64,000 nucleotides of DNA, taken from NCBI GenBank assembly GCA_947492475.1, contig CANLNM010000006.1, positions 62,001-126,000 on the forward strand, written 5' to 3'. Both the position numbers and the translations under genes were made by a program. This stretch comes from an uncultured Paracoccaceae bacterium (GTDB lineage: Bacteria; Pseudomonadota; Alphaproteobacteria; Rhodobacterales; Rhodobacteraceae). Shown in pieces: positions 1 through 64,000 of the stretch (positions within the stretch are counted from its first letter, which is position 1; each line of letters begins with the position of its first letter). Below the pieces are notes generated by a model. The model saw only the letters and a list, made by a program, of their open reading frames with translations. It ran no database searches and was not told the DNA's origin.

Positions 1-56
1 CTTTGTTCGTTAAACCCCAGATAAGTCAATCTGCGCCGCTGTTCCAGACCTGTGCG

Positions 57-743
57 TCAAACGAAAAGGATTGGTTTGCATAAATGGCTGAACTCTGGCG
101 TGATTTCCGTGTCATAGCACAGAATTTCTACACCCTTTTGTTGCGCCGTTTTCAGGGCATTGGCGTAAACCGGGTCGATATCTGCGGCAACACTGACCTG
201 AACGCAATCGGTGCGTTGCACCAGAAACAGCATCACGGCACGATGGCCTTGGGCGACCATATCGGTCAATTCGGCCAGATGTTTGGTGCCGCGCGCAGTG
301 ACACTATCGGGAAACTCGGCCAGCCCCGGTTGGCGGGACAGGGTGACGGATTTGACTTCGACATAGGTCGTGTCCCCAAGCAGAAAATCAATGCGGCTGT
401 TTTGCCCATATTTTACCTCTGGCCGGATCGGGCCCAGACCTGCCAATTCGCAAATGCGTCCGGCGTTTAGGGCGTCGTGAACGATCCGGTTGGCCGCGCC
501 GGTGTCAATTCCGACAAACCCGTCGTCAAATTCAACCAATCGCCACCCCCAATTCAGCTTTTTCTTGGGGTCATCATTGGGTTCCAGCCAGACTTTGAGG
601 CCGGGTTTCTTTAATCCCATCATCGAACCGGGATTGGGGCAATGGGCCTTTATCACTTGGCCATCGTCCAGTTCGACATCCGCCAAAAAGCGCATATATC
701 GACGGATCAAGCGGCCGGAAACCAAGGGGCGGGAATAGTTCAT
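57..743 (-). CDS. sfsA: SfsA family DNA/RNA nuclease-like protein
   Basis: The 228-residue product has the whole SfsA signature: HCPNPGSM at residues 34-41, then RIDF at 117-120 and EVKS at 129-132, which form a PD-(D/E)xK nuclease-like core. SfsA was named for sugar-fermentation stimulation in E. coli and is a DNA-binding, nuclease-like protein. The reading frame is open further upstream, but I place the start at the ATG of 743 because SfsA proteins begin just before the conserved PLVSGRLIRRY segment. The ribosome binding site there is weak. The gene is last before the window edge in its direction. Family certain, exact function poorly known. Confidence 0.93.
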   Translation of the reverse strand: MNYSRPLVSGRLIRRYMRFLADVELDDGQVIKAHCPNPGSMMGLKKPGLKVWLEPNDDPKKKLNWGWRLVEFDDGFVGIDTGAANRIVHDALNAGRICELAGLGPIRPEVKYGQNSRIDFLLGDTTYVEVKSVTLSRQPGLAEFPDSVTARGTKHLAELTDMVAQGHRAVMLFLVQRTDCVQVSVAADIDPVYANALKTAQQKGVEILCYDTEITPEFSHLCKPILFV

Positions 744-1038
744 AGGGATGCATACCCCGCCCACAAGGTTTGGAAAAGTGGCGCGTTGTTGAATGCCGCA
801 AAGCTTTGACTCCATGCAGCGTTTTTTCTGCATCCGATCAACGGCCCACGTCATGCAATTCTAGCCTAAACGTCGAGCATTTCTGACCCAAACCGGCCAT
901 TGGATGAGATCAACATCAATGCCCGATATGCGGGACAAAGGGTGCATTCGCTACGGTCATGCCAAGGTCTGCTTTGAAGTGCATTGTCAGATCCATGTCT
1001 TCTTACCAAAATTGCTTTGCGCTCACTCAACGCTGACG
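744..1038. other. Intergenic stretch, no gene seen
   Basis: About 295 bases between the sfsA start and the DUF1330 stop. The frames here lack ribosome binding sites and family resemblance. A short segment near 890-903 (CAAACCGG followed by CATT) resembles one at 2883-2896, downstream of the HIT/phosphatase pair, so relics of a dispersed repeat are possible. No terminator is visible. Confidence 0.4.
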
Positions 1039-1326
1039 TCACTCCTCGTAAAAGTTAAACACCATTGCCCCAGCTTGTTCCCTCAAAGGGATAAGGGCGG
1101 CATATGCGGAACATCCGTAAAATTGCTCGGCAATATCCATGTCGGGAAATCGGAAGACGCCTGTCACGTGCGACTGCTTTTGATCGCCAAGAAGGGTTTT
1201 GATATAGTTACCTCTGACGATGACTTCAGCGCCATACTCCTTCATGATCGGGGCGGCGGCTTCTGCATATTCCTGCATTTTCGTTGCATCTCTGATTTCG
1301 GCGAAAGCAACGTTTAGTACGGTCAT
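1039..1326 (-). CDS. DUF1330/antibiotic biosynthesis monooxygenase-like small protein
   Basis: A 95-residue protein resembling the DUF1330 dimeric alpha-beta-barrel family: a beta-strand start (TVLNVAFAEI), a helix rich in Ala and Glu, then RGNYIKTLLGDQ and VFRFPDMDIAEQFY. Function in this family is mostly unknown. Some relatives in the wider barrel superfamily are oxygenases or stress proteins. Its ATG overlaps the stop of the upstream MarR gene by four bases, so the two are co-transcribed and it is probably under autoregulated MarR control. No catalytic residue can be named. Confidence 0.75.
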   Translation of the reverse strand: MTVLNVAFAEIRDATKMQEYAEAAAPIMKEYGAEVIVRGNYIKTLLGDQKQSHVTGVFRFPDMDIAEQFYGCSAYAALIPLREQAGAMVFNFYEE

Positions 1327-1808
1327 GAAGTTCTCTCTTTCTCACTTAGGCCCAATTGGGTTGATTGTACTGGCAATGCTGTAATTTTCTTGAGTTGGGC
1401 CGCCAAATGAGCCTTTTCTTCGGGGCCAATCACGGCACTGATCATGCGTTCCGAAGTCACCTTTACATCCCCTGCTGCCCGTTTCAGCGCGTAACCTTTT
1501 TCAGTTAACGATAGCAGGCGCACCCTCCCGTCAGTAGTAGATTTCCGCTGTTCTAAGTAGCCGCTGTCTATCAACTCTGAGAGGGTAACAGAGGCCGCTT
1601 GCTTGGAAACGCCAGCCAGTTCTGCAAGATCGATTGCTCGTATTGATTTCTTATTGAAAACAGCAATAAGACGGGCTTGGGATGCGGTAACATCGCTGAA
1701 GCCCAGCTCTCGGACCGTCTGGACCGTCATTGCGTGGTACACATCAAACGCTGTCTTAAGAAGCCAACCGATGTTGTGATCGATGTCGTTTTCTTTGTTT
1801 GAACCCAT
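1323..1808 (-). CDS. MarR family transcriptional regulator
   Basis: A 161-residue winged-helix regulator. The recognition region is at residues 58-81 (AIDLAELAGVSKQAASVTL), the wing at about 83-102 (GYLEQRKSTTDGRVRLLSL), and terminal helices would form the dimer interface. The ATG at 1808 has a GGGGAC ribosome binding site. It heads a two-gene unit with the DUF1330 protein and is divergent from the HIT/phosphatase pair. Between them lies an unusually long palindrome (1840-1885), the likely operator. MarR proteins usually repress their own and neighbouring genes until a small ligand or oxidant binds. The ligand is unknown. Confidence 0.92.
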   Translation of the reverse strand: MGSNKENDIDHNIGWLLKTAFDVYHAMTVQTVRELGFSDVTASQARLIAVFNKKSIRAIDLAELAGVSKQAASVTLSELIDSGYLEQRKSTTDGRVRLLSLTEKGYALKRAAGDVKVTSERMISAVIGPEEKAHLAAQLKKITALPVQSTQLGLSEKERTS

Positions 1809-1839
1809 TTCAAGTCCCCATTTTTATCACACTCTACGG

Positions 1840-1885
1840 CGTCACAATGGATATAGTCAATGCATTGACTATGTCCGTTGTGACG
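1840..1885. promoter_or_regulatory. Long palindromic operator between MarR and HIT genes
   Basis: Two 23-base arms (1840-1862 and 1863-1885) form an inverted repeat with only two mismatches and no spacer. The central 20 bases (1853-1872, ATAGTCAATG then CATTGACTAT) are perfectly palindromic. Each half carries TTGACT, which can serve as a -35 element in either direction: toward MarR with a TAGAGT-like -10 at 18 bases, and toward the HIT gene. A MarR dimer bound here would block both promoters. The sequence features are directly seen. The regulator assignment is inferred from position. Confidence 0.75.
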
Positions 1886-1923
1886 GTTACCGATATGACC
1901 GTATTCAAAAAGGGCGTTTGCGG

Positions 1924-2283
1924 ATGACAAACATAAATGACTGCATATTTTGCAATCTGGACGCACAATTTGTCGTGGCAGAGAACCAATTTGCCATCGC
2001 GATACGTGACAAATTCCCAGTGAAACCGTTGCATACCCTTATCATCCCAAAACGGCACACATGCGATGTTTTCGACTGCACGGCCGCTGAACGAGAGGCA
2101 ATGCACACCCTAGCAGTTGCGTGCTTGGACGCGTTGAGGCGCGAAGATCCAGCAATTGAAGGGGTTAACTTTGGCCACAATATTGGTGAAGTCGCGGGAC
2201 AGAAAATCTTCCACACGCATTTGCATCTCATACCGCGGCGTAAGGGAGACTTCGCACCCCCTCCTGCGAGGGGTGAAGCATGA
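1924..2283 (+). CDS. HIT family nucleotide hydrolase/transferase
   Basis: A 119-residue histidine-triad protein. The active site is HTHLHLIPR with H97, H99 and H101, the last being the expected nucleophile. CIFC at 7-10 and FGHNIGEVAGQ at 83-93 match the Hint/Fhit-like branch. HIT proteins hydrolyse AMP-linked substrates such as AMP-lysine or dinucleoside polyphosphates. The frame extends upstream, but the ATG at 1924 starts right before the conserved CIFC. It overlaps the next gene by four bases (ATGA) and is expressed from the palindrome-containing promoter region. Confidence 0.92.
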   Translation: MTNINDCIFCNLDAQFVVAENQFAIAIRDKFPVKPLHTLIIPKRHTCDVFDCTAAEREAMHTLAVACLDALRREDPAIEGVNFGHNIGEVAGQKIFHTHLHLIPRRKGDFAPPPARGEA

Positions 2284-2843
2284 CGAAGCCCTTAGAAATT
2301 TGTCTATTTAGGCACGGAGAAGTCGAATTTGACAAATGGGCCTGGTCTAGTGCGTCAAGCCTTCGGGCGCTGGTCGAGCACTACGACTCACAACAAATCA
2401 TCCTCCCACCAACTACGCCCCCTCCGGCAAACCATTTCGAAGTCGTAGTTTGTAGCTGTCTGCCGCGCAGCATATCATCAGCAAAGACACTATTTCAGCG
2501 GTATGACCGTTCTGATGAATTATTCCGCGAAGCTGAATTGCCTAACCTGCCGCCGCTTCCACTCAAACTCCCGGCCATAATATTGTTCGTGATTGCTCGC
2601 ATGATGTGGAGATGCGGTGCTGAGGAGAACTGTGAAAGTTATGCCGCCTTCAAAGGACGCGCAAAAGACGCAGCACGAGAGCTGGTTGGAATTGCTGAGA
2701 CCAACACAAACGTGGCATTTGTCGGCCATGGACTTATCAATTTTTTCATCGCTCAAGAACTACTTCAGCTAGGATTTGAAGGACCAAAGGCTCCGATCCG
2801 CGAGCACTGGGCAGGCACCGTGTATTCGATAGACTGCCCTTAG
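2280..2843 (+). CDS. Histidine phosphatase superfamily (phosphoglycerate mutase-like) protein
   Basis: A 187-residue protein with the histidine-phosphatase catalytic set: R11-H12-G13-E14 near the N terminus, LPRS around R63, an acidic residue near E86, and VGHG with H150. H12 should be phosphorylated during catalysis. The substrate cannot be read from sequence. Translational coupling to the HIT gene suggests a shared phosphorylated or nucleotide substrate, but this is inference. A possible hydrophobic helix sits near residues 96-109 (KLPAIILFVIARMM), unusual for this family. Confidence 0.85.
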   Translation: MTKPLEICLFRHGEVEFDKWAWSSASSLRALVEHYDSQQIILPPTTPPPANHFEVVVCSCLPRSISSAKTLFQRYDRSDELFREAELPNLPPLPLKLPAIILFVIARMMWRCGAEENCESYAAFKGRAKDAARELVGIAETNTNVAFVGHGLINFFIAQELLQLGFEGPKAPIREHWAGTVYSIDCP

Positions 2844-2884
2844 CCGCCATTTGTCGTCACCGCAGCATCGGTTGAAATGGGCTC

Positions 2885-2925
2885 AAACCGGACATTCGCT
2901 GCAATTTGCTCGAACGTCCGGTTTT
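2885..2925 (+). terminator. Probable Rho-independent terminator after HIT/phosphatase pair
   Basis: AAACCGGAC (2885-2893) pairs perfectly with GTCCGGTTT (2916-2924). A further TTCG/CGAA helix follows one mismatch, and the loop has 12 bases. The stem ends in TTTT, 42 bases past the phosphatase stop. The T-run is short, so termination strength is uncertain. Confidence 0.55.
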
Positions 2926-3124
2926 AGGCGTTTGGGTCAGTTTATGACGCTTAGGCCAGAGTTATCTGACGTCTCACACGAGTTGCGGGCCGCCAAACCA
3001 CCGCCACCGGTCGCCCATCCTGCGAGAGTGACTGATCATGAGGATTGATTATTGCTTGGTCATTTGGTCCACCCAATAGGCGGGTCGGGTTTTTGGTTTC
3101 AGATTGACCCGGATCTTGGCAGTT

Positions 3125-3140
3125 CCTATCTGTAGGTAGG
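3125..3140. promoter_or_regulatory. Imperfect palindrome upstream of TetR gene
   Basis: CCTATCTGTAGGTAGG reads 12 of 16 positions the same on the other strand and ends 21 bases before the TetR start codon. Size and place fit an autoregulatory TetR operator, but the match is imperfect and short. Confidence 0.45.
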
Positions 3141-3161
3141 CAATCACAAAGGCGTGCCCAA

Positions 3162-3698
3162 ATGAGCCAGAACGAAACAGCAATCAAAATAATGGATATC
3201 GCTGAACGCATGGCGCGGGTCGGTGGGTATCATGCGTTTAGTTTTCGCGAAATTGCCGCTGAAATCGGAATAAAATCGGCCAGTGTGCATTATCATTTCG
3301 CCAACAAAGAAACACTGGGGGCCGCGATTGCTGATCGGTACACTCAGCGGTTTATGGCTGCGATTGGTGCGCCAGATGATGCCACGCCTGATGTGATGCT
3401 GAACAGATATGTGCAGGTGTATCGCGGCGCCCAACTTGAGGATGAATTGATGTGCCTTTGTGGGATGTTTGGGGCCGAAATTCGTTATCTTCCTGCGTCC
3501 GTCGCCGCCAAAACCAGGGATTTCTTTCGCCAAAACTTGGCTTGGTTGACTGCCGTTTACACACGGCAGGGCGATGATGCGCACACAGCCGCCAAAAAGG
3601 CCGAAACGCTGATCGCAACCCTAGAAGGCGCGATGATTTTGTCACACAGCATGGATGATCCAGAGGTGTTTCAAAACATCACCCAAGATTTGACCTGA
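3162..3698 (+). CDS. TetR/AcrR family transcriptional regulator
   Basis: 178 residues with an N-terminal TetR helix-turn-helix at 27-46 (FSFREIAAEIGIKSASVHYHF), preceded by the usual first helix. The C-terminal ligand domain contains LMCLCGMFGAE and a Cys pair that might sense electrophiles, but this is not established. It stands alone, 80 bases before the cinA-like operon in the same direction, so it may regulate that operon or a distant target. Family assignment is firm, ligand and targets unknown. Confidence 0.9.
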   Translation: MSQNETAIKIMDIAERMARVGGYHAFSFREIAAEIGIKSASVHYHFANKETLGAAIADRYTQRFMAAIGAPDDATPDVMLNRYVQVYRGAQLEDELMCLCGMFGAEIRYLPASVAAKTRDFFRQNLAWLTAVYTRQGDDAHTAAKKAETLIATLEGAMILSHSMDDPEVFQNITQDLT

Positions 3699-3778
3699 GG
3701 ATTTATGCCCCAGCGTCGCACCGGGTTGTGGCGGCGCGTGGGGGCTGTATCCTGCTGCCACAAATTCGGAGGTTCACC

Positions 3779-4498
3779 ATGTCTAACCCCAGTGCTGCGA
3801 TGATTGTGATCGGGGATGAAATCCTGTCGGGGCGCACGCGGGATGCGAATATGCACCATCTGGCTGGCGCGCTGACCGAAAAGGGCATTGATCTGCGCGA
3901 AGTGCGCGTTGTCAGTGATGATCCGGGGGCCATTGCGGATGCCGTCACGGCGCTGCGCAGCCGGTTTGACCATGTGTTTACCACTGGGGGCATCGGCCCG
4001 ACCCATGACGATATCACCGCCGATTGTGTTGCCGCTGCCTTTGGGGTGCATGTGGGGGTGCGCGATGATGCCCGCGCCCTGTTGCAGGCCCATTATGATC
4101 GATCTGGTCAGGACCTGAACCAAGCCCGTTTGCGCATGGCCCGCATTCCAGACGGGGCGGTTTTGATCGACAATCCCATCAGCACGGCACCGGGATTTAG
4201 TCTTGAGAATGTGCATGTTATGGCCGGCGTGCCCAATATTTTTCAGGCCATGTTGGCGGGGCTTTTGCCGCGTTTGACCGGCGGGGCGCCCCTGTTGTCA
4301 CAGACATTGCGGGTCGAAAGAGGAGAAGGCGACATCGCCGGGCCATTTGCGGCATTGGCCGAGGAATTTACCGATCTCAGCTTTGGATCTTATCCCTTTA
4401 CGCATAACGGGATTTACGGGTCCAATCTGGTGGTGCGGGGCACGGATGCATCCCGGCTTGATGCGGCGATGGTGCGTTTATCCGAGGTTTTTGCATGA
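3779..4498 (+). CDS. CinA N-terminal/MoCF-domain protein (molybdopterin-binding-like)
   Basis: A 239-residue protein with the MoCF-type fold: IGDEILSGRTRD at 11-22 and TTGGIGPTHDD at 68-78, the latter being the nucleotide/molybdopterin loop. It corresponds to the N-terminal domain of CinA only. The C-terminal nicotinamide-nucleotide amidase domain is absent. In stand-alone form the function is uncertain: possibly pyrophosphatase activity on ADP-ribose-like compounds. The ATG at 3779 has a strong GGAGG. It begins a four-gene unit in which each gene overlaps the next by ATGA. Confidence 0.88.
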   Translation: MSNPSAAMIVIGDEILSGRTRDANMHHLAGALTEKGIDLREVRVVSDDPGAIADAVTALRSRFDHVFTTGGIGPTHDDITADCVAAAFGVHVGVRDDARALLQAHYDRSGQDLNQARLRMARIPDGAVLIDNPISTAPGFSLENVHVMAGVPNIFQAMLAGLLPRLTGGAPLLSQTLRVERGEGDIAGPFAALAEEFTDLSFGSYPFTHNGIYGSNLVVRGTDASRLDAAMVRLSEVFA

Positions 4499-5226
4499 GC
4501 CAGCCCAGCATTGGCCAATTATACGATGTGATTGACCAGTCATGGCCAGCCTTGCGGCGGTTTGATCTGGGACCGTTCACGTTACGCCAAGGCGCAAATG
4601 GGGGCAGCCGGGTGTCTGCGGCAACGACGCTTGGCCCGGTGACGTCAACCGATATCGACGCTGCGGAAACGGCGATGCGCAACATGGAACAGCCACGCCT
4701 GTTTATGATCCGCGAATGGGATACGGCGTTGGATGCGGATCTGAATGACCGGGGTTACAGGATCAAAGACCCGGTAAACGTCTATGTTGCGCCGGTCGAA
4801 CAGATCGCCCTGAAACGTCCCCCTCAGATCACAACCTTTGAGGTTTGGCCGCCTTTGGTCAGCCAAATCGAAGTCTGGCAGGCCGGGGGGATTGGTGCGG
4901 GGCGACTTGCGGTTATGCAGCGCGCCAACCATCCTAAAACCACATTGATGGGGCGGGTGCATGATCGTCCGGCGGGGGCGGTTTTTGTTGGGACATATGA
5001 CAATATCGCGATGGTCCACGCGATGGAAACCGCGGCGCAATTTCGGCGCAATGGGTTGGCGCGACACATGGTGACGTCCTGTGCGTTCTGGGCCAAACAG
5101 CAATGTCAGTCACATTTGTCCATGGTGTGTACGCAGGCCAATGATGCGGCCAATGGGCTTTATACTTCGATGGGATTTGCCTGTGTTGGGCAATACCATT
5201 ATCGCATTCACCCGGAGGACACATGA
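4495..5226 (+). CDS. GNAT family N-acetyltransferase
   Basis: A 243-residue protein whose C-terminal half shows a GNAT core: AVFVGTYDNIAMVHAMET leading to the acetyl-CoA pyrophosphate loop QFRRNGLARHMV (about 182-193), then LYTSMGFACVGQYHYR, a common GNAT ending. The N-terminal half probably makes a second, degenerate GNAT-like domain. The acceptor substrate is unknown. It overlaps the preceding and following genes by four bases, so it is a fixed part of the cinA-like/AhpD-like/OmpA-like operon. Confidence 0.85.
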   Translation: MSQPSIGQLYDVIDQSWPALRRFDLGPFTLRQGANGGSRVSAATTLGPVTSTDIDAAETAMRNMEQPRLFMIREWDTALDADLNDRGYRIKDPVNVYVAPVEQIALKRPPQITTFEVWPPLVSQIEVWQAGGIGAGRLAVMQRANHPKTTLMGRVHDRPAGAVFVGTYDNIAMVHAMETAAQFRRNGLARHMVTSCAFWAKQQCQSHLSMVCTQANDAANGLYTSMGFACVGQYHYRIHPEDT

Positions 5227-5795
5227 CCAAACCTGACTTGCCCACGGCGCTGAACCTGCCGCAAATGGACCCATTGCCCGACGATGTGGCCAAATATTTC
5301 GCCGTCTGCGAAGACAAGCTAGGCATGGTGCCAAATGTGCTGCGCGCCTATGCGTTTGACGCACAAAAGCTAAACGCGTTTTCGGCGCTTTATAATGACG
5401 TGATGCTGGCCGATAGCGGCCTAAGCAAGCTAGAGCGCGAAATGATTGCCGTCACTGTCAGTGCCATCAACAAATGTTTTTATTGCCTGACAGCGCATGG
5501 CGCGGCTGTGCGGCAATTGTCGGGCGATCCAAAGCTGGGTGAAATGCTGGTGATGAACTGGCGTGTCGCCCCGTTGGATGATCGTCAAACTGCCATGCTG
5601 TTATTTGCAGAAAAGGTCACCAAAGAAAGCCACGCCGTGGTCGAAGCAGACCGTCAGGCCCTGCGGGATGTTGGGTTTAGCGATCGTGATATCTGGGACA
5701 TTGTTTCAACCATTGGGTTTTATAACATGTCCAACCGCATGGCGTCGGCGACGGCCATGGCCCCAAATGATGACTACCACGCAGCACATCGATGA
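5223..5795 (+). CDS. Peroxidase-related (AhpD/carboxymuconolactone decarboxylase-like) enzyme
   Basis: 190 residues, all-helical AhpD-like fold. The active-site element NKCFYCLTAHGAAVR places redox cysteines at C85 and C88 with H92 downstream, the CxxC-x3-H pattern of alkylhydroperoxidases. It would reduce peroxides with a dithiol donor. The family label peroxidase-related enzyme applies to homologues of this length. It sits third in the four-gene overlapping unit. The partner reductant is not encoded nearby. Confidence 0.9.
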   Translation: MTKPDLPTALNLPQMDPLPDDVAKYFAVCEDKLGMVPNVLRAYAFDAQKLNAFSALYNDVMLADSGLSKLEREMIAVTVSAINKCFYCLTAHGAAVRQLSGDPKLGEMLVMNWRVAPLDDRQTAMLLFAEKVTKESHAVVEADRQALRDVGFSDRDIWDIVSTIGFYNMSNRMASATAMAPNDDYHAAHR

Positions 5796-6730
5796 TCAGA
5801 ACCGCACTTGCCTTGATCTGTAGCTTGATCCCCGGTTTGGCCGGGGCTTTGGTGCTGGAATTTCCGGGCAACGCCCAGTTGCAATCTGAATCCGTGACGC
5901 CTCAGGGGTCGTATGCATTGCCCACTGGGCCATGGGTGGACGGGTTCATCCCGTTTAACATCGCCGAAGGCGCGGTTACGCGGCAGGCATGGCGGATTGA
6001 TGCGCAGGGGTTAACGACCTTACAGATATTATCCCCGCTTAAGACGCAGCTGGCACAAGGTGGGTTTGACACGCTGTATGAATGCGAAACCAAGGCATGC
6101 GGCGGGTTTGATTTCAGGTTTTCCACCGAAATTCTGGGTCTGCCGGACATGTATGTCGATCTGGGCGATTACCGTTACTTTGCGGCTCAAAATGGCGAAA
6201 CCGACGAATATGTGACCCTGATTGTCAGCCGGTCCAGTCGCGCGGGGTACGTTCAGGTCACGTCTGTCACGCAAACCGGTCAACAGGGGCTGCGTGGCGG
6301 CGCATCCAATCCGGTGATGCGCGGCACCACATCCATTGCGCCGGAACAGGCCGGGGATTTGGTCGGGCAATTGGAAACCAACGGTCATGTTGTTTTGGGT
6401 GATCTGGCCTTTGAAACCGGATCGGCGCAACTGGGTGAGGGCCCCTTTGATAGTCTGCAAACACTGGCGGATTATCTAAACAGCCATCCATCGCGCGTGG
6501 TTGCGTTGGTTGGACACACCGATAGCCAAGGGTCGCTGGACGGCAACATCGCCCTGTCCAAGCGGCGAGCTGGCTCTGTTCTGGAACGGTTGGTGCGTGA
6601 ATATCAGGTCAACCGCGCCCAATTGGGGGCCGAAGGCATGGGCTATCTGTCGCCTTTGTCCAGCAATCTGTCAGCCGAGGGGCGCGAAGCCAACCGCCGG
6701 GTCGAAGTGATCATGGTGTCCAACGAATAG
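5792..6730 (+). CDS. OmpA family protein with N-terminal unknown domain
   Basis: 312 residues. A signal peptide ends near residue 19 (IPGLAGALV). A central domain contains a Cys pair (YECETKACGGFDFRF), and a C-terminal OmpA peptidoglycan-binding domain follows at about 198-310, with LVGHTDSQGS and REANRRVEVIMV. It should be an outer-membrane or periplasmic protein gripping peptidoglycan. It ends the four-gene operon. Its stop is only one base from the stop of the convergent MFS gene, so a shared termination zone is expected, though no hairpin was found. Confidence 0.9.
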   Translation: MIRTALALICSLIPGLAGALVLEFPGNAQLQSESVTPQGSYALPTGPWVDGFIPFNIAEGAVTRQAWRIDAQGLTTLQILSPLKTQLAQGGFDTLYECETKACGGFDFRFSTEILGLPDMYVDLGDYRYFAAQNGETDEYVTLIVSRSSRAGYVQVTSVTQTGQQGLRGGASNPVMRGTTSIAPEQAGDLVGQLETNGHVVLGDLAFETGSAQLGEGPFDSLQTLADYLNSHPSRVVALVGHTDSQGSLDGNIALSKRRAGSVLERLVREYQVNRAQLGAEGMGYLSPLSSNLSAEGREANRRVEVIMVSNE

Positions 6731-6731
6731 G

Positions 6732-7994
6732 CTAGGCGGCGATGGGCGCGCGGCTTTCGCGGATCGGTAGATGGATCAACGCCGAAAACGCGCCAACGCC
6801 CACACCAACCCACCAAACGGCCTGATAGCTGCCGTAGATGTCATACATCCGCCCCCCCAGCCACACACCCAGGAACGACCCCAATTGGTGGCTAAAGAAC
6901 ACGATCCCATAGAGCGTCCCCATGTACCGCAGCCCGTAAATATGCGCGACCAGACCACTGGTCAGCGGCACAGTTGCCAACCACAATGACCCCATCGCAA
7001 TCGAAAAAATCACGACCGTCATTGGTGTCATCGGCACCAATATGAACAGGGCCGCAACAATCGTCCGCGCGGTATAGATCCCGGCCAGCAGGTATTTCTT
7101 GGAATAGCGTTTGCCCAGATAGCCCGCCATCAATGTGCCGCCGATATTGGCCAGCCCAATCAGCGAAATCGCAATCGCGCCCAATGCCGATGTGGTCGAA
7201 ATCCCCAACCCATCCAGCAAACCGCCGGTCATGATCGGCCCACACATTTCAGCGACAAAGGCCGGGAAATGCGCGGTGATAAATGCCAGTTGATAGCCAC
7301 AGGAAAAGAAGCCCAAAAAGATCATCGTATAGGTTGGGTCCCGGAATGCGCGGCCCAGAATTTGGCCCATGCTTTCTTCCAGCTCGGCTTTGGTGGCGAT
7401 TTGTGGCGACCGCATCATCGGCAAAACGGCCAGCGATAGGATGATCATCCCGGCAAAGGCCACAAACACCGATTGCCACGACATGAACCCCAGCATCCAT
7501 TCCGCCATCGGCGCGCCAAAGACCTGCCCGGCGGATCCGGCGGCGGTGGCAATGGCCAGGCTCATGAACCGGTTTTCGTCACTCGACGCGCGGCCCACAA
7601 TGGCCAAAATCACCCCGAACCCGGTGCCTGCAATGCCAAATCCGACAAAGACTTCGTAGAATTGATGCGCGATCGGCGTGGTTGCCCCCGATGACAGCAA
7701 CAACCCGGCCGCATACATCAGCGCGCCCATAATGATGGCTTTGCGATCCCCGATTTTTTCAGCGATGGCACCAAAAATCGGCTGTCCAATGCCCCAAGCG
7801 AGGTTCTGAATGGCAATCGCCAATGAAAAATCTGCCCGCAGCCAGTTGAACTCTTCTGCGATGGGGATTTGAAACACCCCAAACGAGGCACGTACGGCAA
7901 AGCTCATCATGATGATGATACAGCCTGCAATCAGGACGGGGGTCATTAAGGGTGATTTACGTTCCATGCGTGCATCTTTGTAACGAAAAGGCAT
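6732..7994 (-). CDS. MFS transporter
   Basis: 420 residues with 12 predicted membrane segments and the arrangement of the major facilitator superfamily. The cytosolic loop between helices 2 and 3 reads GAIAEKIGDRKAI, close to the MFS motif A. Strings such as FGVFQIPIAEEF and GTLYGIVFFSHQLGSFLG resemble the oxalate/formate and monocarboxylate-type MFS subgroup. The substrate is not deducible. The start is uncertain: 7994 is used, but an ATG at 7967 (MERKSPLMTP) is also possible since neither has a clear ribosome binding site. Confidence 0.88.
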   Translation of the reverse strand: MPFRYKDARMERKSPLMTPVLIAGCIIIMMSFAVRASFGVFQIPIAEEFNWLRADFSLAIAIQNLAWGIGQPIFGAIAEKIGDRKAIIMGALMYAAGLLLSSGATTPIAHQFYEVFVGFGIAGTGFGVILAIVGRASSDENRFMSLAIATAAGSAGQVFGAPMAEWMLGFMSWQSVFVAFAGMIILSLAVLPMMRSPQIATKAELEESMGQILGRAFRDPTYTMIFLGFFSCGYQLAFITAHFPAFVAEMCGPIMTGGLLDGLGISTTSALGAIAISLIGLANIGGTLMAGYLGKRYSKKYLLAGIYTARTIVAALFILVPMTPMTVVIFSIAMGSLWLATVPLTSGLVAHIYGLRYMGTLYGIVFFSHQLGSFLGVWLGGRMYDIYGSYQAVWWVGVGVGAFSALIHLPIRESRAPIAA

Positions 7995-8111
7995 AACGTC
8001 AATTCATGTTTTGTACCTGTGTGTATCAATTTCTGTGATGGTCATAACACAAAGCGGCGATCCGGGATTTGCACGCTTTCTAAACGGATGAGCGGGCATT
8101 AAAGAACGGAT

Positions 8112-9173
8112 ATGACAATTCAATCCGTATATAATGCCCGTGTGGATGCGGGCGATCTGCATCATGACCCCGTCCAAGAAGAGGTCCTGCCAGAGTTAGA
8201 ACGCATTCGCGCGCAACTGGCCGAACCGGTGAAAAAGGGCCTGTTTCGTAAGGCGCCTGAACCGGTGCGTGGGCTTTATATGTGGGGCGGCGTGGGGCGT
8301 GGGAAATCCATGTTGATGGATTTGCTGTTTGATGCGGTCAGCGTGCCCAAGCGGCGCGAACATTTCCATGCGTTTATGCAATGGGTGCATGCCGAAATGA
8401 AAACGGCGCGTGACAGAGGCGTGGATGACGCGATCAAACCGGTTGCTGACAGCCTGTCCAAAGACATCCGGTTTCTGGCCTTTGATGAAATGCAGATCAC
8501 GGATATCACCGATGCGATGATCGTCGGCCGCCTGTTCGAAGCGTTGTTTGATGCGGGCGTGACGATTGTGACGACATCCAACCGCGTGCCGGATGATCTG
8601 TATAAAAACGGGCTGAACCGGCAGCTGTTTTTGCCGTTTATCGCCCAGATTAAGGATCGTCTGAACATCTGGGAATTGGCGAGCGAGACGGATTATCGCC
8701 AACGCAAACTGGCCGGGTCACAGGTCTATTTCAGTCCAAATAATGCAGATGCCCGTGCGAAAATGGCCGCGATTTGGCAGGAATTGACCGCCGGGGATAC
8801 CCGACCCCTGATCCTTAAAGTCAAAGGCCGCGAGGTCGAAATCCCCCATTTTCACAACGGCGTGGCGCGCTGTAGCTTCTTTGATCTTTGTGGCAAAATG
8901 CTGGGCGCTGCGGATTATCTGGAATTGGCGCGCAATGTGCGTGTGCTGTTGCTCGACGATATTCCGGCGCTGGGCCGGTCCAATTTCAACGAAGCCAAAC
9001 GGTTTGTGACCCTGATTGACGCGCTCTATGAGGGCAACGTCAAATTGATCGGATCGGCGGCGGCTGAACCTGAAATGCTCTACCTCGAAGGCGAAGGCAC
9101 GTTTGAATTTGAACGCACCGCCAGCCGATTGCGGGAAATGCAGGGCGAAAATTGGGGCCGCGAGGCGGAGTAA
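8112..9173 (+). CDS. zapE: Cell division protein ZapE (AFG1-like ATPase)
   Basis: 353 residues matching the AFG1/ZapE P-loop ATPase family in length and order: YMWGGVGRGKSMLMD with Walker A at 59-66, LAFDEMQITD as Walker B at about 120-129, and the sensor TTSNRVPDDLY. In E. coli ZapE associates with FtsZ during constriction, and the mitochondrial homologue Lace1/Afg1 aids respiratory complex turnover. It stands alone, divergent from the MFS gene, with a 117-base promoter region between them. Confidence 0.95.
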   Translation: MTIQSVYNARVDAGDLHHDPVQEEVLPELERIRAQLAEPVKKGLFRKAPEPVRGLYMWGGVGRGKSMLMDLLFDAVSVPKRREHFHAFMQWVHAEMKTARDRGVDDAIKPVADSLSKDIRFLAFDEMQITDITDAMIVGRLFEALFDAGVTIVTTSNRVPDDLYKNGLNRQLFLPFIAQIKDRLNIWELASETDYRQRKLAGSQVYFSPNNADARAKMAAIWQELTAGDTRPLILKVKGREVEIPHFHNGVARCSFFDLCGKMLGAADYLELARNVRVLLLDDIPALGRSNFNEAKRFVTLIDALYEGNVKLIGSAAAEPEMLYLEGEGTFEFERTASRLREMQGENWGREAE

Positions 9174-9262
9174 CCCGCAAATATGCGCCAGACCAAAAAC
9201 AAAGGGACGCGCCTAAGCCCGCCCCCTTGCCCTGCCTAACAGGTATGACCCACCCAGAAGGG

Positions 9263-10117
9263 TTAGGTCGGAATGAACAACCGCTGCCCGGCGCGGATCG
9301 TGTCCGGGCTGGATAGCAATTGGCGGTTTGCGTCGAAAATTTTCCGGTATTCCGCAGCATTCCCGTAGAATTTGATCGCGATCCCGCCAAGGCTGTCGCC
9401 GCGCTGAACCGTATAGAATTTGTTCTGAACGGTTTCGGTGGCGCGCTGCACAACGCGAACCTCAACGCCTTCGGATTGTGTGGGGTCCAGAACCGGCACC
9501 TCTGGTGCGACACCAGTGGCTGCGATTTGGGCCTGTGTGACAATGTTGGACAGCAATGTCGCGGTATCAACCCGGCCATCCGACGTCACCAGAACCTCTG
9601 GCACGGTGATCTCACCTTGCTTGGCGGCTTCGTTGATCAGCGCGTCGATATAGGCGTCGCTTTCGCCGGCCTGTAGCGCAGTGACCACCAGATTTTGCAG
9701 GCTTTCGCGCGGCGCAATATCAGCGTCCCGTCCTGTCACAGCCTGAATTCCGGCCAGAATGGACGCGGTGTTTTGCAGGTTCTCATCCACCAACGGCACC
9801 GGCGGTTCATTTGTGGCCAGACCCAGATCGGCCAAAACGTTGATGGTCATATCCTGCATCGACGTGCTGTCGGTCATGATGCCGGTTCGCTCAGATTGCG
9901 GCTGAACCATCGCGTCGACGGGCATGGCGGGGCGGCGTTCGGCGGGAATGATCATCGGTTCTGCCGGGGCGCGTGTCACTTCGACGACCTCTTGGGGGAT
10001 CACCGGCGCCGGTGGAATATCCGCCACCTGAGGTTGGCGTTCACCGGTGCTGCGGAAAATAATGAACAAGCACAGCACAACGGCAAAGCTAAAGATGGCA
10101 ATTACGGAACGGATCAT
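9263..10117 (-). CDS. Membrane-anchored LysM-domain protein (cassette copy A)
   Basis: 284 residues. An N-terminal hydrophobic anchor (about 4-21, VIAIFSFAVVLCLFIIF) is followed by a long Pro/Ala/Glu-rich linker, then a helical segment (LQNLVVTALQAGESD, VTSDGRVDTATLL) shared with the other LysM protein at 10966-11748. A C-terminal LysM domain follows at about 232-283 (YTVQRGDSLGGIAIKFYG, AGQRLFIPT). LysM binds peptidoglycan or other GlcNAc polymers, so the protein probably bridges the inner membrane and cell wall. It follows the rhodanese gene at 10154-10789 by 36 bases and forms one half of a duplicated two-gene cassette. Confidence 0.85.
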   Translation of the reverse strand: MIRSVIAIFSFAVVLCLFIIFRSTGERQPQVADIPPAPVIPQEVVEVTRAPAEPMIIPAERRPAMPVDAMVQPQSERTGIMTDSTSMQDMTINVLADLGLATNEPPVPLVDENLQNTASILAGIQAVTGRDADIAPRESLQNLVVTALQAGESDAYIDALINEAAKQGEITVPEVLVTSDGRVDTATLLSNIVTQAQIAATGVAPEVPVLDPTQSEGVEVRVVQRATETVQNKFYTVQRGDSLGGIAIKFYGNAAEYRKIFDANRQLLSSPDTIRAGQRLFIPT

Positions 10118-10153
10118 GATCTTGTCGTCTCTTTTGTTGTTTTCACACAGGCG

Positions 10154-10789
10154 TTAGCCATTTGAATTGGGGTCGGTGACAGTCAGGCCAAGTTGCAGCC
10201 AGGATTGCATTCCACCGCGGTAGTAGAAAATCTTGTCTGTGGGGTATCCGGCACCAACCAGATTGTTGATGGCGATTGTCGCTTGTTCACACCACGGGCC
10301 ATTGCAAAACAGCATCAGGTCCATCGCGTTCGAAAAATCGAGCCCAGATCCCAGATCCGTCGCCCCCAAAGCGCGCAGAATATCGCTGCGATAGGGGTTG
10401 GATGGGTCAAGCGTCGCAAAGGGCACGTTCACGGCACCCGGAATAGTGCCGTTGCTGAACCATTCCGGCAGGCGGCTATCCACCAGCAACCCGGTATTGT
10501 TGGATACGACGTCTTCTAGGAAATCCAACACTTCGAGTTCGCCAACAGTTTCAACACCGGCCGCGGCCTGCATGGGCTGAATGCAAAACGGGGGACAGGC
10601 ACGCGAGGTGCGTGAAAATTCGCCCGTCAGCATGTGGTCCTGATTTTGATCACGTTCGATCGAAAAACTCTGCCCATTCAGAACAAAGGTCGATTGTTCT
10701 TTGAACGTTGTTATATTGACCTCTTGGGCAGAAACGCTGGTTGATACCAGCAATGTTGCTGCACATAGAATACGCGCGTGTGTTTTCAT
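10154..10789 (-). CDS. Periplasmic rhodanese-like protein, catalytic Cys present (cassette copy A)
   Basis: 211 residues from an ATG preceded by GGGGGGT. The signal peptide ends near SVSAQ (residue 22). A lineage-specific N-terminal part with C65 and C69 (ACPPFC) is followed by a rhodanese fold: GLLVDSRLPEW, IPGAVNVPF, and the active loop FCNGPWCEQA with C162 as the presumed sulfur-carrying nucleophile and C167 nearby, then YYRGGMQSW. It could act as a periplasmic sulfurtransferase or thiol oxidoreductase. It is about 27% longer at the N terminus than a bare rhodanese domain. It pairs with the LysM gene downstream, duplicating the 11763-12386/10966-11748 pair. Confidence 0.85.
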   Translation of the reverse strand: MKTHARILCAATLLVSTSVSAQEVNITTFKEQSTFVLNGQSFSIERDQNQDHMLTGEFSRTSRACPPFCIQPMQAAAGVETVGELEVLDFLEDVVSNNTGLLVDSRLPEWFSNGTIPGAVNVPFATLDPSNPYRSDILRALGATDLGSGLDFSNAMDLMLFCNGPWCEQATIAINNLVGAGYPTDKIFYYRGGMQSWLQLGLTVTDPNSNG

Positions 10790-10834
10790 CGATGTTACCC
10801 CCCAATACGTGTACGCTATATTTAGGTATGCTCG

Positions 10835-10842
10835 CTGGCAGG
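10835..10842 (-). promoter_or_regulatory. Conserved leader element CCTGCCAG, copy A
   Basis: On the minus strand CCTGCCAG lies about 20-27 bases after the predicted transcription start and 46-53 bases before the rhodanese A start codon. The identical octamer is at the same relative place in cassette B (12436-12443), while the surrounding bases differ. It may be part of a leader-RNA or operator element. Confidence 0.45.
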
Positions 10843-10868
10843 CGATGCGCACAGGATTGTGACTACCA

Positions 10869-10917
10869 GATGTAGTTCGTGCGAATCACCTTCGTCAATC
10901 CATTACCAAGGTGATTC
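10869..10917 (-). promoter_or_regulatory. Promoter with GAATCACC/GGTGATTC operator, cassette A
   Basis: Minus-strand TTGACG (plus 10893-10898) and TACATC (10869-10874) are 18 bases apart, giving a start near 10862. A perfect 10-base inverted repeat, GAATCACCTT (10883-10892) and AAGGTGATTC (10908-10917), brackets the -35 element. The same box and spacing recur upstream of cassette B. Both arms contain GANTC, the CcrM methylation site of alphaproteobacteria. A repressor or activator bound here would directly gate the promoter. Confidence 0.6.
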
Positions 10918-10965
10918 GGCGTTTGTATTTCAATTATTCGACCCGAATGGCCGATTTTTCAGCGT

Positions 10966-11748
10966 TTAGATGGCTGGGATCAGCAATCGCTGCCCAACTC
11001 GGATTTGATCCGGGCTTGATAAGGTGCCAGGATTGGCTTCGTAGATGACACGATAGGCATCTGTCCGGCCGTAATATTGCAGCGCGATAAACGCCAGACT
11101 GTCGCCGGATTCCACAACATAATAGGCGTCCTGTGTATGACGAGAAACCGGCGGGCGCTGTGGTGTGACAGAGGCAACGGCGTTGACCATTTGCGCGGAC
11201 GCGCTGGTGTCGATGCCTTCTTCGCTGACGGCTTTTTCAACCAAACTGAACAACAAAGCGCGGGCATCCACCTGACCATTCGCGGCCTGTACGCCCTCTG
11301 GGATGTGGATCAGCCCGTTATTGGCCGCATTTGCCAGCAATTCCACGACTTCTGCTTCGTCCCGACCCGTGGCGAGGGCTGCGACGGCATCCTCTGAAAT
11401 GCTTTCGTTCAATGTTGTTGCTGTGTTGGCCTGATCATGGGTTTCAGCGGCCAATTCCATCAACGCCATGAACGTGGCGCGCGATTCATCGCTGGTGGTT
11501 GTTTCTTCGGCCACACGTGCATTGGCCTGACGTTGTGCCAATGGCGATAGGGCTGGCTGTGCGGCAGGTTCTGCCGTGGCCAAGGCCGGAACGCTGGTGT
11601 TCAAATCTGTCGCCTGACGGGTCACTTGGGGCTGAGCCAAGGCGTCTTGGATGGATTTTTCGACCAGTTTCCAAGTCACCAGGCTGCCGCCGACAAATGT
11701 GATGCTACCGAATGCAAGGGCTGCAAAAATTGTTGTTTTAGAAGTCAT
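10966..11748 (-). CDS. Membrane-anchored LysM-domain protein (cassette copy B)
   Basis: 260 residues. The anchor is near residues 5-25 (TIFAALAFGSITFVGGSLVTW), followed by an Ala/Gln/Thr-rich linker and a helical middle (DEAEVVELLANAANNG, NGQVDARALL) that aligns with the LysM protein at 9263-10117. The C-terminal LysM domain is YYVVESGDSLAFIALQYYG to VGQRLLIPAI. An upstream TTG at 11766 would overlap the rhodanese stop by four bases. I prefer the ATG at 11748, which directly precedes the signal-anchor. It is co-transcribed with the rhodanese gene at 11763-12386. Confidence 0.85.
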   Translation of the reverse strand: MTSKTTIFAALAFGSITFVGGSLVTWKLVEKSIQDALAQPQVTRQATDLNTSVPALATAEPAAQPALSPLAQRQANARVAEETTTSDESRATFMALMELAAETHDQANTATTLNESISEDAVAALATGRDEAEVVELLANAANNGLIHIPEGVQAANGQVDARALLFSLVEKAVSEEGIDTSASAQMVNAVASVTPQRPPVSRHTQDAYYVVESGDSLAFIALQYYGRTDAYRVIYEANPGTLSSPDQIRVGQRLLIPAI

Positions 11749-11762
11749 TGCGATGTTTCCCG

Positions 11763-12386
11763 TCAAGATTGGGGTTTTACATAAGTTAAACGAAGAGCGG
11801 CCCAGGCCTGCATTCCACCGCGGTAGAATTGCAATTTTGACGTGGGGTATCCGGCGTCGATCAAGGTTGAGATCAGGCGGGCTGATTGATCCGTGCTGGG
11901 ACCTTCGGAGAAAATGATCAGGTCATAGGCGTTCTGAAAATCCCAACTGCCCTCAGTTTGGACACCGCCCAAAGCTGTCAGGATGTCGTTGCGATAGGGA
12001 TTGCCTTCGGCCAGTGTTTCATTTGGGACATTGACCGATGCCGGAATGAAGCCTTTGCCGCGATTTGCGGGCAGGCGGGCGTCGACCAACAGACCCGTGC
12101 CAGCGGCGACTTGGGTGGTCAGAAATTCCAGAACTTCGCGTTCGCCGACTGTCTGAACACCCGCCGCGGCCTGAAAGGGCGCAAGGCACATGCCTTCGCA
12201 GCCTTCGACCGGCGTGGCAAATGTTTCGACCATGTTGGCGTCAAACGTCTGGTTTCGGGCAATCAACATTTGCTGCCCGTTGAAGATAAAGCTGATTTCA
12301 GTATTTGCGTCTTGTGCGGCACCCTGTGTGGATGACAACAAAACGGCCGAGAGCACCCCGACTGCTTTTGCGGCATGTGCACGCAT
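11763..12386 (-). CDS. Periplasmic rhodanese-like protein lacking the catalytic Cys (cassette copy B)
   Basis: 207 residues with a signal peptide (cleavage near STQGAAQ) and the same layout as the rhodanese at 10154: CxxxC at C63 and C67, then FQAAAGVQTVGEREVLEFL, GLLVDARLP, IPASVNVPNETL, NPYRNDILTALG and FYRGGMQAW. The active loop reads FSEGPSTDQ: the nucleophilic Cys is S160 and the second Cys is T165, so sulfur transfer is not expected. It is probably a pseudoenzyme or binding partner. The ATG follows a GGGGGGA stretch. It leads the LysM copy B gene. Confidence 0.85.
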   Translation of the reverse strand: MRAHAAKAVGVLSAVLLSSTQGAAQDANTEISFIFNGQQMLIARNQTFDANMVETFATPVEGCEGMCLAPFQAAAGVQTVGEREVLEFLTTQVAAGTGLLVDARLPANRGKGFIPASVNVPNETLAEGNPYRNDILTALGGVQTEGSWDFQNAYDLIIFSEGPSTDQSARLISTLIDAGYPTSKLQFYRGGMQAWAALRLTYVKPQS

Positions 12387-12435
12387 TGCATTCCCCCCTT
12401 AAATACTTTGCCTCCACAAGATACAGTAAATACGA

Positions 12436-12443
12436 CTGGCAGG
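12436..12443 (-). promoter_or_regulatory. Conserved leader element CCTGCCAG, copy B
   Basis: Same octamer and same distance from the predicted transcription start (about +20 to +27) as at 10835-10842, 50-57 bases before the rhodanese B start codon. Confidence 0.45.
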
Positions 12444-12469
12444 TCGCGCTTATGTTGGCTCAATACCAA

Positions 12470-12539
12470 TATATAGGGGCATCACGAATCACCCGTCAAA
12501 GGAAAACGAATCACTTTTGCAATTTCGTGGGGTGATTCG
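12470..12539 (-). promoter_or_regulatory. Promoter with three GAATCAC-type boxes, cassette B
   Basis: Minus-strand TTGACG (plus 12494-12499) and TATATA (12470-12475) are 18 bases apart, predicting a start near 12463. CGAATCACCC (12485-12494) lies in the promoter spacer and pairs as an inverted repeat with GGGTGATTCG (12530-12539). A third box CGAATCAC (12507-12514) is 22 bases from the first, two helical turns. GGTGATTCGGC (12531-12541) is identical to 10910-10920 of cassette A. A fourth GANTC is at 12553. Confidence 0.6.
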
Positions 12540-12565
12540 GCATTTCAGACGCGAATCGGGGTGTT

Positions 12566-13828
12566 TTAGCCCTGTCGCAGCACATTTCCGGCCAGATAAA
12601 GCGACCCACAGATCAAAATGCGCGCATGCGGCTCTTGCTTTGTGATGGTTGCGATCGCTTCGGCGACGTCATTTGCGCTGCTTGCAGTCAGGCCACTATC
12701 GCGTGCAGCCTGCGCTGTTTCAGTCGCGGGCAGGGTGTTTGCCTCACCCGGAATGGACACGGCATGCAGATGCGTCGCAAAGCTGGCAAGCGGCGCCATA
12801 TAGCCGGTCACGTCTTTGGTATTGAGCATCCCACAGATCAGATGCGTGGCCCGTTTGGGCAGTCTATCTAACGTGGCGGCAATGGCATGTGCGGCGGCGG
12901 GGTTATGCCCGCCATCCAGCCACAATTCCGCACCGGGGGCGATCTGGTTATAGGGGTGGTCGGTCAGGCGCTGCATGCGCGCAGGCCAGAACGCCTGCGT
13001 CACGGCCGCCTCGCAGGCGGCGGCGTCACAACCCAGATGCCGCAAAACGGCCAAGGCGGCCCCGGCATTCATAATCTGATGAGGCCCCGGCAGGTTGGGC
13101 AGCGGCAGATCCAGCAGCCCGGTTTCATCCTGAAACACCATGCGCCCGTTTTCTTCGCTGACATGCCAGTGTTGACCATGGGCCAGCAGGGGCGCGCCCA
13201 GTTTGGCGGCTGTGGCTTCGATCACATCCATGGCGTCGTCTTGTTGTGGGCCAACCACACAAGGCACGCCGCGTTTGATGATCCCGGCCTTTTCACCCGC
13301 GATTTCGGGCAGGGTGTCGCCCAGAAATTGCTGATGATCCAGATCGATTGGGGTGATGACCGATATGGCAGGCGTGATCACGTTGGTGGCATCCAGCCGC
13401 CCGCCCAGGCCGACCTCTAGCAATGTGTAATCAGCGGCGGTTTCGGCAAAGGCCAGCAGGCCCGCGACGGTCGTGATTTCGAAATAGGTGATGTTTTCGC
13501 CGTTATTGGCGGCGTAGCAGCGATCCAGAATATCCGTCAGGTGCTGTTCACTGATCAGCGTGCCAGCTAGCCGGATCCGTTCGTGGAACCGGGCCAAATG
13601 CGGGGATGTATAGGCGTGGACGGATTTGCCCGCCGCCTCTAGTCCGGCGCGGATCATCGCTTGGGTCGATCCTTTGCCGTTTGTGCCGGCCAAATGGATG
13701 ACCGGTGGCAGTTTGTCCTGCGGGTTGTCCAGCGCTGCCAACAGACGCCAGACCCGGTCCAGCGTCAGGTCGATGATTTTAGGATGCAGCGCCATCATCC
13801 GTTGCAGGATGAGATCGGACCCGCTCAC
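12566..13828 (-). CDS. folC: Bifunctional folylpolyglutamate synthase/dihydrofolate synthase
   Basis: 420 residues of the Mur ligase-like FolC family. The ATP loop is LAGTNGKGSTQAM at 46-58, followed by YTSPHLARFHERI, ITPIDLDHQQFLG and the C-terminal WLDGGHNPAAA. It adds L-glutamate to dihydropteroate and extends folate polyglutamate tails in the cytosol. It begins with GTG, sharing four bases (GTGA) with the stop of accD, a common accD-folC arrangement in proteobacteria. Confidence 0.96.
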   Translation of the reverse strand: MSGSDLILQRMMALHPKIIDLTLDRVWRLLAALDNPQDKLPPVIHLAGTNGKGSTQAMIRAGLEAAGKSVHAYTSPHLARFHERIRLAGTLISEQHLTDILDRCYAANNGENITYFEITTVAGLLAFAETAADYTLLEVGLGGRLDATNVITPAISVITPIDLDHQQFLGDTLPEIAGEKAGIIKRGVPCVVGPQQDDAMDVIEATAAKLGAPLLAHGQHWHVSEENGRMVFQDETGLLDLPLPNLPGPHQIMNAGAALAVLRHLGCDAAACEAAVTQAFWPARMQRLTDHPYNQIAPGAELWLDGGHNPAAAHAIAATLDRLPKRATHLICGMLNTKDVTGYMAPLASFATHLHAVSIPGEANTLPATETAQAARDSGLTASSANDVAEAIATITKQEPHARILICGSLYLAGNVLRQG

Positions 13829-14775
13829 TCTGGTTTTGCCTCGTGCGCCGCGTCAACGGGCGTTTCAGGGGTGGTCTCGGCCAGCTCTTCTTCGGTGGGG
13901 GCGGGCAAATCGGCGCGGATCGGGGCGTCTTGGCCCATCAACATGCGCACGATTGTCACCAATTCGTCCTTCATGTCCTGACGTTTGGTCACGCGGTCCA
14001 GCATGCCGTGATCCAGCAGATATTCCGCGCGTTGGAACCCTTCGGGCAGCTTTTCGCGGATGGTTTGTTCAATCACCCGCGCCCCGGCAAAGCCGATCAA
14101 CGCATTGGGTTCCGCAATCTGCACATCGCCCAGCATCGCATAAGAGGCCGTTACACCCCCGGTGGTCGGGTGGGTCAGCACGACAATATAAGGCAGGCCC
14201 GCTTCTTTGAGCATTTCAACCGCGATGGTTGTGCGCGGCATCTGCATCAGGCCCAAAATGCCCTCTTGCATCCGGGCGCCACCTGCGGCGGAAAACAGCA
14301 CCAGTGGGCGTTTCATCGCCACAGCGCGTTCGGCCGCAGTGATGATCGCATTGCCCACATACATGGACATTGATCCGCCCATAAACCCAAAATCCTGCGC
14401 GCAGGCGACAATCGGCGTGCGGCCAATTTCGCCTTCGGCAACCAGCATCGCTTCTTTTTCACCGGTCTTTTTCTGGGCGGCCTTCATGCGGTCAGGGTAT
14501 TTTTTCTGATCCTTGAATTGCAGCGGATCGGCAACCGGGTCGGGCACGTCGATTTCGACAAAAATGCCACCATCAAACAGCGCGGTGAAACGGTCCCGCG
14601 GTGTGATCGCCATGTGGTGATCGCAATTGGTGCAGACATTTAGATTGTCGGCCAATTCGCGGTGAAACAGCATGGTGCCGCATTCGCTACATTTGACCCA
14701 CAAATTTTCCGGCACTTCGCGGCGCGAAAAAATCGAGTTGATCCGAGGACGGACGTAATTCGTAATCCAGTTCAT
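13825..14775 (-). CDS. accD: Acetyl-CoA carboxylase carboxyltransferase subunit beta
   Basis: 316 residues. An N-terminal zinc ribbon has C29, C32, C48 and C51 (CSEC and CTNC). The crotonase-like carboxyltransferase core includes GGSMSMYVGNAI, FSAAGGARMQEG, LTHPTTGGVTAS and IGFAGARVIEQTIRE. With AccA it transfers CO2 from biotin to acetyl-CoA for malonyl-CoA. The frame is open for 84 codons upstream, but MNWITNYVRP at 14775 is the family start and has AGGGA ahead. Directly coupled to folC. Confidence 0.97.
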   Translation of the reverse strand: MNWITNYVRPRINSIFSRREVPENLWVKCSECGTMLFHRELADNLNVCTNCDHHMAITPRDRFTALFDGGIFVEIDVPDPVADPLQFKDQKKYPDRMKAAQKKTGEKEAMLVAEGEIGRTPIVACAQDFGFMGGSMSMYVGNAIITAAERAVAMKRPLVLFSAAGGARMQEGILGLMQMPRTTIAVEMLKEAGLPYIVVLTHPTTGGVTASYAMLGDVQIAEPNALIGFAGARVIEQTIREKLPEGFQRAEYLLDHGMLDRVTKRQDMKDELVTIVRMLMGQDAPIRADLPAPTEEELAETTPETPVDAAHEAKPE

Positions 14776-14952
14776 CTGGGCTTCCCTGACGTTGCGTTCC
14801 CCAAATAAGCTGCGGGGATTCGGATTGCAATCATCCAGCGCCGGTTCGGCGAGCAAATGCCCTGTTGCGCAATATCCTGTCGTCAGTTCGCGCTTGTCCT
14901 TGTCGGATCGGTCTTTTAGACCCGTCGTAACGTATTCCCGGAGGATAAAGTG

Positions 14953-16686
14953 ATGCTTAAAGGCAAGGTCGATAAATCCAAACTTCCCAGCCGTCATGTG
15001 ACCGAAGGCCCCGCGCGGGCGCCACATCGGTCGTATTTATATGCGATGGGCATCAGCGAAGAAGAGATCCACCAGCCGCTGGTTGGGGTCGCGACCTGCT
15101 GGAACGAAGCAGCGCCCTGTAACATTGCCCTGAACCGTCAGGCGCAATCGGTGAAAATGGGCGTGAAAACCGCCAATGGTACACCGCGTGAATTTACCAC
15201 CATCACCGTGACAGACGGGATTGCGATGGGCCACGAAGGCATGCGGTCGTCACTGGCATCACGCGAAGCGATTGCCGACACGGTTGAGCTGACCATGCGC
15301 GGCCATTGTTATGACGCGATTGTTGGTCTGGCGGGCTGTGACAAATCCCTGCCGGGGATGATGATGGCCATGGTGCGTCTGAACGTGCCGTCGGTGTTCA
15401 TCTATGGCGGATCGATCCTGCCGGGCCGTTTGAATGGTCAGGACATCACTGTTCAGGATGTGTTCGAAGCCGTTGGTCAGCATCAGGCGGGCAATATGTC
15501 CGACGCCGAGCTGGAAATCATCGAACGTGTGGCTTGCCCATCATCCGGTGCCTGTGGGGGTCAGTTTACGGCCAACACCATGGCCTGCGTATCTGAGGCA
15601 ATCGGTCTGGCGCTGATGAATTCATCCGGGGCCCCTGCGCCTTATGAATCGCGTGACCAATATGGCGTTGCTTCTGGCGAAGCGGTCATGAACCTGATCG
15701 AAAAAAACATCCGTGCGCGCGATGTTGTGACACGCAAATCGCTGGAAAACGCGGCGCGCGTTGTGGCCTGTACCGGTGGGTCGACCAATGCCGGTCTGCA
15801 CCTGCCAGCCATCGCCCACGAGGCAGGCATTGATTTTGACCTGTTTGACGTCTGCGACATCTTCCGTGACACGCCTTATTTTGTTGATCTGAAGCCGGGC
15901 GGTCAGTTTGTGGCCAAAGATCTGTACGAAGCGGGCGGTGTGCCTGTCGTGATGAAGGAACTGCGCAAAGCGGGCCTGATCCACGAAGATTGCATCACCG
16001 CATCGGGCCGTAGCATGGGCGAAGAGCTGGACCTGATCGAAGGCGAAGCCGATGGCCGCGTGATCTATCCTGTGGATGCGCCGCTGACACCAACCGGTGG
16101 CGTTGTCGGGCTAAAGGGCAACCTGGCCCCCGAAGGCGCGATCGTGAAAGTGGCAGGTATGGCTGTCGAAGAACAAAGCTTTACCGGGCCAGCCCGCGTG
16201 TTCGAATGCGAAGAAGACGCATTTGAGGCCGTCAAGCAGCGCGCCTACGAAGAAGGCGAAGTTCTGGTCATCCGCAACGAAGGCCCCGCCGGTGGTCCGG
16301 GGATGCGCGAAATGCTGGCAACAACAGCGGCGCTGTCTGGTCAGGGCATGGGCAAAAAGGTGGCGTTGATCACTGATGGCCGTTTCTCTGGTGCGACGCG
16401 CGGGTTCTGCGTGGGTCACGTCGGTCCAGAATCGGCCCATGGGGGTCCAATCGCGATGCTCAAAGATGGCGACGTGATTACAATCAACGCTGTGACCGGC
16501 GAATTGAAAGTGGACCTGAGCGAAGAAGATTTCGCCGCGCGCAAAGCCGAATGGAAAGGCCCCAAAGAGACGATTTATGCGTCTGGGTCCCTGTGGAAAT
16601 ACGCGCAATTGGTTGGCTCTACCCAATATGGGGCCGTGACCCATCCGGGCGCCAAAAAAGAAAAGCACATCTACATGGATCTGTGA
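14953..16686 (+). CDS. ilvD: Dihydroxy-acid dehydratase
   Basis: 577 residues. Cluster cysteines lie in [20 protein letters not shown] and [11 protein letters not shown], with [14 protein letters not shown] and SDGRFSG-like [12 protein letters not shown]. This is full-length IlvD, which dehydrates 2,3-dihydroxy-isovalerate and -methylvalerate in branched-chain amino-acid synthesis using an Fe-S cluster. A GTG lies three bases earlier. I choose the ATG at 14953, eight bases after GGAGG. The next gene starts one base into its stop. Confidence 0.97.
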
Positions 16687-17366
16687 TGCGCCGCTTTGTA
16701 ACTGTATGTATTGCCGCCATGTCACTCACGGGATGTGGCGGTTTGGACCTCGGTAAAGGTCTGGCCGATTTGTCTTTGTTGTCAAACCTGACGGCGGATG
16801 ATGGCACGGCCCGTGGTATTCAAACGCTGTCTATGTTTGACGGTGACATCAGCCTGCGCGGCCCCGATGGCTATTGCATTGATCGCAGCGCCAGCCGCAC
16901 AGATACCGGATTTGTCGTGGTTGCGGCCTGCGCGCGGGTGTCTGACGCCGAATTGCTGCCGTCGCTTGATGGATTTTTGACCTATCAGGTTGGTGAACCA
17001 GATACGGCCATCGTCAACGGATCGGAATCGTCGCTGGCCGATTTGATGGAAACCGAAGCTGGGCAAGCCTTGCTCGCCCAATCTGGTTTGGCCGAAGACG
17101 TTGAAATCGTTGAAACTCAGTTCATTTCCGAGCGGGTTTTTGTGCGGTTCACGGACACAAGTGCACCCGACATCGAAGGCATGGATGCCTCCATGTGGCG
17201 GGCCTTTCTGGATGTGAATAATCGTCTGGTGACCATTAATCTGCGCCCAATTACCGGCACGGACATGTCGTCTTGGCAGGGTAAATCGCTGATCCAATCT
17301 GCGGCAGATGTGCTTTCTGATGCCAATCGCGCAGAATCTGTATCGGAAACAATCCCTGAAAGCTGA
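16686..17366 (+). CDS. Conserved hypothetical lipoprotein
   Basis: 226 residues starting at the TGATG overlap with ilvD. A lipoprotein signal ([19 protein letters not shown]) puts the lipid-modified Cys at residue 17. The mature part has a Cys pair (GYCIDRSASRTD, VVVAACARV), suggesting a periplasmic disulfide, and a central domain with EIVETQFISERVFVRFTD. I recognise no named family. Being coupled to ilvD probably reflects shared transcription rather than function. Confidence 0.8.
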   Translation: MRRFVTVCIAAMSLTGCGGLDLGKGLADLSLLSNLTADDGTARGIQTLSMFDGDISLRGPDGYCIDRSASRTDTGFVVVAACARVSDAELLPSLDGFLTYQVGEPDTAIVNGSESSLADLMETEAGQALLAQSGLAEDVEIVETQFISERVFVRFTDTSAPDIEGMDASMWRAFLDVNNRLVTINLRPITGTDMSSWQGKSLIQSAADVLSDANRAESVSETIPES

Positions 17367-17463
17367 CAACTGTTTCCTTTTCGTGAACAATTTGGCAGGT
17401 ATGTTTCCTGACATGTAAAAGCATGGCGTGACATTCATCGGGGCAGGTCCAACGGGTAAAGCA

Positions 17464-18237
17464 ATGGCAAGGCGTAGGTTTTCGTTCATCGATAGGATTG
17501 GCCACAGGGTGCTGCTGGGGCGGTGGTCGCAGGTTGCCCGTGCTGCGGGGCATGCCAATCTGGCATTGCTCAGCCGCCAACGTCGCCGGGCCCGCGAACT
17601 GCGTCACAAACTGAATGAACTGATCTATGTCGCCGACGGGCGTTTGGCCCTGCCACGGATCGGGTCCAATTCGTTTTTCCGCCCCGAAGGCACGGATTGG
17701 GCATGGCGTCCGCAATTGTGGCGCGGGCCATTGGAGCCGCGCGGCATGGCCAGCGTCCAAAGCAAACAGGGTTTTGGCAACGAAGTCACCGTGTTTCACG
17801 ATTGCCGGATTTCTGAGCTGACCCTGCGCCAGCTGCGCAACACCAAAGAAGAAGACCTCGCGCCGTTTGGTCTGCGCATGGATGTTTTCCGATTTGATGG
17901 GTCGTTTTTGTCGCTGGTTCTGGATTTGCCGGATGAGGCTTGTCAGAACCTGAAAAAACGTCACTTGATCCGACTGGATACTATTATCGAGCTGGAAAAA
18001 CCGCTCGAAATCTTTGCGCGGTTGAACATTAAACACGGCCCCAATACCGAACAGGTGGTGCGGGAATTACCGCTGAACCAATCGGATGTGATGGTCGAAT
18101 TTGATCTGGCCTATACCAATCTAAATGAAAAACGCGTCGAACGGATGTGGATCGATCTGATTTTTGAGGGGCCGGAAATGAACCAAGTGACCATTCGCGA
18201 ACTAACGTTCAGCCGGTCGCCCCGGGCCGAATTGTAA
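17464..18237 (+). CDS. DUF6478-like conserved protein
   Basis: 257 residues from the ATG at 17464 (a GTG at 17428 is an alternative). The N terminus is basic (ARRRFSFIDRIGHRVLLGRW) and may be amphipathic. The rest looks like a beta-rich module: SFFRPEGTDWAWRPQLWRG, LEPRGMAS, and VEFDLAYTNLNEKRVERM. I associate this with DUF6478, a Rhodobacterales family often found near ilvD, but only from memory of its pattern. Function unknown. Followed by a smaller hypothetical gene. Confidence 0.75.
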   Translation: MARRRFSFIDRIGHRVLLGRWSQVARAAGHANLALLSRQRRRARELRHKLNELIYVADGRLALPRIGSNSFFRPEGTDWAWRPQLWRGPLEPRGMASVQSKQGFGNEVTVFHDCRISELTLRQLRNTKEEDLAPFGLRMDVFRFDGSFLSLVLDLPDEACQNLKKRHLIRLDTIIELEKPLEIFARLNIKHGPNTEQVVRELPLNQSDVMVEFDLAYTNLNEKRVERMWIDLIFEGPEMNQVTIRELTFSRSPRAEL

Positions 18238-18264
18238 CGGGCGGAATTGTAAAGGAACGACGTG

Positions 18265-18642
18265 ATGGCAAAAAACAGATTGACCAAAACACGCCTGACC
18301 GATGGTGTCTGGGACGGTATTTTGACGCTGGCCAAAGAATTTGACGCGCCGCCCCCCCTAAAGGCGATGCATCTGGATCGGGTTCTGGACGGGCTGGATG
18401 TACAGGCCGAAGGCGAAGGTGGCCGGTTTCGGGTGCGTCTTCCTATTCCGACAGAATTGTTATCGGACGGGTTGCAAACGATCCTGTTGATCGATCAAGA
18501 CAGTGGTGAAACGCTAAATTCGATCGCGATTCTGGCCGGGGATGCCTTGGCCGAAGATATGCGCGCGGAAATGGACCTGCTGCGCGCAGAATTGGACATG
18601 TTGAAACGGGCCTTTCGGCGGCATTGCGTCGAAACCATGTAA
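18265..18642 (+). CDS. Hypothetical protein with C-terminal coiled coil
   Basis: 125 residues from an ATG eight bases after AAGGA. The N-terminal half is mixed alpha/beta (VWDGILTLAKEFDAPPPLKA). The end (about 93-118, AEDMRAEMDLLRAELDMLK) has heptad Leu/Met spacing typical of a short coiled coil. No family recognised. It follows the DUF6478-like gene by 27 bases. The junction contains a short duplicated segment (GAATTGTAA at 18229 and 18244) that spans the upstream stop. Confidence 0.7.
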   Translation: MAKNRLTKTRLTDGVWDGILTLAKEFDAPPPLKAMHLDRVLDGLDVQAEGEGGRFRVRLPIPTELLSDGLQTILLIDQDSGETLNSIAILAGDALAEDMRAEMDLLRAELDMLKRAFRRHCVETM

Positions 18643-18661
18643 TCTGACGTCGCGTCTTGCG

Positions 18662-20733
<2,072 letters not shown>

Positions 20734-20954
20734 ATCGCGGGAAGGTACAATTTGCAGCATTGAATGGGGCGCGGCGACAATCGTGCCCTTTTCACATTAT
20801 TGCCCACAAAATAAGGGGTTAGCGCAGACCATCCTTCGTTTCCGATTTGCCAACAGCCGTTCAAAAACCCTGATATTGTCCGCGCACTGTCCCATTCCTG
20901 CCCGATTTCACGTCGATACAGGAACTCGAATTAAAGACGAGAAAAGGGACGCAA

Positions 20955-21860
20955 ATGGACCGCTTGACGGAAATGGAAGCCTTTGCAACGGTTGTTGACC
21001 AAGGTGGGTTCACAGACGCCGCCAAGAAAATGGGGATTTCAAAATCCGCCGTGTCAAAGCATGTCTCTTCACTTGAGGCGCGTCTTGGGGCGCGACTTTT
21101 GAACCGAACAACCCGCCGTGTTAGCCCCACTGAAATTGGTCTGGCCTATTATGACCGCGCGCGTCGCGTTCTCAACGATGCAGGCGAGGCGGATGCCTTG
21201 GTCACGTCCATGCAATCGGCCCCGTCAGGTCTGTTGCGGATTTCGGTTGCGACCGATTTTGGTGTGAACCATCTGTCCCCTGTACTGGGCGGATTTCTGC
21301 AGGAATTTCCGGATATTACGGTCAACATGGTGCTGAACAACCGCTATGTTGAACTGATTTCCGAAGGGTTCGATATGGCGATCCGCATCGGAGAGCTAGA
21401 AGATAGCACCCTGCGGGCCCGGAAACTAACCGAAACCACCAAACGCATGATCGCGGCGCCGTCCTATTTCGAACAATATGGACGCCCTGAAAAAATCGAC
21501 GATCTGAACGAACATAAATTGCTGCATTATTCCAACCAATCCAATGGCGCGGTTTGGAAACTGACCGCCCCATCTGGTGAAAAACGTCAGGTGCGCACCG
21601 CTGGTTGGTTGACGGTGAATGACGGTCAAAGCCTGCTGAACGCCTGTATTTCGGGGCTTGGCATCGCCTATTTGCCAGAATTTCTATACGCCGAAGCCAT
21701 GGAACAGGGGCTGGTGCAGGATGCGATCCCAGAATTGCCAGAGGAAGTACAAGGCATCTATGCGGTTTACCCGCCGGGCCGGTTCACACAGCCCAAAGTG
21801 CGCGCATTCATCGATTTCCTGGCGCATTCCTTTGCCGATAAAGGCCCAGACGCCTGGTAA
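20955..21860 (+). CDS. LysR family transcriptional regulator
   Basis: 301 residues. The N-terminal LysR helix-turn-helix is at about 18-37 (FTDAAKKMGISKSAVSKHVS), followed by RLLNRTTRRVSPTEIG. The effector domain begins near 90. The general pattern (FGVNHLSPVLGGF, FDMAIRIGELEDSTLRARKL) matches the CrgA/DmlR-like group. It is not divergent from an obvious target. The convergent operon downstream is separated by a terminator, so its targets may be elsewhere. Confidence 0.92.
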   Translation: MDRLTEMEAFATVVDQGGFTDAAKKMGISKSAVSKHVSSLEARLGARLLNRTTRRVSPTEIGLAYYDRARRVLNDAGEADALVTSMQSAPSGLLRISVATDFGVNHLSPVLGGFLQEFPDITVNMVLNNRYVELISEGFDMAIRIGELEDSTLRARKLTETTKRMIAAPSYFEQYGRPEKIDDLNEHKLLHYSNQSNGAVWKLTAPSGEKRQVRTAGWLTVNDGQSLLNACISGLGIAYLPEFLYAEAMEQGLVQDAIPELPEEVQGIYAVYPPGRFTQPKVRAFIDFLAHSFADKGPDAW

Positions 21861-21894
21861 GGTTGAACAATTCTCTCGTGCTGAAAAGCACACT

Positions 21895-21921
21895 AAGCGG
21901 CCCAAGGGCCGCTTTCTTTTT
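21895..21921 (+). terminator. Rho-independent terminator after LysR gene
   Basis: AAGCGGCCC (21895-21903) and GGGCCGCTT (21906-21914) form a GC-rich stem with a tight AA loop, followed by TTCTTTTT. It lies 34 bases past the LysR stop, just before the convergent alpha/beta hydrolase stop. Confidence 0.9.
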
Positions 21922-21935
21922 GACAGAACGGGTTG

Positions 21936-22850
21936 TTAGCGGATCGAATCCTGCAGCATTGTTGCGATCAGGTCGGCCGCCTTTTCCCCGTGGGTCATGG
22001 GCAATTCGTGCCCCGCCCCCGCGACGGTTTCATGCAGCGCCTTTGGGTTCCAGCGGGCCAAAACCCCCATCGCACTGATGGGAATAACCCGATCTTTGGT
22101 CCCCCAAATCGCAAGAACCGGAATGCCTGATTTGGCGATGCTGCGATGTTCGGTTTCCTGAATATCCATCAGCATTCCACGTCGGCTGGACAATATCGCG
22201 GGCAGGAATCCACGGCGTTTAAGTTCATGCAATTGCATGGTTTTTTGATCATCAGATGTTGGGCCGGAATTAATCCCAACGCGCAGACGTTTGGCCGCAA
22301 GCAAGGCATGCAACCAGTCGCCAAACCCGGGGATGCGGCGACAGGTGGCGCTGAATTGGCTTTCATTGGCTTGAATGCCCGCAGGCGCAACCAAAATCAC
22401 TTGCTTTACACGATCCGGATGTTCCGCAGCAAAGGCCGTGGCGATAGATCCCCCCATGGAAAAGCCCATCAAGCTCAGATCTTGGGTCAGGTTTTCATGG
22501 GCCAGCAAATCGTTCAGCTGTTGTAGGAAAAAATCACGGCCCTGCCGACCGGGGGCCGCATCCGAAAATCCGCGCCCATATAGGTCATAGCTGAGGACGC
22601 GAAACCCCTGATGGGCCAGTCCATTTTCGATGTCTTCCCAAACTGGGGATGGGGTCGATAGCCCATGAATGGCAATGACAACCGGGCCACGGGTTGGTCC
22701 AATCCAGCGGTAATGTGTGACGCCCTGACTGAGCCGGGCAAAGTCACCCGGCGCTTTGGGGTAAAGTTCGGCGCGAACCGGGCGGCGGCGTGTTTCCAGC
22801 AAGAAAGGAACAGCCACAACAGCGGCAAATATCGCAATCAACCAGAGCAT
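21936..22850 (-). CDS. Alpha/beta hydrolase, membrane-anchored
   Basis: 304 residues. An N-terminal hydrophobic helix (2-18, LWLIAIFAAVVAVPFLL) should anchor or export it. The hydrolase core follows: oxyanion loop AIHGLSTPSPVW, nucleophile elbow GFSMGGS, acid in IWGTKDRVIP, and His in AGAGHELPM. Ester or amide hydrolase, substrate unknown. It ends a five-gene minus-strand unit and overlaps the ornithine cyclodeaminase-like gene by 13 bases. Confidence 0.88.
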   Translation of the reverse strand: MLWLIAIFAAVVAVPFLLETRRRPVRAELYPKAPGDFARLSQGVTHYRWIGPTRGPVVIAIHGLSTPSPVWEDIENGLAHQGFRVLSYDLYGRGFSDAAPGRQGRDFFLQQLNDLLAHENLTQDLSLMGFSMGGSIATAFAAEHPDRVKQVILVAPAGIQANESQFSATCRRIPGFGDWLHALLAAKRLRVGINSGPTSDDQKTMQLHELKRRGFLPAILSSRRGMLMDIQETEHRSIAKSGIPVLAIWGTKDRVIPISAMGVLARWNPKALHETVAGAGHELPMTHGEKAADLIATMLQDSIR

Positions 22851-23758
22851 TTAGTCATCCAAGTTTGAAGGATGTGGCGGCTGGTCATCAGGTCCAAATG
22901 CGCGCCACCTCCGTTTTTGAATAGGGTGATTTCATCATCCGATTGCCGCTGAAACAGATACATTTGATAATAGTCGGCCACCACATGGTCGCGGGTGATG
23001 ACCCCCTCGGTCAGCGGGATTTTCAATTCGCCAATGTGGTCCAAAACCGTGGTTCGGTTGTCGACAAAGACCCGGGATCGCAGCAACGCAATGTCGTTGG
23101 CTTCGCGCATGTCAGGGCGGTAAGCCCCAATTAAATCAATGTGTTGCCCGGGTTTTAGCCACGCCCCATCCAAAATCGGTTGGGTGCTCATGGTGGCGCT
23201 GGTCACGATATCGGCCTGTCCAACGGCGGTTTCCAAATCGGCAGCGATTTTTGTGCCGGGGAATTGCGCGGCAAATTTTTCTGCCCCACTGGCAGAGCGG
23301 TTCCAGATGGTGAACTGCGCGTCGGGGAACAATTCGCCATAGGCGGATCGCAATGTGCGCCCCACGGTTCCCGCCCCCATAATGAGGATGTTTTTGCTGT
23401 CTGGGCGCGCCAGTTTTCGCGCGGCCAAGGCGCTGTCGCCTGCGGTTTTCCATTTGGTGACCAGATGGAAATCTACGATGGCTTCTAGGGCGCCATCCTT
23501 GTCGGAAAAAAGGTTCACCGCGCCGCCAATCATGGGTTTGCCATTGGCGGGATTGCCGGGGAAAATCGTGGCGCATTTCACCGCCAGACCCAGCCCGGGT
23601 ATCCATGCAGATCGGTTGAGCAACGTGTTGTCGTCTTGGTACAAAAAGACGTCGTCGACTGTGGCGGGGGGCAGGGCGTGACCCGCCTCTAATGCGTCCG
23701 TTAGACCGGTCCAGGTCAAATGCTGATCGGTCGGGTCAAACGGAACAAAGGTTGTCAT
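22838..23758 (-). CDS. Ornithine cyclodeaminase family protein
   Basis: 306 residues. NAD-binding motif GAGTVGRTLRSAY, preceded by the family segment GLAVKCATIFPGN (the substrate-binding Lys-containing strand) and followed by ATMSTQPILDG, IDLIGAYRPDMREAND and FVDNRTTVLDHIGEL. The fold is that of ornithine cyclodeaminase/mu-crystallin, which includes amino-acid and imino-acid dehydrogenases, so ornithine need not be the substrate. The ATG at 23758 overlaps the HAD gene stop by four bases, which decides the start. Confidence 0.9.
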   Translation of the reverse strand: MTTFVPFDPTDQHLTWTGLTDALEAGHALPPATVDDVFLYQDDNTLLNRSAWIPGLGLAVKCATIFPGNPANGKPMIGGAVNLFSDKDGALEAIVDFHLVTKWKTAGDSALAARKLARPDSKNILIMGAGTVGRTLRSAYGELFPDAQFTIWNRSASGAEKFAAQFPGTKIAADLETAVGQADIVTSATMSTQPILDGAWLKPGQHIDLIGAYRPDMREANDIALLRSRVFVDNRTTVLDHIGELKIPLTEGVITRDHVVADYYQMYLFQRQSDDEITLFKNGGGAHLDLMTSRHILQTWMTKCSG

Positions 23759-24375
23759 TGTGCGTTTTCCGGTGAGAGCAGCCCCTCGGCGACCAAGCGA
23801 TCCGCCCATTTTTGTGGCGTTTCAAACAGATGCGTTTGCCAGCCCCGCGCGTCTGCGGCGGCGATGTTATCGGCGCGATCATCAGCAAAAAGCAGGCTTT
23901 GTGGTGGCAGGCCGCAATCGTCTTCGACTTGTTTATAAATATCCGCAGATGGTTTGGTGATGCCCATATGGCCCGAAATATAGCGCCGGTCGAATTCCTC
24001 TAAAAATGGATATTCCCGTTCGCCAATCGCAAAGGTCTGAATGCCAAAATTACTAAGCGCAAAGACCGGGACATTCGCGCGCCGTAAGGCCCGCAATAGA
24101 CGGACCGAATGGTCCATCGCCGGGGCGGCCATTTCGATCCAGCGGTCATGCCACATCACAATTTCATCGTGCCACTGGGGGGTTGCGTCGGCCTGCGCCA
24201 TCACGGTGTCGCGAAAATTTTCACCCAGGTCGACCCGTTCGTTCATGCCATGCAGATCGACCTCTGCGAACATTTTTTTGCGGCGCGCGGCCCCGATAAC
24301 GGAATCATAGAACCGCTCTGGTTGCCATTCGATCAGCACGTTTCCGATGTCAAAAATGACGGCTTGGATACTCAT
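23755..24375 (-). CDS. HAD-IA family phosphatase (YihX-like)
   Basis: 206 residues. Motif I is [12 protein letters not shown] with nucleophile D8; as in E. coli YihX the residue two places on is Gly, not Asp. Motif II is FALSNFG, motif III is [12 protein letters not shown] with the catalytic Lys, and motif IV is [11 protein letters not shown]. YihX dephosphorylates glucose-1-phosphate; the substrate here is unproven. ATGA overlaps link it to the genes on both sides. Confidence 0.9.
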
Positions 24376-24824
24376 AGGTCCCTCTTTATTTTGTTCAACT
24401 CGCGGTCCAGCGCGTCCAGAAACCGGGATCTGTCGGCCTTGGTGAACCCTTTGCCACCGCCCTGACGAAACGGATCAGCGGCGCGCAAATCCGCCATCAG
24501 GTCGCGCGTGGCGAGTACATTGCCGATATTGGCTTGGGTCAAGGCTTCGCCGTTATGTTTCAGAACCCGTGCGCCGGATTCCACGCATTTTGCCGCCAAT
24601 GGGATGTCGCCGGTGATCACGACATCACCGGGCCCGGCGCGGTCTGCGATCCACATATCGGCCACATCGGGACCCTCTGGGACGATCACGTTTTCCACCA
24701 ACGGGTTCAGGGATGGACGCAATCCGCCATTGCTGACAATCGCCATGGCGACCTTGTGGCGGGTGCCGACTTTTTCGACCTCAGCTTTGACCGGGCAGGC
24801 ATCTGCGTCCACATAGATCGTCAC
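24372..24824 (-). CDS. YaiI/YqxD family (DUF188) protein
   Basis: 150 residues with the DUF188 pattern: [10 protein letters not shown] at 4-13, [21 protein letters not shown] and [13 protein letters not shown]. The Asp-rich start resembles PIN-like nucleases, but family function is not established. The GTG start overlaps the S-formylglutathione hydrolase stop by four bases. Residues 129-150 are basic and helical. Confidence 0.92.
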
Positions 24825-25651
24825 GAATAAAGCGCCTCTGCATGGAAGGCGATGTGATCCTCGATGAAGGTTGAGATGAAGAAATACGAATGATCATAGC
24901 CCTTTTGCAGGCGCAATGTCCCCTGTTGACGGCGCGCGGCCATGGCGGCGGCAAAGGAGTCTGTGCCCAGAAGGTCGCCGAATTGATCATCGGTGCCGGT
25001 ATCAATCAACAGCGGCCCGTCGAAACCTTTGGATTGCATCAACAGCGTGGCGTCATGGGGTTGCCATGTCGCTTCGTCGGTTCCCAGATAGGCGCTAAAC
25101 TGTTTGCGGCCCCAATCGGATTGGGTGGGGTTACAGATCGGCGCAAAGGCAGAGGCAGACATGAACTGACCCGGCAGGCCCATCGCCAAGGTCAACGCGC
25201 CGTGGCCGCCCATGGAATGGCCTGTGATGGATTGGCGGTCGGTATCCACCGCAAAATTAGCGCCCAAAATGCGCGGCAATTCATCGGCAACATAATCCCA
25301 CATGTTGAAATGTTTGGCCCAAGGGTCTTGGGTGGCATTGACGTAAAACCCGGCGCCCTGACCCAGATCATAGGCGTCGTCATTGGCCACAGTTTCACCC
25401 CGTGGTGACGTGTCAGGAAACACCAATGCGATCCCTTGTTCGGCGGCCCATGCCTGTGCGCCCGCCTTGGTCATCGCGTTTTCGTGCGTGCAGGTCAGCC
25501 CCGACAGGAACCACAGCATTGGCACTGTGCCCATTTGCGCCTCTTCTGGCAGGAACAGCCCAAATGTCATGTCCCCCGCACAGGCATCAGAGCGATGGGA
25601 ATAGACGCCTTGAACGCCTCCAAAACACTTATTTTCGGATAGGGTTTCCAT
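24821..25651 (-). CDS. fghA: S-formylglutathione hydrolase
   Basis: 276 residues, the esterase D family length. Nucleophile elbow [14 protein letters not shown], oxyanion segment [13 protein letters not shown], Asp in [12 protein letters not shown] and His in [15 protein letters not shown]. It hydrolyses S-formylglutathione to formate and glutathione, the last cytosolic step of glutathione-dependent formaldehyde oxidation. The partner S-hydroxymethylglutathione dehydrogenase is not in the window. It leads the five-gene overlapping operon. A GGAG precedes the ATG. Confidence 0.94.
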
Positions 25652-25702
25652 GGGGGGGCTCCGTTCGGTTGGTCTGGTTCATTGATTTACCTAAGGGCTA
25701 GC

Positions 25703-26638
25703 TTAGCCTGTCAGGCTTGTCACCCATGCTATGACCATCGACACAGTGATAATGCTGATTGCCGTGGAAATCAGGATCGACGCGGAAACGCGTCCCGGGG
25801 CGACGTTATAGTGCTGTGCCATGATATAGACGTTGCCCGCGACAGGCAGAGCGGCAGCGGCAATGACCACGCCGGCCTGATAGGGGGCGACCGGGAAAAT
25901 CATCAACGTGGCGATCGCAATGGCGGCTGGGTGCAACACCAATTTGGCAAATGTCAGCCAGAATGGGATCGCGATCCGGTCGGCGGTGATGGTGGCCAAG
26001 GATGCCCCAATGGCAAACAAGGCGCCGGGCGTGGCCGCGGCCCCCAATATCGTCACAAACGAATTCACCGGCGCCGGGATGGGCAGGCCGGACGCCGAAT
26101 AAAGCAGGCCTATTGATGTGGACACAATCATCGGGTTTTTGATCAGGCCCAACCCGATGCTCTTGAAAATGGCGGGGGACATGCGGCCATCGCGTGACCC
26201 CGTGACCAGGATTACAACCAGTGACCCAAACACGATCAAATCAATGGCCAGCGCGATCATCACCGGCCCGATTGCGGCGGTGCCCAGCAGCAGGACCAGC
26301 ATCGGAATGCCCAGAAACCCGGTATTGCCGATTACCGCGCATTGGGCCTCAAATGCGACCTCGGCGGTGGTGAGCCCGCGCATGAACCCAACGATTGTCG
26401 CGATCAGATAAATGGCGATGCTGCCACTGAGATAGGCCAGCACCAGCGGCCAGCTCCAGATTTCGGCCAAGCTGAGATTGGCCGAAAATTTGAACAACAT
26501 GGCCGACAGAGCAAAGTAGAACACGAACCGGGTCAGATAGGCCGTGGCCTGCGCCGGGAAAAAGCCGGTCACGCCCGATCCATAGCCAAGGCCGATCAGC
26601 GCGAAAAAGGGCAATGTCTGAAGGAAAATATCCAGCAT
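25703..26638 (-). CDS. AEC family transporter (auxin efflux carrier-like)
   Basis: 311 residues with about ten hydrophobic segments and the AEC layout: FFALIGLGYGSGVTGFF at the N terminus, IGNTGFLGIPMLVLL, and PVAGNVYIMAQHYNVAPGRVS near the end. Bacterial AEC proteins carry organic acids such as malate or malonate. The substrate here is not known. It precedes fghA by 51 bases in the same direction and could share its transcript. Confidence 0.9.
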   Translation of the reverse strand: MLDIFLQTLPFFALIGLGYGSGVTGFFPAQATAYLTRFVFYFALSAMLFKFSANLSLAEIWSWPLVLAYLSGSIAIYLIATIVGFMRGLTTAEVAFEAQCAVIGNTGFLGIPMLVLLLGTAAIGPVMIALAIDLIVFGSLVVILVTGSRDGRMSPAIFKSIGLGLIKNPMIVSTSIGLLYSASGLPIPAPVNSFVTILGAAATPGALFAIGASLATITADRIAIPFWLTFAKLVLHPAAIAIATLMIFPVAPYQAGVVIAAAALPVAGNVYIMAQHYNVAPGRVSASILISTAISIITVSMVIAWVTSLTG

Positions 26639-26677
26639 GACACTGCCCTAACACGTTTGTTTATCGAATAAAACGGC

Positions 26678-27655
26678 CTAACCAGACCCGATCAAAGCAC
26701 CAGCCGCGAACACCAATGCACCGCCCAAAACCACCTGAAAAACGGCCCGGAAAAACGGGGTTTCCATGTATTTGTTTTGGATCCACGCAATTGCCCATAA
26801 TTCAACAAACACCACGATCAACGCGATGATAGTGGCGGTCCAAAAGTCGGTGATCAGATAGGGCAGCGCATGGCCCAATCCCCCAACCATCGTCATGATA
26901 CCGCTGGAAAATCCACGTTTATAGGGTGATCCACGACCGGAAATTTGCCCATCATCGGACGCCGCTTCGGTAAAGCCCATGGAAATCCCGGCGCCCACAG
27001 ATGCGGCCAATCCAACCAAAAACGTGGTCCACGTGTCATGGGTTGCAAAAGCAACGGCAAAAATCGGGGCCAAAGTTGACACTGACCCATCCATCAAACC
27101 TGCCAAACCCGGTTGCACCCATGTCAGCACAAATTGACGATGGGCGGTGGCGTCTTCGTCATCGCGCGCAACGGAGTTCAGGCTGCTTTGCTCCAGTGCA
27201 ACCGCTTTGTCTGAATGCCCCGCTTCGGCGGCGGCTAAATCGCCCAGCAATGTGCGTGTGGCGGCATCCGTGGTCTGTGCGGCCGCGGCGGAGTAGAACC
27301 GTTCGGCGTCCTTTTCCATCAACGTCGCCTCTTGGCGGATACGTTCCAGGCTGAGGTTCTGCATCATCCAAGTGGGGCGACGGGCGTAATACCCCGACAC
27401 ATGTTCGCGCCGGATCAGCGGGATAATGTCGCCAAACCGGTCCTGATGCAGCGCGATCAGGCGTCGCCGATGGTCGTCTTCTTCGGCGGCCATCCCATCA
27501 AAAACCAGCGCAGAGGCCGGGAAATCATCGCGCAGCTTTTCAGCATAGGTGCGATAGATCCGGGCGTCATCTTCCTCTGACGAAATGGCCAATGCCAGAA
27601 TTTCTTGCTCAGACAGGTCTTTGAACCGTTTTCGGTTGGCAAATCCGGGAATCAT
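26678..27655 (-). CDS. mbfA: Membrane-bound ferritin A (ferritin-like domain plus VIT1/CCC1 domain)
   Basis: 325 residues in two parts. Residues 1 to about 165 form a ferritin-like bundle with metal-ligand glutamates in SSEEDDARIYRTYAE, AAEEDDHRRRL, EKDAERFYSAAA and AAEAGHSDKA. From about 183 there is a VIT1-like membrane part (GLAGLMDGSVSTLAPIFAVA, GAGISMGFTEAASD) with five hydrophobic segments. MbfA in Agrobacterium and Bradyrhizobium exports iron and protects from peroxide and acid, under Irr. A perfect Irr-type box lies 17 bases before this start, matching that regulation. Confidence 0.94.
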   Translation of the reverse strand: MIPGFANRKRFKDLSEQEILALAISSEEDDARIYRTYAEKLRDDFPASALVFDGMAAEEDDHRRRLIALHQDRFGDIIPLIRREHVSGYYARRPTWMMQNLSLERIRQEATLMEKDAERFYSAAAAQTTDAATRTLLGDLAAAEAGHSDKAVALEQSSLNSVARDDEDATAHRQFVLTWVQPGLAGLMDGSVSTLAPIFAVAFATHDTWTTFLVGLAASVGAGISMGFTEAASDDGQISGRGSPYKRGFSSGIMTMVGGLGHALPYLITDFWTATIIALIVVFVELWAIAWIQNKYMETPFFRAVFQVVLGGALVFAAGALIGSG

Positions 27656-27671
27656 AGGTTGGGTCCTATTG

Positions 27672-27686
27672 TTAGAATAATTCTAA
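27672..27686. promoter_or_regulatory. Irr box (iron control element) upstream of mbfA
   Basis: TTAGAATAATTCTAA is a perfect 15-base palindrome, agreeing with the alphaproteobacterial iron control element (TTAGAA-N3-TTCTAA). It ends 17 bases from the mbfA ATG, where Irr would block transcription in low iron, as shown for mbfA in rhizobia. Confidence 0.85.
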
Positions 27687-27721
27687 GTTAGTGATTTCTC
27701 GCTCAGAGGCAAGGCGAAAAG

Positions 27722-27737
27722 TGAACTAATCAGTTCA
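27722..27737. promoter_or_regulatory. Palindrome TGAACT-N4-AGTTCA
   Basis: Perfect 6-base arms with an AATC spacer. It sits between mbfA and the small secreted-protein gene and shares the AACT/AGTT core with the longer palindrome at 27756-27772, so it may be a second site for the same regulator. Confidence 0.4.
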
Positions 27738-27755
27738 ACTCCCCTTGAAGGATAG

Positions 27756-27772
27756 AACTAAACTGTTTAGTT
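27756..27772. promoter_or_regulatory. TetR-type operator AACTAAAC-N-GTTTAGTT
   Basis: A perfect 8-base inverted repeat around a single base, 33 bases before the small secreted-protein gene. AACTAAAC recurs at 28034-28041, just upstream of the TetR gene, followed six bases later by GTTTA. This suggests that the neighbouring TetR regulator controls both promoters. TATAAT-like bases overlap the right edge. Confidence 0.6.
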
Positions 27773-27805
27773 TATAATCATCAACCGATTCCAAAGGATC
27801 AAACC

Positions 27806-27991
27806 ATGAAACCGATTTTTGCCGCCTTCGCCTTGTCTCTGACTTTTGCTGCGGGTGCCGCCAATGCCGGGGGACTGATTAACGCTTTCCCGACGCTCAC
27901 TTATCCAGAGCCACAGCCCATCGTCACGCAAGATTGTGTTGACATGACCAGCCTTGGTGCGCCGACATGTTTGGCAGATGACGCAAAATAA
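27806..27991 (+). CDS. Small secreted protein, 61 residues
   Basis: A clear signal peptide (MKPIFAAFALSLTFAAGAANA) leaves a mature chain of about 40 residues, rich in Pro and Thr, with two Cys (QDCVDM and APTCLA) that could form a disulfide. AAAGGA lies upstream of the ATG. No family recognised. It is flanked by TetR-type palindromes and followed by a TetR gene, so it is probably induced by a small molecule. A longer frame on the other strand lacks these features. Confidence 0.7.
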   Translation: MKPIFAAFALSLTFAAGAANAGGLINAFPTLTYPEPQPIVTQDCVDMTSLGAPTCLADDAK

Positions 27992-28033
27992 CGTTGCGGC
28001 CCATTCACGGGTTGGACTGTAATTATCTTGCTG

Positions 28034-28053
28034 CAACTAAACCGACTTGTTTA
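28034..28053. promoter_or_regulatory. Degenerate AACTAAAC/GTTTA operator upstream of TetR gene
   Basis: AACTAAAC at 28034-28041 and GTTTAT at 28048-28053 flank a CGACTT spacer. The left half is identical to the half-site at 27756, consistent with autoregulation. Confidence 0.4.
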
Positions 28054-28079
28054 TAGACGACCCACACAGGAGGAACTGA

Positions 28080-28700
28080 ATGCCAGACGGAACCACGACC
28101 GAAGTAAAACGAGGGCGCAAATTTGATCAGGTGATCGAAGGTGCCCGCGAAGTTTTTATGCGCGATGGTTTCGAAGGCGCCAGCGTCGACGACATTGCCA
28201 AAGCGGCCGGTGTCTCTAAGGCAACGCTGTACAGTTATTTCCCCGACAAAGGTGCGCTGTTTATGCAGGTCACCAAAACCGAATGTGAACGTCAGGCGAC
28301 AGATGTGTTGGAATCTGTCGATCTGACGGCCGCGCCGCGTGACGTTCTGACAAATATCGCCACCCAGCTGGTCGATTTTTTCTGCTGCGATTTCGGCCAA
28401 GAAACCTATCGCATCAACGTCGCTGAATCCCCAAGGTTCCCAGATATGGGGCGGGCGTTCTACGAAATGGTTCAGGTGTCGGTGATTGGACCGCTAAAGG
28501 CCTATTTTCAAGCCGCGATCGACCGCAATGAACTGGCCATAGAGGACTTGGATTTGGCCGCTTGCCAATTCGAAGACCTGTGCCGGTCACAGTATTTCAT
28601 CCGGCTGATCATGCAGGTTCAGGATCACGTCACCCCAGAAGAACGCGAACGGGTTGTGGTATCGGCCGTGGATATGTTCCTGGCGCGCTACGGCAAATAA
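28080..28700 (+). CDS. TetR/AcrR family transcriptional regulator
   Basis: 206 residues. The TetR helix-turn-helix is at about 36-55 (ASVDDIAKAAGVSKATLYSYF). The C-terminal domain contains DFFCCDFGQETYRIN and ESPRFPDMGRAFYE, resembling the AefR/RutR-like TetR C-terminal group. AGGAGG seven bases before the ATG is a strong ribosome binding site. AACTAAAC-type half-sites are near its own promoter and that of the small secreted protein. Confidence 0.92.
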   Translation: MPDGTTTEVKRGRKFDQVIEGAREVFMRDGFEGASVDDIAKAAGVSKATLYSYFPDKGALFMQVTKTECERQATDVLESVDLTAAPRDVLTNIATQLVDFFCCDFGQETYRINVAESPRFPDMGRAFYEMVQVSVIGPLKAYFQAAIDRNELAIEDLDLAACQFEDLCRSQYFIRLIMQVQDHVTPEERERVVVSAVDMFLARYGK

Positions 28701-28740
28701 CCGGATCGACAGCACGCGCACAATTTGCGACGCTGGCGTC

Positions 28741-29031
28741 ATGAAGAATCTGACAAAATTCCCGTTGATGTTGATCTGCGCACTGGGCGTTGCCGCCTGC
28801 GCTGGGATGCAGCCAGACCCCATCGCGCCACCTGTCGCGCAGGATACCTGCGACGCTCAAAGCTATGTCGACTATGTCGGGCGGGATGCGACGGATTTGG
28901 AACGTGTTTTAATCCTAAAACCGGTCCGCATCATTCGCCCAGAAACTGCCGTGACGATGGATTTCAGCGCAGAGCGTTTGAATTTTCACATCGACAGCGC
29001 CAATCGCATCATACGGATCACTTGCGGCTAA
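28741..29031 (+). CDS. Peptidase inhibitor I78 family lipoprotein
   Basis: 96 residues. The lipoprotein signal (LMLICALGVAACAG) places the lipidated Cys at residue 20. The rest matches the I78 inhibitor family: DTCDAQSYVDYVGRDA, ILKPVRIIRPETAVTMDFS and RLNFHIDSANRIIRITCG, with a probable Cys-Cys bridge between C37 and the penultimate C95. It would inhibit serine proteases in the periplasm. The target is unknown. It follows the TetR gene by 40 bases and may be co-transcribed. Confidence 0.88.
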   Translation: MKNLTKFPLMLICALGVAACAGMQPDPIAPPVAQDTCDAQSYVDYVGRDATDLERVLILKPVRIIRPETAVTMDFSAERLNFHIDSANRIIRITCG

Positions 29032-29071
29032 GGGGCTTGATTTACACGCATTTGCGGCGCAAGCTGTTGGT

Positions 29072-29410
29072 ATGAATGTGCAAAACTCTTCGCCGTTTCC
29101 ACCCGCCAAGCCAATCGTGGCGTTTCACCGAACAGAATTGGCGCCGATCCTGTCGTTGTATGGGCGCATGGTCGCCGCCGGGGAATGGCGCGATTATGGG
29201 ATTTCTTCGCTCAAGGATCTGGCCGTGTTTTCAGTATTCCGTCGCACGGCTGAGTTTCCATTATATCGCATCGAAAAGCGACCCAAATTGCGGCTTCGAC
29301 AGGGGCAATATTCGGTGGTGACGATGGAAGGTCAGATTTTGAAACGCGGCGATGACCTGAAACAAGTGCTGCGGGTGTTGGAACGCAAGCTTATCCGAGC
29401 GGTAAAGTAA
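29072..29410 (+). CDS. DUF2794 domain protein
   Basis: 112 residues matching the alphaproteobacterial DUF2794 pattern: VAFHRTELAPILSLYGRMVAAGEWRDYGI, VFSVFRRTAEFPLYRIEK, and KRGDDLKQVLRVLERKL. Function unknown. Probably cytosolic. Its last 20 bases overlap the 3-prime end of the convergent NlpC/P60 gene, so the two transcripts are antisense at their ends. Confidence 0.9.
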   Translation: MNVQNSSPFPPAKPIVAFHRTELAPILSLYGRMVAAGEWRDYGISSLKDLAVFSVFRRTAEFPLYRIEKRPKLRLRQGQYSVVTMEGQILKRGDDLKQVLRVLERKLIRAVK

Positions 29411-30236
29411 CCCGCTTGCGCGCCGTGATGTGGCCGTCACCTTGCGCGGCGATCCGGGCGATGGCTTGGGCGACATCTTCGAATTCGACCGCCATATGAA
29501 ACGCATTGGCATGGATCAATCGGTGTTCATCCACAACCATGGCCACATGTCCCTTCCAGAACAGCAAATCCCCGCGCATCAGCGGAATACCTTCGCCAAA
29601 TTCGGTGCCAAACATATCCTGTTGCAGGTCGCTATCCCCCGGACAATCCAACCCACAGGCGATAAACGCGGCCTGAACCAGCCCCGAACAATCAATACCC
29701 GCGCTGGAATTTCCGCCCCATAAATAGGGTGTGCCCAGCAGCTTTTCTGCTTCAGAAACGGGATCGATTGGCGGATCAGATAGCGGGGCCAAATGATGTG
29801 ATGGGATGTAATGCCCGTCCAATGTGCGCGTGAACCGGCCCTCTGTGCCTTGGGCATGAATACGCGCGCCATAGGTCAAAACAATCGGCTTTGGCGCTTT
29901 GAAATCGGGGCGGTCAAAGGCAAAGGTAGCCCGCACCTGAACCTGATCAGTGGGGTCGATCCACAGCCCCAGCGCGTAATCCGGGACATATCCGACATAG
30001 CCACCGCGATCGGATTGACCAAAGGCCTGACCATTGATGCGTTCCAAAACACGGAAACGATCCCCGTGCACCAATTGCCGATCAAGCCCGGTTTGCGCGG
30101 GGTCGCACCGCAGATCTGCCAAATCTGTAACGATGCGGCACATGTCACCCTCAATGAAATGAGGCGCATCAACTTGGCCCTGCAATTCCGATGCCGCAAA
30201 TCGTGCATTTGCCGCCAACAAACGGGAATCGGTCAT
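29391..30236 (-). CDS. NlpC/P60 family cell-wall peptidase with SH3-like domains
   Basis: 281 residues. The N-terminal half carries two bacterial SH3-like segments (VHGDRFRVLERINGQAFGQSD, YVGYVPDYALG). The C-terminal NlpC/P60 domain has the catalytic Cys in SSAGIDCSGLVQAAF and His in WKGHVAMVVDEHRLIH. It should cleave gamma-D-Glu-diamino acid bonds in peptidoglycan peptides. There is no signal peptide, so it may work in muropeptide recycling. Its ATG overlaps the leucyl aminopeptidase stop (ATGA), giving a peptide-recycling pair. Confidence 0.92.
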   Translation of the reverse strand: MTDSRLLAANARFAASELQGQVDAPHFIEGDMCRIVTDLADLRCDPAQTGLDRQLVHGDRFRVLERINGQAFGQSDRGGYVGYVPDYALGLWIDPTDQVQVRATFAFDRPDFKAPKPIVLTYGARIHAQGTEGRFTRTLDGHYIPSHHLAPLSDPPIDPVSEAEKLLGTPYLWGGNSSAGIDCSGLVQAAFIACGLDCPGDSDLQQDMFGTEFGEGIPLMRGDLLFWKGHVAMVVDEHRLIHANAFHMAVEFEDVAQAIARIAAQGDGHITARKRVTLPLG

Positions 30237-31615
30237 AGTTTTAACATGTCTGGCAATGCATCCAGCAGCGCCCGCGCGCCCATTCCAACGCCGCCCTTTG
30301 GACGGGCCGGGGCTGCGCTTGGGTTCCAACCGTAGATGTCAAAATGCATGTAATTTGTATCGCTGGTAAACCGACGCAGAAACAATGCCGCGGTGATCGA
30401 TCCGGCAAATCCACCCTTTGGCGCATTGTCCAAATCCGCGATCCCCGGTTCGATCATCGATTCATACGGGGTGTGAAATGGCATGCGCCAAACCGGGTCA
30501 GCGGCCTGTTTTGCGGCGGTTTCCAGCGCGGCAGCATCGCTGTCATTATCCGTATAATATGGCGCCAAATCGGGGCCAACCGCCACACGGGCCGCGCCGG
30601 TCAATGTGGCCATGGATACCATCAAATCAGGGTTTTCTTCGGCCCCTAGCGCCAGCGCGTCCGCCAGAACCAGTCGCCCTTCTGCATCTGTGTTGTTGAT
30701 CTCGACGCTCAGACCTTTGCGGCTGGTCAAGATATCACCGGGGCGAAAGGCATTGCCATCAACGTTGTTTTCAACGGCCGGGATCAGGACACGCAGTTGC
30801 AAAGGCAGGTTCAGGGCCATGATCATATGCGCCAGCCCCAATACGGTTGCGGCCCCGCCCATATCCTTTTTCATCAGGCCCATCGACGCGCCGGGCTTTA
30901 GGTTCAAACCGCCTGTGTCGAAACACACGCCTTTGCCTACCAAAGTCAGGGTGGGGCCCGTTTTGCCCCAGTGCAGATCGATCAGGCGTGGCGCGTTTGG
31001 GCTGGCCCGGCCGACCGTGTGGATCAGTGGAAAATTGGCGTCCAATAAATCGGCCCCGGTGGTCACGGCGATTTCTGCGTTGTGGTCCTTGGCGAGGTTT
31101 CGGGCGGCTTGTTCTAGCTGTTGGGGGCCCATATCTGCGGCGGGTGTATTGATCAAATCCCGTGTCAAAAATTCGCCCGCAGCGATCGCCTCTATCCGGG
31201 GGGCGTCAACATTTGCGGGGGCAACCAGACGGGCCTGCGCCTGTGGTTGGGTGGCATATCGATCAAATCGATACATCTGCAACAACCAACCCAGCGCGGT
31301 TTCCGTGGCAAGTTCATCTGAAAGGTCCCCGGTTAATTCCCAGTCCCCGGCAGGCAAGGAACTTGCAGCACTTGCCGCAGTAAAGCGACGCCTTGCAGCG
31401 GTTTCTGGTGCACCCAGCCCGACAACCGCGCCTGCAATCGCGCCTGTTTCGCTTTGCAAAACCAATGTTTCGCCGGCATTGCCTTTGAACCCGTTCGCCT
31501 GCACCCAGTTTTGAGCGTGCAAAGGCAACGTGCCGGCCACAGCTTCAAGCGTGTCTGGCGTCACCAGATAAAGTGGATAAGAGGTCGTGGATTTTGGGGC
31601 GAAAACTGGGGTCAT
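30233..31615 (-). CDS. Leucyl aminopeptidase family (M17) metallopeptidase
   Basis: 460 residues. M17 signatures are present: VGKGVCFDTGGLNLKP, the KDMGGAATVLG segment with metal-binding Lys and Asp, and the active-site stretch NNTDAEGRLVLADAL. A two-metal cytosolic aminopeptidase, here resembling the PepB-like branch. Start chosen at MTPVFAPK (31615), because upstream codons read as non-family sequence, although no ribosome binding site is obvious. It is coupled to the NlpC/P60 gene. Confidence 0.93.
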   Translation of the reverse strand: MTPVFAPKSTTSYPLYLVTPDTLEAVAGTLPLHAQNWVQANGFKGNAGETLVLQSETGAIAGAVVGLGAPETAARRRFTAASAASSLPAGDWELTGDLSDELATETALGWLLQMYRFDRYATQPQAQARLVAPANVDAPRIEAIAAGEFLTRDLINTPAADMGPQQLEQAARNLAKDHNAEIAVTTGADLLDANFPLIHTVGRASPNAPRLIDLHWGKTGPTLTLVGKGVCFDTGGLNLKPGASMGLMKKDMGGAATVLGLAHMIMALNLPLQLRVLIPAVENNVDGNAFRPGDILTSRKGLSVEINNTDAEGRLVLADALALGAEENPDLMVSMATLTGAARVAVGPDLAPYYTDNDSDAAALETAAKQAADPVWRMPFHTPYESMIEPGIADLDNAPKGGFAGSITAALFLRRFTSDTNYMHFDIYGWNPSAAPARPKGGVGMGARALLDALPDMLKL

Positions 31616-31683
31616 TGTGCAATCCGATAATGTGTCTCTCCACATTATTGCGCCCAATTGCGACCGCAAGAGGAAAGCGATGC

Positions 31684-32103
31684 TTAGGGCATAACCGAAA
31701 CGTCCCAGATTTCCGTCAGGGACCGGTCAGTCACACGTGTCAGGCGCGCAACGGTGGATCCCAACGCAACTGCATCGTCACTCAGCGCGCAATCACGCAC
31801 ATCTTTGGCGACCTGTGACACGGCGCTGAGGCCAATTTGATCGGCTACAGCGATCATTCCTGCCGCTGATTCCCCGAGCCTGGCAAAGGTACAGGCCCTG
31901 TGGTTCTCCTCTACGCGTTGCAATTTACGCGCTAAATCTTCGACTGCACGACAGATGATTTCCTCTGCCTGATGGGGCCCTTTATCCGCGAACAAACGCG
32001 CCAAAGGGGCTGGATCAAACGCCAAATTATCTCGGGGTTGAACGACGCTCAACCCGTCGAGATTTGGGTGAATACCAAGTATATGAATCGCTGCCTTTTC
32101 CAT
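31684..32103 (-). CDS. Conserved-looking hypothetical protein, all helical
   Basis: 139 residues. After a short beta start (AAIHILGIHPN) it appears mainly helical: APLARLFADKGPHQAEEIICRAVEDL, ARLGESAAGMIAVADQIG and LSAVSQVAKDVRDCAL. The spacing faintly recalls a four-helix histidine-phosphotransfer bundle, but no phospho-accepting HxxKG is present, so I do not assign that. It lies upstream of the M17 peptidase in the same direction, with a 68-base gap, and is divergent from the carbonic anhydrase. Confidence 0.65.
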   Translation of the reverse strand: MEKAAIHILGIHPNLDGLSVVQPRDNLAFDPAPLARLFADKGPHQAEEIICRAVEDLARKLQRVEENHRACTFARLGESAAGMIAVADQIGLSAVSQVAKDVRDCALSDDAVALGSTVARLTRVTDRSLTEIWDVSVMP

Positions 32104-32221
32104 GACTCAGACATATCGCAAACACGGTTTTCAAGTGATGAAGGCCGGGCGACGAAATAGCTCGAAAAACTTGAAAATTGAAGGTATTAACCACGGCCAA
32201 GAGAAGCGAACGGAGAGAGAC

Positions 32222-32869
32222 ATGAAAAACGCGCGGCCATTGCCTGCCTATCTTGCAAAGCGGTATCACGGTTGGAAAGCCACCTCGCATGCGGAAAATG
32301 CCAATTGGTTCAGACGGTTAGCAAACGAAGGTCAGCGCCCACGATCCATGGTGATTTCGTGTTGCGATAGCCGTGTTCATGTAACGTCGATTTTTGGCGC
32401 GGATCAGGGCGAAATTTTTATTCACCGTAATATTGCGAATTTGGTGCCACCCTATTCGCCGGACGGGGCGGCGCACGGCACGTCAGCGGCCATCGAATAT
32501 GCTGTGACGGCGCTCAAAGTTTCGCATCTGATCGTTCTGGGGCATTCCAGCTGTGGCGGCGTCGAAGGCTGCTATAACATGTGCGAAGGCAAAGCGCCGG
32601 AACTGGAAGAGAAAGAGAGCTTTGTCGGGCGTTGGATGGACATTCTGCGCCCCGGATATGATCGCCTGCCAGAAGGGGATGATACCATGCGCAAATCCGC
32701 GCTCGAACGTGAGGCGGTTTTGGTGTCTTTGGAAAACCTAATGACATTCCCCGATGTCGCGGAACGTGTGGCCGATGATCGACTCACTCTGCATGGTGCA
32801 TGGAACGACATCGGCGAAGGTGATCTGGAATATTACGACCCAGAACGAAACAAGTTCGTTCCAGTCTAA
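32222..32869 (+). CDS. Beta-class carbonic anhydrase
   Basis: 215 residues. Zinc ligands C48, H108 and C111 appear in ISCCDSRV and LGHSSCGG, and the D49-R51 dyad is intact. It interconverts CO2 and bicarbonate, supplying carboxylases such as acetyl-CoA carboxylase. The frame extends 40 codons upstream, but the ATG at 32222 has GGAGAGAG ahead and begins the family (ARPLPAYLAKRYHGW). Confidence 0.95.
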   Translation: MKNARPLPAYLAKRYHGWKATSHAENANWFRRLANEGQRPRSMVISCCDSRVHVTSIFGADQGEIFIHRNIANLVPPYSPDGAAHGTSAAIEYAVTALKVSHLIVLGHSSCGGVEGCYNMCEGKAPELEEKESFVGRWMDILRPGYDRLPEGDDTMRKSALEREAVLVSLENLMTFPDVAERVADDRLTLHGAWNDIGEGDLEYYDPERNKFVPV

Positions 32870-32887
32870 TTTGTTGGGTTGGGTCGT

Positions 32888-33097
32888 CTATTTAGGATTC
32901 CCCTTAATGACGGCCCAGGCATCCCTTCCGGTTTCCGTTTTTAGATCCAACTCAAACGCGGGATCTGCTTTGGAAATTTCCCGCACCATGAATTCGCGTA
33001 GCACCGTGCCGGGCGTTTCACCGTTTTCTGTGCACATGAGCCAGAATCGCTGTGCGAGGTAATCCGGGCAGTTAAACTGAAAGTCTTTCAATGGCAT
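32888..33097 (-). CDS. Small hypothetical protein, ribbon-helix-helix-like
   Basis: 69 residues: KDFQFNCPDYLAQRFWLMC, then ENGETPGTVLREFMVREI. A beta strand followed by two helices separated by a Gly-Glu-Thr-Pro turn resembles CopG/Arc ribbon-helix-helix DNA-binding proteins, but this is only a pattern judgement. It is convergent with the carbonic anhydrase gene (18-base gap) and upstream is the asd stop. Confidence 0.6.
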   Translation of the reverse strand: MPLKDFQFNCPDYLAQRFWLMCTENGETPGTVLREFMVREISKADPAFELDLKTETGRDAWAVIKGNPK

Positions 33098-33147
33098 TCT
33101 CCCGCTCTCTTATGAGAACGGGATAATGCCTAGAGGTTAAGGACCTT

Positions 33148-34170
33148 TTACCCCTTGCGCAAAACTTCGCGACCAAGGAGTTCTGCGATTTGCACCGCAT
33201 TCAAGGCAGCCCCTTTGCGCAGATTGTCCGACACGCACCATAGGTTCAGGCCATTTTCAACGGTCGAATCCTGACGGATGCGGCTGATAAAGGTGGCAAA
33301 ATCACCGACACATTCGATCGGGGTCGTATAGCCGCCATCTTCGCGTTTATCGACAACCATGATGCCCGGTGCTTCGCGCAGGATGTCGCGGGCTTCGTCT
33401 TCGTCAAGGAAATCTTCGAATTCGATATTGATCGATTCTGAATGACCGACAAAGACCGGCACGCGCACACAGGTCGCGGTCACTTTGATCGATGTATCGA
33501 CGATTTTCTTGGTTTCGGCGATCATTTTCCACTCTTCTTTGGTGGTGCCGTCTTCCATGAATACGTCGATATGCGGGATCACGTTGAACGCGATCTGCTT
33601 GGTGAATTGCTGGGGCGGTTTGTTATCGGTTGGGTTGTAGATCGACTTGGTCTGATCCCACAGCTCATCGATACCGTTTTTGCCCGCACCGGACACGGAT
33701 TGATAGGTGGACACAACAACGCGTTTGATTTTCGCGCGATCATGTAACGGCTTTAGGGCCACCACCATCTGTGCGGTCGAACAATTCGGGTTCGCGATGA
33801 TGTTTTTGTTGGCGTAATCGTGGATGGCCTCTGGGTTTACCTCAGGGACGATCAGCGGAATGTCGGGATCATAGCGATAAAGCGACGAGTTATCGATCAC
33901 CACACAGCCCGCAGCCGCTGCTTTGGGTGCGTAGATTTTTGTCGCATCAGAACCCACGGCAAACAGCGCGATATCCCAACCGGTAAAATCGAACGTGTCC
34001 AGATCCTGGGTTTTCAGGGTGGTGTCGCCAAAGCTAACCTCGGTTCCCAATGATTTCCGGCTTGCCAAAGCGGCAAGTTCATCAACTGGAAACTGGCGCT
34101 CGGCCAAGATATTTAGCATTTCGTGGCCCACATTCCCTGTGGCGCCCACGATGGCGATTTTATAGCCCAT
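33148..34170 (-). CDS. asd: Aspartate-semialdehyde dehydrogenase
   Basis: 340 residues. NADP-binding GATGNVG at 9-15 and catalytic Cys C130 in ANPNCSTAQ; further SVSGAGKNGIDEL and TCVRVPVFVGHSESINIEF. It reduces aspartyl phosphate to the semialdehyde, the branch point for lysine/diaminopimelate, methionine and threonine. The ATG at 34170 has AAAGGAG upstream. The 196-base upstream region has a strong inverted repeat (34317-34349). Confidence 0.97.
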   Translation of the reverse strand: MGYKIAIVGATGNVGHEMLNILAERQFPVDELAALASRKSLGTEVSFGDTTLKTQDLDTFDFTGWDIALFAVGSDATKIYAPKAAAAGCVVIDNSSLYRYDPDIPLIVPEVNPEAIHDYANKNIIANPNCSTAQMVVALKPLHDRAKIKRVVVSTYQSVSGAGKNGIDELWDQTKSIYNPTDNKPPQQFTKQIAFNVIPHIDVFMEDGTTKEEWKMIAETKKIVDTSIKVTATCVRVPVFVGHSESINIEFEDFLDEDEARDILREAPGIMVVDKREDGGYTTPIECVGDFATFISRIRQDSTVENGLNLWCVSDNLRKGAALNAVQIAELLGREVLRKG

Positions 34171-34316
34171 GGATCTACTCCTTTGAATGGCAGAAGGCGA
34201 CATAACCCTGTTTGCGATCAAGTTAAATGGGTGGCAGGGGGCGGATCCCACTTTTCATGATGCTGTGATGCAGAAAAATCGAAAGTGTTTCGTCAAATTG
34301 TGCGTCACTGTCGTTA

Positions 34317-34349
34317 ATGTGACGAAATATACGGCAATTTTCGTCACAT
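34317..34349. promoter_or_regulatory. Inverted repeat ATGTGACGAAA/TTTCGTCACAT upstream of asd
   Basis: Perfect 11-base arms at 34317-34327 and 34339-34349 with an 11-base AT-rich spacer. Extra half-sites are at 34288-34294 (TTTCGTC) and 34303-34308 (CGTCAC). It lies between the malonyl-CoA synthetase stop and the asd start. No T-run follows in the transcribed direction, so an operator is favoured over a terminator. Confidence 0.55.
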
Positions 34350-34366
34350 CGACGGAAGTGGGCGAA

Positions 34367-35875
34367 TCACTTGCTGGTGAACCAAGTGGCAAATTCAGTG
34401 CGCAGCGCAGCCTTTTGCACCTTGCCCATGGTGTTGCGGGGCAGGGCATCGACGATCACGTAATGGCGGGGCTGTTTGAACCGGGCCAAGTTTTGCGCCA
34501 ATTTACCAGCCACATCATCCAAATTCAGATCCGAAGGCGCCGCGAGGACCGCGATGATGCCTTCGCCCATATCCGGATGTGGCACGCCGATCACTGCGCT
34601 TTCGATGATGCCGGGCAGAGCGTCCAGCGCTTCTTCGACCTCTTTGGGATAGACGTTCAGCCCGCCGCAGATGATCAGATCCTTGCCGCGCCCAACGATG
34701 GTGACATAATCATCCTCGCCCATCACAGCCAAATCGCCGGTGATGAAAAACCCATCATCGCGCAGCTCTGCGGCGGTTTTTTCAGGCATCTGCCAATAGC
34801 CTTTGAAAACATTGTCGCCGCGCACCTCAAGGATGCCGATTTCGCCACGTGGCAATTCGCGGCCCTCAGGATCACAGACTTTGCCATCCACACCGGGCAA
34901 CATGCGGCCAACGGTGCCGGGGCGGCGGTCCCCTGAATAGGGGTTGGAGGTGCTCATGTTGGTTTCGGTCATCCCGTAGCGTTCCAATATGCGATGACCG
35001 GTACGGGTTTCGAACGCTTGGTGGGTTTCGGCCAGCAAAGGCGCGGACCCGGACACGAATAACCGCATGTTCTGTGCCAGTTTTGCATCAAACCGATTGT
35101 CGCCTAGCAGACGTGTGTAATAGGTCGGCACGCCCATCAGCGCGGTGGCGCGGGGCATAAACCGGATCAATGTATCCAGATCGAAACCGGGCAGGAAAAT
35201 CATCGATCCGCCCGCCAACAGGGTGATGTTGGTGCCCACGAACAACCCATGTGTGTGATAGATGGGCAAACCATGCAGCAACACGTCTTGGTCGGTAAAC
35301 TGCCACGCATCCTTTAGGACCTCGGCGTTGCTCAGCAGGTTGCGCTGACTCAGCATCGCGCCTTTGGACCGGCCTGTTGTGCCGGATGTATAAAGGATCG
35401 CGGCCAGATCATCGGCGTCACGATCAACCGGGACAAACGTGCCGGGCTGCATGTCGGCCAGCGCGGCCAGACCACCGGTGCCATCGGCGTCCAAGGTGAG
35501 ATGTTTGGCTTTGTGGGTATTGGCCACCGCACCGACATCGCCAGCCTTGGCGGACCCAGACAACACCAGTCCGGCACCAGAATTGCTGATGAAATAATCC
35601 AGTTCAGCGGCGGTATAAGCGGTGTTGAGCGGTAAAAACACCAATCCCGTTTGCACACAGGCGGCATAGACCGCCAAAGCATCCGGGCTTTTGTCGATCT
35701 GTACGGCCACCCGGTCGCCGGGGCGCAACCCCAAGACACAGAAACTATGGGCAAATTGCGCGGCGCGGCGCAAAAACGCGCCATGGGTCACATCGGTCCC
35801 GTCCGGCAGGTGCAAAAACACGGATTCTGCATTCAAATGCGGTGCAAAAAGCGCCTCATATAACGGGTTTGCCAT
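34367..35875 (-). CDS. Malonyl-CoA synthetase (MatB-like acyl-CoA ligase)
   Basis: 502 residues of the adenylating ANL superfamily. P-loop YTSGTTGRSKGAMLSQRN, then LPIYHTHGLFVGTNITLLAG, the adenylate motif YGMTETNMSTSNPYSGDRRPG, FITGDLA and the catalytic Lys region LPRNTMGKVQKAALR. The PIYHTHGLF and TNMSTSNPY strings are characteristic of MatB malonate:CoA ligases (rhizobial MatB). It would make malonyl-CoA from malonate. No malonate transporter or MatA is adjacent. Confidence 0.9.
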   Translation of the reverse strand: MANPLYEALFAPHLNAESVFLHLPDGTDVTHGAFLRRAAQFAHSFCVLGLRPGDRVAVQIDKSPDALAVYAACVQTGLVFLPLNTAYTAAELDYFISNSGAGLVLSGSAKAGDVGAVANTHKAKHLTLDADGTGGLAALADMQPGTFVPVDRDADDLAAILYTSGTTGRSKGAMLSQRNLLSNAEVLKDAWQFTDQDVLLHGLPIYHTHGLFVGTNITLLAGGSMIFLPGFDLDTLIRFMPRATALMGVPTYYTRLLGDNRFDAKLAQNMRLFVSGSAPLLAETHQAFETRTGHRILERYGMTETNMSTSNPYSGDRRPGTVGRMLPGVDGKVCDPEGRELPRGEIGILEVRGDNVFKGYWQMPEKTAAELRDDGFFITGDLAVMGEDDYVTIVGRGKDLIICGGLNVYPKEVEEALDALPGIIESAVIGVPHPDMGEGIIAVLAAPSDLNLDDVAGKLAQNLARFKQPRHYVIVDALPRNTMGKVQKAALRTEFATWFTSK

Positions 35876-35970
35876 GCGTGCCTCCTTGGGTTTCAGATCA
35901 GATAACCTGCCTAAAACCCCGCGTAAACATTCCGCCGCGGGTCTTTTGTTGGTTCAAATCGCTTCTTTGC

Positions 35971-37326
35971 CTACATCACGCGGGAATGGCGGCCTTCTGG
36001 CATTGCGTAAGCATCCAGTTCCTGCGCCACCATCCGCGCAATCAGACGCGCGGATTGGGTGATTTTGAACCCGTTCGCATGGACGTCAATGCAGGGTTCA
36101 AACCGTTTCAACAGGGCGTCACACATGGCTTTTATGTCTGTGGTCTTCACGTCAAACCTGCGGCTGAGTTCACCGTAATCCAGTTCAAATCGGCACATGA
36201 TCATTTCAATCATCGCCGATCGCAAACTGTCATCGGCGGACATGTTGTGGCCCCGGATTGTGGCCAATTGCCCGGTCTGGATGGCGCTGCCGTATTTTGA
36301 CGATGTGGAATGGTTCTGCGCAAAGCCCTGCGGGTAGCGCGAAATGGCCGACGCCCCCATGCCGATCAGCACTTCGGATGTGTCATCCGTGTAGCCTTGG
36401 AAATTACGGCGCAGGGAATGGGTGCGATCCGCATCGGCCATGGTGTCGCCTTCGCGCGCATAATGGTCGATGCCAATTTCACGGTAGCCATCCCAGACAA
36501 ACAACCGACGGGCGATTTCAAACAGCTCTAGCCGCGCTTCGCTGTCGGGCAGGGCATCGGCGGGGATCATGACCTGCCGTTTGGCCATCCACGGCACATG
36601 CGCATAGCCATAAAGCGCCACGCGGTCCGGCCCAAGCGACAGGATTTTCTGTACAGAATCCGTCATGCGGGCGCGGGTCTGATGTGGCAACCCATAGAGG
36701 ATATCCATGTTCAGGCTGCGCACCCCAGCAGCGCGTAACATATCCACGACATCGCGGGTCTGTTCATAGCTTTGGATACGACCGATACATTCCTGCACCA
36801 CCGGATCAAAGTCCTGCACGCCGATGCTGGCGCGGGTCATGCCAATCGCTTTGAGCGCATCAATGCGGGCTTGGTCGACCTCTGTCGGGTCAATTTCCAC
36901 GGAAAATGTGATGTCATCTGCCCAAGGTCGAAACGTGGCCAGTTCCGCGCCCAGCTTGGCGATCATATCAGGGTTCAGCAGGGTCGGCGTACCGCCACCC
37001 AGATGGATTTGGGAAATCACAACGTCCTGTGGCAGTTGGGCTTTGACCAGTTCCATTTCGGTAATCAACATATCCAGATACGGGACCAATGGCCTGTCTG
37101 TGCTGGTGCCTTGGGTGCGACAGGCACAGAACCAACACAGCCGGCGGCAATAGGGAATGTGCAAATACAGCGACACACGGCTGCCCGTGGGAATGGCCTG
37201 CATCCAGCCAGCGACGGTGCTGTTATCAACACCTCCGGAAAAATGATTGGCAGGTGGATAGCTTGTGTAGCGGGGGACCCGCGCGTCAAACAGTCCCAGC
37301 TTACGTAAACTTTCAAGCGAAGCCAT
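35971..37326 (-). CDS. hemN: Oxygen-independent coproporphyrinogen III oxidase (HemN/HemZ)
   Basis: 451 residues. Radical SAM cysteines C60, C64 and C67 (IPYCRRLCWFC), then GGGTPTLL, SVEIDPTEV and MDILYGLPHQT, and the HemN C-terminal domain. It decarboxylates coproporphyrinogen III without oxygen, allowing heme synthesis when oxygen is low. It is divergent from fnrL with 67 bases between start codons, as in Rhodobacter. No FNR box was found in that gap. Confidence 0.95.
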   Translation of the reverse strand: MASLESLRKLGLFDARVPRYTSYPPANHFSGGVDNSTVAGWMQAIPTGSRVSLYLHIPYCRRLCWFCACRTQGTSTDRPLVPYLDMLITEMELVKAQLPQDVVISQIHLGGGTPTLLNPDMIAKLGAELATFRPWADDITFSVEIDPTEVDQARIDALKAIGMTRASIGVQDFDPVVQECIGRIQSYEQTRDVVDMLRAAGVRSLNMDILYGLPHQTRARMTDSVQKILSLGPDRVALYGYAHVPWMAKRQVMIPADALPDSEARLELFEIARRLFVWDGYREIGIDHYAREGDTMADADRTHSLRRNFQGYTDDTSEVLIGMGASAISRYPQGFAQNHSTSSKYGSAIQTGQLATIRGHNMSADDSLRSAMIEMIMCRFELDYGELSRRFDVKTTDIKAMCDALLKRFEPCIDVHANGFKITQSARLIARMVAQELDAYAMPEGRHSRVM

Positions 37327-37393
37327 TGTACATCCTTAGGTGTTTCGGGTTATTAAGGGGCATTAGTTTTTGGGAACCGGAGTACCGTCCCTC

Positions 37394-38131
37394 ATGAGCA
37401 AAGCCCTTGCTGATATCCAATGTAGAGAATGTCCCATTCGACACCGTGCCGTCTGTGCACGTTGCGAAGCTGACGAATTGCAGAAATTGGAAGAGATCAA
37501 GTATTATCGCAACTACGAAGCAGGTCAGGCGATCTGCTGGGCGGGCGATGATATGAGCTTTGTTGCGTCTGTGGTGCGGGGCGCTGCAACGCTGAGCCAA
37601 ACCATGGAAGACGGACGCACCCAAATGGTCGGGTTGTTGTTGTCGTCTGATTTTATTGGCCGTCCGGGCCGGGCGCAGTCGCCCTATGATGTGACGGCTG
37701 TTTCCGATGTGACGTTGTGCTGTTTCCGTCGCAAACCGTTTGAAACCATGATGATCGACACGCCGCACCTGTCGGAACGTCTGTTGGACATGACGCTGGA
37801 CGAACTGGATGCAGCGCGCGAATGGATGTTGATTCTGGGCCGCAAAACCGCGCGTGAAAAAATCGCGAGCCTGTTGGCGATCATTGCCCGCCGCGAAAGC
37901 ACGTTGGGCCTGATGGCACAAACCGGACCCGTTCTGGTTGAACTGCCCCTGACCCGCGAAGCGATGGCGGATTATCTGGGCCTGACGCTGGAAACGGTCA
38001 GCCGCCAGATTTCGGCGCTGAAACGCGATGGCATTATCGTGCTCGAAGGCAAACGCCGCATTCAGGTGCCGGATATGCATAAACTGGTTCTGGAAACCGG
38101 AGATGACGTAGACGGCGGCTTCATCGCCTGA
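37394..38131 (+). CDS. fnrL: FnrL, oxygen-sensing Crp/Fnr regulator
   Basis: 245 residues. Cysteines C10, C13, C21 and C24 (CRECPIRHRAVCARC) and C109/C110 are available for the 4Fe-4S cluster. A cyclic-nucleotide-type barrel is followed by the helix-turn-helix LTREAMADYLGLTLETVSRQISAL at about 193-216, where E, S and R contact TTGAT half-sites. It activates cco, heme and related genes at low oxygen. The gene next to hemN and cco defines FnrL rather than another paralogue. Confidence 0.95.
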   Translation: MSKALADIQCRECPIRHRAVCARCEADELQKLEEIKYYRNYEAGQAICWAGDDMSFVASVVRGAATLSQTMEDGRTQMVGLLLSSDFIGRPGRAQSPYDVTAVSDVTLCCFRRKPFETMMIDTPHLSERLLDMTLDELDAAREWMLILGRKTAREKIASLLAIIARRESTLGLMAQTGPVLVELPLTREAMADYLGLTLETVSRQISALKRDGIIVLEGKRRIQVPDMHKLVLETGDDVDGGFIA

Positions 38132-38139
38132 AGCCGCCG
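38113..38139 (+). terminator. Hairpin spanning the fnrL stop codon
   Basis: CGGCGGCTTCA (38113-38123) and TGAAGCCGCCG (38129-38139) form an 11-base stem with a five-base loop. The TGA stop is inside the right arm. It is followed by a C/T-rich run rather than T's, so it may be a weak terminator or protect the transcript end. Confidence 0.5.
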
Positions 38140-38196
38140 CGTCCTCTCTCCTCTGGGGTGCAAAAAATGCGGCCCCTTTCCCCGAGAGATCCGTCA

Positions 38197-39036
38197 TCAA
38201 TGCGCCATAAACAGCGGGATTTCCGACTGTTCCAGCATGTCACGCGTAGGTCCACCCAGCACGGCTTCGCGCAGGCGGGAATGTCCGTAGGCGCCCATCA
38301 CGATCATGTCGCAGTTATGTTCCTTGGCAAATCGGCTGAGGCATTCGGACACGCGCGGCAGGGTACGTGACAGGATTGATACCTCGGCGCGCACGCCGTG
38401 GCGGGCCAGCATCAACGTCACAGCGCCACCGGGATCGGATCGTTCTGGCGAATGGCTGGGGGGATCGACCATCACCACATCCACACGGTCTGCGGCCTGC
38501 ATCAAGGGCATGGCATAGCGCATGGCGGACAGGGCTTCGGCGCTTTCGTCCCATGCCAGTAGGATACGGCGCGGGTTAACGGGGGCTTCGGCATCGCTGT
38601 TGCAGACCAGAACCGGGGCGCGGGTGCCAAACAGGGCCGCCTCTAGGACGGAAACCTGCAACGGGGTCGCGCCTTTGCCATAAGGTTTTGCACAGACGAT
38701 CAGGTCGGAATAGCGGGCAATCCGGCCGATGCCGGAATCAAGTCCCAGATGCGGCATGATCACACCTTCGACGGCGACATTGGGAATGTCCTGAGGAATG
38801 ATCGCATTGACCCAATCGACCAGTTCACCGGCCTGCGCGCGCGCCTCGGCAACACCAGTTTCCATAATGATCGCCGCAGATCCGGCTGGCAATGGTTCGT
38901 AGCGGGCAGGGTCCACACCCAGACAATGCACGTCCAGATGGCCGTCGCAGCGATCCGCCACCGCCCGCGCAGAGGCCAAAGGCGCGGCATCCGTGGCTTG
39001 GTCTGTGACGATGATCGAAACGGATTTGTACCCCAT
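38197..39036 (-). CDS. Universal stress protein, tandem UspA domains
   Basis: 279 residues with two Usp-like folds. The N-terminal one lacks a clear nucleotide loop. The C-terminal one has ILLAWDESAEALSAMRYAMPL and IVMGAYGHSRLREAVLGGPT, close to the ATP-binding G-x2-G-x9-G pattern. Usp genes beside ccoN are typical of oxygen-regulated clusters. The start at 39036 has AAGGAG upstream. The FnrL box at 39125 lies between it and ccoN and could serve both. Confidence 0.9.
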   Translation of the reverse strand: MGYKSVSIIVTDQATDAAPLASARAVADRCDGHLDVHCLGVDPARYEPLPAGSAAIIMETGVAEARAQAGELVDWVNAIIPQDIPNVAVEGVIMPHLGLDSGIGRIARYSDLIVCAKPYGKGATPLQVSVLEAALFGTRAPVLVCNSDAEAPVNPRRILLAWDESAEALSAMRYAMPLMQAADRVDVVMVDPPSHSPERSDPGGAVTLMLARHGVRAEVSILSRTLPRVSECLSRFAKEHNCDMIVMGAYGHSRLREAVLGGPTRDMLEQSEIPLFMAH

Positions 39037-39124
39037 AACGGTTCTCCTTGGTTGACACACCGCTATTCTCCCTGACTGGGGCGCAGCTTTGTATGATGAC
39101 TATCAACCTGCGAGCGCAAATTAA

Positions 39125-39138
39125 TTGATTTGGATCAA
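39125..39138. promoter_or_regulatory. FnrL box upstream of ccoN
   Basis: TTGAT-TTGG-ATCAA is a perfect match to the FNR consensus TTGAT-N4-ATCAA. It is 88 bases before the ccoN start codon and 88 bases before the divergent uspA start. Confidence 0.93.
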
Positions 39139-39226
39139 GGTAGCGCTTGCTTGGGGGTGAGAAACCCAACTCATAGCAAAAGGCGCATGCGACTCGTCGT
39201 GTGGGCAAAAAAAGGGAACGCTTCTC

Positions 39227-40828
39227 ATGTGGGATTGGATCAAGATTGTGGCGCTGGGGGTTATCACCCTTTTCGCTGCGCTTGCTGCGAACTGGGCCCG
39301 CGACCTGGCTTATCAGGTCCACGCTCTGATCGTTATGGCCGTCGCCGCTGGATTATTTATCTGGACGGTGCGCAAAACTGGGGACGCTCCGGCGCCTCGA
39401 ACGGATGCATATATGGACGGTGTCGTCCGATATGGTGTCATCGCAACCGCCTTTTGGGGTTTGGCAGGATTTCTGGTCGGGACGTTTATCGCGTTTCAGC
39501 TGGCCTTTCCGGCGCTGAACTTTGATTTCTTACAAGGCTACGGTAACTTTGGGCGGTTACGTCCCTTGCACACTTCGGCGGTGATTTTTGCGTTTGGTGG
39601 CAACGCCTTGATCGCAACTTCGTTCTACATCGTGCAGCGCACCAGCGCGACACGGCTGTGGGGTGGCAATCTGGCGTGGTTCGTTTTCTGGGGCTACAAC
39701 CTGTTCATCGTTTTGGCCGCAACCGGCTATCTGATGGGTGCAACCCAATCCAAAGAATATGCCGAACCTGAATGGTATGTCGATATCTGGCTGACCATCG
39801 TCTGGGTGGCCTATCTGGCGATTTACCTTGGCACGATCATGAAACGCAAAGAGCCCCACATCTATGTGGCCAACTGGTTCTTCTTGTCGTTCATCGTCAC
39901 CGTGGCGATGCTGCACCTGATCAACAACCTGTCGATCCCGGTTAGCGTCTTTGGCTCCAAATCTGTTCAGCTGTTTTCGGGTGTGCAGGATGCGATGACC
40001 CAGTGGTGGTATGGCCACAATGCGGTTGGCTTCTTCCTGACGGCGGGCTTCTTGGGCATGATGTACTACTTTGTGCCAAAACAGGCCGAACGCCCTGTGT
40101 TCAGCTACAAATTGTCGATCATTCACTTCTGGGCGCTGATCTTTCTTTATATCTGGGCCGGTCCACACCATCTGCACTACACTGCGTTGCCGGATTGGGC
40201 ATCGACCCTTGGCATGGTGTTCTCGATCGTGCTGTGGATGCCGTCATGGGGTGGGATGATCAACGGTCTGATGACGTTGTCAGGCGCGTGGGATAAAATC
40301 CGCACCGATCCGATCATCCGGATGATGGTGATTTCCATCGGCTTTTACGGCATGTCCACATTTGAGGGCCCGATGATGTCGATCCGTGCGGTCAATTCCT
40401 TGTCGCACTACACTGACTGGACCATTGGTCACGTGCATTCTGGTGCTTTGGGCTGGAACGGGATGATCACCTTCTCGGCGCTCTACTTCCTGACACCACG
40501 CCTGTGGAACAAAGACCGCCTGTATTCCCTGTCTTTGGTCAGCTGGCATTTCTGGTTGGCGACAATCGGGATCATTCTTTATGCCGCCTCAATGTGGGTC
40601 ACCGGCATCATGGAAGGCCTGATGTGGCGCGAAGTTGATGCGCAAGGGTTCCTTGTGAATTCGTTCGCTGACACCGTTGCTGCGAAGTTCCCGATGTATG
40701 TTGTGCGTGGCTTGGGCGGTGTTCTGTTCCTCGCTGGTGCATTGATCATGTGTTATAACCTGTGGATGACAGCCTTTAGCAAACGCGTACCTAGCGCGTC
40801 TGCTGCTGCTGCCGTTCCCGCCGAATAA
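39227..40828 (+). CDS. ccoN: cbb3-type cytochrome c oxidase subunit I
   Basis: 533 residues, about twelve membrane helices. Heme and copper ligand histidines appear in [34 protein letters not shown], and [19 protein letters not shown]. CcoN is the catalytic heme b/b3-CuB subunit reducing oxygen to water with high affinity, in the inner membrane. First gene of ccoNOQP, preceded by a perfect FnrL box. Confidence 0.98.
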
Positions 40829-40839
40829 GGAGACGACCA

Positions 40840-41565
40840 ATGGGTATTCTTGATCGTCATAAGGTTCTTGAAAAGAACGCCACCCTGCTGCTGGTATGCA
40901 GTTTAGGCGTGGTCACAATCGGTGGGCTGGTGGAAATTGCTCCGCTGTTCTACCTGGAAAACACCATTGAGGATGTGGAGGGCATGCGCCCCTATTCCCC
41001 ACTGGAACTGGTCGGTCGCGATATTTACATTCGCGAAGGCTGCTATGTCTGCCACAGCCAGATGATCCGCCCGATGCGCGACGAAGTCGAGCGTTACGGT
41101 CATTATTCGCTGGCGGCGGAATCCATGTATGACCACCCTTTCCAATGGGGGTCCAAACGGACCGGGCCGGATCTGGCACGGGTTGGGGGGCGCTATTCGG
41201 ATGAATGGCACGTCCTGCACCTGAACGATCCCCAAGCTGTGGTTCCTGAATCTGTGATGCCGAAATATGCGTTCTTAAACGACACCATGTTAGAGCCCAC
41301 ATATATTCAGGACCTGCTGGAAACGCACCGTATGGTGGGTGTGCCTTACACTGATGAAATGATCGAAAACGCACAGGCCGACTTTGTGGCTCAGGCGGAT
41401 CCTTTCTCGGATTGGGACGGTCTGGTTGAACGTTATCCGGGCACCCAGGTGCGCAATTTCGACAATGCCGATGGCATTTCTGAAATGGACGCATTGGTGG
41501 CGTATCTGCAAATTCTGGGCACTATGGTCGACTTCTCGACCTTTACCCCAGATGCAAGCCGCTAG
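40840..41565 (+). CDS. ccoO: cbb3-type cytochrome c oxidase subunit II (mono-heme)
   Basis: 241 residues. A single N-terminal membrane helix (about 14-34) and one heme c site C68-Y-V-C71-H72, with Met ligand likely in SVMPKYAFL. It passes electrons from CcoP to CcoN at the periplasmic face. AAGGAG before the ATG. Eleven bases after ccoN. Confidence 0.98.
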
Positions 41566-41574
41566 GGGGTCGAC

Positions 41575-41775
41575 ATGGATACATATTCGATCTTCAGGGA
41601 AATCGCGGACAGCTGGGTTCTGCTGGCAATGTTCGTCTTTTTCGGTGGCGTGGTGGCCTGGGCGTTTCGCCCCGGATCCCGCGCCATCCACCAAGACGTC
41701 GCCAACGTTCCGTTCCGCCATGATGACGCGCCTGCGCCTGACGTAGCGCCCAAAATTTCGGAGGCTCAGTCATGA
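41575..41775 (+). CDS. ccoQ: cbb3-type oxidase subunit IV
   Basis: 66 residues with one membrane helix (about 14-31, WVLLAMFVFFGGVVAWAF) followed by a short acidic and Pro-rich tail, the usual CcoQ/FixQ layout. It stabilises the oxidase and in Rhodobacter affects oxygen signalling. Stop overlaps the ccoP ATG by four bases. Confidence 0.95.
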   Translation: MDTYSIFREIADSWVLLAMFVFFGGVVAWAFRPGSRAIHQDVANVPFRHDDAPAPDVAPKISEAQS

Positions 41776-42653
41776 GCAAACAAGACAACAACACACCGCA
41801 GGACCCGGATACAACCGGCCATTCCTGGGACGGGATTGAGGAATTCGACAATCCGCTCCCGCGTTGGTGGCTCTGGGTGTTTTACGCAACCATCGTTTGG
41901 GCGATCCTTTATACGGTTGCTTATCCTGCATGGCCTCTGGCCAAACAGGCCACCGCGGGTTTTCTGGGCTATTCCACCCGAGGCGAAGTGGCCGAACAGA
42001 TTGCCATTGTGGATGAACAAAACGCCGCTTTGGTTGAAAAACTGGCTTCCGCTGACATGCTTGCTATCACGGATGACACCGAATTAAACGGCTTTGCGCG
42101 CAATATGGGCGCGGCTGTGTTTCGCGCCAATTGTTCGCAATGTCACGGTTCCGGTGCATCGGGTGCGTTTGGTTTCCCGAACTTGCTGGATGATGACTGG
42201 CTGTGGGGTGGCACCATTGATGACATCGTTCTGACGGTCACACATGGCGTGCGCAACGAAGATTCCTTTGATGCGCGTTGGTCAGAAATGCCCGCCTTTG
42301 GTGAAATCCTGTCTGAGGAAGAAATCACACAAGTCGTTGCATTTGTGCGTCAATTGTCCGGTCAGGACGCGGATGCCGCATTGGCCAGCGCTGGTGAACC
42401 GATCTATATGAACGAATGTTCTGCCTGCCACATGGAAGACGGCACAGGCGATCGGTTCCAAGGGGCGCCAAACTTGTCTGATGCGATCTGGCTCTATGGC
42501 GGTGACGAAGCCACCCTCACGGAAACTGTCACCAATGCCCGTTTCGGCGTCATGCCCGCCTGGAGCGAAGAGTTCAACGCAGCCTTTGGTCTGACACCTG
42601 CTGAAATCAACGCGGTGTCGGCCTATGTCCACCAATTGGGCGGCGGCGAATAA
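41772..42653 (+). CDS. ccoP: cbb3-type oxidase subunit III (di-heme)
   Basis: 293 residues. An N-terminal membrane hairpin (WLWVFYATIVWAILYTVAYP) and two heme c sites: CSQCH at 121-125 and CSACH at 216-220. It takes electrons from cytochrome c and hands them to CcoO. Ends the structural operon. A strong terminator follows at 42676. Confidence 0.98.
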   Translation: MSKQDNNTPQDPDTTGHSWDGIEEFDNPLPRWWLWVFYATIVWAILYTVAYPAWPLAKQATAGFLGYSTRGEVAEQIAIVDEQNAALVEKLASADMLAITDDTELNGFARNMGAAVFRANCSQCHGSGASGAFGFPNLLDDDWLWGGTIDDIVLTVTHGVRNEDSFDARWSEMPAFGEILSEEEITQVVAFVRQLSGQDADAALASAGEPIYMNECSACHMEDGTGDRFQGAPNLSDAIWLYGGDEATLTETVTNARFGVMPAWSEEFNAAFGLTPAEINAVSAYVHQLGGGE

Positions 42654-42675
42654 TCAAACCACAGCTGATGTGGCG

Positions 42676-42711
42676 AAACCGGGCTTGCTGTTGCAGGCCC
42701 GGTTTTGTTTT
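42676..42711 (+). terminator. Rho-independent terminator after ccoP
   Basis: AAACCGGGC (42676-42684) and GCCCGGTTT (42697-42705) pair perfectly and are followed by TGTTTT. It separates ccoNOQP from the downstream candidate small RNA and ccoG. Confidence 0.85.
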
Positions 42712-42754
42712 GGGCAAAGGGGCGCTGCGCCTTGGTTAGATCAACCTGTTCCGT

Positions 42755-42768
42755 TTGATGCATGTCAA
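42755..42768. promoter_or_regulatory. FnrL-like box before candidate small RNA
   Basis: TTGAT-GCAT-GTCAA matches the FNR consensus at 9 of 10 defined positions and retains the TTG-N8-CAA core used by FnrL. It lies between the ccoP terminator and the second terminator at 42855, where no protein gene exists. Confidence 0.6.
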
Positions 42769-42802
42769 AGAAACCCCAGCCAGAATCATCCACAAAGACC
42801 CC

Positions 42803-42881
42803 GAGTAATCTTCTCTCCCCGATGGGCCAACCTTCCCGGTCCATCGAACCTTTTAGCGGCGCTTTTGGCGCCGCTTTTTTT
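42803..42881 (+). ncRNA. Candidate FnrL-linked small RNA between ccoP and ccoG
   Basis: No reading frame with a ribosome binding site fits here. The segment has a pyrimidine-rich single strand (TCTTCTCTCCCC, about 42809-42820), a stem CGATGGGCC (42820-42828) with GGTCCATCG (42838-42846) closing a nine-base AACCTTCCC loop, and a terminator hairpin. C/U-rich loops of this kind pair with Shine-Dalgarno regions in alphaproteobacterial riboregulators. The 5-prime end is estimated from an FnrL site at about -41 and could be some 20 bases later. Existence is inference. Confidence 0.5.
42855..42881 (+). terminator. Strong Rho-independent terminator upstream of ccoG
   Basis: AGCGGCGC (42855-42862) and GCGCCGCT (42868-42875) with a TTTTG loop, followed by six T's. 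It is the second terminator in this gap, 170 bases after the first, so it must end a transcript starting between them or readthrough from ccoP. Confidence 0.9.
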
Positions 42882-42946
42882 CTGCCTGATTGTCACATGT
42901 GACAACCCGCCCAAAGACCACAAAATTGCGATGGATTATGGTCAAC

Positions 42947-42960
42947 TTGACTTGAATCAA
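42947..42960. promoter_or_regulatory. FnrL box upstream of ccoG
   Basis: TTGAC-TTGA-ATCAA differs from the FNR consensus at one base. It is 66 bases before the ccoG start, the position reported for the rdxB/ccoG promoter of Rhodobacter-type loci. Confidence 0.85.
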
Positions 42961-43025
42961 GGCCGCAATTGCCTGCCGGTCTAAAAGATCAAGCAAAACT
43001 ATAGCTTTTATGCCAGGACCCAGAA

Positions 43026-44441
43026 ATGAGCCAGCCAGACGCCCCACAGCTCTACGCCAAGCGCGAGCCGGTTTTTCCACGTAAAGTCAAAGGCTTCTTC
43101 AGAAATATGAAGTGGGTCATAATGGCGATTACCTTGGGGATTTACTATCTGACCCCAATGATTCGCTGGGATCGTGGTCCATCGTTGCCGGATCAGGCCG
43201 TGTTGATCGATTTGGCCAATCGCCGGTTCTATTTCTTCTGGATCGAAATCTGGCCGCATGAGTTTTACTTCATTGCCGGGCTGCTGATCATGGCCGGTTT
43301 GGGGCTGTTTTTGTTCACCTCGGCGCTGGGCCGAGTTTGGTGCGGCTATGCCTGCCCGCAAACGGTTTGGACGGATTTGTTTATCCTGACGGAACGCTGG
43401 ATCGAAGGCGACCGCAACGCGCGTGTCCGACTGTGGAACGCCAAATGGGACGCCAAGAAAATTCGCCTGAGGATCACCAAATATGTGATCTGGGTGCTGA
43501 TCGGTCTGGCGACCGGCGGCGCGTGGGTGTTTTATTTTGCCGATGCGCCCACATTGGCGATGGCGCTGGTCACGGGCACGGCCAATCCAATCGCCTATAC
43601 AACAATGGCCATTTTGGCTGTCTCAACTGTGTTTTTCGGCGGGATCGCCCGCGAACAGGTCTGCATCTATGCCTGCCCATGGCCGCGTATTCAGGCCGCA
43701 ATGATCGACGAAGACACCATCGTGATCGGCTATCGCGAATGGCGCGGTGAACCGCGCGGCAAAGGCAAAAAGCGTGACGATATGGGCGATTGCATTGATT
43801 GCATGGCCTGCGTGAATGTCTGCCCAGTTGGGATCGATATCCGCGACGGTCAGCAAATGGCCTGTATCACCTGCGGTCTGTGCATTGATGCCTGCGATGA
43901 CATGATGGACAAAGTCGGCAAACCACGTGGTTTGGTTGATTATTTCGCCCTGAAAGACGAAGCCAAAGAACGCGCGGGTGAGCCGCCGATCAATGTGTGG
44001 AAACACATCCTGCGGCCGCGTACTATTCTTTATACGTCGCTGTGGTCGCTGGTTGGATTTGCCTTGGTGTTTGCGCTATTTATCCGTCCGGATATCGACA
44101 TGACTGTTGCACCTGTGCGCAATCCGACCTTTGTGATGCAATCGGATGGCACGATCCAGAACACCTACGAAGTCCGCCTGCGGAACAAACACGGGGATGA
44201 CCGCGAATTCCACATGTCGCTCAGTTCGGATGAAATTCTGAGGATTGATTTGGAAGGCACGCATGAACGGGTTACAACTGTGCCCGCTGACAGCACCAAA
44301 CTGGTGCGTGTCTTTGTCAGCGCCCGGACCCAAGATCCGGCATCTTCGGCGGAACGGACTGATTTCCGGCTCTGGGTTGAGGATCTGAATGGCAACGAAC
44401 GGTCCTATGTGGACACCCACTTTATTGGGAAAGGAAACTGA
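43026..44441 (+). CDS. ccoG: Cytochrome c oxidase accessory protein CcoG (FixG/RdxB)
   Basis: 471 residues. Membrane helices bracket two 4Fe-4S ferredoxin motifs: C256, C259, C262 and C266 (CIDCMACVNVCP), and C280, C283, C286 and C290 (CITCGLCIDAC). The N-terminal membrane part includes WCGYACPQTVWTD, and the C terminus is a periplasmic immunoglobulin-like domain. CcoG reduces copper for oxidase assembly. First of ccoGHIS. Confidence 0.97.
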   Translation: MSQPDAPQLYAKREPVFPRKVKGFFRNMKWVIMAITLGIYYLTPMIRWDRGPSLPDQAVLIDLANRRFYFFWIEIWPHEFYFIAGLLIMAGLGLFLFTSALGRVWCGYACPQTVWTDLFILTERWIEGDRNARVRLWNAKWDAKKIRLRITKYVIWVLIGLATGGAWVFYFADAPTLAMALVTGTANPIAYTTMAILAVSTVFFGGIAREQVCIYACPWPRIQAAMIDEDTIVIGYREWRGEPRGKGKKRDDMGDCIDCMACVNVCPVGIDIRDGQQMACITCGLCIDACDDMMDKVGKPRGLVDYFALKDEAKERAGEPPINVWKHILRPRTILYTSLWSLVGFALVFALFIRPDIDMTVAPVRNPTFVMQSDGTIQNTYEVRLRNKHGDDREFHMSLSSDEILRIDLEGTHERVTTVPADSTKLVRVFVSARTQDPASSAERTDFRLWVEDLNGNERSYVDTHFIGKGN

Positions 44442-44442
44442 T

Positions 44443-44898
44443 ATGGCCCGCGAATTGACAGGCAAACATGTGCTGATCGGGATGGTGGTGGCGTTTAGCA
44501 TTATCATCGGGGTGAATGTTCTGATGGCAACACAGGCGATCCGCACCTTTCCGGGGCTAGAGGTGAAAAATTCCTACGTGGCCAGCCAGAATTTTGACGC
44601 GGATCGCGCGGCGCAATTGGCCTTGGGCTGGGATGTCTCGGCCAAGGTGGAACAAGGCGAATTGCTGTTGTCGATTGTGGATGCAGACGGCACCCCGGTT
44701 GATCCAACATCCATCACCGGCACCTTTGGGCGCGCGACATCCGTGCAGGATGATCAGACACCTGACTTTACCTTTGATGGGAATGTGCACCGTGCGCCTG
44801 TGACCACAAATGGCGGCAATTGGAACCTACGCATGGTGGCGGTTGCACCTGATGGCACCGAATTTCGGCAACGCGTTGTGGTTTACGTCGCACAATGA
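44443..44898 (+). CDS. ccoH: FixH family protein CcoH
   Basis: 151 residues from an ATG after AAAGGAAACTG. One membrane helix (about 8-28, HVLIGMVVAFSIIIGVNVLM) and a periplasmic beta domain (FPGLEVKNSYVASQNFD, VTTNGGNWNLRMVA). FixH/CcoH is needed for cbb3 assembly and contacts the oxidase and CcoI. Two bases after ccoG; overlaps ccoI by four. Confidence 0.95.
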   Translation: MARELTGKHVLIGMVVAFSIIIGVNVLMATQAIRTFPGLEVKNSYVASQNFDADRAAQLALGWDVSAKVEQGELLLSIVDADGTPVDPTSITGTFGRATSVQDDQTPDFTFDGNVHRAPVTTNGGNWNLRMVAVAPDGTEFRQRVVVYVAQ

Positions 44899-47081
44899 GC
44901 GTTTCTGATCATCCCTCGGCAGCGGCCTGTCCGGGCTGCATTGCCCTGCCAGATATCGCCCGGCGGGTCGAAAAGACCCGGTCGGAACATGCGTTTGATG
45001 TGCAAATATCACTGCCATCAATCCATTGTGCATCCTGTATTTCCGGGGTTGAGCGCGGTTTGATGCAGCTGGATAGCGTCGAAGATGTGCGGGTGAACTT
45101 GACCCGCAAACGCGCCACCGTGCGGGTGGCCCCCGGCACGGAACCTGACACTATTGTGCACCATCTGGAACGGTTGGGATTTGAGGCGCAGCCGTTGGAC
45201 AACGCAACCCTGACCGCCGGAGAGAGCGACAAACAAGCGCGCGACCTGATGATGCGATTTGGGGTTGCCGGATTTTCGTCGATGAACGTGATGCTGCTCA
45301 GCGTGGCGATCTGGGCGGGGGCAACCGATGCAACGCGCGACATGTTTCACTGGCTGTCTGCTGCGATCGCGTTGCCGACCATCGCCTTTTCTGCGCAACC
45401 GTTTTTCAAATCGGGCTTTGCGGCGCTGCGTGCTGCGCGGTTGAACATGGATGTGCCGATTTCGTTGGCGATCCTGTTGGCGGCGGGCATGTCGCTGTTT
45501 GAAACGATCAATTCCGGCGAACATGCCTATTTCGACGCGGCTTTGTCGCTGACATTTTTCCTGCTGGCGGGGCGGTTTCTGGATCAGAAAATGCGCTCTA
45601 CCGCCCGATCCGCTGCGGCGGAACTGGCCGCCTTAGAGGCGCCGACCGCCCTGCGTGTTGTGGATGGCGACACCCACACGGTCAAAGTCACCGATGTGTC
45701 GGTCGGCGATATTTTATTGGTGCGGCCGGGCGCGCGCATTCCTGTGGATGGTGACATCATTCAGGGTGCCTCTGAAATGGATCGCGCGTTTTTGACCGGC
45801 GAAACTGATCCGGTTGCTGTGGCCATCGGCGCTCAGGTGCGTGCGGGCGAAGTGAACCTGACCGGCCCGCTTCATATTCGAACCTCGGCTGTTGGGCCGG
45901 ATACGTTATTGCATGGGCTGGCCGATCTGGTGTCCGTCGCCGAAGAAGCCAAGTCGCGCTATAATTCATTGGCCGACCGCGCCGCACAGATTTACGCACC
46001 TGCCGTGCATTTGCTGGCGCTGATCGGTTTTGTGGTCTGGATGTATCTGACCGCAGGCGATGTGCGCACGTCGCTGAACATTGCCGTTGCGTTGTTGATC
46101 ATCACCTGTCCCTGTGCGCTGGGCCTTGCTGTGCCTGCAGTGTCGACGGTGGCGTCGGGGGGGCTGTTCAAACGTGGATTGTTGGTCAAACATGCCACTG
46201 CATTGGAACGTTTGGCTGAAATCGACGAAGTGGTGTTCGATAAAACCGGCACATTGACGCGCGGAACCCCGACATTGACCAATCCACAGGACCTGCCGGA
46301 TCATGCATTTGCGTTGGCGGCGGCTTTGGCTCTGGGGTCTAACCACCCCCGGTCCAAGGCGATTGCAAAGGCCGCTGAGGGCTTTGATTTGCCTGACGTT
46401 CAGGTCACCGACATCGTTGAACATCCCGGATTGGGCGTCGAAGCGAAATTCCAAGGTCAAACGGTGCGTCTGGGACGCGCGGAATGGGTCACCGGTCAGG
46501 GGGATAGTTCCACCTGTCTGGGGATTGATGGTCAGGACACCGTTCAGTTCACGTTCGAAGACACGTTACGCCCCGGTGCGGCAGAGCTGCTGCAACATCT
46601 GCGTGATCGCAATATTCCAGTGATGTTGCTGTCTGGGGATGCGGAAAACCCGGTGGCTCAGCTGGCGCAGGACCTGAACATTCCCACATGGCAATCCGGT
46701 GTTTTGCCCAGCGAAAAAGCCGCCGTACTGGAGGCCAAGCGCGCCGCCGGAAAACGTGTTTTGATGGTTGGCGATGGCCTAAACGACACCGCCGCATTGG
46801 CCGTCGCGCATGTATCTATCGCGCCTGCCTCTGCCTTAGAGGCGACCCGTGTGGCGGCTGATCTGGTACTGGTATCGCCTGATTTGTCGCGAATCCAAGA
46901 CAGCCTGCGCATTGCGAAATCTGCCCGCAAACGCATCCTCGAAAACTTTGGCGTGGCGGCTGTCTATAATTCAATCGCCATTCCGATTGCCTTTGTTGGG
47001 TTGGCGACACCGTTGACGGCGGCTATTGCCATGTCGACCAGTTCTATTCTGGTGTCGCTAAACGCGTTGAGGACCCGCTGA
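44895..47081 (+). CDS. ccoI: Copper-translocating P-type ATPase CcoI
   Basis: 728 residues. An N-terminal metal-binding domain with IHCASCISGVE, preceded by an extra CPGC (12-15). Then eight membrane helices with the transport motif CPC in ITCPCALGLAVPA (about 403), DKTGTLTRG at about 449 with the phosphorylated Asp, and VGDGLNDTAAL near 625. It exports copper for CuB insertion into CcoN. Between ccoH and ccoS as in all ccoGHIS operons. Confidence 0.97.
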   Translation: MSVSDHPSAAACPGCIALPDIARRVEKTRSEHAFDVQISLPSIHCASCISGVERGLMQLDSVEDVRVNLTRKRATVRVAPGTEPDTIVHHLERLGFEAQPLDNATLTAGESDKQARDLMMRFGVAGFSSMNVMLLSVAIWAGATDATRDMFHWLSAAIALPTIAFSAQPFFKSGFAALRAARLNMDVPISLAILLAAGMSLFETINSGEHAYFDAALSLTFFLLAGRFLDQKMRSTARSAAAELAALEAPTALRVVDGDTHTVKVTDVSVGDILLVRPGARIPVDGDIIQGASEMDRAFLTGETDPVAVAIGAQVRAGEVNLTGPLHIRTSAVGPDTLLHGLADLVSVAEEAKSRYNSLADRAAQIYAPAVHLLALIGFVVWMYLTAGDVRTSLNIAVALLIITCPCALGLAVPAVSTVASGGLFKRGLLVKHATALERLAEIDEVVFDKTGTLTRGTPTLTNPQDLPDHAFALAAALALGSNHPRSKAIAKAAEGFDLPDVQVTDIVEHPGLGVEAKFQGQTVRLGRAEWVTGQGDSSTCLGIDGQDTVQFTFEDTLRPGAAELLQHLRDRNIPVMLLSGDAENPVAQLAQDLNIPTWQSGVLPSEKAAVLEAKRAAGKRVLMVGDGLNDTAALAVAHVSIAPASALEATRVAADLVLVSPDLSRIQDSLRIAKSARKRILENFGVAAVYNSIAIPIAFVGLATPLTAAIAMSTSSILVSLNALRTR

Positions 47082-47242
47082 TGGATGTGCTTGTTTTCTT
47101 GATCCCCGTTTCTGTCGGGCTGGGTGCTTTGGGGTTAGTTGCGTTTTTCTGGACGATGAAATCGGCGCAATATGATGACCCGCAGGGGGATGCGGCGCGG
47201 ATTTTGCGGGACGATTACGACGACAATCCAAAGCCGGATTGA
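47081..47242 (+). CDS. ccoS: cbb3-type oxidase assembly protein CcoS
   Basis: A 53-residue gene read directly from the bases: MDVLVFLIPVSVGLGALGLV, then AFFWTMKSAQYDDPQGDAAR and a short acidic tail. One N-terminal membrane helix and the family's FxWxxxxxQYDDxxG motif identify FixS/CcoS, needed to insert redox cofactors into CcoN. The ATG shares one base with the ccoI stop (TGATG). Confidence 0.95.
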   Translation: MDVLVFLIPVSVGLGALGLVAFFWTMKSAQYDDPQGDAARILRDDYDDNPKPD

Positions 47243-47351
47243 CAAAAATACGCCATTCGCACCGCTATGACGTGAATGCGGTTCCCAAACGGCAATGACT
47301 TATTTAATGTGCTGTTGGATTTCGATGTTGAAATTCGCCGGGGGGCGACAC

Positions 47352-49466
47352 GTGAAAACAACAACATTTTTGACTTTTGGTGTGGCTTCGATTGCGTTGT
47401 TTTCAGCGACGGCCAGCTTTGCACAGGACAGCTGGATTTCCAGCTACAACTATTACGGGGCGCCGGGGCTGTTGGATTTGCCAACAGCGATTGCCCCCGA
47501 AGAGGGCGAAATTGCCGCCACACTGAGCTATACGCCAACGCATTTGCGCAACACAATTTCGTTCCAGATCACGCCGCGCCTGTCTGGCAGTTTCCGCTAT
47601 TCGCGCAATAATGATTACAATCCCGAAGGCTCTGGCCACGATCCGCTTTTTGATCGCAGTTTTGATCTGCGGTATCAGCTGGTCGAAGAAGGCGAACATA
47701 TCCCAGCCGTCACAATCGGGTTGCAGGATTTTATCGGGACGGGTGTTTATACATCCGAATATCTGGTTGCGACCAAAACTCTGTCCCCAAATGTGCGGGT
47801 CACAGGCGGAATCGGCTGGGGACGTTTGGGCAGCTATAACGGCTTTGAAAACCCATTTGGGGCCACTGACCGCGGGGAATTTGAATTTGACGAAGGGGGT
47901 GACCTTTTGTTTGATCAATATTTCCAAGGCGATGCAGCGTTGTTTGGCGGGGTGGAATACCGGTATTCTGACACTCTGACGTTTAAGGCTGAATATTCGT
48001 CCGATGCCTATACACGCGAAACCACGAATGGCGAATTTGAACATCAAAGCCCGCTGAATTTCGGTGTCGCATGGCAACCCCGCCCCGGATACCAAGTGTC
48101 GCTTTCTTATATGAATGGCCACGAATTGGCGTTGGCGGGCACTGTGATGATGAACCCGCATAATCGCGGATCTGGCTCTGGGTTTGATCCCGCGCCAGCG
48201 CCGGTTTCCGTGCGTGGCGCGCATGACCGCGCCGCCCTGAGCTGGGACCGCAACATCCGATCCGAAGCAAGCATCCGCGCGCAATTGCAGCAGGTTCTTG
48301 CGGTTGAAGGCATCACATTGATTTCGGTTCAGTTGACCGATCGTCAGGTGCGCGTGCGGTATTCTAACAGCCGCTATCGGTCCGAAGCACAGGCGTTGGG
48401 GCGTGTTGCGCGGATTTTGACCCATGTCATGCCCGCCTCTGTCGAAGTGTTCATCCTAGAGCCGGCCCAACGTGGCCTGCCATTGTCGTCCACCACATTG
48501 CGACGCAGTGATATCGAAACACTGGAAAATGAACCCGGCGCAGCGCAGGCGATTTTTGATCGGGCTGCATTTGATCACGCCGGGCCAAATGCCGGGCTGG
48601 TTGCTGTCGATGCGGCTGACGGGGCTGCCTTTACTTGGGGATTGTCGCCCTATACCGAAATTTCCCTGTTTGATGGCGATGAACCCATCCGCGGAGAGGT
48701 GGGGCTGGAACTTTCGGGTCGTTACACGATCCAGCCGAACTTGGTCTTGTCCGGTCGGGCCCGCGCCGCCTTATGGAGCGGTTACGAAGATGCCGGTTCA
48801 ATTTCCGCTTCATCGCTGCCCGCCGTACGTCGGGATGCGTTGCAATATGCCGTTGACGGAAACCCCGGTATCGAAGAGTTCACCCTCGCTTGGTACGGCC
48901 GCGCCGCCCCGGATGTGTATACGCGTGTGACCGCAGGGTATCTGGAAACCATGTATGGTGGCGTGTCCGCCGAAGTGCTGTGGAAACCCGTCGAGAGCCG
49001 GTTGGGGCTGGGGGCAGAGCTAAACTATGTCGCCAAACGGGACTATGACATGCTGCTCGGGTTTCAGGATTACGAAACGGTCACCGGGCATGTCTCGGCC
49101 TATTATGATTTTGGCGAAGGCTGGCATGGCCAATTGGATGTCGGTCGTTATCTGGCCGAAGATTTCGGCGCAACCTTGTCGGTTGACCGTGAATTCACCA
49201 ATGGCTGGCGGCTGGGGGCCTATGTGACCCAAACCGATGTCTCCGCAGAGGAATTTGGCGAAGGGTCCTTTGACAAAGGCATCCGCCTGACCATTCCGTT
49301 TGATTGGTTGATGGGGGCACCGACCCGCAGTCAAAGCTCTGTTTCACTGGCATCCCTCAGCCGCGATGGCGGTGCACGTGTTGATGTTGATGGTCGTCTG
49401 TATGACACGCTGCGTGACGGTCATTTGGGGGATATGACGGATGAATGGGGACGGTTCTGGCGATGA
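47352..49466 (+). CDS. YjbH-like outer-membrane beta-barrel protein
   Basis: 704 residues from a GTG before a clean signal peptide (KTTTFLTFGVASIALFSATASFAQ); an ATG at 47325 is an alternative. YjbH features: NYYGAPGLLDLPTA at the mature N terminus, SGSFRYSR, GLQDFIGTGVYTSEYLVATK, and a C-terminal barrel with SVDREFTNGWRLGAYVT. YjbH/GfcD proteins are lipoprotein or barrel components used for exopolysaccharide export. It begins 110 bases after ccoS and pairs with the YjbF gene. Confidence 0.88.
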   Translation: MKTTTFLTFGVASIALFSATASFAQDSWISSYNYYGAPGLLDLPTAIAPEEGEIAATLSYTPTHLRNTISFQITPRLSGSFRYSRNNDYNPEGSGHDPLFDRSFDLRYQLVEEGEHIPAVTIGLQDFIGTGVYTSEYLVATKTLSPNVRVTGGIGWGRLGSYNGFENPFGATDRGEFEFDEGGDLLFDQYFQGDAALFGGVEYRYSDTLTFKAEYSSDAYTRETTNGEFEHQSPLNFGVAWQPRPGYQVSLSYMNGHELALAGTVMMNPHNRGSGSGFDPAPAPVSVRGAHDRAALSWDRNIRSEASIRAQLQQVLAVEGITLISVQLTDRQVRVRYSNSRYRSEAQALGRVARILTHVMPASVEVFILEPAQRGLPLSSTTLRRSDIETLENEPGAAQAIFDRAAFDHAGPNAGLVAVDAADGAAFTWGLSPYTEISLFDGDEPIRGEVGLELSGRYTIQPNLVLSGRARAALWSGYEDAGSISASSLPAVRRDALQYAVDGNPGIEEFTLAWYGRAAPDVYTRVTAGYLETMYGGVSAEVLWKPVESRLGLGAELNYVAKRDYDMLLGFQDYETVTGHVSAYYDFGEGWHGQLDVGRYLAEDFGATLSVDREFTNGWRLGAYVTQTDVSAEEFGEGSFDKGIRLTIPFDWLMGAPTRSQSSVSLASLSRDGGARVDVDGRLYDTLRDGHLGDMTDEWGRFWR

Positions 49467-50137
49467 AAATGATGGTCATGAAAAAGAGTTTGTTGAAAAT
49501 ACTGACAGGCCTGTCCCTGGCCGCCTTGGTTGCGGGCTGTGGTCCTGACCGACGTCAGGGGGTTGGCACGCAAATCGTTTCCGGTTTGGTCGCGTCGCGA
49601 ACTGGTGCTGCAACGGCTCAGGCCCCTGCCGAAATGACCCGCGCCAATATCGCAGCGATGGGCCAAGAGGTGATCCTCGTGGACCATCTGGGCCATGGCG
49701 CACCCAGTTTGTTTGTCAAAGGCGGCACAAATGGTGCAAAAATCACGTGGTTTTCCGCCGCTGGCCAATCAATGACCCTCGAAGGGGGATATTTGATCGC
49801 GACGCGCGGGCTTGGGTTCGATTTGATGGCGTCTGACGCCAACGGAATCAACGATTTGCTGGCCGGTCGGGTGGAAATCGCCACTCGCACATATGAGTTT
49901 CTGAACGGCAATGATCAGATCGTCACCCGGACCTTTGGTTGTGCGATCACGTTGCGTGAACCCGAACAGATCGAAATCGTCGAACGCAGCTTTGCCACCA
50001 CACGTGTAGAAGAAACCTGCGCCGATGAACGCCACATTTTCACGAACGCCTATTGGGTGGATAGCGCTGGCACATTACGTCAAATGCGCCAGCTGATTTC
50101 GCCCGAAGCCGGGTATTTTCAGGTGTCGACCCTTTAG
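49463..50137 (+). CDS. YjbF family lipoprotein
   Basis: 224 residues. Lipobox LVAGCGPD gives a lipidated Cys near residue 26. YjbF/GfcB pattern: LVASRTGAATAQAP, ITWFSAAGQSMTLEGGYLIATRGLGFDLMAS and the paired Cys in RTFGCAI and ETCADERHIFTNAYWV. The ATG overlaps the YjbH stop (ATGA). In enterobacteria yjbEFGH makes an exopolysaccharide; here only the F and H members occur, in reversed order. Stop overlaps the convergent dehydrogenase gene by four bases. Confidence 0.88.
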   Translation: MKMMVMKKSLLKILTGLSLAALVAGCGPDRRQGVGTQIVSGLVASRTGAATAQAPAEMTRANIAAMGQEVILVDHLGHGAPSLFVKGGTNGAKITWFSAAGQSMTLEGGYLIATRGLGFDLMASDANGINDLLAGRVEIATRTYEFLNGNDQIVTRTFGCAITLREPEQIEIVERSFATTRVEETCADERHIFTNAYWVDSAGTLRQMRQLISPEAGYFQVSTL

Positions 50138-51039
50138 AATTCAAACGCGTCGACGGTTTTTCTGCGCCCCAAGGTGAACGCATCAGACAGGTGAATCATC
50201 GGGGCCAGATCGACGTTTGATTTGCGATCCCGCACCAGATCAGCCATCTGCGCATAAAGCGCAGGATATTCGCCCATGCCAGTGGCGTTTTGATCCTGTC
50301 CGTCGATGAACAGACGCGCACCGCCATCCTTTAGGATCAGCGTGCCATCGGTGGTTTCGACTTCGATTTCCCAGGTTTGCGGTCCTTCTTGGCGCCAATC
50401 GAAATCGGCGGTCACATGGCCCGAAAATGTCAGATCAGCAGCAATTGGCATGGCGCGATTGGAAGGAAATTCCAATGTGGCGTCGGTCAGATGCACCGGG
50501 TCCGGCAGAATATGTGTCAGGATCGACAGGGCGTTGATGCCGGGGTCAAACACGCCCATACCACCGGGATCAAACACCCAATCCTGACCCGGATGCCACA
50601 GGCGCACATCTTCGCGCCAAGTGATATGCGCGCGGGTGATTGTGCGTGATTTCAACCAATCCGCCGCCCCCTGCACGCCATCCGCCTGTCGGCTGTGCCA
50701 TGTCGCATAAAGCGACACACCCGCATCACGCGCACGTCGTTCCAGATCAAAAATTTCCGCTAGCGTGGCACCGGGTGGTTTTTCCAGCATCACGTCTTTG
50801 CCATTTGCAATCAACGTTTTAGCCACATCGTAACGGGGCGCTGCAGGGTGACACAGGGAATAGACCTGAACGTCGGGATGGGCCTCTAACGCGTCATTGA
50901 TGTTGGTATAGCCGGGCACGCCGTCCACCCCGCCAGACCGGCTAACGGTGGCGACCAAATCCCAATCTTTTGACGCGGCAATCGCCGGGATATGTTGATC
51001 CCGGGCGATTTTACCGATGGCACATAGGATGATTTCCAT
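50134..51039 (-). CDS. Gfo/Idh/MocA family sugar 1-dehydrogenase (D-galactose/L-arabinose type)
   Basis: 301 residues. N-terminal NAD(P) fold (IGKIARDQHIPAI, the GxGxxA motif is replaced by IGKIA), conserved EKPPGATLAE with the catalytic Lys region, and LWHPGQDWVFDPGGMGVFDPGINALS. These strings match D-galactose 1-dehydrogenase and Azospirillum L-arabinose 1-dehydrogenase. It would oxidise the sugar to its lactone. Its ATG overlaps the dehydratase stop by one base. Confidence 0.88.
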   Translation of the reverse strand: MEIILCAIGKIARDQHIPAIAASKDWDLVATVSRSGGVDGVPGYTNINDALEAHPDVQVYSLCHPAAPRYDVAKTLIANGKDVMLEKPPGATLAEIFDLERRARDAGVSLYATWHSRQADGVQGAADWLKSRTITRAHITWREDVRLWHPGQDWVFDPGGMGVFDPGINALSILTHILPDPVHLTDATLEFPSNRAMPIAADLTFSGHVTADFDWRQEGPQTWEIEVETTDGTLILKDGGARLFIDGQDQNATGMGEYPALYAQMADLVRDRKSNVDLAPMIHLSDAFTLGRRKTVDAFEF

Positions 51040-52781
51040 CAGTGACTCTCCCGCTTGACGACTTTGCCGCGATGCCCAACCAAGAAGCTAAGGTCTGCGC
51101 CTTTGTCCGCACCCTCAACCGTGTCAAAATAGAGCTGCGTCCAGCCGCCATTGGGGCGTTCAACTGGGTTTTCCCACGCCGCAAGCCGAGCGGCCATTTC
51201 TTCGTCGGAAATGTCCAGATGCAACCGGCGTGCGGGCACGTCCAATTCGATCATGTCGCCGTCCTGCACAATCGCCAGCGGTCCGCCAGCGGCGGCTTCG
51301 GGGGATGTGTGCAACACAACCGTGCCATAGGCCGTGCCGGACATGCGCGCATCCGACAGGCGAATGATGTCTTGAATGCCGCGTTTCAACAGCTTGGCTG
51401 GCAGGACCATATCGCCGACTTCGGCCATGCCGGGATAACCTTTGGGGCCGCAATATTTCAGCACCATGATGCAGGTTTCGTCGATGTCCAGATCGTCGCT
51501 ATCCACCCGCGCTTTGTAGTCTTCGATGCTGTCGAACACCACGGCGCGGCCTTTGTGCACCATCAGGTCTGGCGACGCCGCAGACGGTTTCAAAACCGCG
51601 CCATTGGGGGCCAGATTGCCACGCAGAACGGCGATGCCGCCGGATGATGTCAGCGCCTGATCTGTGGGCAGGATGACGTCTTCGTTCCAGTTCTGCACAT
51701 CTTTGACTTCGTCCCAGATGCCAGTGCCATTCACGGTGATCGCGTCATTGTGCAGCAATCCCATTTCGCCCAAACGTTTGATCACAACCGGCAAACCACC
51801 GGCGTAGAAAAACTCTTCCATCAGGTATTTGCCCGATGGCATTAGGTTGACGATTGTGGGCACGTCTTTGCCGCAACGGTCCCAGTCGTCCAGCGTCAAA
51901 TCCACACCCATTCGGCCCGCAATGGCCAACAGGTGGATCACCGCATTGGTGGACCCGCCAATGGCGCCATTGGTGCGGATCGCGTTTTCGAACGCGTCTT
52001 TGGTCAGGATATCGCTGGGTTTCAGGTCATCTTTGACCATCTGCACGATGCGACGTCCGGTGATCTGGCTCATCATGCGACGGCGGGAATCCACGGCGGG
52101 AATGGCGGCGTTGCCAGACAGGGCCATGCCCAACGCTTCGGCCATAGAGGCCATCGTGCTGGCGGTGCCCATCGTGTTGCACGAACCGGGGGACCGCGCC
52201 ATCGCGGCCTCTGATGCGACGAATTCTTCGGATGTCATTTCGCCCGCTTTCACGGCGGCGCGGAATTTGCGCAGATGGGTGCCGGACCCCAATTGTTCGC
52301 CTTGGAAATAGCCGTTTAACATCGGGCCACCGCTGACCATGATCGCGGGAATGTCGACCGATGCGGCCCCCATCAATAGGGCTGGCGTGGTTTTGTCACA
52401 GCCTGCCATCAACACAACACCGTCGATACATTTGCCGCGCAACGCCTCTTCGACATCCATGGCGCATAGGTTGCGATGCAACATCGCCGTGGGGCGCAGC
52501 GTGGTTTCTGATGGGGAAAAGACCGGGAATTCGACCGGAAAACCGCCTGCTTCCCAGATGCCGTTTTTCACCCGTTCGGCCAGATCACGCAGATGGGCGT
52601 TACAGGGCGTCAGTTCCGACCACGTGTTGCAGATCCCAATCACGGGCCGCCCGTCAAACACGTCCGGTGGGAACCCTTGGTTCATCATCCAGCCACGGCG
52701 ATAAATGGCGTCTTTGGACGCGCCGCCCAGCCAGTCCTGTGACCTGAGTTTGCGGGGCCATTTTGCGGGTTTAAATGTCAT
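51039..52781 (-). CDS. IlvD/Edd family sugar-acid dehydratase (L-arabinonate/D-galactonate type)
   Basis: 580 residues. Fe-S and metal residues in GICNTWSELTPCNAH, LMAGCDKTTPALLMGA and SPGSCNTMGTASTM, then GAIGGSTNAVIHLLA and LSDARMSGTAYGT. The SELTPCN and NTMGTASTM forms set sugar-acid dehydratases apart from IlvD (compare 14953-16686). It removes water from a sugar acid to give a 2-keto-3-deoxy acid. Start at 52781 after GAGGATTCC. Coupled to the sugar 1-dehydrogenase, forming two consecutive steps. Confidence 0.92.
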   Translation of the reverse strand: MTFKPAKWPRKLRSQDWLGGASKDAIYRRGWMMNQGFPPDVFDGRPVIGICNTWSELTPCNAHLRDLAERVKNGIWEAGGFPVEFPVFSPSETTLRPTAMLHRNLCAMDVEEALRGKCIDGVVLMAGCDKTTPALLMGAASVDIPAIMVSGGPMLNGYFQGEQLGSGTHLRKFRAAVKAGEMTSEEFVASEAAMARSPGSCNTMGTASTMASMAEALGMALSGNAAIPAVDSRRRMMSQITGRRIVQMVKDDLKPSDILTKDAFENAIRTNGAIGGSTNAVIHLLAIAGRMGVDLTLDDWDRCGKDVPTIVNLMPSGKYLMEEFFYAGGLPVVIKRLGEMGLLHNDAITVNGTGIWDEVKDVQNWNEDVILPTDQALTSSGGIAVLRGNLAPNGAVLKPSAASPDLMVHKGRAVVFDSIEDYKARVDSDDLDIDETCIMVLKYCGPKGYPGMAEVGDMVLPAKLLKRGIQDIIRLSDARMSGTAYGTVVLHTSPEAAAGGPLAIVQDGDMIELDVPARRLHLDISDEEMAARLAAWENPVERPNGGWTQLYFDTVEGADKGADLSFLVGHRGKVVKRESH

Positions 52782-52874
52782 GGAATCCTCATTTCGCTTT
52801 GGCCCAGAATAGCGATCCACACTTGCCAAACAAATCATATTAGCGCATCAATAATTACCATTTTGGATAAGTAT

Positions 52875-53780
52875 ATGCCGCTTCATCTGCTACAAAAGGG
52901 ATTAAAGCTGTCCCATCTCAGGCTTATGGCCGCATTGGCGTCGCAGCATCGGATCGGTGAGGCGGCGGATCAGGTCGGGATCACCCGGCCTGCCGCGTCG
53001 CGGTTGATGTCGGAAATCGAACATTTGACCAATCAGCCTATGCATCAACGGGTGGGGCGGGGCATTGTTTTGACCGATGCAGGCCTGTCCCTAGCGCGGC
53101 GCGCAGCGCGGATCATTCAGGAAATCGATTCAGCCGGGCGTGAATTGGACGAAATGCAGCAGGGGCGCGGTGGGCATGTCCGGATAGGGGCCGTCACGGG
53201 CGCGGCGCTGGACAAAGTTTTGCCCGCGCTTGCGCAGCTGCCCGACCTGCGATCCCGCGTCGAAGTGGCGACATCCGACGTTTTGGCCAACATGATTTTG
53301 GACGGAGAACTGGACTTTGCCCTGTCCCGTTTGCCCGATGGTTTTGACCCGGATATGTTTGATTTCACCGCCATTGGCAGCGAACCGGTCACGTTGCTGG
53401 TGCGGCAGGGCCATCCTTTGTTATCGGTTCAGCCGACCCCGCAGGACATGCTGCAATTCCCATGGATATTGCCGCAATCGGATGCGATTTTGCGTCAAGC
53501 GGTTGAGGCTCAGTTAAAACAACAGGGCCTGCCATTGCCGGATGTTCCGTTGGAGACGTCTTCGTTTTTGGTGACCATCACGCGCCTGCGTCAAAGCGAT
53601 GCCATCGCCCCGGTTGGCGTGGCGACGGCGGCGGATTTTGCAGGCGCTGGCATGCCGATTCGGCGATTGCCCGAAACCTTTGGCTTTGCGCTGTCGCCCT
53701 ATGGGATCGTGACCCAAGCCGGGGCGGTTTTGACGCCCGCGGCGGCGCGGGTGCGGCAGGCTATGTTGGCTGCAGGGTGA
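52875..53780 (+). CDS. LysR family regulator, GbpR-like
   Basis: 301 residues from the ATG at 52875. Helix-turn-helix at about 25-45 (RIGEAADQVGITRPAASRLM), and EIEHLTNQPMHQRVGRGIVLTDAG. The HLRLMAALASQHRIGEAA layout resembles the galactose-binding protein regulator GbpR of Agrobacterium. Divergent from the dehydratase with a 93-base AT-rich gap, so it likely controls the sugar pathway. Its last 20 bases overlap the 3-prime end of the convergent ABC ATPase gene. Confidence 0.9.
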   Translation: MPLHLLQKGLKLSHLRLMAALASQHRIGEAADQVGITRPAASRLMSEIEHLTNQPMHQRVGRGIVLTDAGLSLARRAARIIQEIDSAGRELDEMQQGRGGHVRIGAVTGAALDKVLPALAQLPDLRSRVEVATSDVLANMILDGELDFALSRLPDGFDPDMFDFTAIGSEPVTLLVRQGHPLLSVQPTPQDMLQFPWILPQSDAILRQAVEAQLKQQGLPLPDVPLETSSFLVTITRLRQSDAIAPVGVATAADFAGAGMPIRRLPETFGFALSPYGIVTQAGAVLTPAAARVRQAMLAAG

Positions 53781-54399
53781 TCAACTCACCGCGCGCGGCG
53801 TTGGCATCCTCGATGTCATGGGTGACCATCAACACGGGCAGGCCACGGTCGTGGGCGGTTTTGAAAACCAAACTGCGCACCTGTTCGCGCAGCGCCGCAT
53901 CTAGCCCAGAAAACGGTTCATCCAACAGCAACACACAAGGGTCCGACAGCAGCATGCGCATCAGGGCCACCCGAGCCTTTTGTCCGCCTGATAACGTGGC
54001 AGGGTCGCGGTCGTGAAATCCGTCTAGGCCGACTTCACGCAGGGCATGTTCAACCTGCGCGCGGCGGTCAGCGCGGGTGCCGCCGGATTGCAGACCAAAC
54101 GCCATATTTGCCCCGACGCTAAGGTGCGGAAACAGCAGGTGATCCTGAAACAGAATACCGACGCGCCGTTGATGGGGGGGCATATGCGTGATGTCCGACC
54201 CGTTCAGCAGGATGCGCCCGGAACAGTCAAAATCAGCGGCCAGATTGCCGGTGACCGCAGACAAAAGCGTGGATTTGCCCACGCCGCTGGGTCCCATCAA
54301 GGTCAGGACCGCGCCGGGGGTGATCGTGCGGTTGATGGCGAGCAAAGGCTGGTTATCTTTACGGATTTCGACTTGGTCGAATGTCAGGCCTTCATCCAT
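53761..54399 (-). CDS. ABC transporter ATP-binding protein, YnjD-like
   Basis: 212 residues: Walker A MGPSGVGKSTLL, Q-loop GILFQDHLLFPHLSVG, signature TLSGGQKARVALMRML, Walker B VLLLDEPFSGLDAAL, and the switch His in MVTHD. Short, like YnjD and ThiQ. It drives the YnjC-like permease encoded just upstream, whose stop lies 8 bases inside this gene. Substrate unknown. Confidence 0.93.
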   Translation of the reverse strand: MDEGLTFDQVEIRKDNQPLLAINRTITPGAVLTLMGPSGVGKSTLLSAVTGNLAADFDCSGRILLNGSDITHMPPHQRRVGILFQDHLLFPHLSVGANMAFGLQSGGTRADRRAQVEHALREVGLDGFHDRDPATLSGGQKARVALMRMLLSDPCVLLLDEPFSGLDAALREQVRSLVFKTAHDRGLPVLMVTHDIEDANAARGELITLQPT

Positions 54400-56077
54400 T
54401 TCGCAATCCTTTTCTGTTTCGATAAATGATGGCGGGCAGGGCTATTGCCAGCGCAAAGGGTACGAGCGCAGCTGCCGTTTGCATCAGGCCATAAACGCCA
54501 ATTGCCCGTCGATCCCCGCCCGAGGCCAGTGCCACCGCTTCGGTTGTGAGGGTTGATACACGCCCGCCGCCGACCAGCAGCGTCGCCAGATATTGCCCCA
54601 CCGACACCGCAATGCCCACGGCGATGGCCGTCAGGATCGGGGCCAGCATCATTGGCAATCGGATGTGCCAGAAAATCCGGCGCGGGGAGGATCCCAGCGC
54701 GGCGGCGACGATGGCGTTTCGGTTGTCCCATGCCTTGAACGGGTCCTGTAGGGACAGGCGCAAATATGGCAGCACAAACACCAGGTGGGTGAAAATCACC
54801 GGCCAGATGCCCATATCCGCGCCCAGATTGATCAGCAGGGTTTGCAGCCCCGGCAGAAACGCGGTTTGTGGGATCAATAACGGCAGATATAACAGCCACA
54901 TGCCGCGTTCCGTGACGGTCAGATTATGGCGTTGTTCGGTCTGCAAACAGCCCAATGTCAGCGCCAATCCAATCCCCGTGGCGACCAGTGCGATCCACGC
55001 TGTTGTGGCCAATGTGTCCAAACTGGCGGGGCCGTGACGTATCCAGGATCGCAGGGTCAGCTGCTGGGGCAATGCGTCGGGGAACGACCAGAACCCGGCA
55101 AAGGACCAGATCACCAGACCGGCCAATCCGGCGAAGACCACGATGGCTGAAATCGCGCCCAGTCCAAAACCGATGCCCCGCAAGGGACGATCCAGCATCT
55201 GGCGTCGACCCGCATAGGCCCAGCGTCGTCCGGCCAATCCCAATAGGATTTCGCCGATCCGCCACAGGATCAGCGCGCCGACAACCAGTCCCAGCTGGAT
55301 CAGTGACGCGGCGGCGGCCTGAAGACGAAACGCCAAGTCAGGATCGGCCATCCATTTGACGATTTGTACGGACAAAGGCGGCGGCGTGTTTGGCCCCAGG
55401 ATCACCGCCACATCCACCACCGACATAGAATAGGCCAGCACCACATAAACCGGCAGGCGGATTTGGTGATAAATCGCCGGGAACACGGTTTTAAGCCACG
55501 CGGTGATGCGCTGATACCCAGCGGATTGGGCCACGCGCATGCGCTGGGTTGCGTCCACTTGGCTGAGGGCGGCGAGGGTGATGAGCAGTAAAAACGGCAC
55601 TTCTTTGGCGATCAGACCGGCGGTCATGGTCAGGCCCAGCGGGTCCTGAACGATCAACCAGTCCACCGGGCGGTCCCATCCGGTGAGTGTGGGGCTGACC
55701 AACCGGGCGATCCAGCCGGATGGCGCAATCAGAAAGGCAAACCCAAATGCGGCGGCGGCGTGGGGCACGGATAACAGCGGCGACAGCAGTTTTTCGAGCA
55801 ATCGAAAGGCGCGTGTCCCCGACCAGCCTGCGGTGATCAGCACAACAATGATCAGTGATCCCAGCGTGGCAAAAAGGCCCGTTGTAACGCTGAGCTGGAT
55901 GGCGGGCCCGATGCCAGCCCAGTCAAACACGGCACGAAAAGGATCAAGCGATGGGCCACGCAGACCCGCGGCGGGCAGATGCCCAAAGGCAGGCAACACC
56001 GTGCCCCATAACCCGGCCACCACTGGCCCCAGCAGGGCCAGCAAGGTTAAAATCGGCAAAAGTGGTGGAAATTTCAT
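54392..56077 (-). CDS. Fused ABC permease, YnjC/ThiP-like (two permease domains)
   Basis: 561 residues with about twelve membrane helices. Two copies of the permease EAA-type loop are visible (AQSAGYQRITAWLKTVFPA in the first half and AAALGSSPRRIFWHIRLPM in the second), so one chain supplies both halves of the channel, as in ThiP, FbpB and YnjC. Overlaps the ATPase gene and follows the binding-protein gene by 34 bases. Confidence 0.92.
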   Translation of the reverse strand: MKFPPLLPILTLLALLGPVVAGLWGTVLPAFGHLPAAGLRGPSLDPFRAVFDWAGIGPAIQLSVTTGLFATLGSLIIVVLITAGWSGTRAFRLLEKLLSPLLSVPHAAAAFGFAFLIAPSGWIARLVSPTLTGWDRPVDWLIVQDPLGLTMTAGLIAKEVPFLLLITLAALSQVDATQRMRVAQSAGYQRITAWLKTVFPAIYHQIRLPVYVVLAYSMSVVDVAVILGPNTPPPLSVQIVKWMADPDLAFRLQAAAASLIQLGLVVGALILWRIGEILLGLAGRRWAYAGRRQMLDRPLRGIGFGLGAISAIVVFAGLAGLVIWSFAGFWSFPDALPQQLTLRSWIRHGPASLDTLATTAWIALVATGIGLALTLGCLQTEQRHNLTVTERGMWLLYLPLLIPQTAFLPGLQTLLINLGADMGIWPVIFTHLVFVLPYLRLSLQDPFKAWDNRNAIVAAALGSSPRRIFWHIRLPMMLAPILTAIAVGIAVSVGQYLATLLVGGGRVSTLTTEAVALASGGDRRAIGVYGLMQTAAALVPFALAIALPAIIYRNRKGLRNG

Positions 56078-56111
56078 AGCTTAATCGACCACTTTCGCCG
56101 GTAATATTAGC

Positions 56112-57311
56112 TTATTGTGCAACACCGTAGCGGTTTTGCCAATCTTGCGCGATGCGTGTCATCCAGCTGGGATGGGGTTCGGCTTGCGCCTGTCCCAGTT
56201 CAGCCGGTGTCAGCGTTGCGATGCCCAAATCCAGCGCGTCAAAGACGGCGCGTTCTTCGGCGGTGATCGCATCCATGTCCAACACGGTGCCATAGCCCAG
56301 CACGTTGGGGTCCTGGGCGCGGGCCTGTGCCTCGGGGGACATCAGGAAATTGGCCAGAACCATCGCGCCTGCTTTGGAACCCGAATTATAGGGGATCGCG
56401 ACAAAGGACGCGTTGCCGATGGTGCCTTTGTCCAACACGAATGTGCGCACGGTGTCGGGCAGTTCAAAGTTGTTGATCGCGGTGCTGGCGGCGCCGGGGC
56501 TAAAGGATGCGGCCAGATCGACTTCGTCATCTGAAATCAGCTGAAACTGGCGTTGGCCGGATTGCGGATATGCGCGGCCTTCGCGCCACAAAACCGGCGT
56601 CAATTGTTCCAGATAATCCCAAAGCGGGGCGGTCACGTCAGCATAGTTTTCATCCGTGGCGGGGGCCGCCAGCACAGATGGGTCATCTAACAGATCAACC
56701 AAGGCCTGTTTCAGGAATGTCGTGCCCAGAAAATCAGGTGGCTGTGGGAATGTGAACCGGCCCGGATTGGCCTGCGCCCATGCCAGAATGTCGTCCATTG
56801 ATCCCAAAGGTTCGGCCAGATCGGCGGTGTCGTGGATAAACACAACCTGCGCCATGGCCCAGGGCGCTTCGTACCCTTCGACGGGCACGGTAAAATCGGT
56901 CTGAACGGTTTTGCCATCCACATCAACCACATCCCAGTTGGGCAATTGTTCCGCAAAGGGACCAAACAGCAAATCTGCCTCTTTCATCGCGGCAAAGTTG
57001 GCCCCGTTAATCCAGATCATGTCAACGGCGCTGTCATCATGCTGGCCGGCCTCTTTTTCGGTCAAAACCCGTGTGACGGCATCCGCAGTTGAGGTCAGTT
57101 TTACATGTTCCAAGGTCACGCCGTAATCCTCGGCGATACGCGCACCGGCCCAAGCGATGAAATCATTGGTGGTCGTGGACCCGCCCCAAGCGTGCCAATA
57201 CACAGTTTGACCACGGGCTTCGGTCAGGACGGCGTCCCAATCGCTGGGGTCAATATCGGCCAACGCGGGCAGGGGCGCAATCAGCGCGGCGAGTACAGCA
57301 AGATGTTTCAT
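56112..57311 (-). CDS. ABC transporter substrate-binding protein, YnjB-like
   Basis: 399 residues. Signal peptide MKHLAVLAALIAPLPALA. The mature protein resembles family 1 binding proteins: QTVYWHAWGGSTTTNDFIAWAG, DMIWINGANFAAMKEADLLFGP, and VEGYEAPWAMAQVVFIHD. The GSTTTND segment is typical of YnjB. The substrate of the YnjBCD system has not been established. Its ATG overlaps the YnjF-like gene stop by four bases. Confidence 0.92.
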   Translation of the reverse strand: MKHLAVLAALIAPLPALADIDPSDWDAVLTEARGQTVYWHAWGGSTTTNDFIAWAGARIAEDYGVTLEHVKLTSTADAVTRVLTEKEAGQHDDSAVDMIWINGANFAAMKEADLLFGPFAEQLPNWDVVDVDGKTVQTDFTVPVEGYEAPWAMAQVVFIHDTADLAEPLGSMDDILAWAQANPGRFTFPQPPDFLGTTFLKQALVDLLDDPSVLAAPATDENYADVTAPLWDYLEQLTPVLWREGRAYPQSGQRQFQLISDDEVDLAASFSPGAASTAINNFELPDTVRTFVLDKGTIGNASFVAIPYNSGSKAGAMVLANFLMSPEAQARAQDPNVLGYGTVLDMDAITAEERAVFDALDLGIATLTPAELGQAQAEPHPSWMTRIAQDWQNRYGVAQ

Positions 57312-57931
57312 GAGGATCCTTGTTGGTCGTTAAAGAGGTGGAACGCGCCATATAGACGCAAAGTGGCGGTGACAAAGCAGGCCAAGCCAAACAGGACAGC
57401 CAGCGGGACAAAGGCACCGGGCCATAGGCAGAGGGCGACGAAAAACGCAATGGTTTCCGTGCCTTCTAGCAATCCGTTGGAATAATATAGCGATTTCACC
57501 CCTTGGGCGGATGTCGACATTTCGTGTTTTTCAGCCAGGATCGCATAGCCCAGAAAGGATGCGCCGTTGAAATAAAACGATGTCAGCAAAAACGCCCCAG
57601 CCGCGCCATTACTGGCCGGATCAAACAGGACAAAACCCAGCGGGATCGCCCCGTAAAACAGAAAATCACAGGTGATATCCAAATAGCCGCCAAAGTCGGT
57701 TTTTTGGGTCGCACGGGCGACGGCACCATCCAGCCCATCGGCCAGTCGCGACAGCAAAATCAGCGCCAAGGCCAGTCCAAACCAGCCCAACCAGATCGCC
57801 AAGGCCGCCAGCAGGCCCAAAACCAACCCGGCCAAGGTCACGCCATTAGCGGTGATCCCCATCTGGGCGATCTGGCGTCCCAGCCGGTTGAGCGGCGGGT
57901 CGATCAGTTTTCTGGCGGCGGCGTCTAACAT
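57308..57931 (-). CDS. CDP-alcohol phosphatidyltransferase family protein, YnjF-like
   Basis: 207 residues with about six membrane helices and the family active site LADGLDGAVARATQKTD followed by GGYLDITCD, supplying the DG-AR-G-D-D residues that bind CDP and metal. It swaps CMP of a CDP-linked lipid or alcohol for another alcohol. YnjF homologues accompany ynjBCD in E. coli, and the same linkage here suggests that the transported molecule feeds or derives from this reaction. Start at 57931, after CCGGAG. A GTG at 57955 is possible. Confidence 0.9.
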   Translation of the reverse strand: MLDAAARKLIDPPLNRLGRQIAQMGITANGVTLAGLVLGLLAALAIWLGWFGLALALILLSRLADGLDGAVARATQKTDFGGYLDITCDFLFYGAIPLGFVLFDPASNGAAGAFLLTSFYFNGASFLGYAILAEKHEMSTSAQGVKSLYYSNGLLEGTETIAFFVALCLWPGAFVPLAVLFGLACFVTATLRLYGAFHLFNDQQGSS

Positions 57932-57990
57932 GCGGGCTCCGGTTTCATTGCGCACCTATGTGGCCCAAGAAACCACGTTGGTCTATCGAC

Positions 57991-58008
57991 ATGACAGGAA
58001 TGTGACAT
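57991..58008 (-). promoter_or_regulatory. PHO-box-like site upstream of YnjF-YnjBCD-like operon
   Basis: On the minus strand ATGTCAC-ATTC-CTGTCAT gives two 7-base repeats 11 bases apart, close to the PhoB pattern CTGTCAT-N4-CTGTCAC/T. It ends 60 bases before the first start codon. Because ATGACAG at 57991 also pairs with CTGTCAT at 58010-58016, a plain inverted repeat is an alternative reading. Confidence 0.5.
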
Positions 58009-58028
58009 GCTGTCATTATCGGTGTGAC

Positions 58029-58057
58029 CATTGGGCCGGATCATGCCTGGCCCAATG
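58029..58057. repeat. Hairpin CATTGGGCC/GGCCCAATG between ynjF-like and PepSY genes
   Basis: Nine-base perfect arms at 58029-58037 and 58049-58057 with an 11-base loop. It lies 13 bases past the PepSY gene stop in that gene's direction, but without a T-run. Likely a transcript-end hairpin. Confidence 0.5.
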
Positions 58058-58069
58058 ATGTGGTGACTG

Positions 58070-59374
58070 TTAGGGGTTTTCTGATCGGAACCAACCCAAG
58101 CGGCTAAAGATCAGCCAATCTAGCAACAGCGCGGCGATCAGGGATGCGGCCACCAATGGGAACAGCAGCGACACAAAAATGATCAACACGATCATACCCG
58201 ATCCCAAGGCCCGGTCCGGCGCATTTGGCACCCCCAGCCGACCCGCGGGGCGGCGTTTCCACCATGCCACGAATCCGGTGATTGACAGGAACAATGCCGC
58301 CAAAGCCGCCAATGTGTTCACCACCAGATTGAGCGGTCCGTAGAGTTCGCCTTGGTGCAGGGAAATGCCCAGCGAAACGGCCTTGGCCAAAACAGGGTTC
58401 TGGTCAAAGTCATGCCGCATCAGAACGTCACCGGAATATTGATCCACGATCAGTTCGGATTGCTCATACCGATCCCGGCTGGCCGAACGGACCCAAAACG
58501 CGGCCGCTTCGTCGCGCGGCGGGCGCATTTCATAGGGCGACACCAACCCTTGGGCTTGGGCCGTGGCGATCACATCCGCAAAGGCAATGGGCGTGCCTTG
58601 GGACGTGGTTGATCCGGGCACATCCCGCGAAAACCGCAGCGATCCGGATTTTTGATCGGTTTGTTCCTGCACATAGGACAGCCCCCCGCCCCAGACATCC
58701 GTCCAAGGCAGGCCGGAAATCAGGATGGGCACCACAACAATCGTCGCCATAAAACCAACGAACAGATGGGTTTCGCGCCACCATGCGCGACCCTCGCCTT
58801 TGGCCAGGCTAACGGCTTGGGTCAGGGTGCGTTGACCACGGGGCCACCACAGATAGACGCCGGTGATAAACATCACGATGGCCCAATGGGCGGCCAATTC
58901 GACAAATTTGGTGCCGGTTTTGCCCAACAGCAATTCGCCATGGAATTTTTTCAGCATCCGCATCGCCATGCGGTCGCGTTCAACGGACCCCAGAACGTCC
59001 CCCGTATAGGGATCGACCCACGCATAAGATCGTACACGATCTGCGTCGTTAAATTCGATCATCGCGGATCGGGTTGGGTCGCCGTAAACGGTGATGCCCC
59101 GCAGACGGGTGACGCCCAGTTCACCGTCTACCGCCGCCACTAGGGTTTCCAGCGGCAGCACCGTTTCGCCCACGGGTACGTTCATTTGGTCGGCATAAAG
59201 CCAGGCTTCGATCTGGGGTTTATATAGGTAAATCCCCCCGGTGATGGCCAACATGGCCATAAAAGGCAGCACATAAAGAGAAGCGAGGAAATGCCATTTC
59301 CACACCATACGATAGAGGGCCCCGCCGGTCGCTTTTTGCGACGCAGCAACGCCCGATACAGTTGCATCGGTCAT
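58070..59374 (-). CDS. PepSY-associated membrane protein
   Basis: 434 residues. Four main membrane helices: about 30-50 (SLYVLPFMAMLAITGGIYLY), 160-175, 215-232 and 350-372, plus a hydrophobic C terminus. PepSY-type segments are YAWVDPYTGDVLGSVER and LIVDQYSGDVLMRHDF. Conserved His in WKWHF, KFHGELLLG and LHQGELYG fit heme or metal binding. Such proteins act as membrane ferric or cupric reductase-like partners, often near siderophore receptors, but none is here. Downstream of the small Cys/His protein. Confidence 0.88.
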   Translation of the reverse strand: MTDATVSGVAASQKATGGALYRMVWKWHFLASLYVLPFMAMLAITGGIYLYKPQIEAWLYADQMNVPVGETVLPLETLVAAVDGELGVTRLRGITVYGDPTRSAMIEFNDADRVRSYAWVDPYTGDVLGSVERDRMAMRMLKKFHGELLLGKTGTKFVELAAHWAIVMFITGVYLWWPRGQRTLTQAVSLAKGEGRAWWRETHLFVGFMATIVVVPILISGLPWTDVWGGGLSYVQEQTDQKSGSLRFSRDVPGSTTSQGTPIAFADVIATAQAQGLVSPYEMRPPRDEAAAFWVRSASRDRYEQSELIVDQYSGDVLMRHDFDQNPVLAKAVSLGISLHQGELYGPLNLVVNTLAALAALFLSITGFVAWWKRRPAGRLGVPNAPDRALGSGMIVLIIFVSLLFPLVAASLIAALLLDWLIFSRLGWFRSENP

Positions 59375-59410
59375 AAAATAATCCTGTGATTTGATTTGAA
59401 AATTAAGGTG

Positions 59411-59803
59411 TCAAATCACAGCAGGGGGCGCACGAGAGGGCAGGATATGGGACAATCGATCCCGATCCGCCGCATCGTGAACAACAATCGTAAACGGCCG
59501 CGCATAATCACGCGCCAAGGCCTGCCAATGGGGGTCGGGCAGGGCCTGCGCGATGACAAGATCGGCCAAAACACAATGTTCGGATTTGTGTTCTTGGGAC
59601 TCAATCGGGGTGCCGTTTGCATCCAGCGTCAGGATGATAATTTCCGCCCCGGTACAGATCGCCACGGTTTGAATACCCGGGATCACATGGACCAAAATTG
59701 CGGACATGCGGGGCGCAAGCAATCCCAAAACAACCAGACAAACCAACAGCGCCCGCAGGGGGCCCCGGAGGATTTGGCTAGGGTTGAGGCGGGATAACAA
59801 CAT
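59411..59803 (-). CDS. Small hypothetical secreted/anchored protein with His/Cys motif (DUF2946-like)
   Basis: 130 residues. N-terminal hydrophobic segment (about 18-38, ALLVCLVVLGLLAPRMSAIL), a lone Cys in VAICTGAEI, and a later EHKSEHCVLADL motif that looks metal-binding. This resembles DUF2946 proteins, which occur with copper or PepSY genes, although the usual CPLC spacing is altered. Precedes the PepSY gene by 36 bases and is probably co-transcribed. Confidence 0.65.
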   Translation of the reverse strand: MLLSRLNPSQILRGPLRALLVCLVVLGLLAPRMSAILVHVIPGIQTVAICTGAEIIILTLDANGTPIESQEHKSEHCVLADLVIAQALPDPHWQALARDYARPFTIVVHDAADRDRLSHILPSRAPPAVI

Positions 59804-59856
59804 GTATGAACGGCTCCTTAAGGGTGTTTAACCTTAGGGGGGCCTCAGAATAAACC

Positions 59857-59892
59857 GGAAAACAAAAGGGCGCACAGTTTCCTGCACGCCCT
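59857..59892 (-). terminator. Rho-independent terminator of the ABC operon
   Basis: Read on the minus strand, AGGGCG and CGCCCT (plus 59867-59892) enclose a further GCAG/CTGT-type helix with a GAAA loop, followed by TTTGTTTT. It lies 20 bases past the stop of the binding-protein gene. Confidence 0.88.
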
Positions 59893-59912
59893 ATGACTTG
59901 ATCAGATAGGTA

Positions 59913-60914
59913 TTATTCGCTCAGCGCGGCATCCGTGATGGCATGTGTCCATGCGCCTTCTGGGGTGGCGGTGATCACAGGATCGGACCCACCGGCCAGC
60001 AATGTAGCGACGGTGCGATCAAAGTCGGCTTCGTCCAATGCGCCGTTTGATCCCATGGTCAGTTTGGCGATTTCGGCCATCATGCGGATCTGATGAGCTT
60101 CGGTTTGGGCGCCGGTTTCGTCATAATCCAGAATGATTTCAGCCGCTTCGCCCGGGTTTTCTTCGGCCCATTTCCAGCCTTCCATAGAGGCACGCACAAA
60201 GCGCACCATTTTGTCGGCAAATGCCGGATCGTCCAGATTTTCCTCTAGCACGTAAATGCCGTCTTCCAATGTGGCGACGCCCTGATCTTCGTATTTGAAG
60301 GTGATCAATTCGTCCTCGGATACGCCTGCATCCAGAACCTGACCGTATTCATTATAGGTCATCGTCGAAATGCAATCGGCCTGACGTTGCAGCAGTGGAT
60401 CAACGTTAAAGCCCTGTTTCAGAACCGTAATCCCGTCTTCGCCACCTTCGGTTGGAATGCCAACCTGGCTCATCCAGCTGAGGAACGGATATTCGTTGCC
60501 AAAGAACCAAACGCCGATGGTTTTGCCGCGGAAATCCTCAACGGATTCAATGCCGGTATCGCGCCAGCAGGTCAGCATCAGCCCGGATGTTTTGAACGGC
60601 TGTGCGATGTTCACCACCGGCAGACCCTTTTCACGGGCGGCCAGGGCGGATGGCATCCAGTTCAGCATGGCATCCGCGCCACCACCGGCCAGAACTTGGG
60701 GTGGAGCGATGTCAGGTCCACCGGGCAGGATGGTAACATTCAGGCCCTCGGCTTCGTAGAAACCTTGTTCCAGTGCCACGTAATATCCCGCAAACTGAGC
60801 TTGGGTAACCCATTGCAATTGCAGCGTTACATCATCATCCGCCAGTGCTGGCATGGCCAGTCCTGCGGTCAAACCCAGTGCCGCTGTTGTCGCGATCAAT
60901 GTCTTTTTCATCAT
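59913..60914 (-). CDS. NMT1/SsuA-type ABC substrate-binding protein (pyrimidine-related)
   Basis: 333 residues with a signal peptide (LGLTAGLAMPALADD). The NMT1/THI5-like fold appears in LQWVTQAQFAGYYVALEQGFYEAEGLNV and GKTIGVWFFGNEYPFLSWM. Encoded after two permeases and an ATPase, all downstream of hydA, so a pyrimidine base or its degradation product is the likely cargo. GGAGG stands four bases before the first ATG; a second ATG follows directly. Terminator downstream. Confidence 0.92.
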   Translation of the reverse strand: MMKKTLIATTAALGLTAGLAMPALADDDVTLQLQWVTQAQFAGYYVALEQGFYEAEGLNVTILPGGPDIAPPQVLAGGGADAMLNWMPSALAAREKGLPVVNIAQPFKTSGLMLTCWRDTGIESVEDFRGKTIGVWFFGNEYPFLSWMSQVGIPTEGGEDGITVLKQGFNVDPLLQRQADCISTMTYNEYGQVLDAGVSEDELITFKYEDQGVATLEDGIYVLEENLDDPAFADKMVRFVRASMEGWKWAEENPGEAAEIILDYDETGAQTEAHQIRMMAEIAKLTMGSNGALDEADFDRTVATLLAGGSDPVITATPEGAWTHAITDAALSE

Positions 60915-60967
60915 AGTTCCTCCGTGTTGTCGTTATGCCGGATTTTCCCGGTCATTATATGATTTCG

Positions 60968-61813
60968 TTAGCGTCGGTGAGAAGGATGCCAGAAAGTGAT
61001 CCGTCCTTCGATCCATGCCATAACCCCATAAAACGCGGACCCCGCCAATGCGGCAACCACGATTTCTGCCCAGACCATATCCAATGCAAGCTGCCCAACC
61101 GAGGTTGAAATGCGAAATCCCATCCCCAAAGTGGGCGATCCGAAAAATTCAGCCACAATCGCACCGATCAGCGCCAATGTTGTTGAAATTTTCAGCCCAT
61201 TGAAAACAAAGGGCATCGCAGCGGGCAGGCGCAATTTAAACAAGGTCTGCCAATAGGATGCGCCATAGGTGCGCATCAGGTCGCGCTGCATGCCAGATGT
61301 GTCACGCAGACCGGCGACGGTGTTAACCAAGACTGGAAAAAACACCATAACCACCACGACGGCAGCTTTGGATTGCCAGTTAAACCCGTACCACATCACC
61401 AGAATGGGGGCCGTGCCGACAATGGGCAATGCGGCCATGAAATTACCCACAGGCAGCAGGCCGCGCCGCAAAAAATCGTATTTATCAGCGATGATCGCGG
61501 TCAGAAACGCGGCGATACAGCCGATGACATAGCCGCTCAGCGCACCTTTGACGAAGGTCTGATTGAAATCCGCCCATAGGATCGACAGGTTTGCCTCAAA
61601 CGTAGTGGCGATATGGGTGGGGGCCGGTAGAATGACCAGCGGCACATCCAGCCCTTTGACGATCAATTCCCACATCACGATCAGTGTCAGGCCAAAAATG
61701 GCAGGGATCGCGATTTTGACGGCGGGCAGATGTGCGGCCGGGCCATTGGCCAGTTGCACATTCAGCCACCACATGGCGATCCACAGGGCAAAGGCGGTGA
61801 AAACAAGGATCAT
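60968..61813 (-). CDS. ABC transporter permease (SsuC/TauC-like)
   Basis: 281 residues, about six membrane helices. Permease loop YGASYWQTLFKLRLPAAMPFVFNGLK contacts the ATPase. LVILPAPTHIATTFEAN is the typical nitrate/taurine-family entry segment. Overlaps the upstream permease gene by four bases (ATGA). Together they form a heterodimeric channel for the putative pyrimidine transporter. Confidence 0.93.
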   Translation of the reverse strand: MILVFTAFALWIAMWWLNVQLANGPAAHLPAVKIAIPAIFGLTLIVMWELIVKGLDVPLVILPAPTHIATTFEANLSILWADFNQTFVKGALSGYVIGCIAAFLTAIIADKYDFLRRGLLPVGNFMAALPIVGTAPILVMWYGFNWQSKAAVVVVMVFFPVLVNTVAGLRDTSGMQRDLMRTYGASYWQTLFKLRLPAAMPFVFNGLKISTTLALIGAIVAEFFGSPTLGMGFRISTSVGQLALDMVWAEIVVAALAGSAFYGVMAWIEGRITFWHPSHRR

Positions 61814-62763
61814 GATTGAACCCCCATACGCCGCAACGTGCGCCGTTCCAGCCAGCCGATCAATCCGACCATGCCCGCCGCAACCAGCGCCGCCATAAAC
61901 AGAGCCGACCAGATCTGGACGGTTTGCCCGTAATAGGACCCGGCCAGCATCCGCGCACCCAGTCCGCGCACGGCACCGGTGGGCAATTCGCCAACAATCG
62001 CGCCGACCAGACTGGCGGCCATGGCGATCTTCATCGAGGTGAACAGATACGGCACCGAAGACGGCAGCCGCAGCATCCAGAACGATTGAGATTTCGACGC
62101 ATTATACGTGCGCAGCAGGTCCAATTGCATGTGATCCGGGCTGCGCAACCCTTTGACCATGCCAACGACCACCGGGAAAAACGACAGATAGGCGGATATG
62201 ATCGCCTTGGGCAGAATGCCCTGCACGCCAATTGAATACAGAACCACAATGATCATCGGTGCGATGGCGATGATTGGGATGGTCTGGCTGACAATCGCCC
62301 AAGGCATCACAGACATGTCCATGGCTTTGGAATGGACAATCCCGACGGCCAAAATCACGCCCAGCCCCGCCCCGATGGCAAAGCCCAGCAAGGTCGCGGA
62401 TAGGGTGATGCCTGCGTGATAAAACAGGCCGCGATTGGACAATGTGCCGGATCGCACGATGCCGCGTCGCCCAAACAGCTCTTCTCCGAAGGTGCTGTCC
62501 CACATTTCAACCACCACCTGATGCGGAGCAGGCAGGCGCGCGCGTTCAACGGACCAGGATGCGCCCAATTCGCCAGTATTGGCAAAGACCATGCCAATCG
62601 CGCCTGCGTCCCTGCGTTCCACAGCGGTTTCGGGATAAACAACAGCACCGGTACGTTCGGCGGTTGTCAGAACTTCGCGGATATTCATCGGCACGCAGGC
62701 GATGTACCAAATCGCGGCGATGGCGGCGATCACGGTCAGAACGGGGACAATGGTCTGTTTCAT
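61810..62763 (-). CDS. ABC transporter permease (second subunit)
   Basis: 317 residues. After an N-terminal helix there is a periplasmic insert of about 90 residues (ERTGAVVYPETAVERRDAGAIG, RGIVRSGTLSNRGLFYH) before the permease core with YNASKSQSFWMLRLPSSVPYLF. The insert is larger than in ordinary SsuC permeases. Placed between the ATPase gene (33 bases) and the partner permease. Confidence 0.92.
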   Translation of the reverse strand: MKQTIVPVLTVIAAIAAIWYIACVPMNIREVLTTAERTGAVVYPETAVERRDAGAIGMVFANTGELGASWSVERARLPAPHQVVVEMWDSTFGEELFGRRGIVRSGTLSNRGLFYHAGITLSATLLGFAIGAGLGVILAVGIVHSKAMDMSVMPWAIVSQTIPIIAIAPMIIVVLYSIGVQGILPKAIISAYLSFFPVVVGMVKGLRSPDHMQLDLLRTYNASKSQSFWMLRLPSSVPYLFTSMKIAMAASLVGAIVGELPTGAVRGLGARMLAGSYYGQTVQIWSALFMAALVAAGMVGLIGWLERRTLRRMGVQS

Positions 62764-62796
62764 GCCAGCCCCCGCATGTGGATAAATTGGATCGGG

Positions 62797-63576
62797 TCAA
62801 TCATCGGCATGCCCCGCGCGCAGGCCTTCGCGGACGCGATGGGCCACATCGATAAATTCCTGTGAATCGCGGATATCGAGCGGGCGTTCCTTGGGCAACG
62901 GGCTGTGGATGACGTCAGTGATCCGACCGGGGCGCGGAGACATGACAACGATTTTGGTCGACAGATAGACTGCCTCAGGGATGGAATGGGTGACAAAGCC
63001 GATGGTTTTGTTGGTCCGCGCCCAGAGCTGCAACAATTGTTCGTTCAGATGGTCGCGGACAATTTCATCCAGCGCCCCAAATGGTTCATCCATCAACAGG
63101 ATATCCGCATCAAAGGCCAGCGCGCGCGCAATAGACGCACGTTGCTGCATCCCGCCGGACAATTGCCACGGGAATTTTTTGCCAAATCCGGCCAGATCAA
63201 CCAGTTCCAGCACTTTTTCGACGCGGGTGTTTTGTTCGGCCTTGTCGAACCCCATGATTTCCAGCGGCAGTTTGATATTGCCCGCAATTGTGCGCCATGG
63301 ATACAAGCCCGCGGCCTGAAATACATAGCCATAGGCGCGTTTGCGGCGCGCTTCGTCCGGGGTCATGCCATTGACGAACAGGTCACCGCCGGTCGGGGTC
63401 TCTAGCCCCGCGATGCAGCGCAGAAACGTGGTTTTCCCGCAGCCAGACGGCCCGATAAAGGACACAAAATCCCCTTCGTCAATGTCTAGATTCACATCTT
63501 TGAGCGCATGGATCGGACCGTCATTGGTGTGAAAGGTCAGATCAAGATTGCTGGCTTTGATCACTGCGTTGCTCAT
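62797..63576 (-). CDS. ABC transporter ATP-binding protein (SsuB/TauB-like)
   Basis: 259 residues from the ATG at 63576, with GAGGAAC upstream. Walker A IGPSGCGKTTFLRC, Q-loop VFQAAGLYPWRT, signature LSGGMQQRASIARAL, Walker B ILLMDEPFGALDEIV, and His in FVTHSIPEAV. Nitrate/sulfonate-type ATPase. Located 63 bases after hydA, with a hairpin between. Confidence 0.94.
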   Translation of the reverse strand: MSNAVIKASNLDLTFHTNDGPIHALKDVNLDIDEGDFVSFIGPSGCGKTTFLRCIAGLETPTGGDLFVNGMTPDEARRKRAYGYVFQAAGLYPWRTIAGNIKLPLEIMGFDKAEQNTRVEKVLELVDLAGFGKKFPWQLSGGMQQRASIARALAFDADILLMDEPFGALDEIVRDHLNEQLLQLWARTNKTIGFVTHSIPEAVYLSTKIVVMSPRPGRITDVIHSPLPKERPLDIRDSQEFIDVAHRVREGLRAGHADD

Positions 63577-63588
63577 TTTGTTCCTCAT

Positions 63589-63609
63589 GCCCCGGACGTC
63601 ATCCGGGGC
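63589..63609. repeat. Hairpin GCCCCGGA-N5-TCCGGGGC between hydA and ABC ATPase gene
   Basis: Perfect 8-base GC-rich arms with a CGTCA loop. In the transcribed (minus) direction it ends just before the ATPase ribosome binding site and lacks a T-run, so it may modulate expression within the operon rather than end it. Confidence 0.65.
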
Positions 63610-63639
63610 TTCTATTGATGTTCCATCCATGGGCATGGA

Positions 63640-64000
63640 TTATACGCCGGTTGACGGAATGCCGCTGCGCTGCACGGGGCGCGGTGCGGTCAGTTCTTTC
63701 CAGCTGCTCAGCGCTTTGTTCACGGCTGTGTTTGGACCACGGGCGACAAATTCGCCATGGCCTTCTTGGGTTTTGATGTCGCCGTCCATCACCGCAACCT
63801 GACCGCGCGTCAGGGTATAACGCGGCAGGCCTGTGACTTCGTTGCCTTCGAACACGTTGTAGTCAATGGCGGATTGCTGGCTGGCGGCGGTGATGGTTTT
63901 GGATTTTTCAGGATCCCAGACCACCAGATCCGCATCTGCCCCAACCAGAACCGCGCCCTTTTTCGGATAGCAGTTCAGGATTTTGGCGATGTTGGTGGAT
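63640..64000 (-). CDS. hydA: Dihydropyrimidinase (D-hydantoinase), C-terminal part
   Basis: Only the last 119 codons lie in the window. The visible end reads STNIAKILNCYPKKGAVLVG, ADADLVVWDPEKSKTITAAS, QSAIDYNVFEGNEVTG and LPRYTLTRGQVAVMDG, all hallmark dihydropyrimidinase C-terminal sequence. HydA opens dihydrouracil or dihydrothymine rings in reductive pyrimidine breakdown. The catalytic metal ligands are outside the window. It heads the ABC transporter genes in the same direction. Confidence 0.95.
   Translation of the reverse strand, partial: STNIAKILNCYPKKGAVLVGADADLVVWDPEKSKTITAASQQSAIDYNVFEGNEVTGLPRYTLTRGQVAVMDGDIKTQEGHGEFVARGPNTAVNKALSSWKELTAPRPVQRSGIPSTGV

Follow-up and report, generated by a model that had tools for sequence, protein, structure and literature searches.

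Why would a bacterium keep, next to each other, two copies of a gene pair that encodes a rhodanese-like protein and a LysM protein? The question is raised by a 64,000-nucleotide stretch of DNA from an uncultured Paracoccaceae bacterium (the window), whose minus strand carries the pairs rhoA-lysA and rhoB-lysB, each with a separate predicted promoter. The original prediction regarded them as an anciently duplicated cassette in which a periplasmic thiol/sulfur protein is the partner of a peptidoglycan-binding anchor. The reading preferred here, at a probability of roughly 0.55, is that the rhodanese (R) and the LysM protein (L) form an envelope complex reaching from membrane to peptidoglycan, with a rhodanese-fold subunit that is either catalytic or a pseudoenzyme, made under GcrA/CcrM timing.

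Architecture of the two gene pairs

The four genes lie between a conserved upstream neighbor, folC (12566-13828, minus strand), and a conserved convergent neighbor, a zapE/AFG1-family ATPase gene (8112-9173, plus strand). rhoA (11763-12386, minus strand) encodes a putatively exported rhodanese-fold protein of 207 aa, and its partner lysA (10966-11751, minus strand) a protein with a predicted transmembrane anchor, a helical middle domain, and a C-terminal LysM domain. rhoB (10154-10789, minus strand) encodes the second putatively exported rhodanese, with the motif CPPFC (C65, C69) and the active-site loop CNGPWC (C162, C167). In the product of lysB (9263-10117, minus strand), a transmembrane helix at residues 2-25 is followed by a disordered linker, a helical domain at about 87-201, and a Kbp-like LysM domain at 235-284. 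Two successive rhodanese/LysM pairs on one strand had been predicted, and all four genes are found in that order.

Against the Pfam cut-off of 22.2 bits for PF00581, RhoA scores 26.6 and RhoB 42.7, and the rhodanese superfamily criterion is met. Both partners exceed the cut-off of 20.9 bits for the LysM family PF01476, at 34.8 and 32.9 bits. The claim that both members are paralogous between the copies holds: RhoA and RhoB share 46% identity over 212 columns (E 9e-62), and LysA and LysB 37% over 148 residues of the middle helical region and LysM domain (E 5e-24). The segments CxxxC, QAAAGV, TVGE, and NPYR, named earlier as common to the rhodaneses, are present. RhoA and RhoB are the only rhodaneses of this family in the whole 3.55-Mb genome, and no third one was found there. 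The signal peptides of the rhodaneses and the single N-terminal transmembrane helix of their partners are inferred without a dedicated predictor. The AlphaFold2 model of RhoB has a pLDDT of 92.5, and its Foldseek matches are rhodanese structures. In the LysB model, a confident transmembrane helix and a disordered linker precede the helical domain, and the LysM domain is closest to Escherichia coli Kbp. The helical domain of the LysM partner has no match in Pfam. About 2.5 kb from the cassette, the window also encodes an exported protein with an OmpA-like C-terminal sequence (5792-6730, plus strand).

Recurrence of the pairing

The pairing of R and L genes is general. In an even sample of 149 genomes from across the Rhodobacteraceae, 50 contain rhodanese matches, 66 in total. 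For the analysis of neighbors, 64 rhodaneses were sorted into a short form without the NPYR insert (31) and a long form (33). Of the 33 long-type rhodaneses, 29, spread over 27 genomes, are immediately followed by a LysM gene on the same strand; of the 31 short-type stand-alone paralogues, none is. In the reverse direction, the best 21 matches of a search with the LysM protein all adjoin a rhodanese. Most family genomes with the pair share the order accD-folC-[R-L]-zapE. The pair is also present, in unrelated contexts, in vent Hyphomicrobiales, Thermopetrobacter, Halochromatium, other Gammaproteobacteria, and Campylobacterota. Usual separation of the homologues had been set beforehand as the result that would refute the cassette, and it is excluded by the 29 paired long-type homologues and by the recurrence in other orders and in Campylobacterota. 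Outside the family the rhodanese is rare, with 6 genomes in all from a class-wide draw of 385, and a LysM profile search at class level mostly returned unrelated LysM domains.

Two further ideas about gene context were rejected. A larger conserved operon is not supported, as the constant unit is only R plus one or two L. A metal-resistance context for the stand-alone rhodaneses, guessed from gene sizes, was given up once the neighbors scanned had been identified as UvrB, NDUFS4, Usp, ABM, and others.

Several loci have features of their own. In two Campylobacterota loci (L174:5989-11229 and L185:417-4331), an R with Asp for Cys, an L, an active-type R, and an OmpA-domain-like protein with Asp-rich repeats are encoded in this order, and a 560-aa repeat protein lies between the first R and L of L174. 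In two gammaproteobacterial loci (L166:4197-5873 and L171:3584-5851), the cassette is immediately preceded by AAA_22 ATPase genes. A family of secreted proteins of ~179 aa, with no Pfam or NCBIfam match for the one representative scanned, is encoded between folC and the cassette in L045, L048, L049, and L055, and inside the cassette in L091. An L-like sequence whose search match contains two in-frame stops (L217, G075:C1:4500-16500) comes from a genome in which no rhodanese of this family was found, and this L-like locus without R is a point against the module proposed below. L137 and L138 share a contig name and length, one being from a Roseobacter MAG and the other from a MAG with the label Flavobacteriia, which suggests a mislabelled bin.

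Catalytic residue of the rhodaneses

The active-site loop of RhoB (FCNGPWC) contains the catalytic Cys, and the corresponding RhoA loop (FSEGPSTDQS) has none, although RhoA keeps the N-terminal motif as CEGMC. Only RhoB can therefore be a classical sulfurtransferase. RhoA is not filed as one, and the activity of RhoB is plausible, being inferred only from its sequence. The description of the rhodaneses as periplasmic thiol/sulfur proteins thus survives in part: the catalytic loop of RhoB agrees with it, whereas the missing Cys of RhoA and the recurrent loss in the family do not.

The catalytic Cys is absent from 34 of 147 rhodaneses, and 32 of these 34 stand beside a LysM gene. By class, it is missing from 25 of 56 folC-linked rhodaneses, 7 of 42 in other cassettes, and 2 of 49 for which no LysM gene was seen. 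The tree requires at least 7 changes at this residue. In several genera the R at the locus is solely of the Cys-less type. Asp replaces Cys in the first rhodanese of most Campylobacterota loci, where another copy, of the active type, comes after the LysM gene. Almost all rhodaneses (144/147) retain the N-terminal CxxxC. Recurrent loss of the catalytic Cys, RhoA included, makes sulfur transfer an unlikely common function for the family, as far as predicted active sites can tell.

These counts bear on the view that the pair is a periplasmic system for handling sulfane sulfur (persulfide or thiosulfate), in which the LysM protein merely keeps the enzyme near the wall. The rhodanese fold, the catalytic Cys in most members, and the relatives in vent and sulfur-oxidising lineages, Halochromatium and Campylobacterota among them, all speak for it. 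It is nevertheless judged unlikely, given the repeated loss of the Cys beside LysM genes, the genera left with only Cys-less copies, and the lack of any known sulfur-oxidation gene among the scanned neighbors.

Predicted promoters of the folC-linked pairs

Predicted promoter A (12470-12499, minus strand) consists of TTGACG (12499-12494), an 18-bp spacer, and TATATA (12475-12470), with a GANTC site in the spacer (12490-12486). This is one of four GANTC sites in the region 12486-12557 (12553-12557, 12534-12538, 12508-12512, and 12486-12490, minus strand), all of which fit YGAKTCG. Predicted promoter B (10869-10898, minus strand) has TTGACG (10898-10893), an 18-bp spacer, and TACATC (10874-10869). 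Its two GANTC sites (10883-10917, minus strand) lie at 10913-10917 and, within the spacer, at 10883-10887. Across loci, a TTGAC/TATA-like promoter with a spacer mostly of 18 bp is predicted in 47 of 58, and 39 of these 47 have GANTC between the -35 and -10 elements, as do both window promoters.

The mean number of GANTC sites per folC-linked cassette promoter is 3.04, compared with 0.33 per 250 bp before other genes, 0.47 before rhodaneses without LysM, 0.44 for cassettes of other orders, and 0.57 to 1.80 for control words of equal composition. The extended form YGAKTCG occurs 131 times in the folC-linked promoters, often within a TTGAC-N18-TATATC promoter, against 14.3±3.5 in dinucleotide shuffles. 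Promoter B by itself is not unusual, with 2 GANTC sites at a shuffle frequency of 0.36. A stringent promoter pattern falls at three places in the window genome, namely both cassette promoters and one inside an ORF, and with 4 matches it is not over-represented genome-wide. Its reversed control has 9 matches, so rarity is no evidence, and the case rests on position and on conservation across genera.

In Caulobacter, GANTC between -35 and -10 is linked to mid-cycle activation, at 40-60 min (PMC4287350). The extended GcrA form YGAKTCG is that of Haakonsen et al. 2015 as quoted in PMC7987155. For Rhodobacterales, control by methylation was earlier suggested to be minor (PMC8116508). The window genome contains gcrA (GcrA match of 159.7 bits) and a CcrM-like methylase, with a RAMA domain over the cut-off in an ORF with the methylase motif DPPY. 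GcrA/CcrM control of the folC-linked pairs is strongly inferred from these predicted promoters, without GcrA binding data.

Most cassettes away from the folC locus have no GANTC cluster, and cell-cycle timing would therefore not belong to the ancestral function. The same observation favors another account, in which the pair is an envelope assembly or quality-control complex unconnected to division and the GcrA/CcrM promoters are a lineage-specific device for expression. The OmpA-domain-like protein of the Campylobacterota operon and the upstream AAA_22 ATPases of the two gammaproteobacterial loci, one with an SH3 domain, would suit such a complex. The strong conservation of the promoter in the lineage of interest counts against it, and the account appears improbable. 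Even more doubtful is the proposal that the GATTCG motifs are sites of some unknown transcription factor and not of GcrA/CcrM, a proposal that concerns regulation only and is compatible with any function of the pair. Its strength is that the evidence is confined to sequence, with no GcrA-binding data. Most sites nevertheless match the published GcrA-extended form, gcrA and ccrM are both in the genome, and the clusters are missing from cassettes in other orders and phyla.

A conserved leader hairpin

Between the promoter and the Shine-Dalgarno sequence, a hairpin is predicted whose CUGCCA loop is conserved. In the rhoB leader (hairpin B, 10808-10855, minus strand), the outer stem is variable in sequence and the inner part is CGC-CUGCCA-GCG. 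The element upstream of rhoA (element A, 12409-12456, minus strand) is a weaker form, CGAC-CUGCCA-GUCG. MAFFT/RNAalifold on the leaders gave no consensus stem, and pairing was therefore tested by partner swapping and with a covariance model. Exchanging stem partners between loci lowers the score from 17.3 to 12.6±0.45 (0/200). At 6 of 7 outer pairs, changes on both sides preserve pairing, in an alignment that leans to structure. The covariance model has 19 matches in 75 loci (1.03 Mb), all in cassette leaders except for a weak minus-strand match (E 0.27). These comparisons demonstrate a conserved, covarying hairpin in cassette leaders at the level of predicted pairing. It matches no Rfam family. 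A wider regulon of the hairpin was considered and rejected, as the model matches only the rhoB leader in the window genome.

Duplication and correlated evolution

RhoA-type rhodaneses form a single clade (12 rows, SH-aLRT 99), and their LysM partners, the LysA type, form a clade of their own (6 rows, SH-aLRT 97). The trees come from short searches without bootstrap, and several forks are unresolved. Since LysA-type proteins track RhoA-type rhodaneses, the pair appears to have been duplicated as a unit. Duplication of the whole pair with losses afterwards fits the trees, and the matched clades agree with the ancient duplication that had been proposed. Other arrangements are R-L-R-L in Planktotalea arctica, R-R-L in Octadecabacter and Pseudooctadecabacter, and L-R-L in a Lentibacter and a Rhodobacterales MAG.

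Regressing out the folC and accD distances leaves a correlation between the distances of R and those of L (partial r 0.63, 0/2000 permutations), also among rhodaneses with the catalytic Cys only (0.37, 1/2000). Physical linkage can contribute to this correlation. Together with the recurrent adjacency and the matched A and B clades, it upholds the claim of a partnership. That R and L are only co-transcribed, without a joint function, remains arguable for want of direct interaction evidence, yet it is scarcely tenable in view of adjacency retained over two phyla and many unrelated neighborhoods, duplication as pairs, and correlated evolution.

Proposed module

In the proposed membrane-to-peptidoglycan complex, the N-terminal helix of L would anchor it in the inner membrane, and its LysM domain is expected to bind peptidoglycan, although no binding data exist. 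R would reach the periplasm by export and there most likely dock on L, perhaps at the helical middle domain, with its fold serving as a docking or sensing subunit. Export of R and anchoring of L are inferred from predicted segments and from the models. Copies of R with the CxxxxC catalytic loop could carry out persulfide or thiol chemistry, and the others would now be pseudoenzymes. In Rhodobacteraceae, the pair would be transcribed from a sigma70-type promoter whose CcrM methylation sites have the form activated by GcrA, and for this reason its expression is probably confined to a period set by chromosome replication. Such timing suggests that it works in growth of the cell wall or in division. 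Physical contact between R and L, the timing, and the envelope or division role are inferences with neither an experiment nor a model of the complex behind them. A more specific version is possible and is put forward tentatively: an undescribed complex, timed by the cell cycle, in which R (in many cases a pseudoenzyme) docks on a membrane protein tethered to peptidoglycan and acts while the wall grows or the cell divides, and to which the leader hairpin adds post-transcriptional control.

Relation to known systems

Neither a rhodanese with LysM nor a rhodanese with GcrA has been described as such a system in the open-access literature, and subscription papers were mostly outside the search. 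Within that limit, the earlier statement that no system of this form is known stands. The novelty is the two-protein module, both protein folds being already known. An uncharacterised two-protein module, probably of the envelope and spanning two phyla, is now named, and it offers a naturally occurring set of rhodaneses, some catalytic and some pseudoenzymes, that share one partner family.

PspE of E. coli (PMC2593051) is likewise an exported single rhodanese domain, and RhoB resembles it in having a plausible catalytic Cys. In contrast to PspE, R has an N-terminal extension with a conserved CPPFC, the loop CNGPWC, and a LysM-protein partner, and in RhoA and others the catalytic Cys is missing. 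The rhodanese domains of TBC1D23 (PMC7274447) and USP8 (PMC12057046) also use the fold for interaction without catalysis, but they are eukaryotic and cytosolic, and no sequence relation is claimed. The closest solved relative of the C-terminal LysM domain is a Kbp/YgaU-type protein (PDB 7pvc; 53% identity, 53 columns). L differs from Kbp in its N-terminal transmembrane anchor and in an unassigned helical domain that replaces the rest of Kbp, and both copies fall short of the Kbp/YgaU equivalog NF008399 (57.6 and 68.7 bits, NCBIfam cut-off 134).

In PMC4287350 and PMC7987155, promoters of the Caulobacter GcrA/CcrM regulon resemble those of the cassette in being sigma70-type, with GANTC between -35 and -10 in the YGAKTCG form; the cassette genes are not among the targets described in those papers. 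The cassette also differs from the Caulobacter promoters in having several sites per promoter and in its lineage, Rhodobacterales. Other GANTC clusters in the same genome lie near dnaG/rpoD-like genes (L104, G000:C1 near 832111) and upstream of a gene for a response regulator of the OmpR type (L114).
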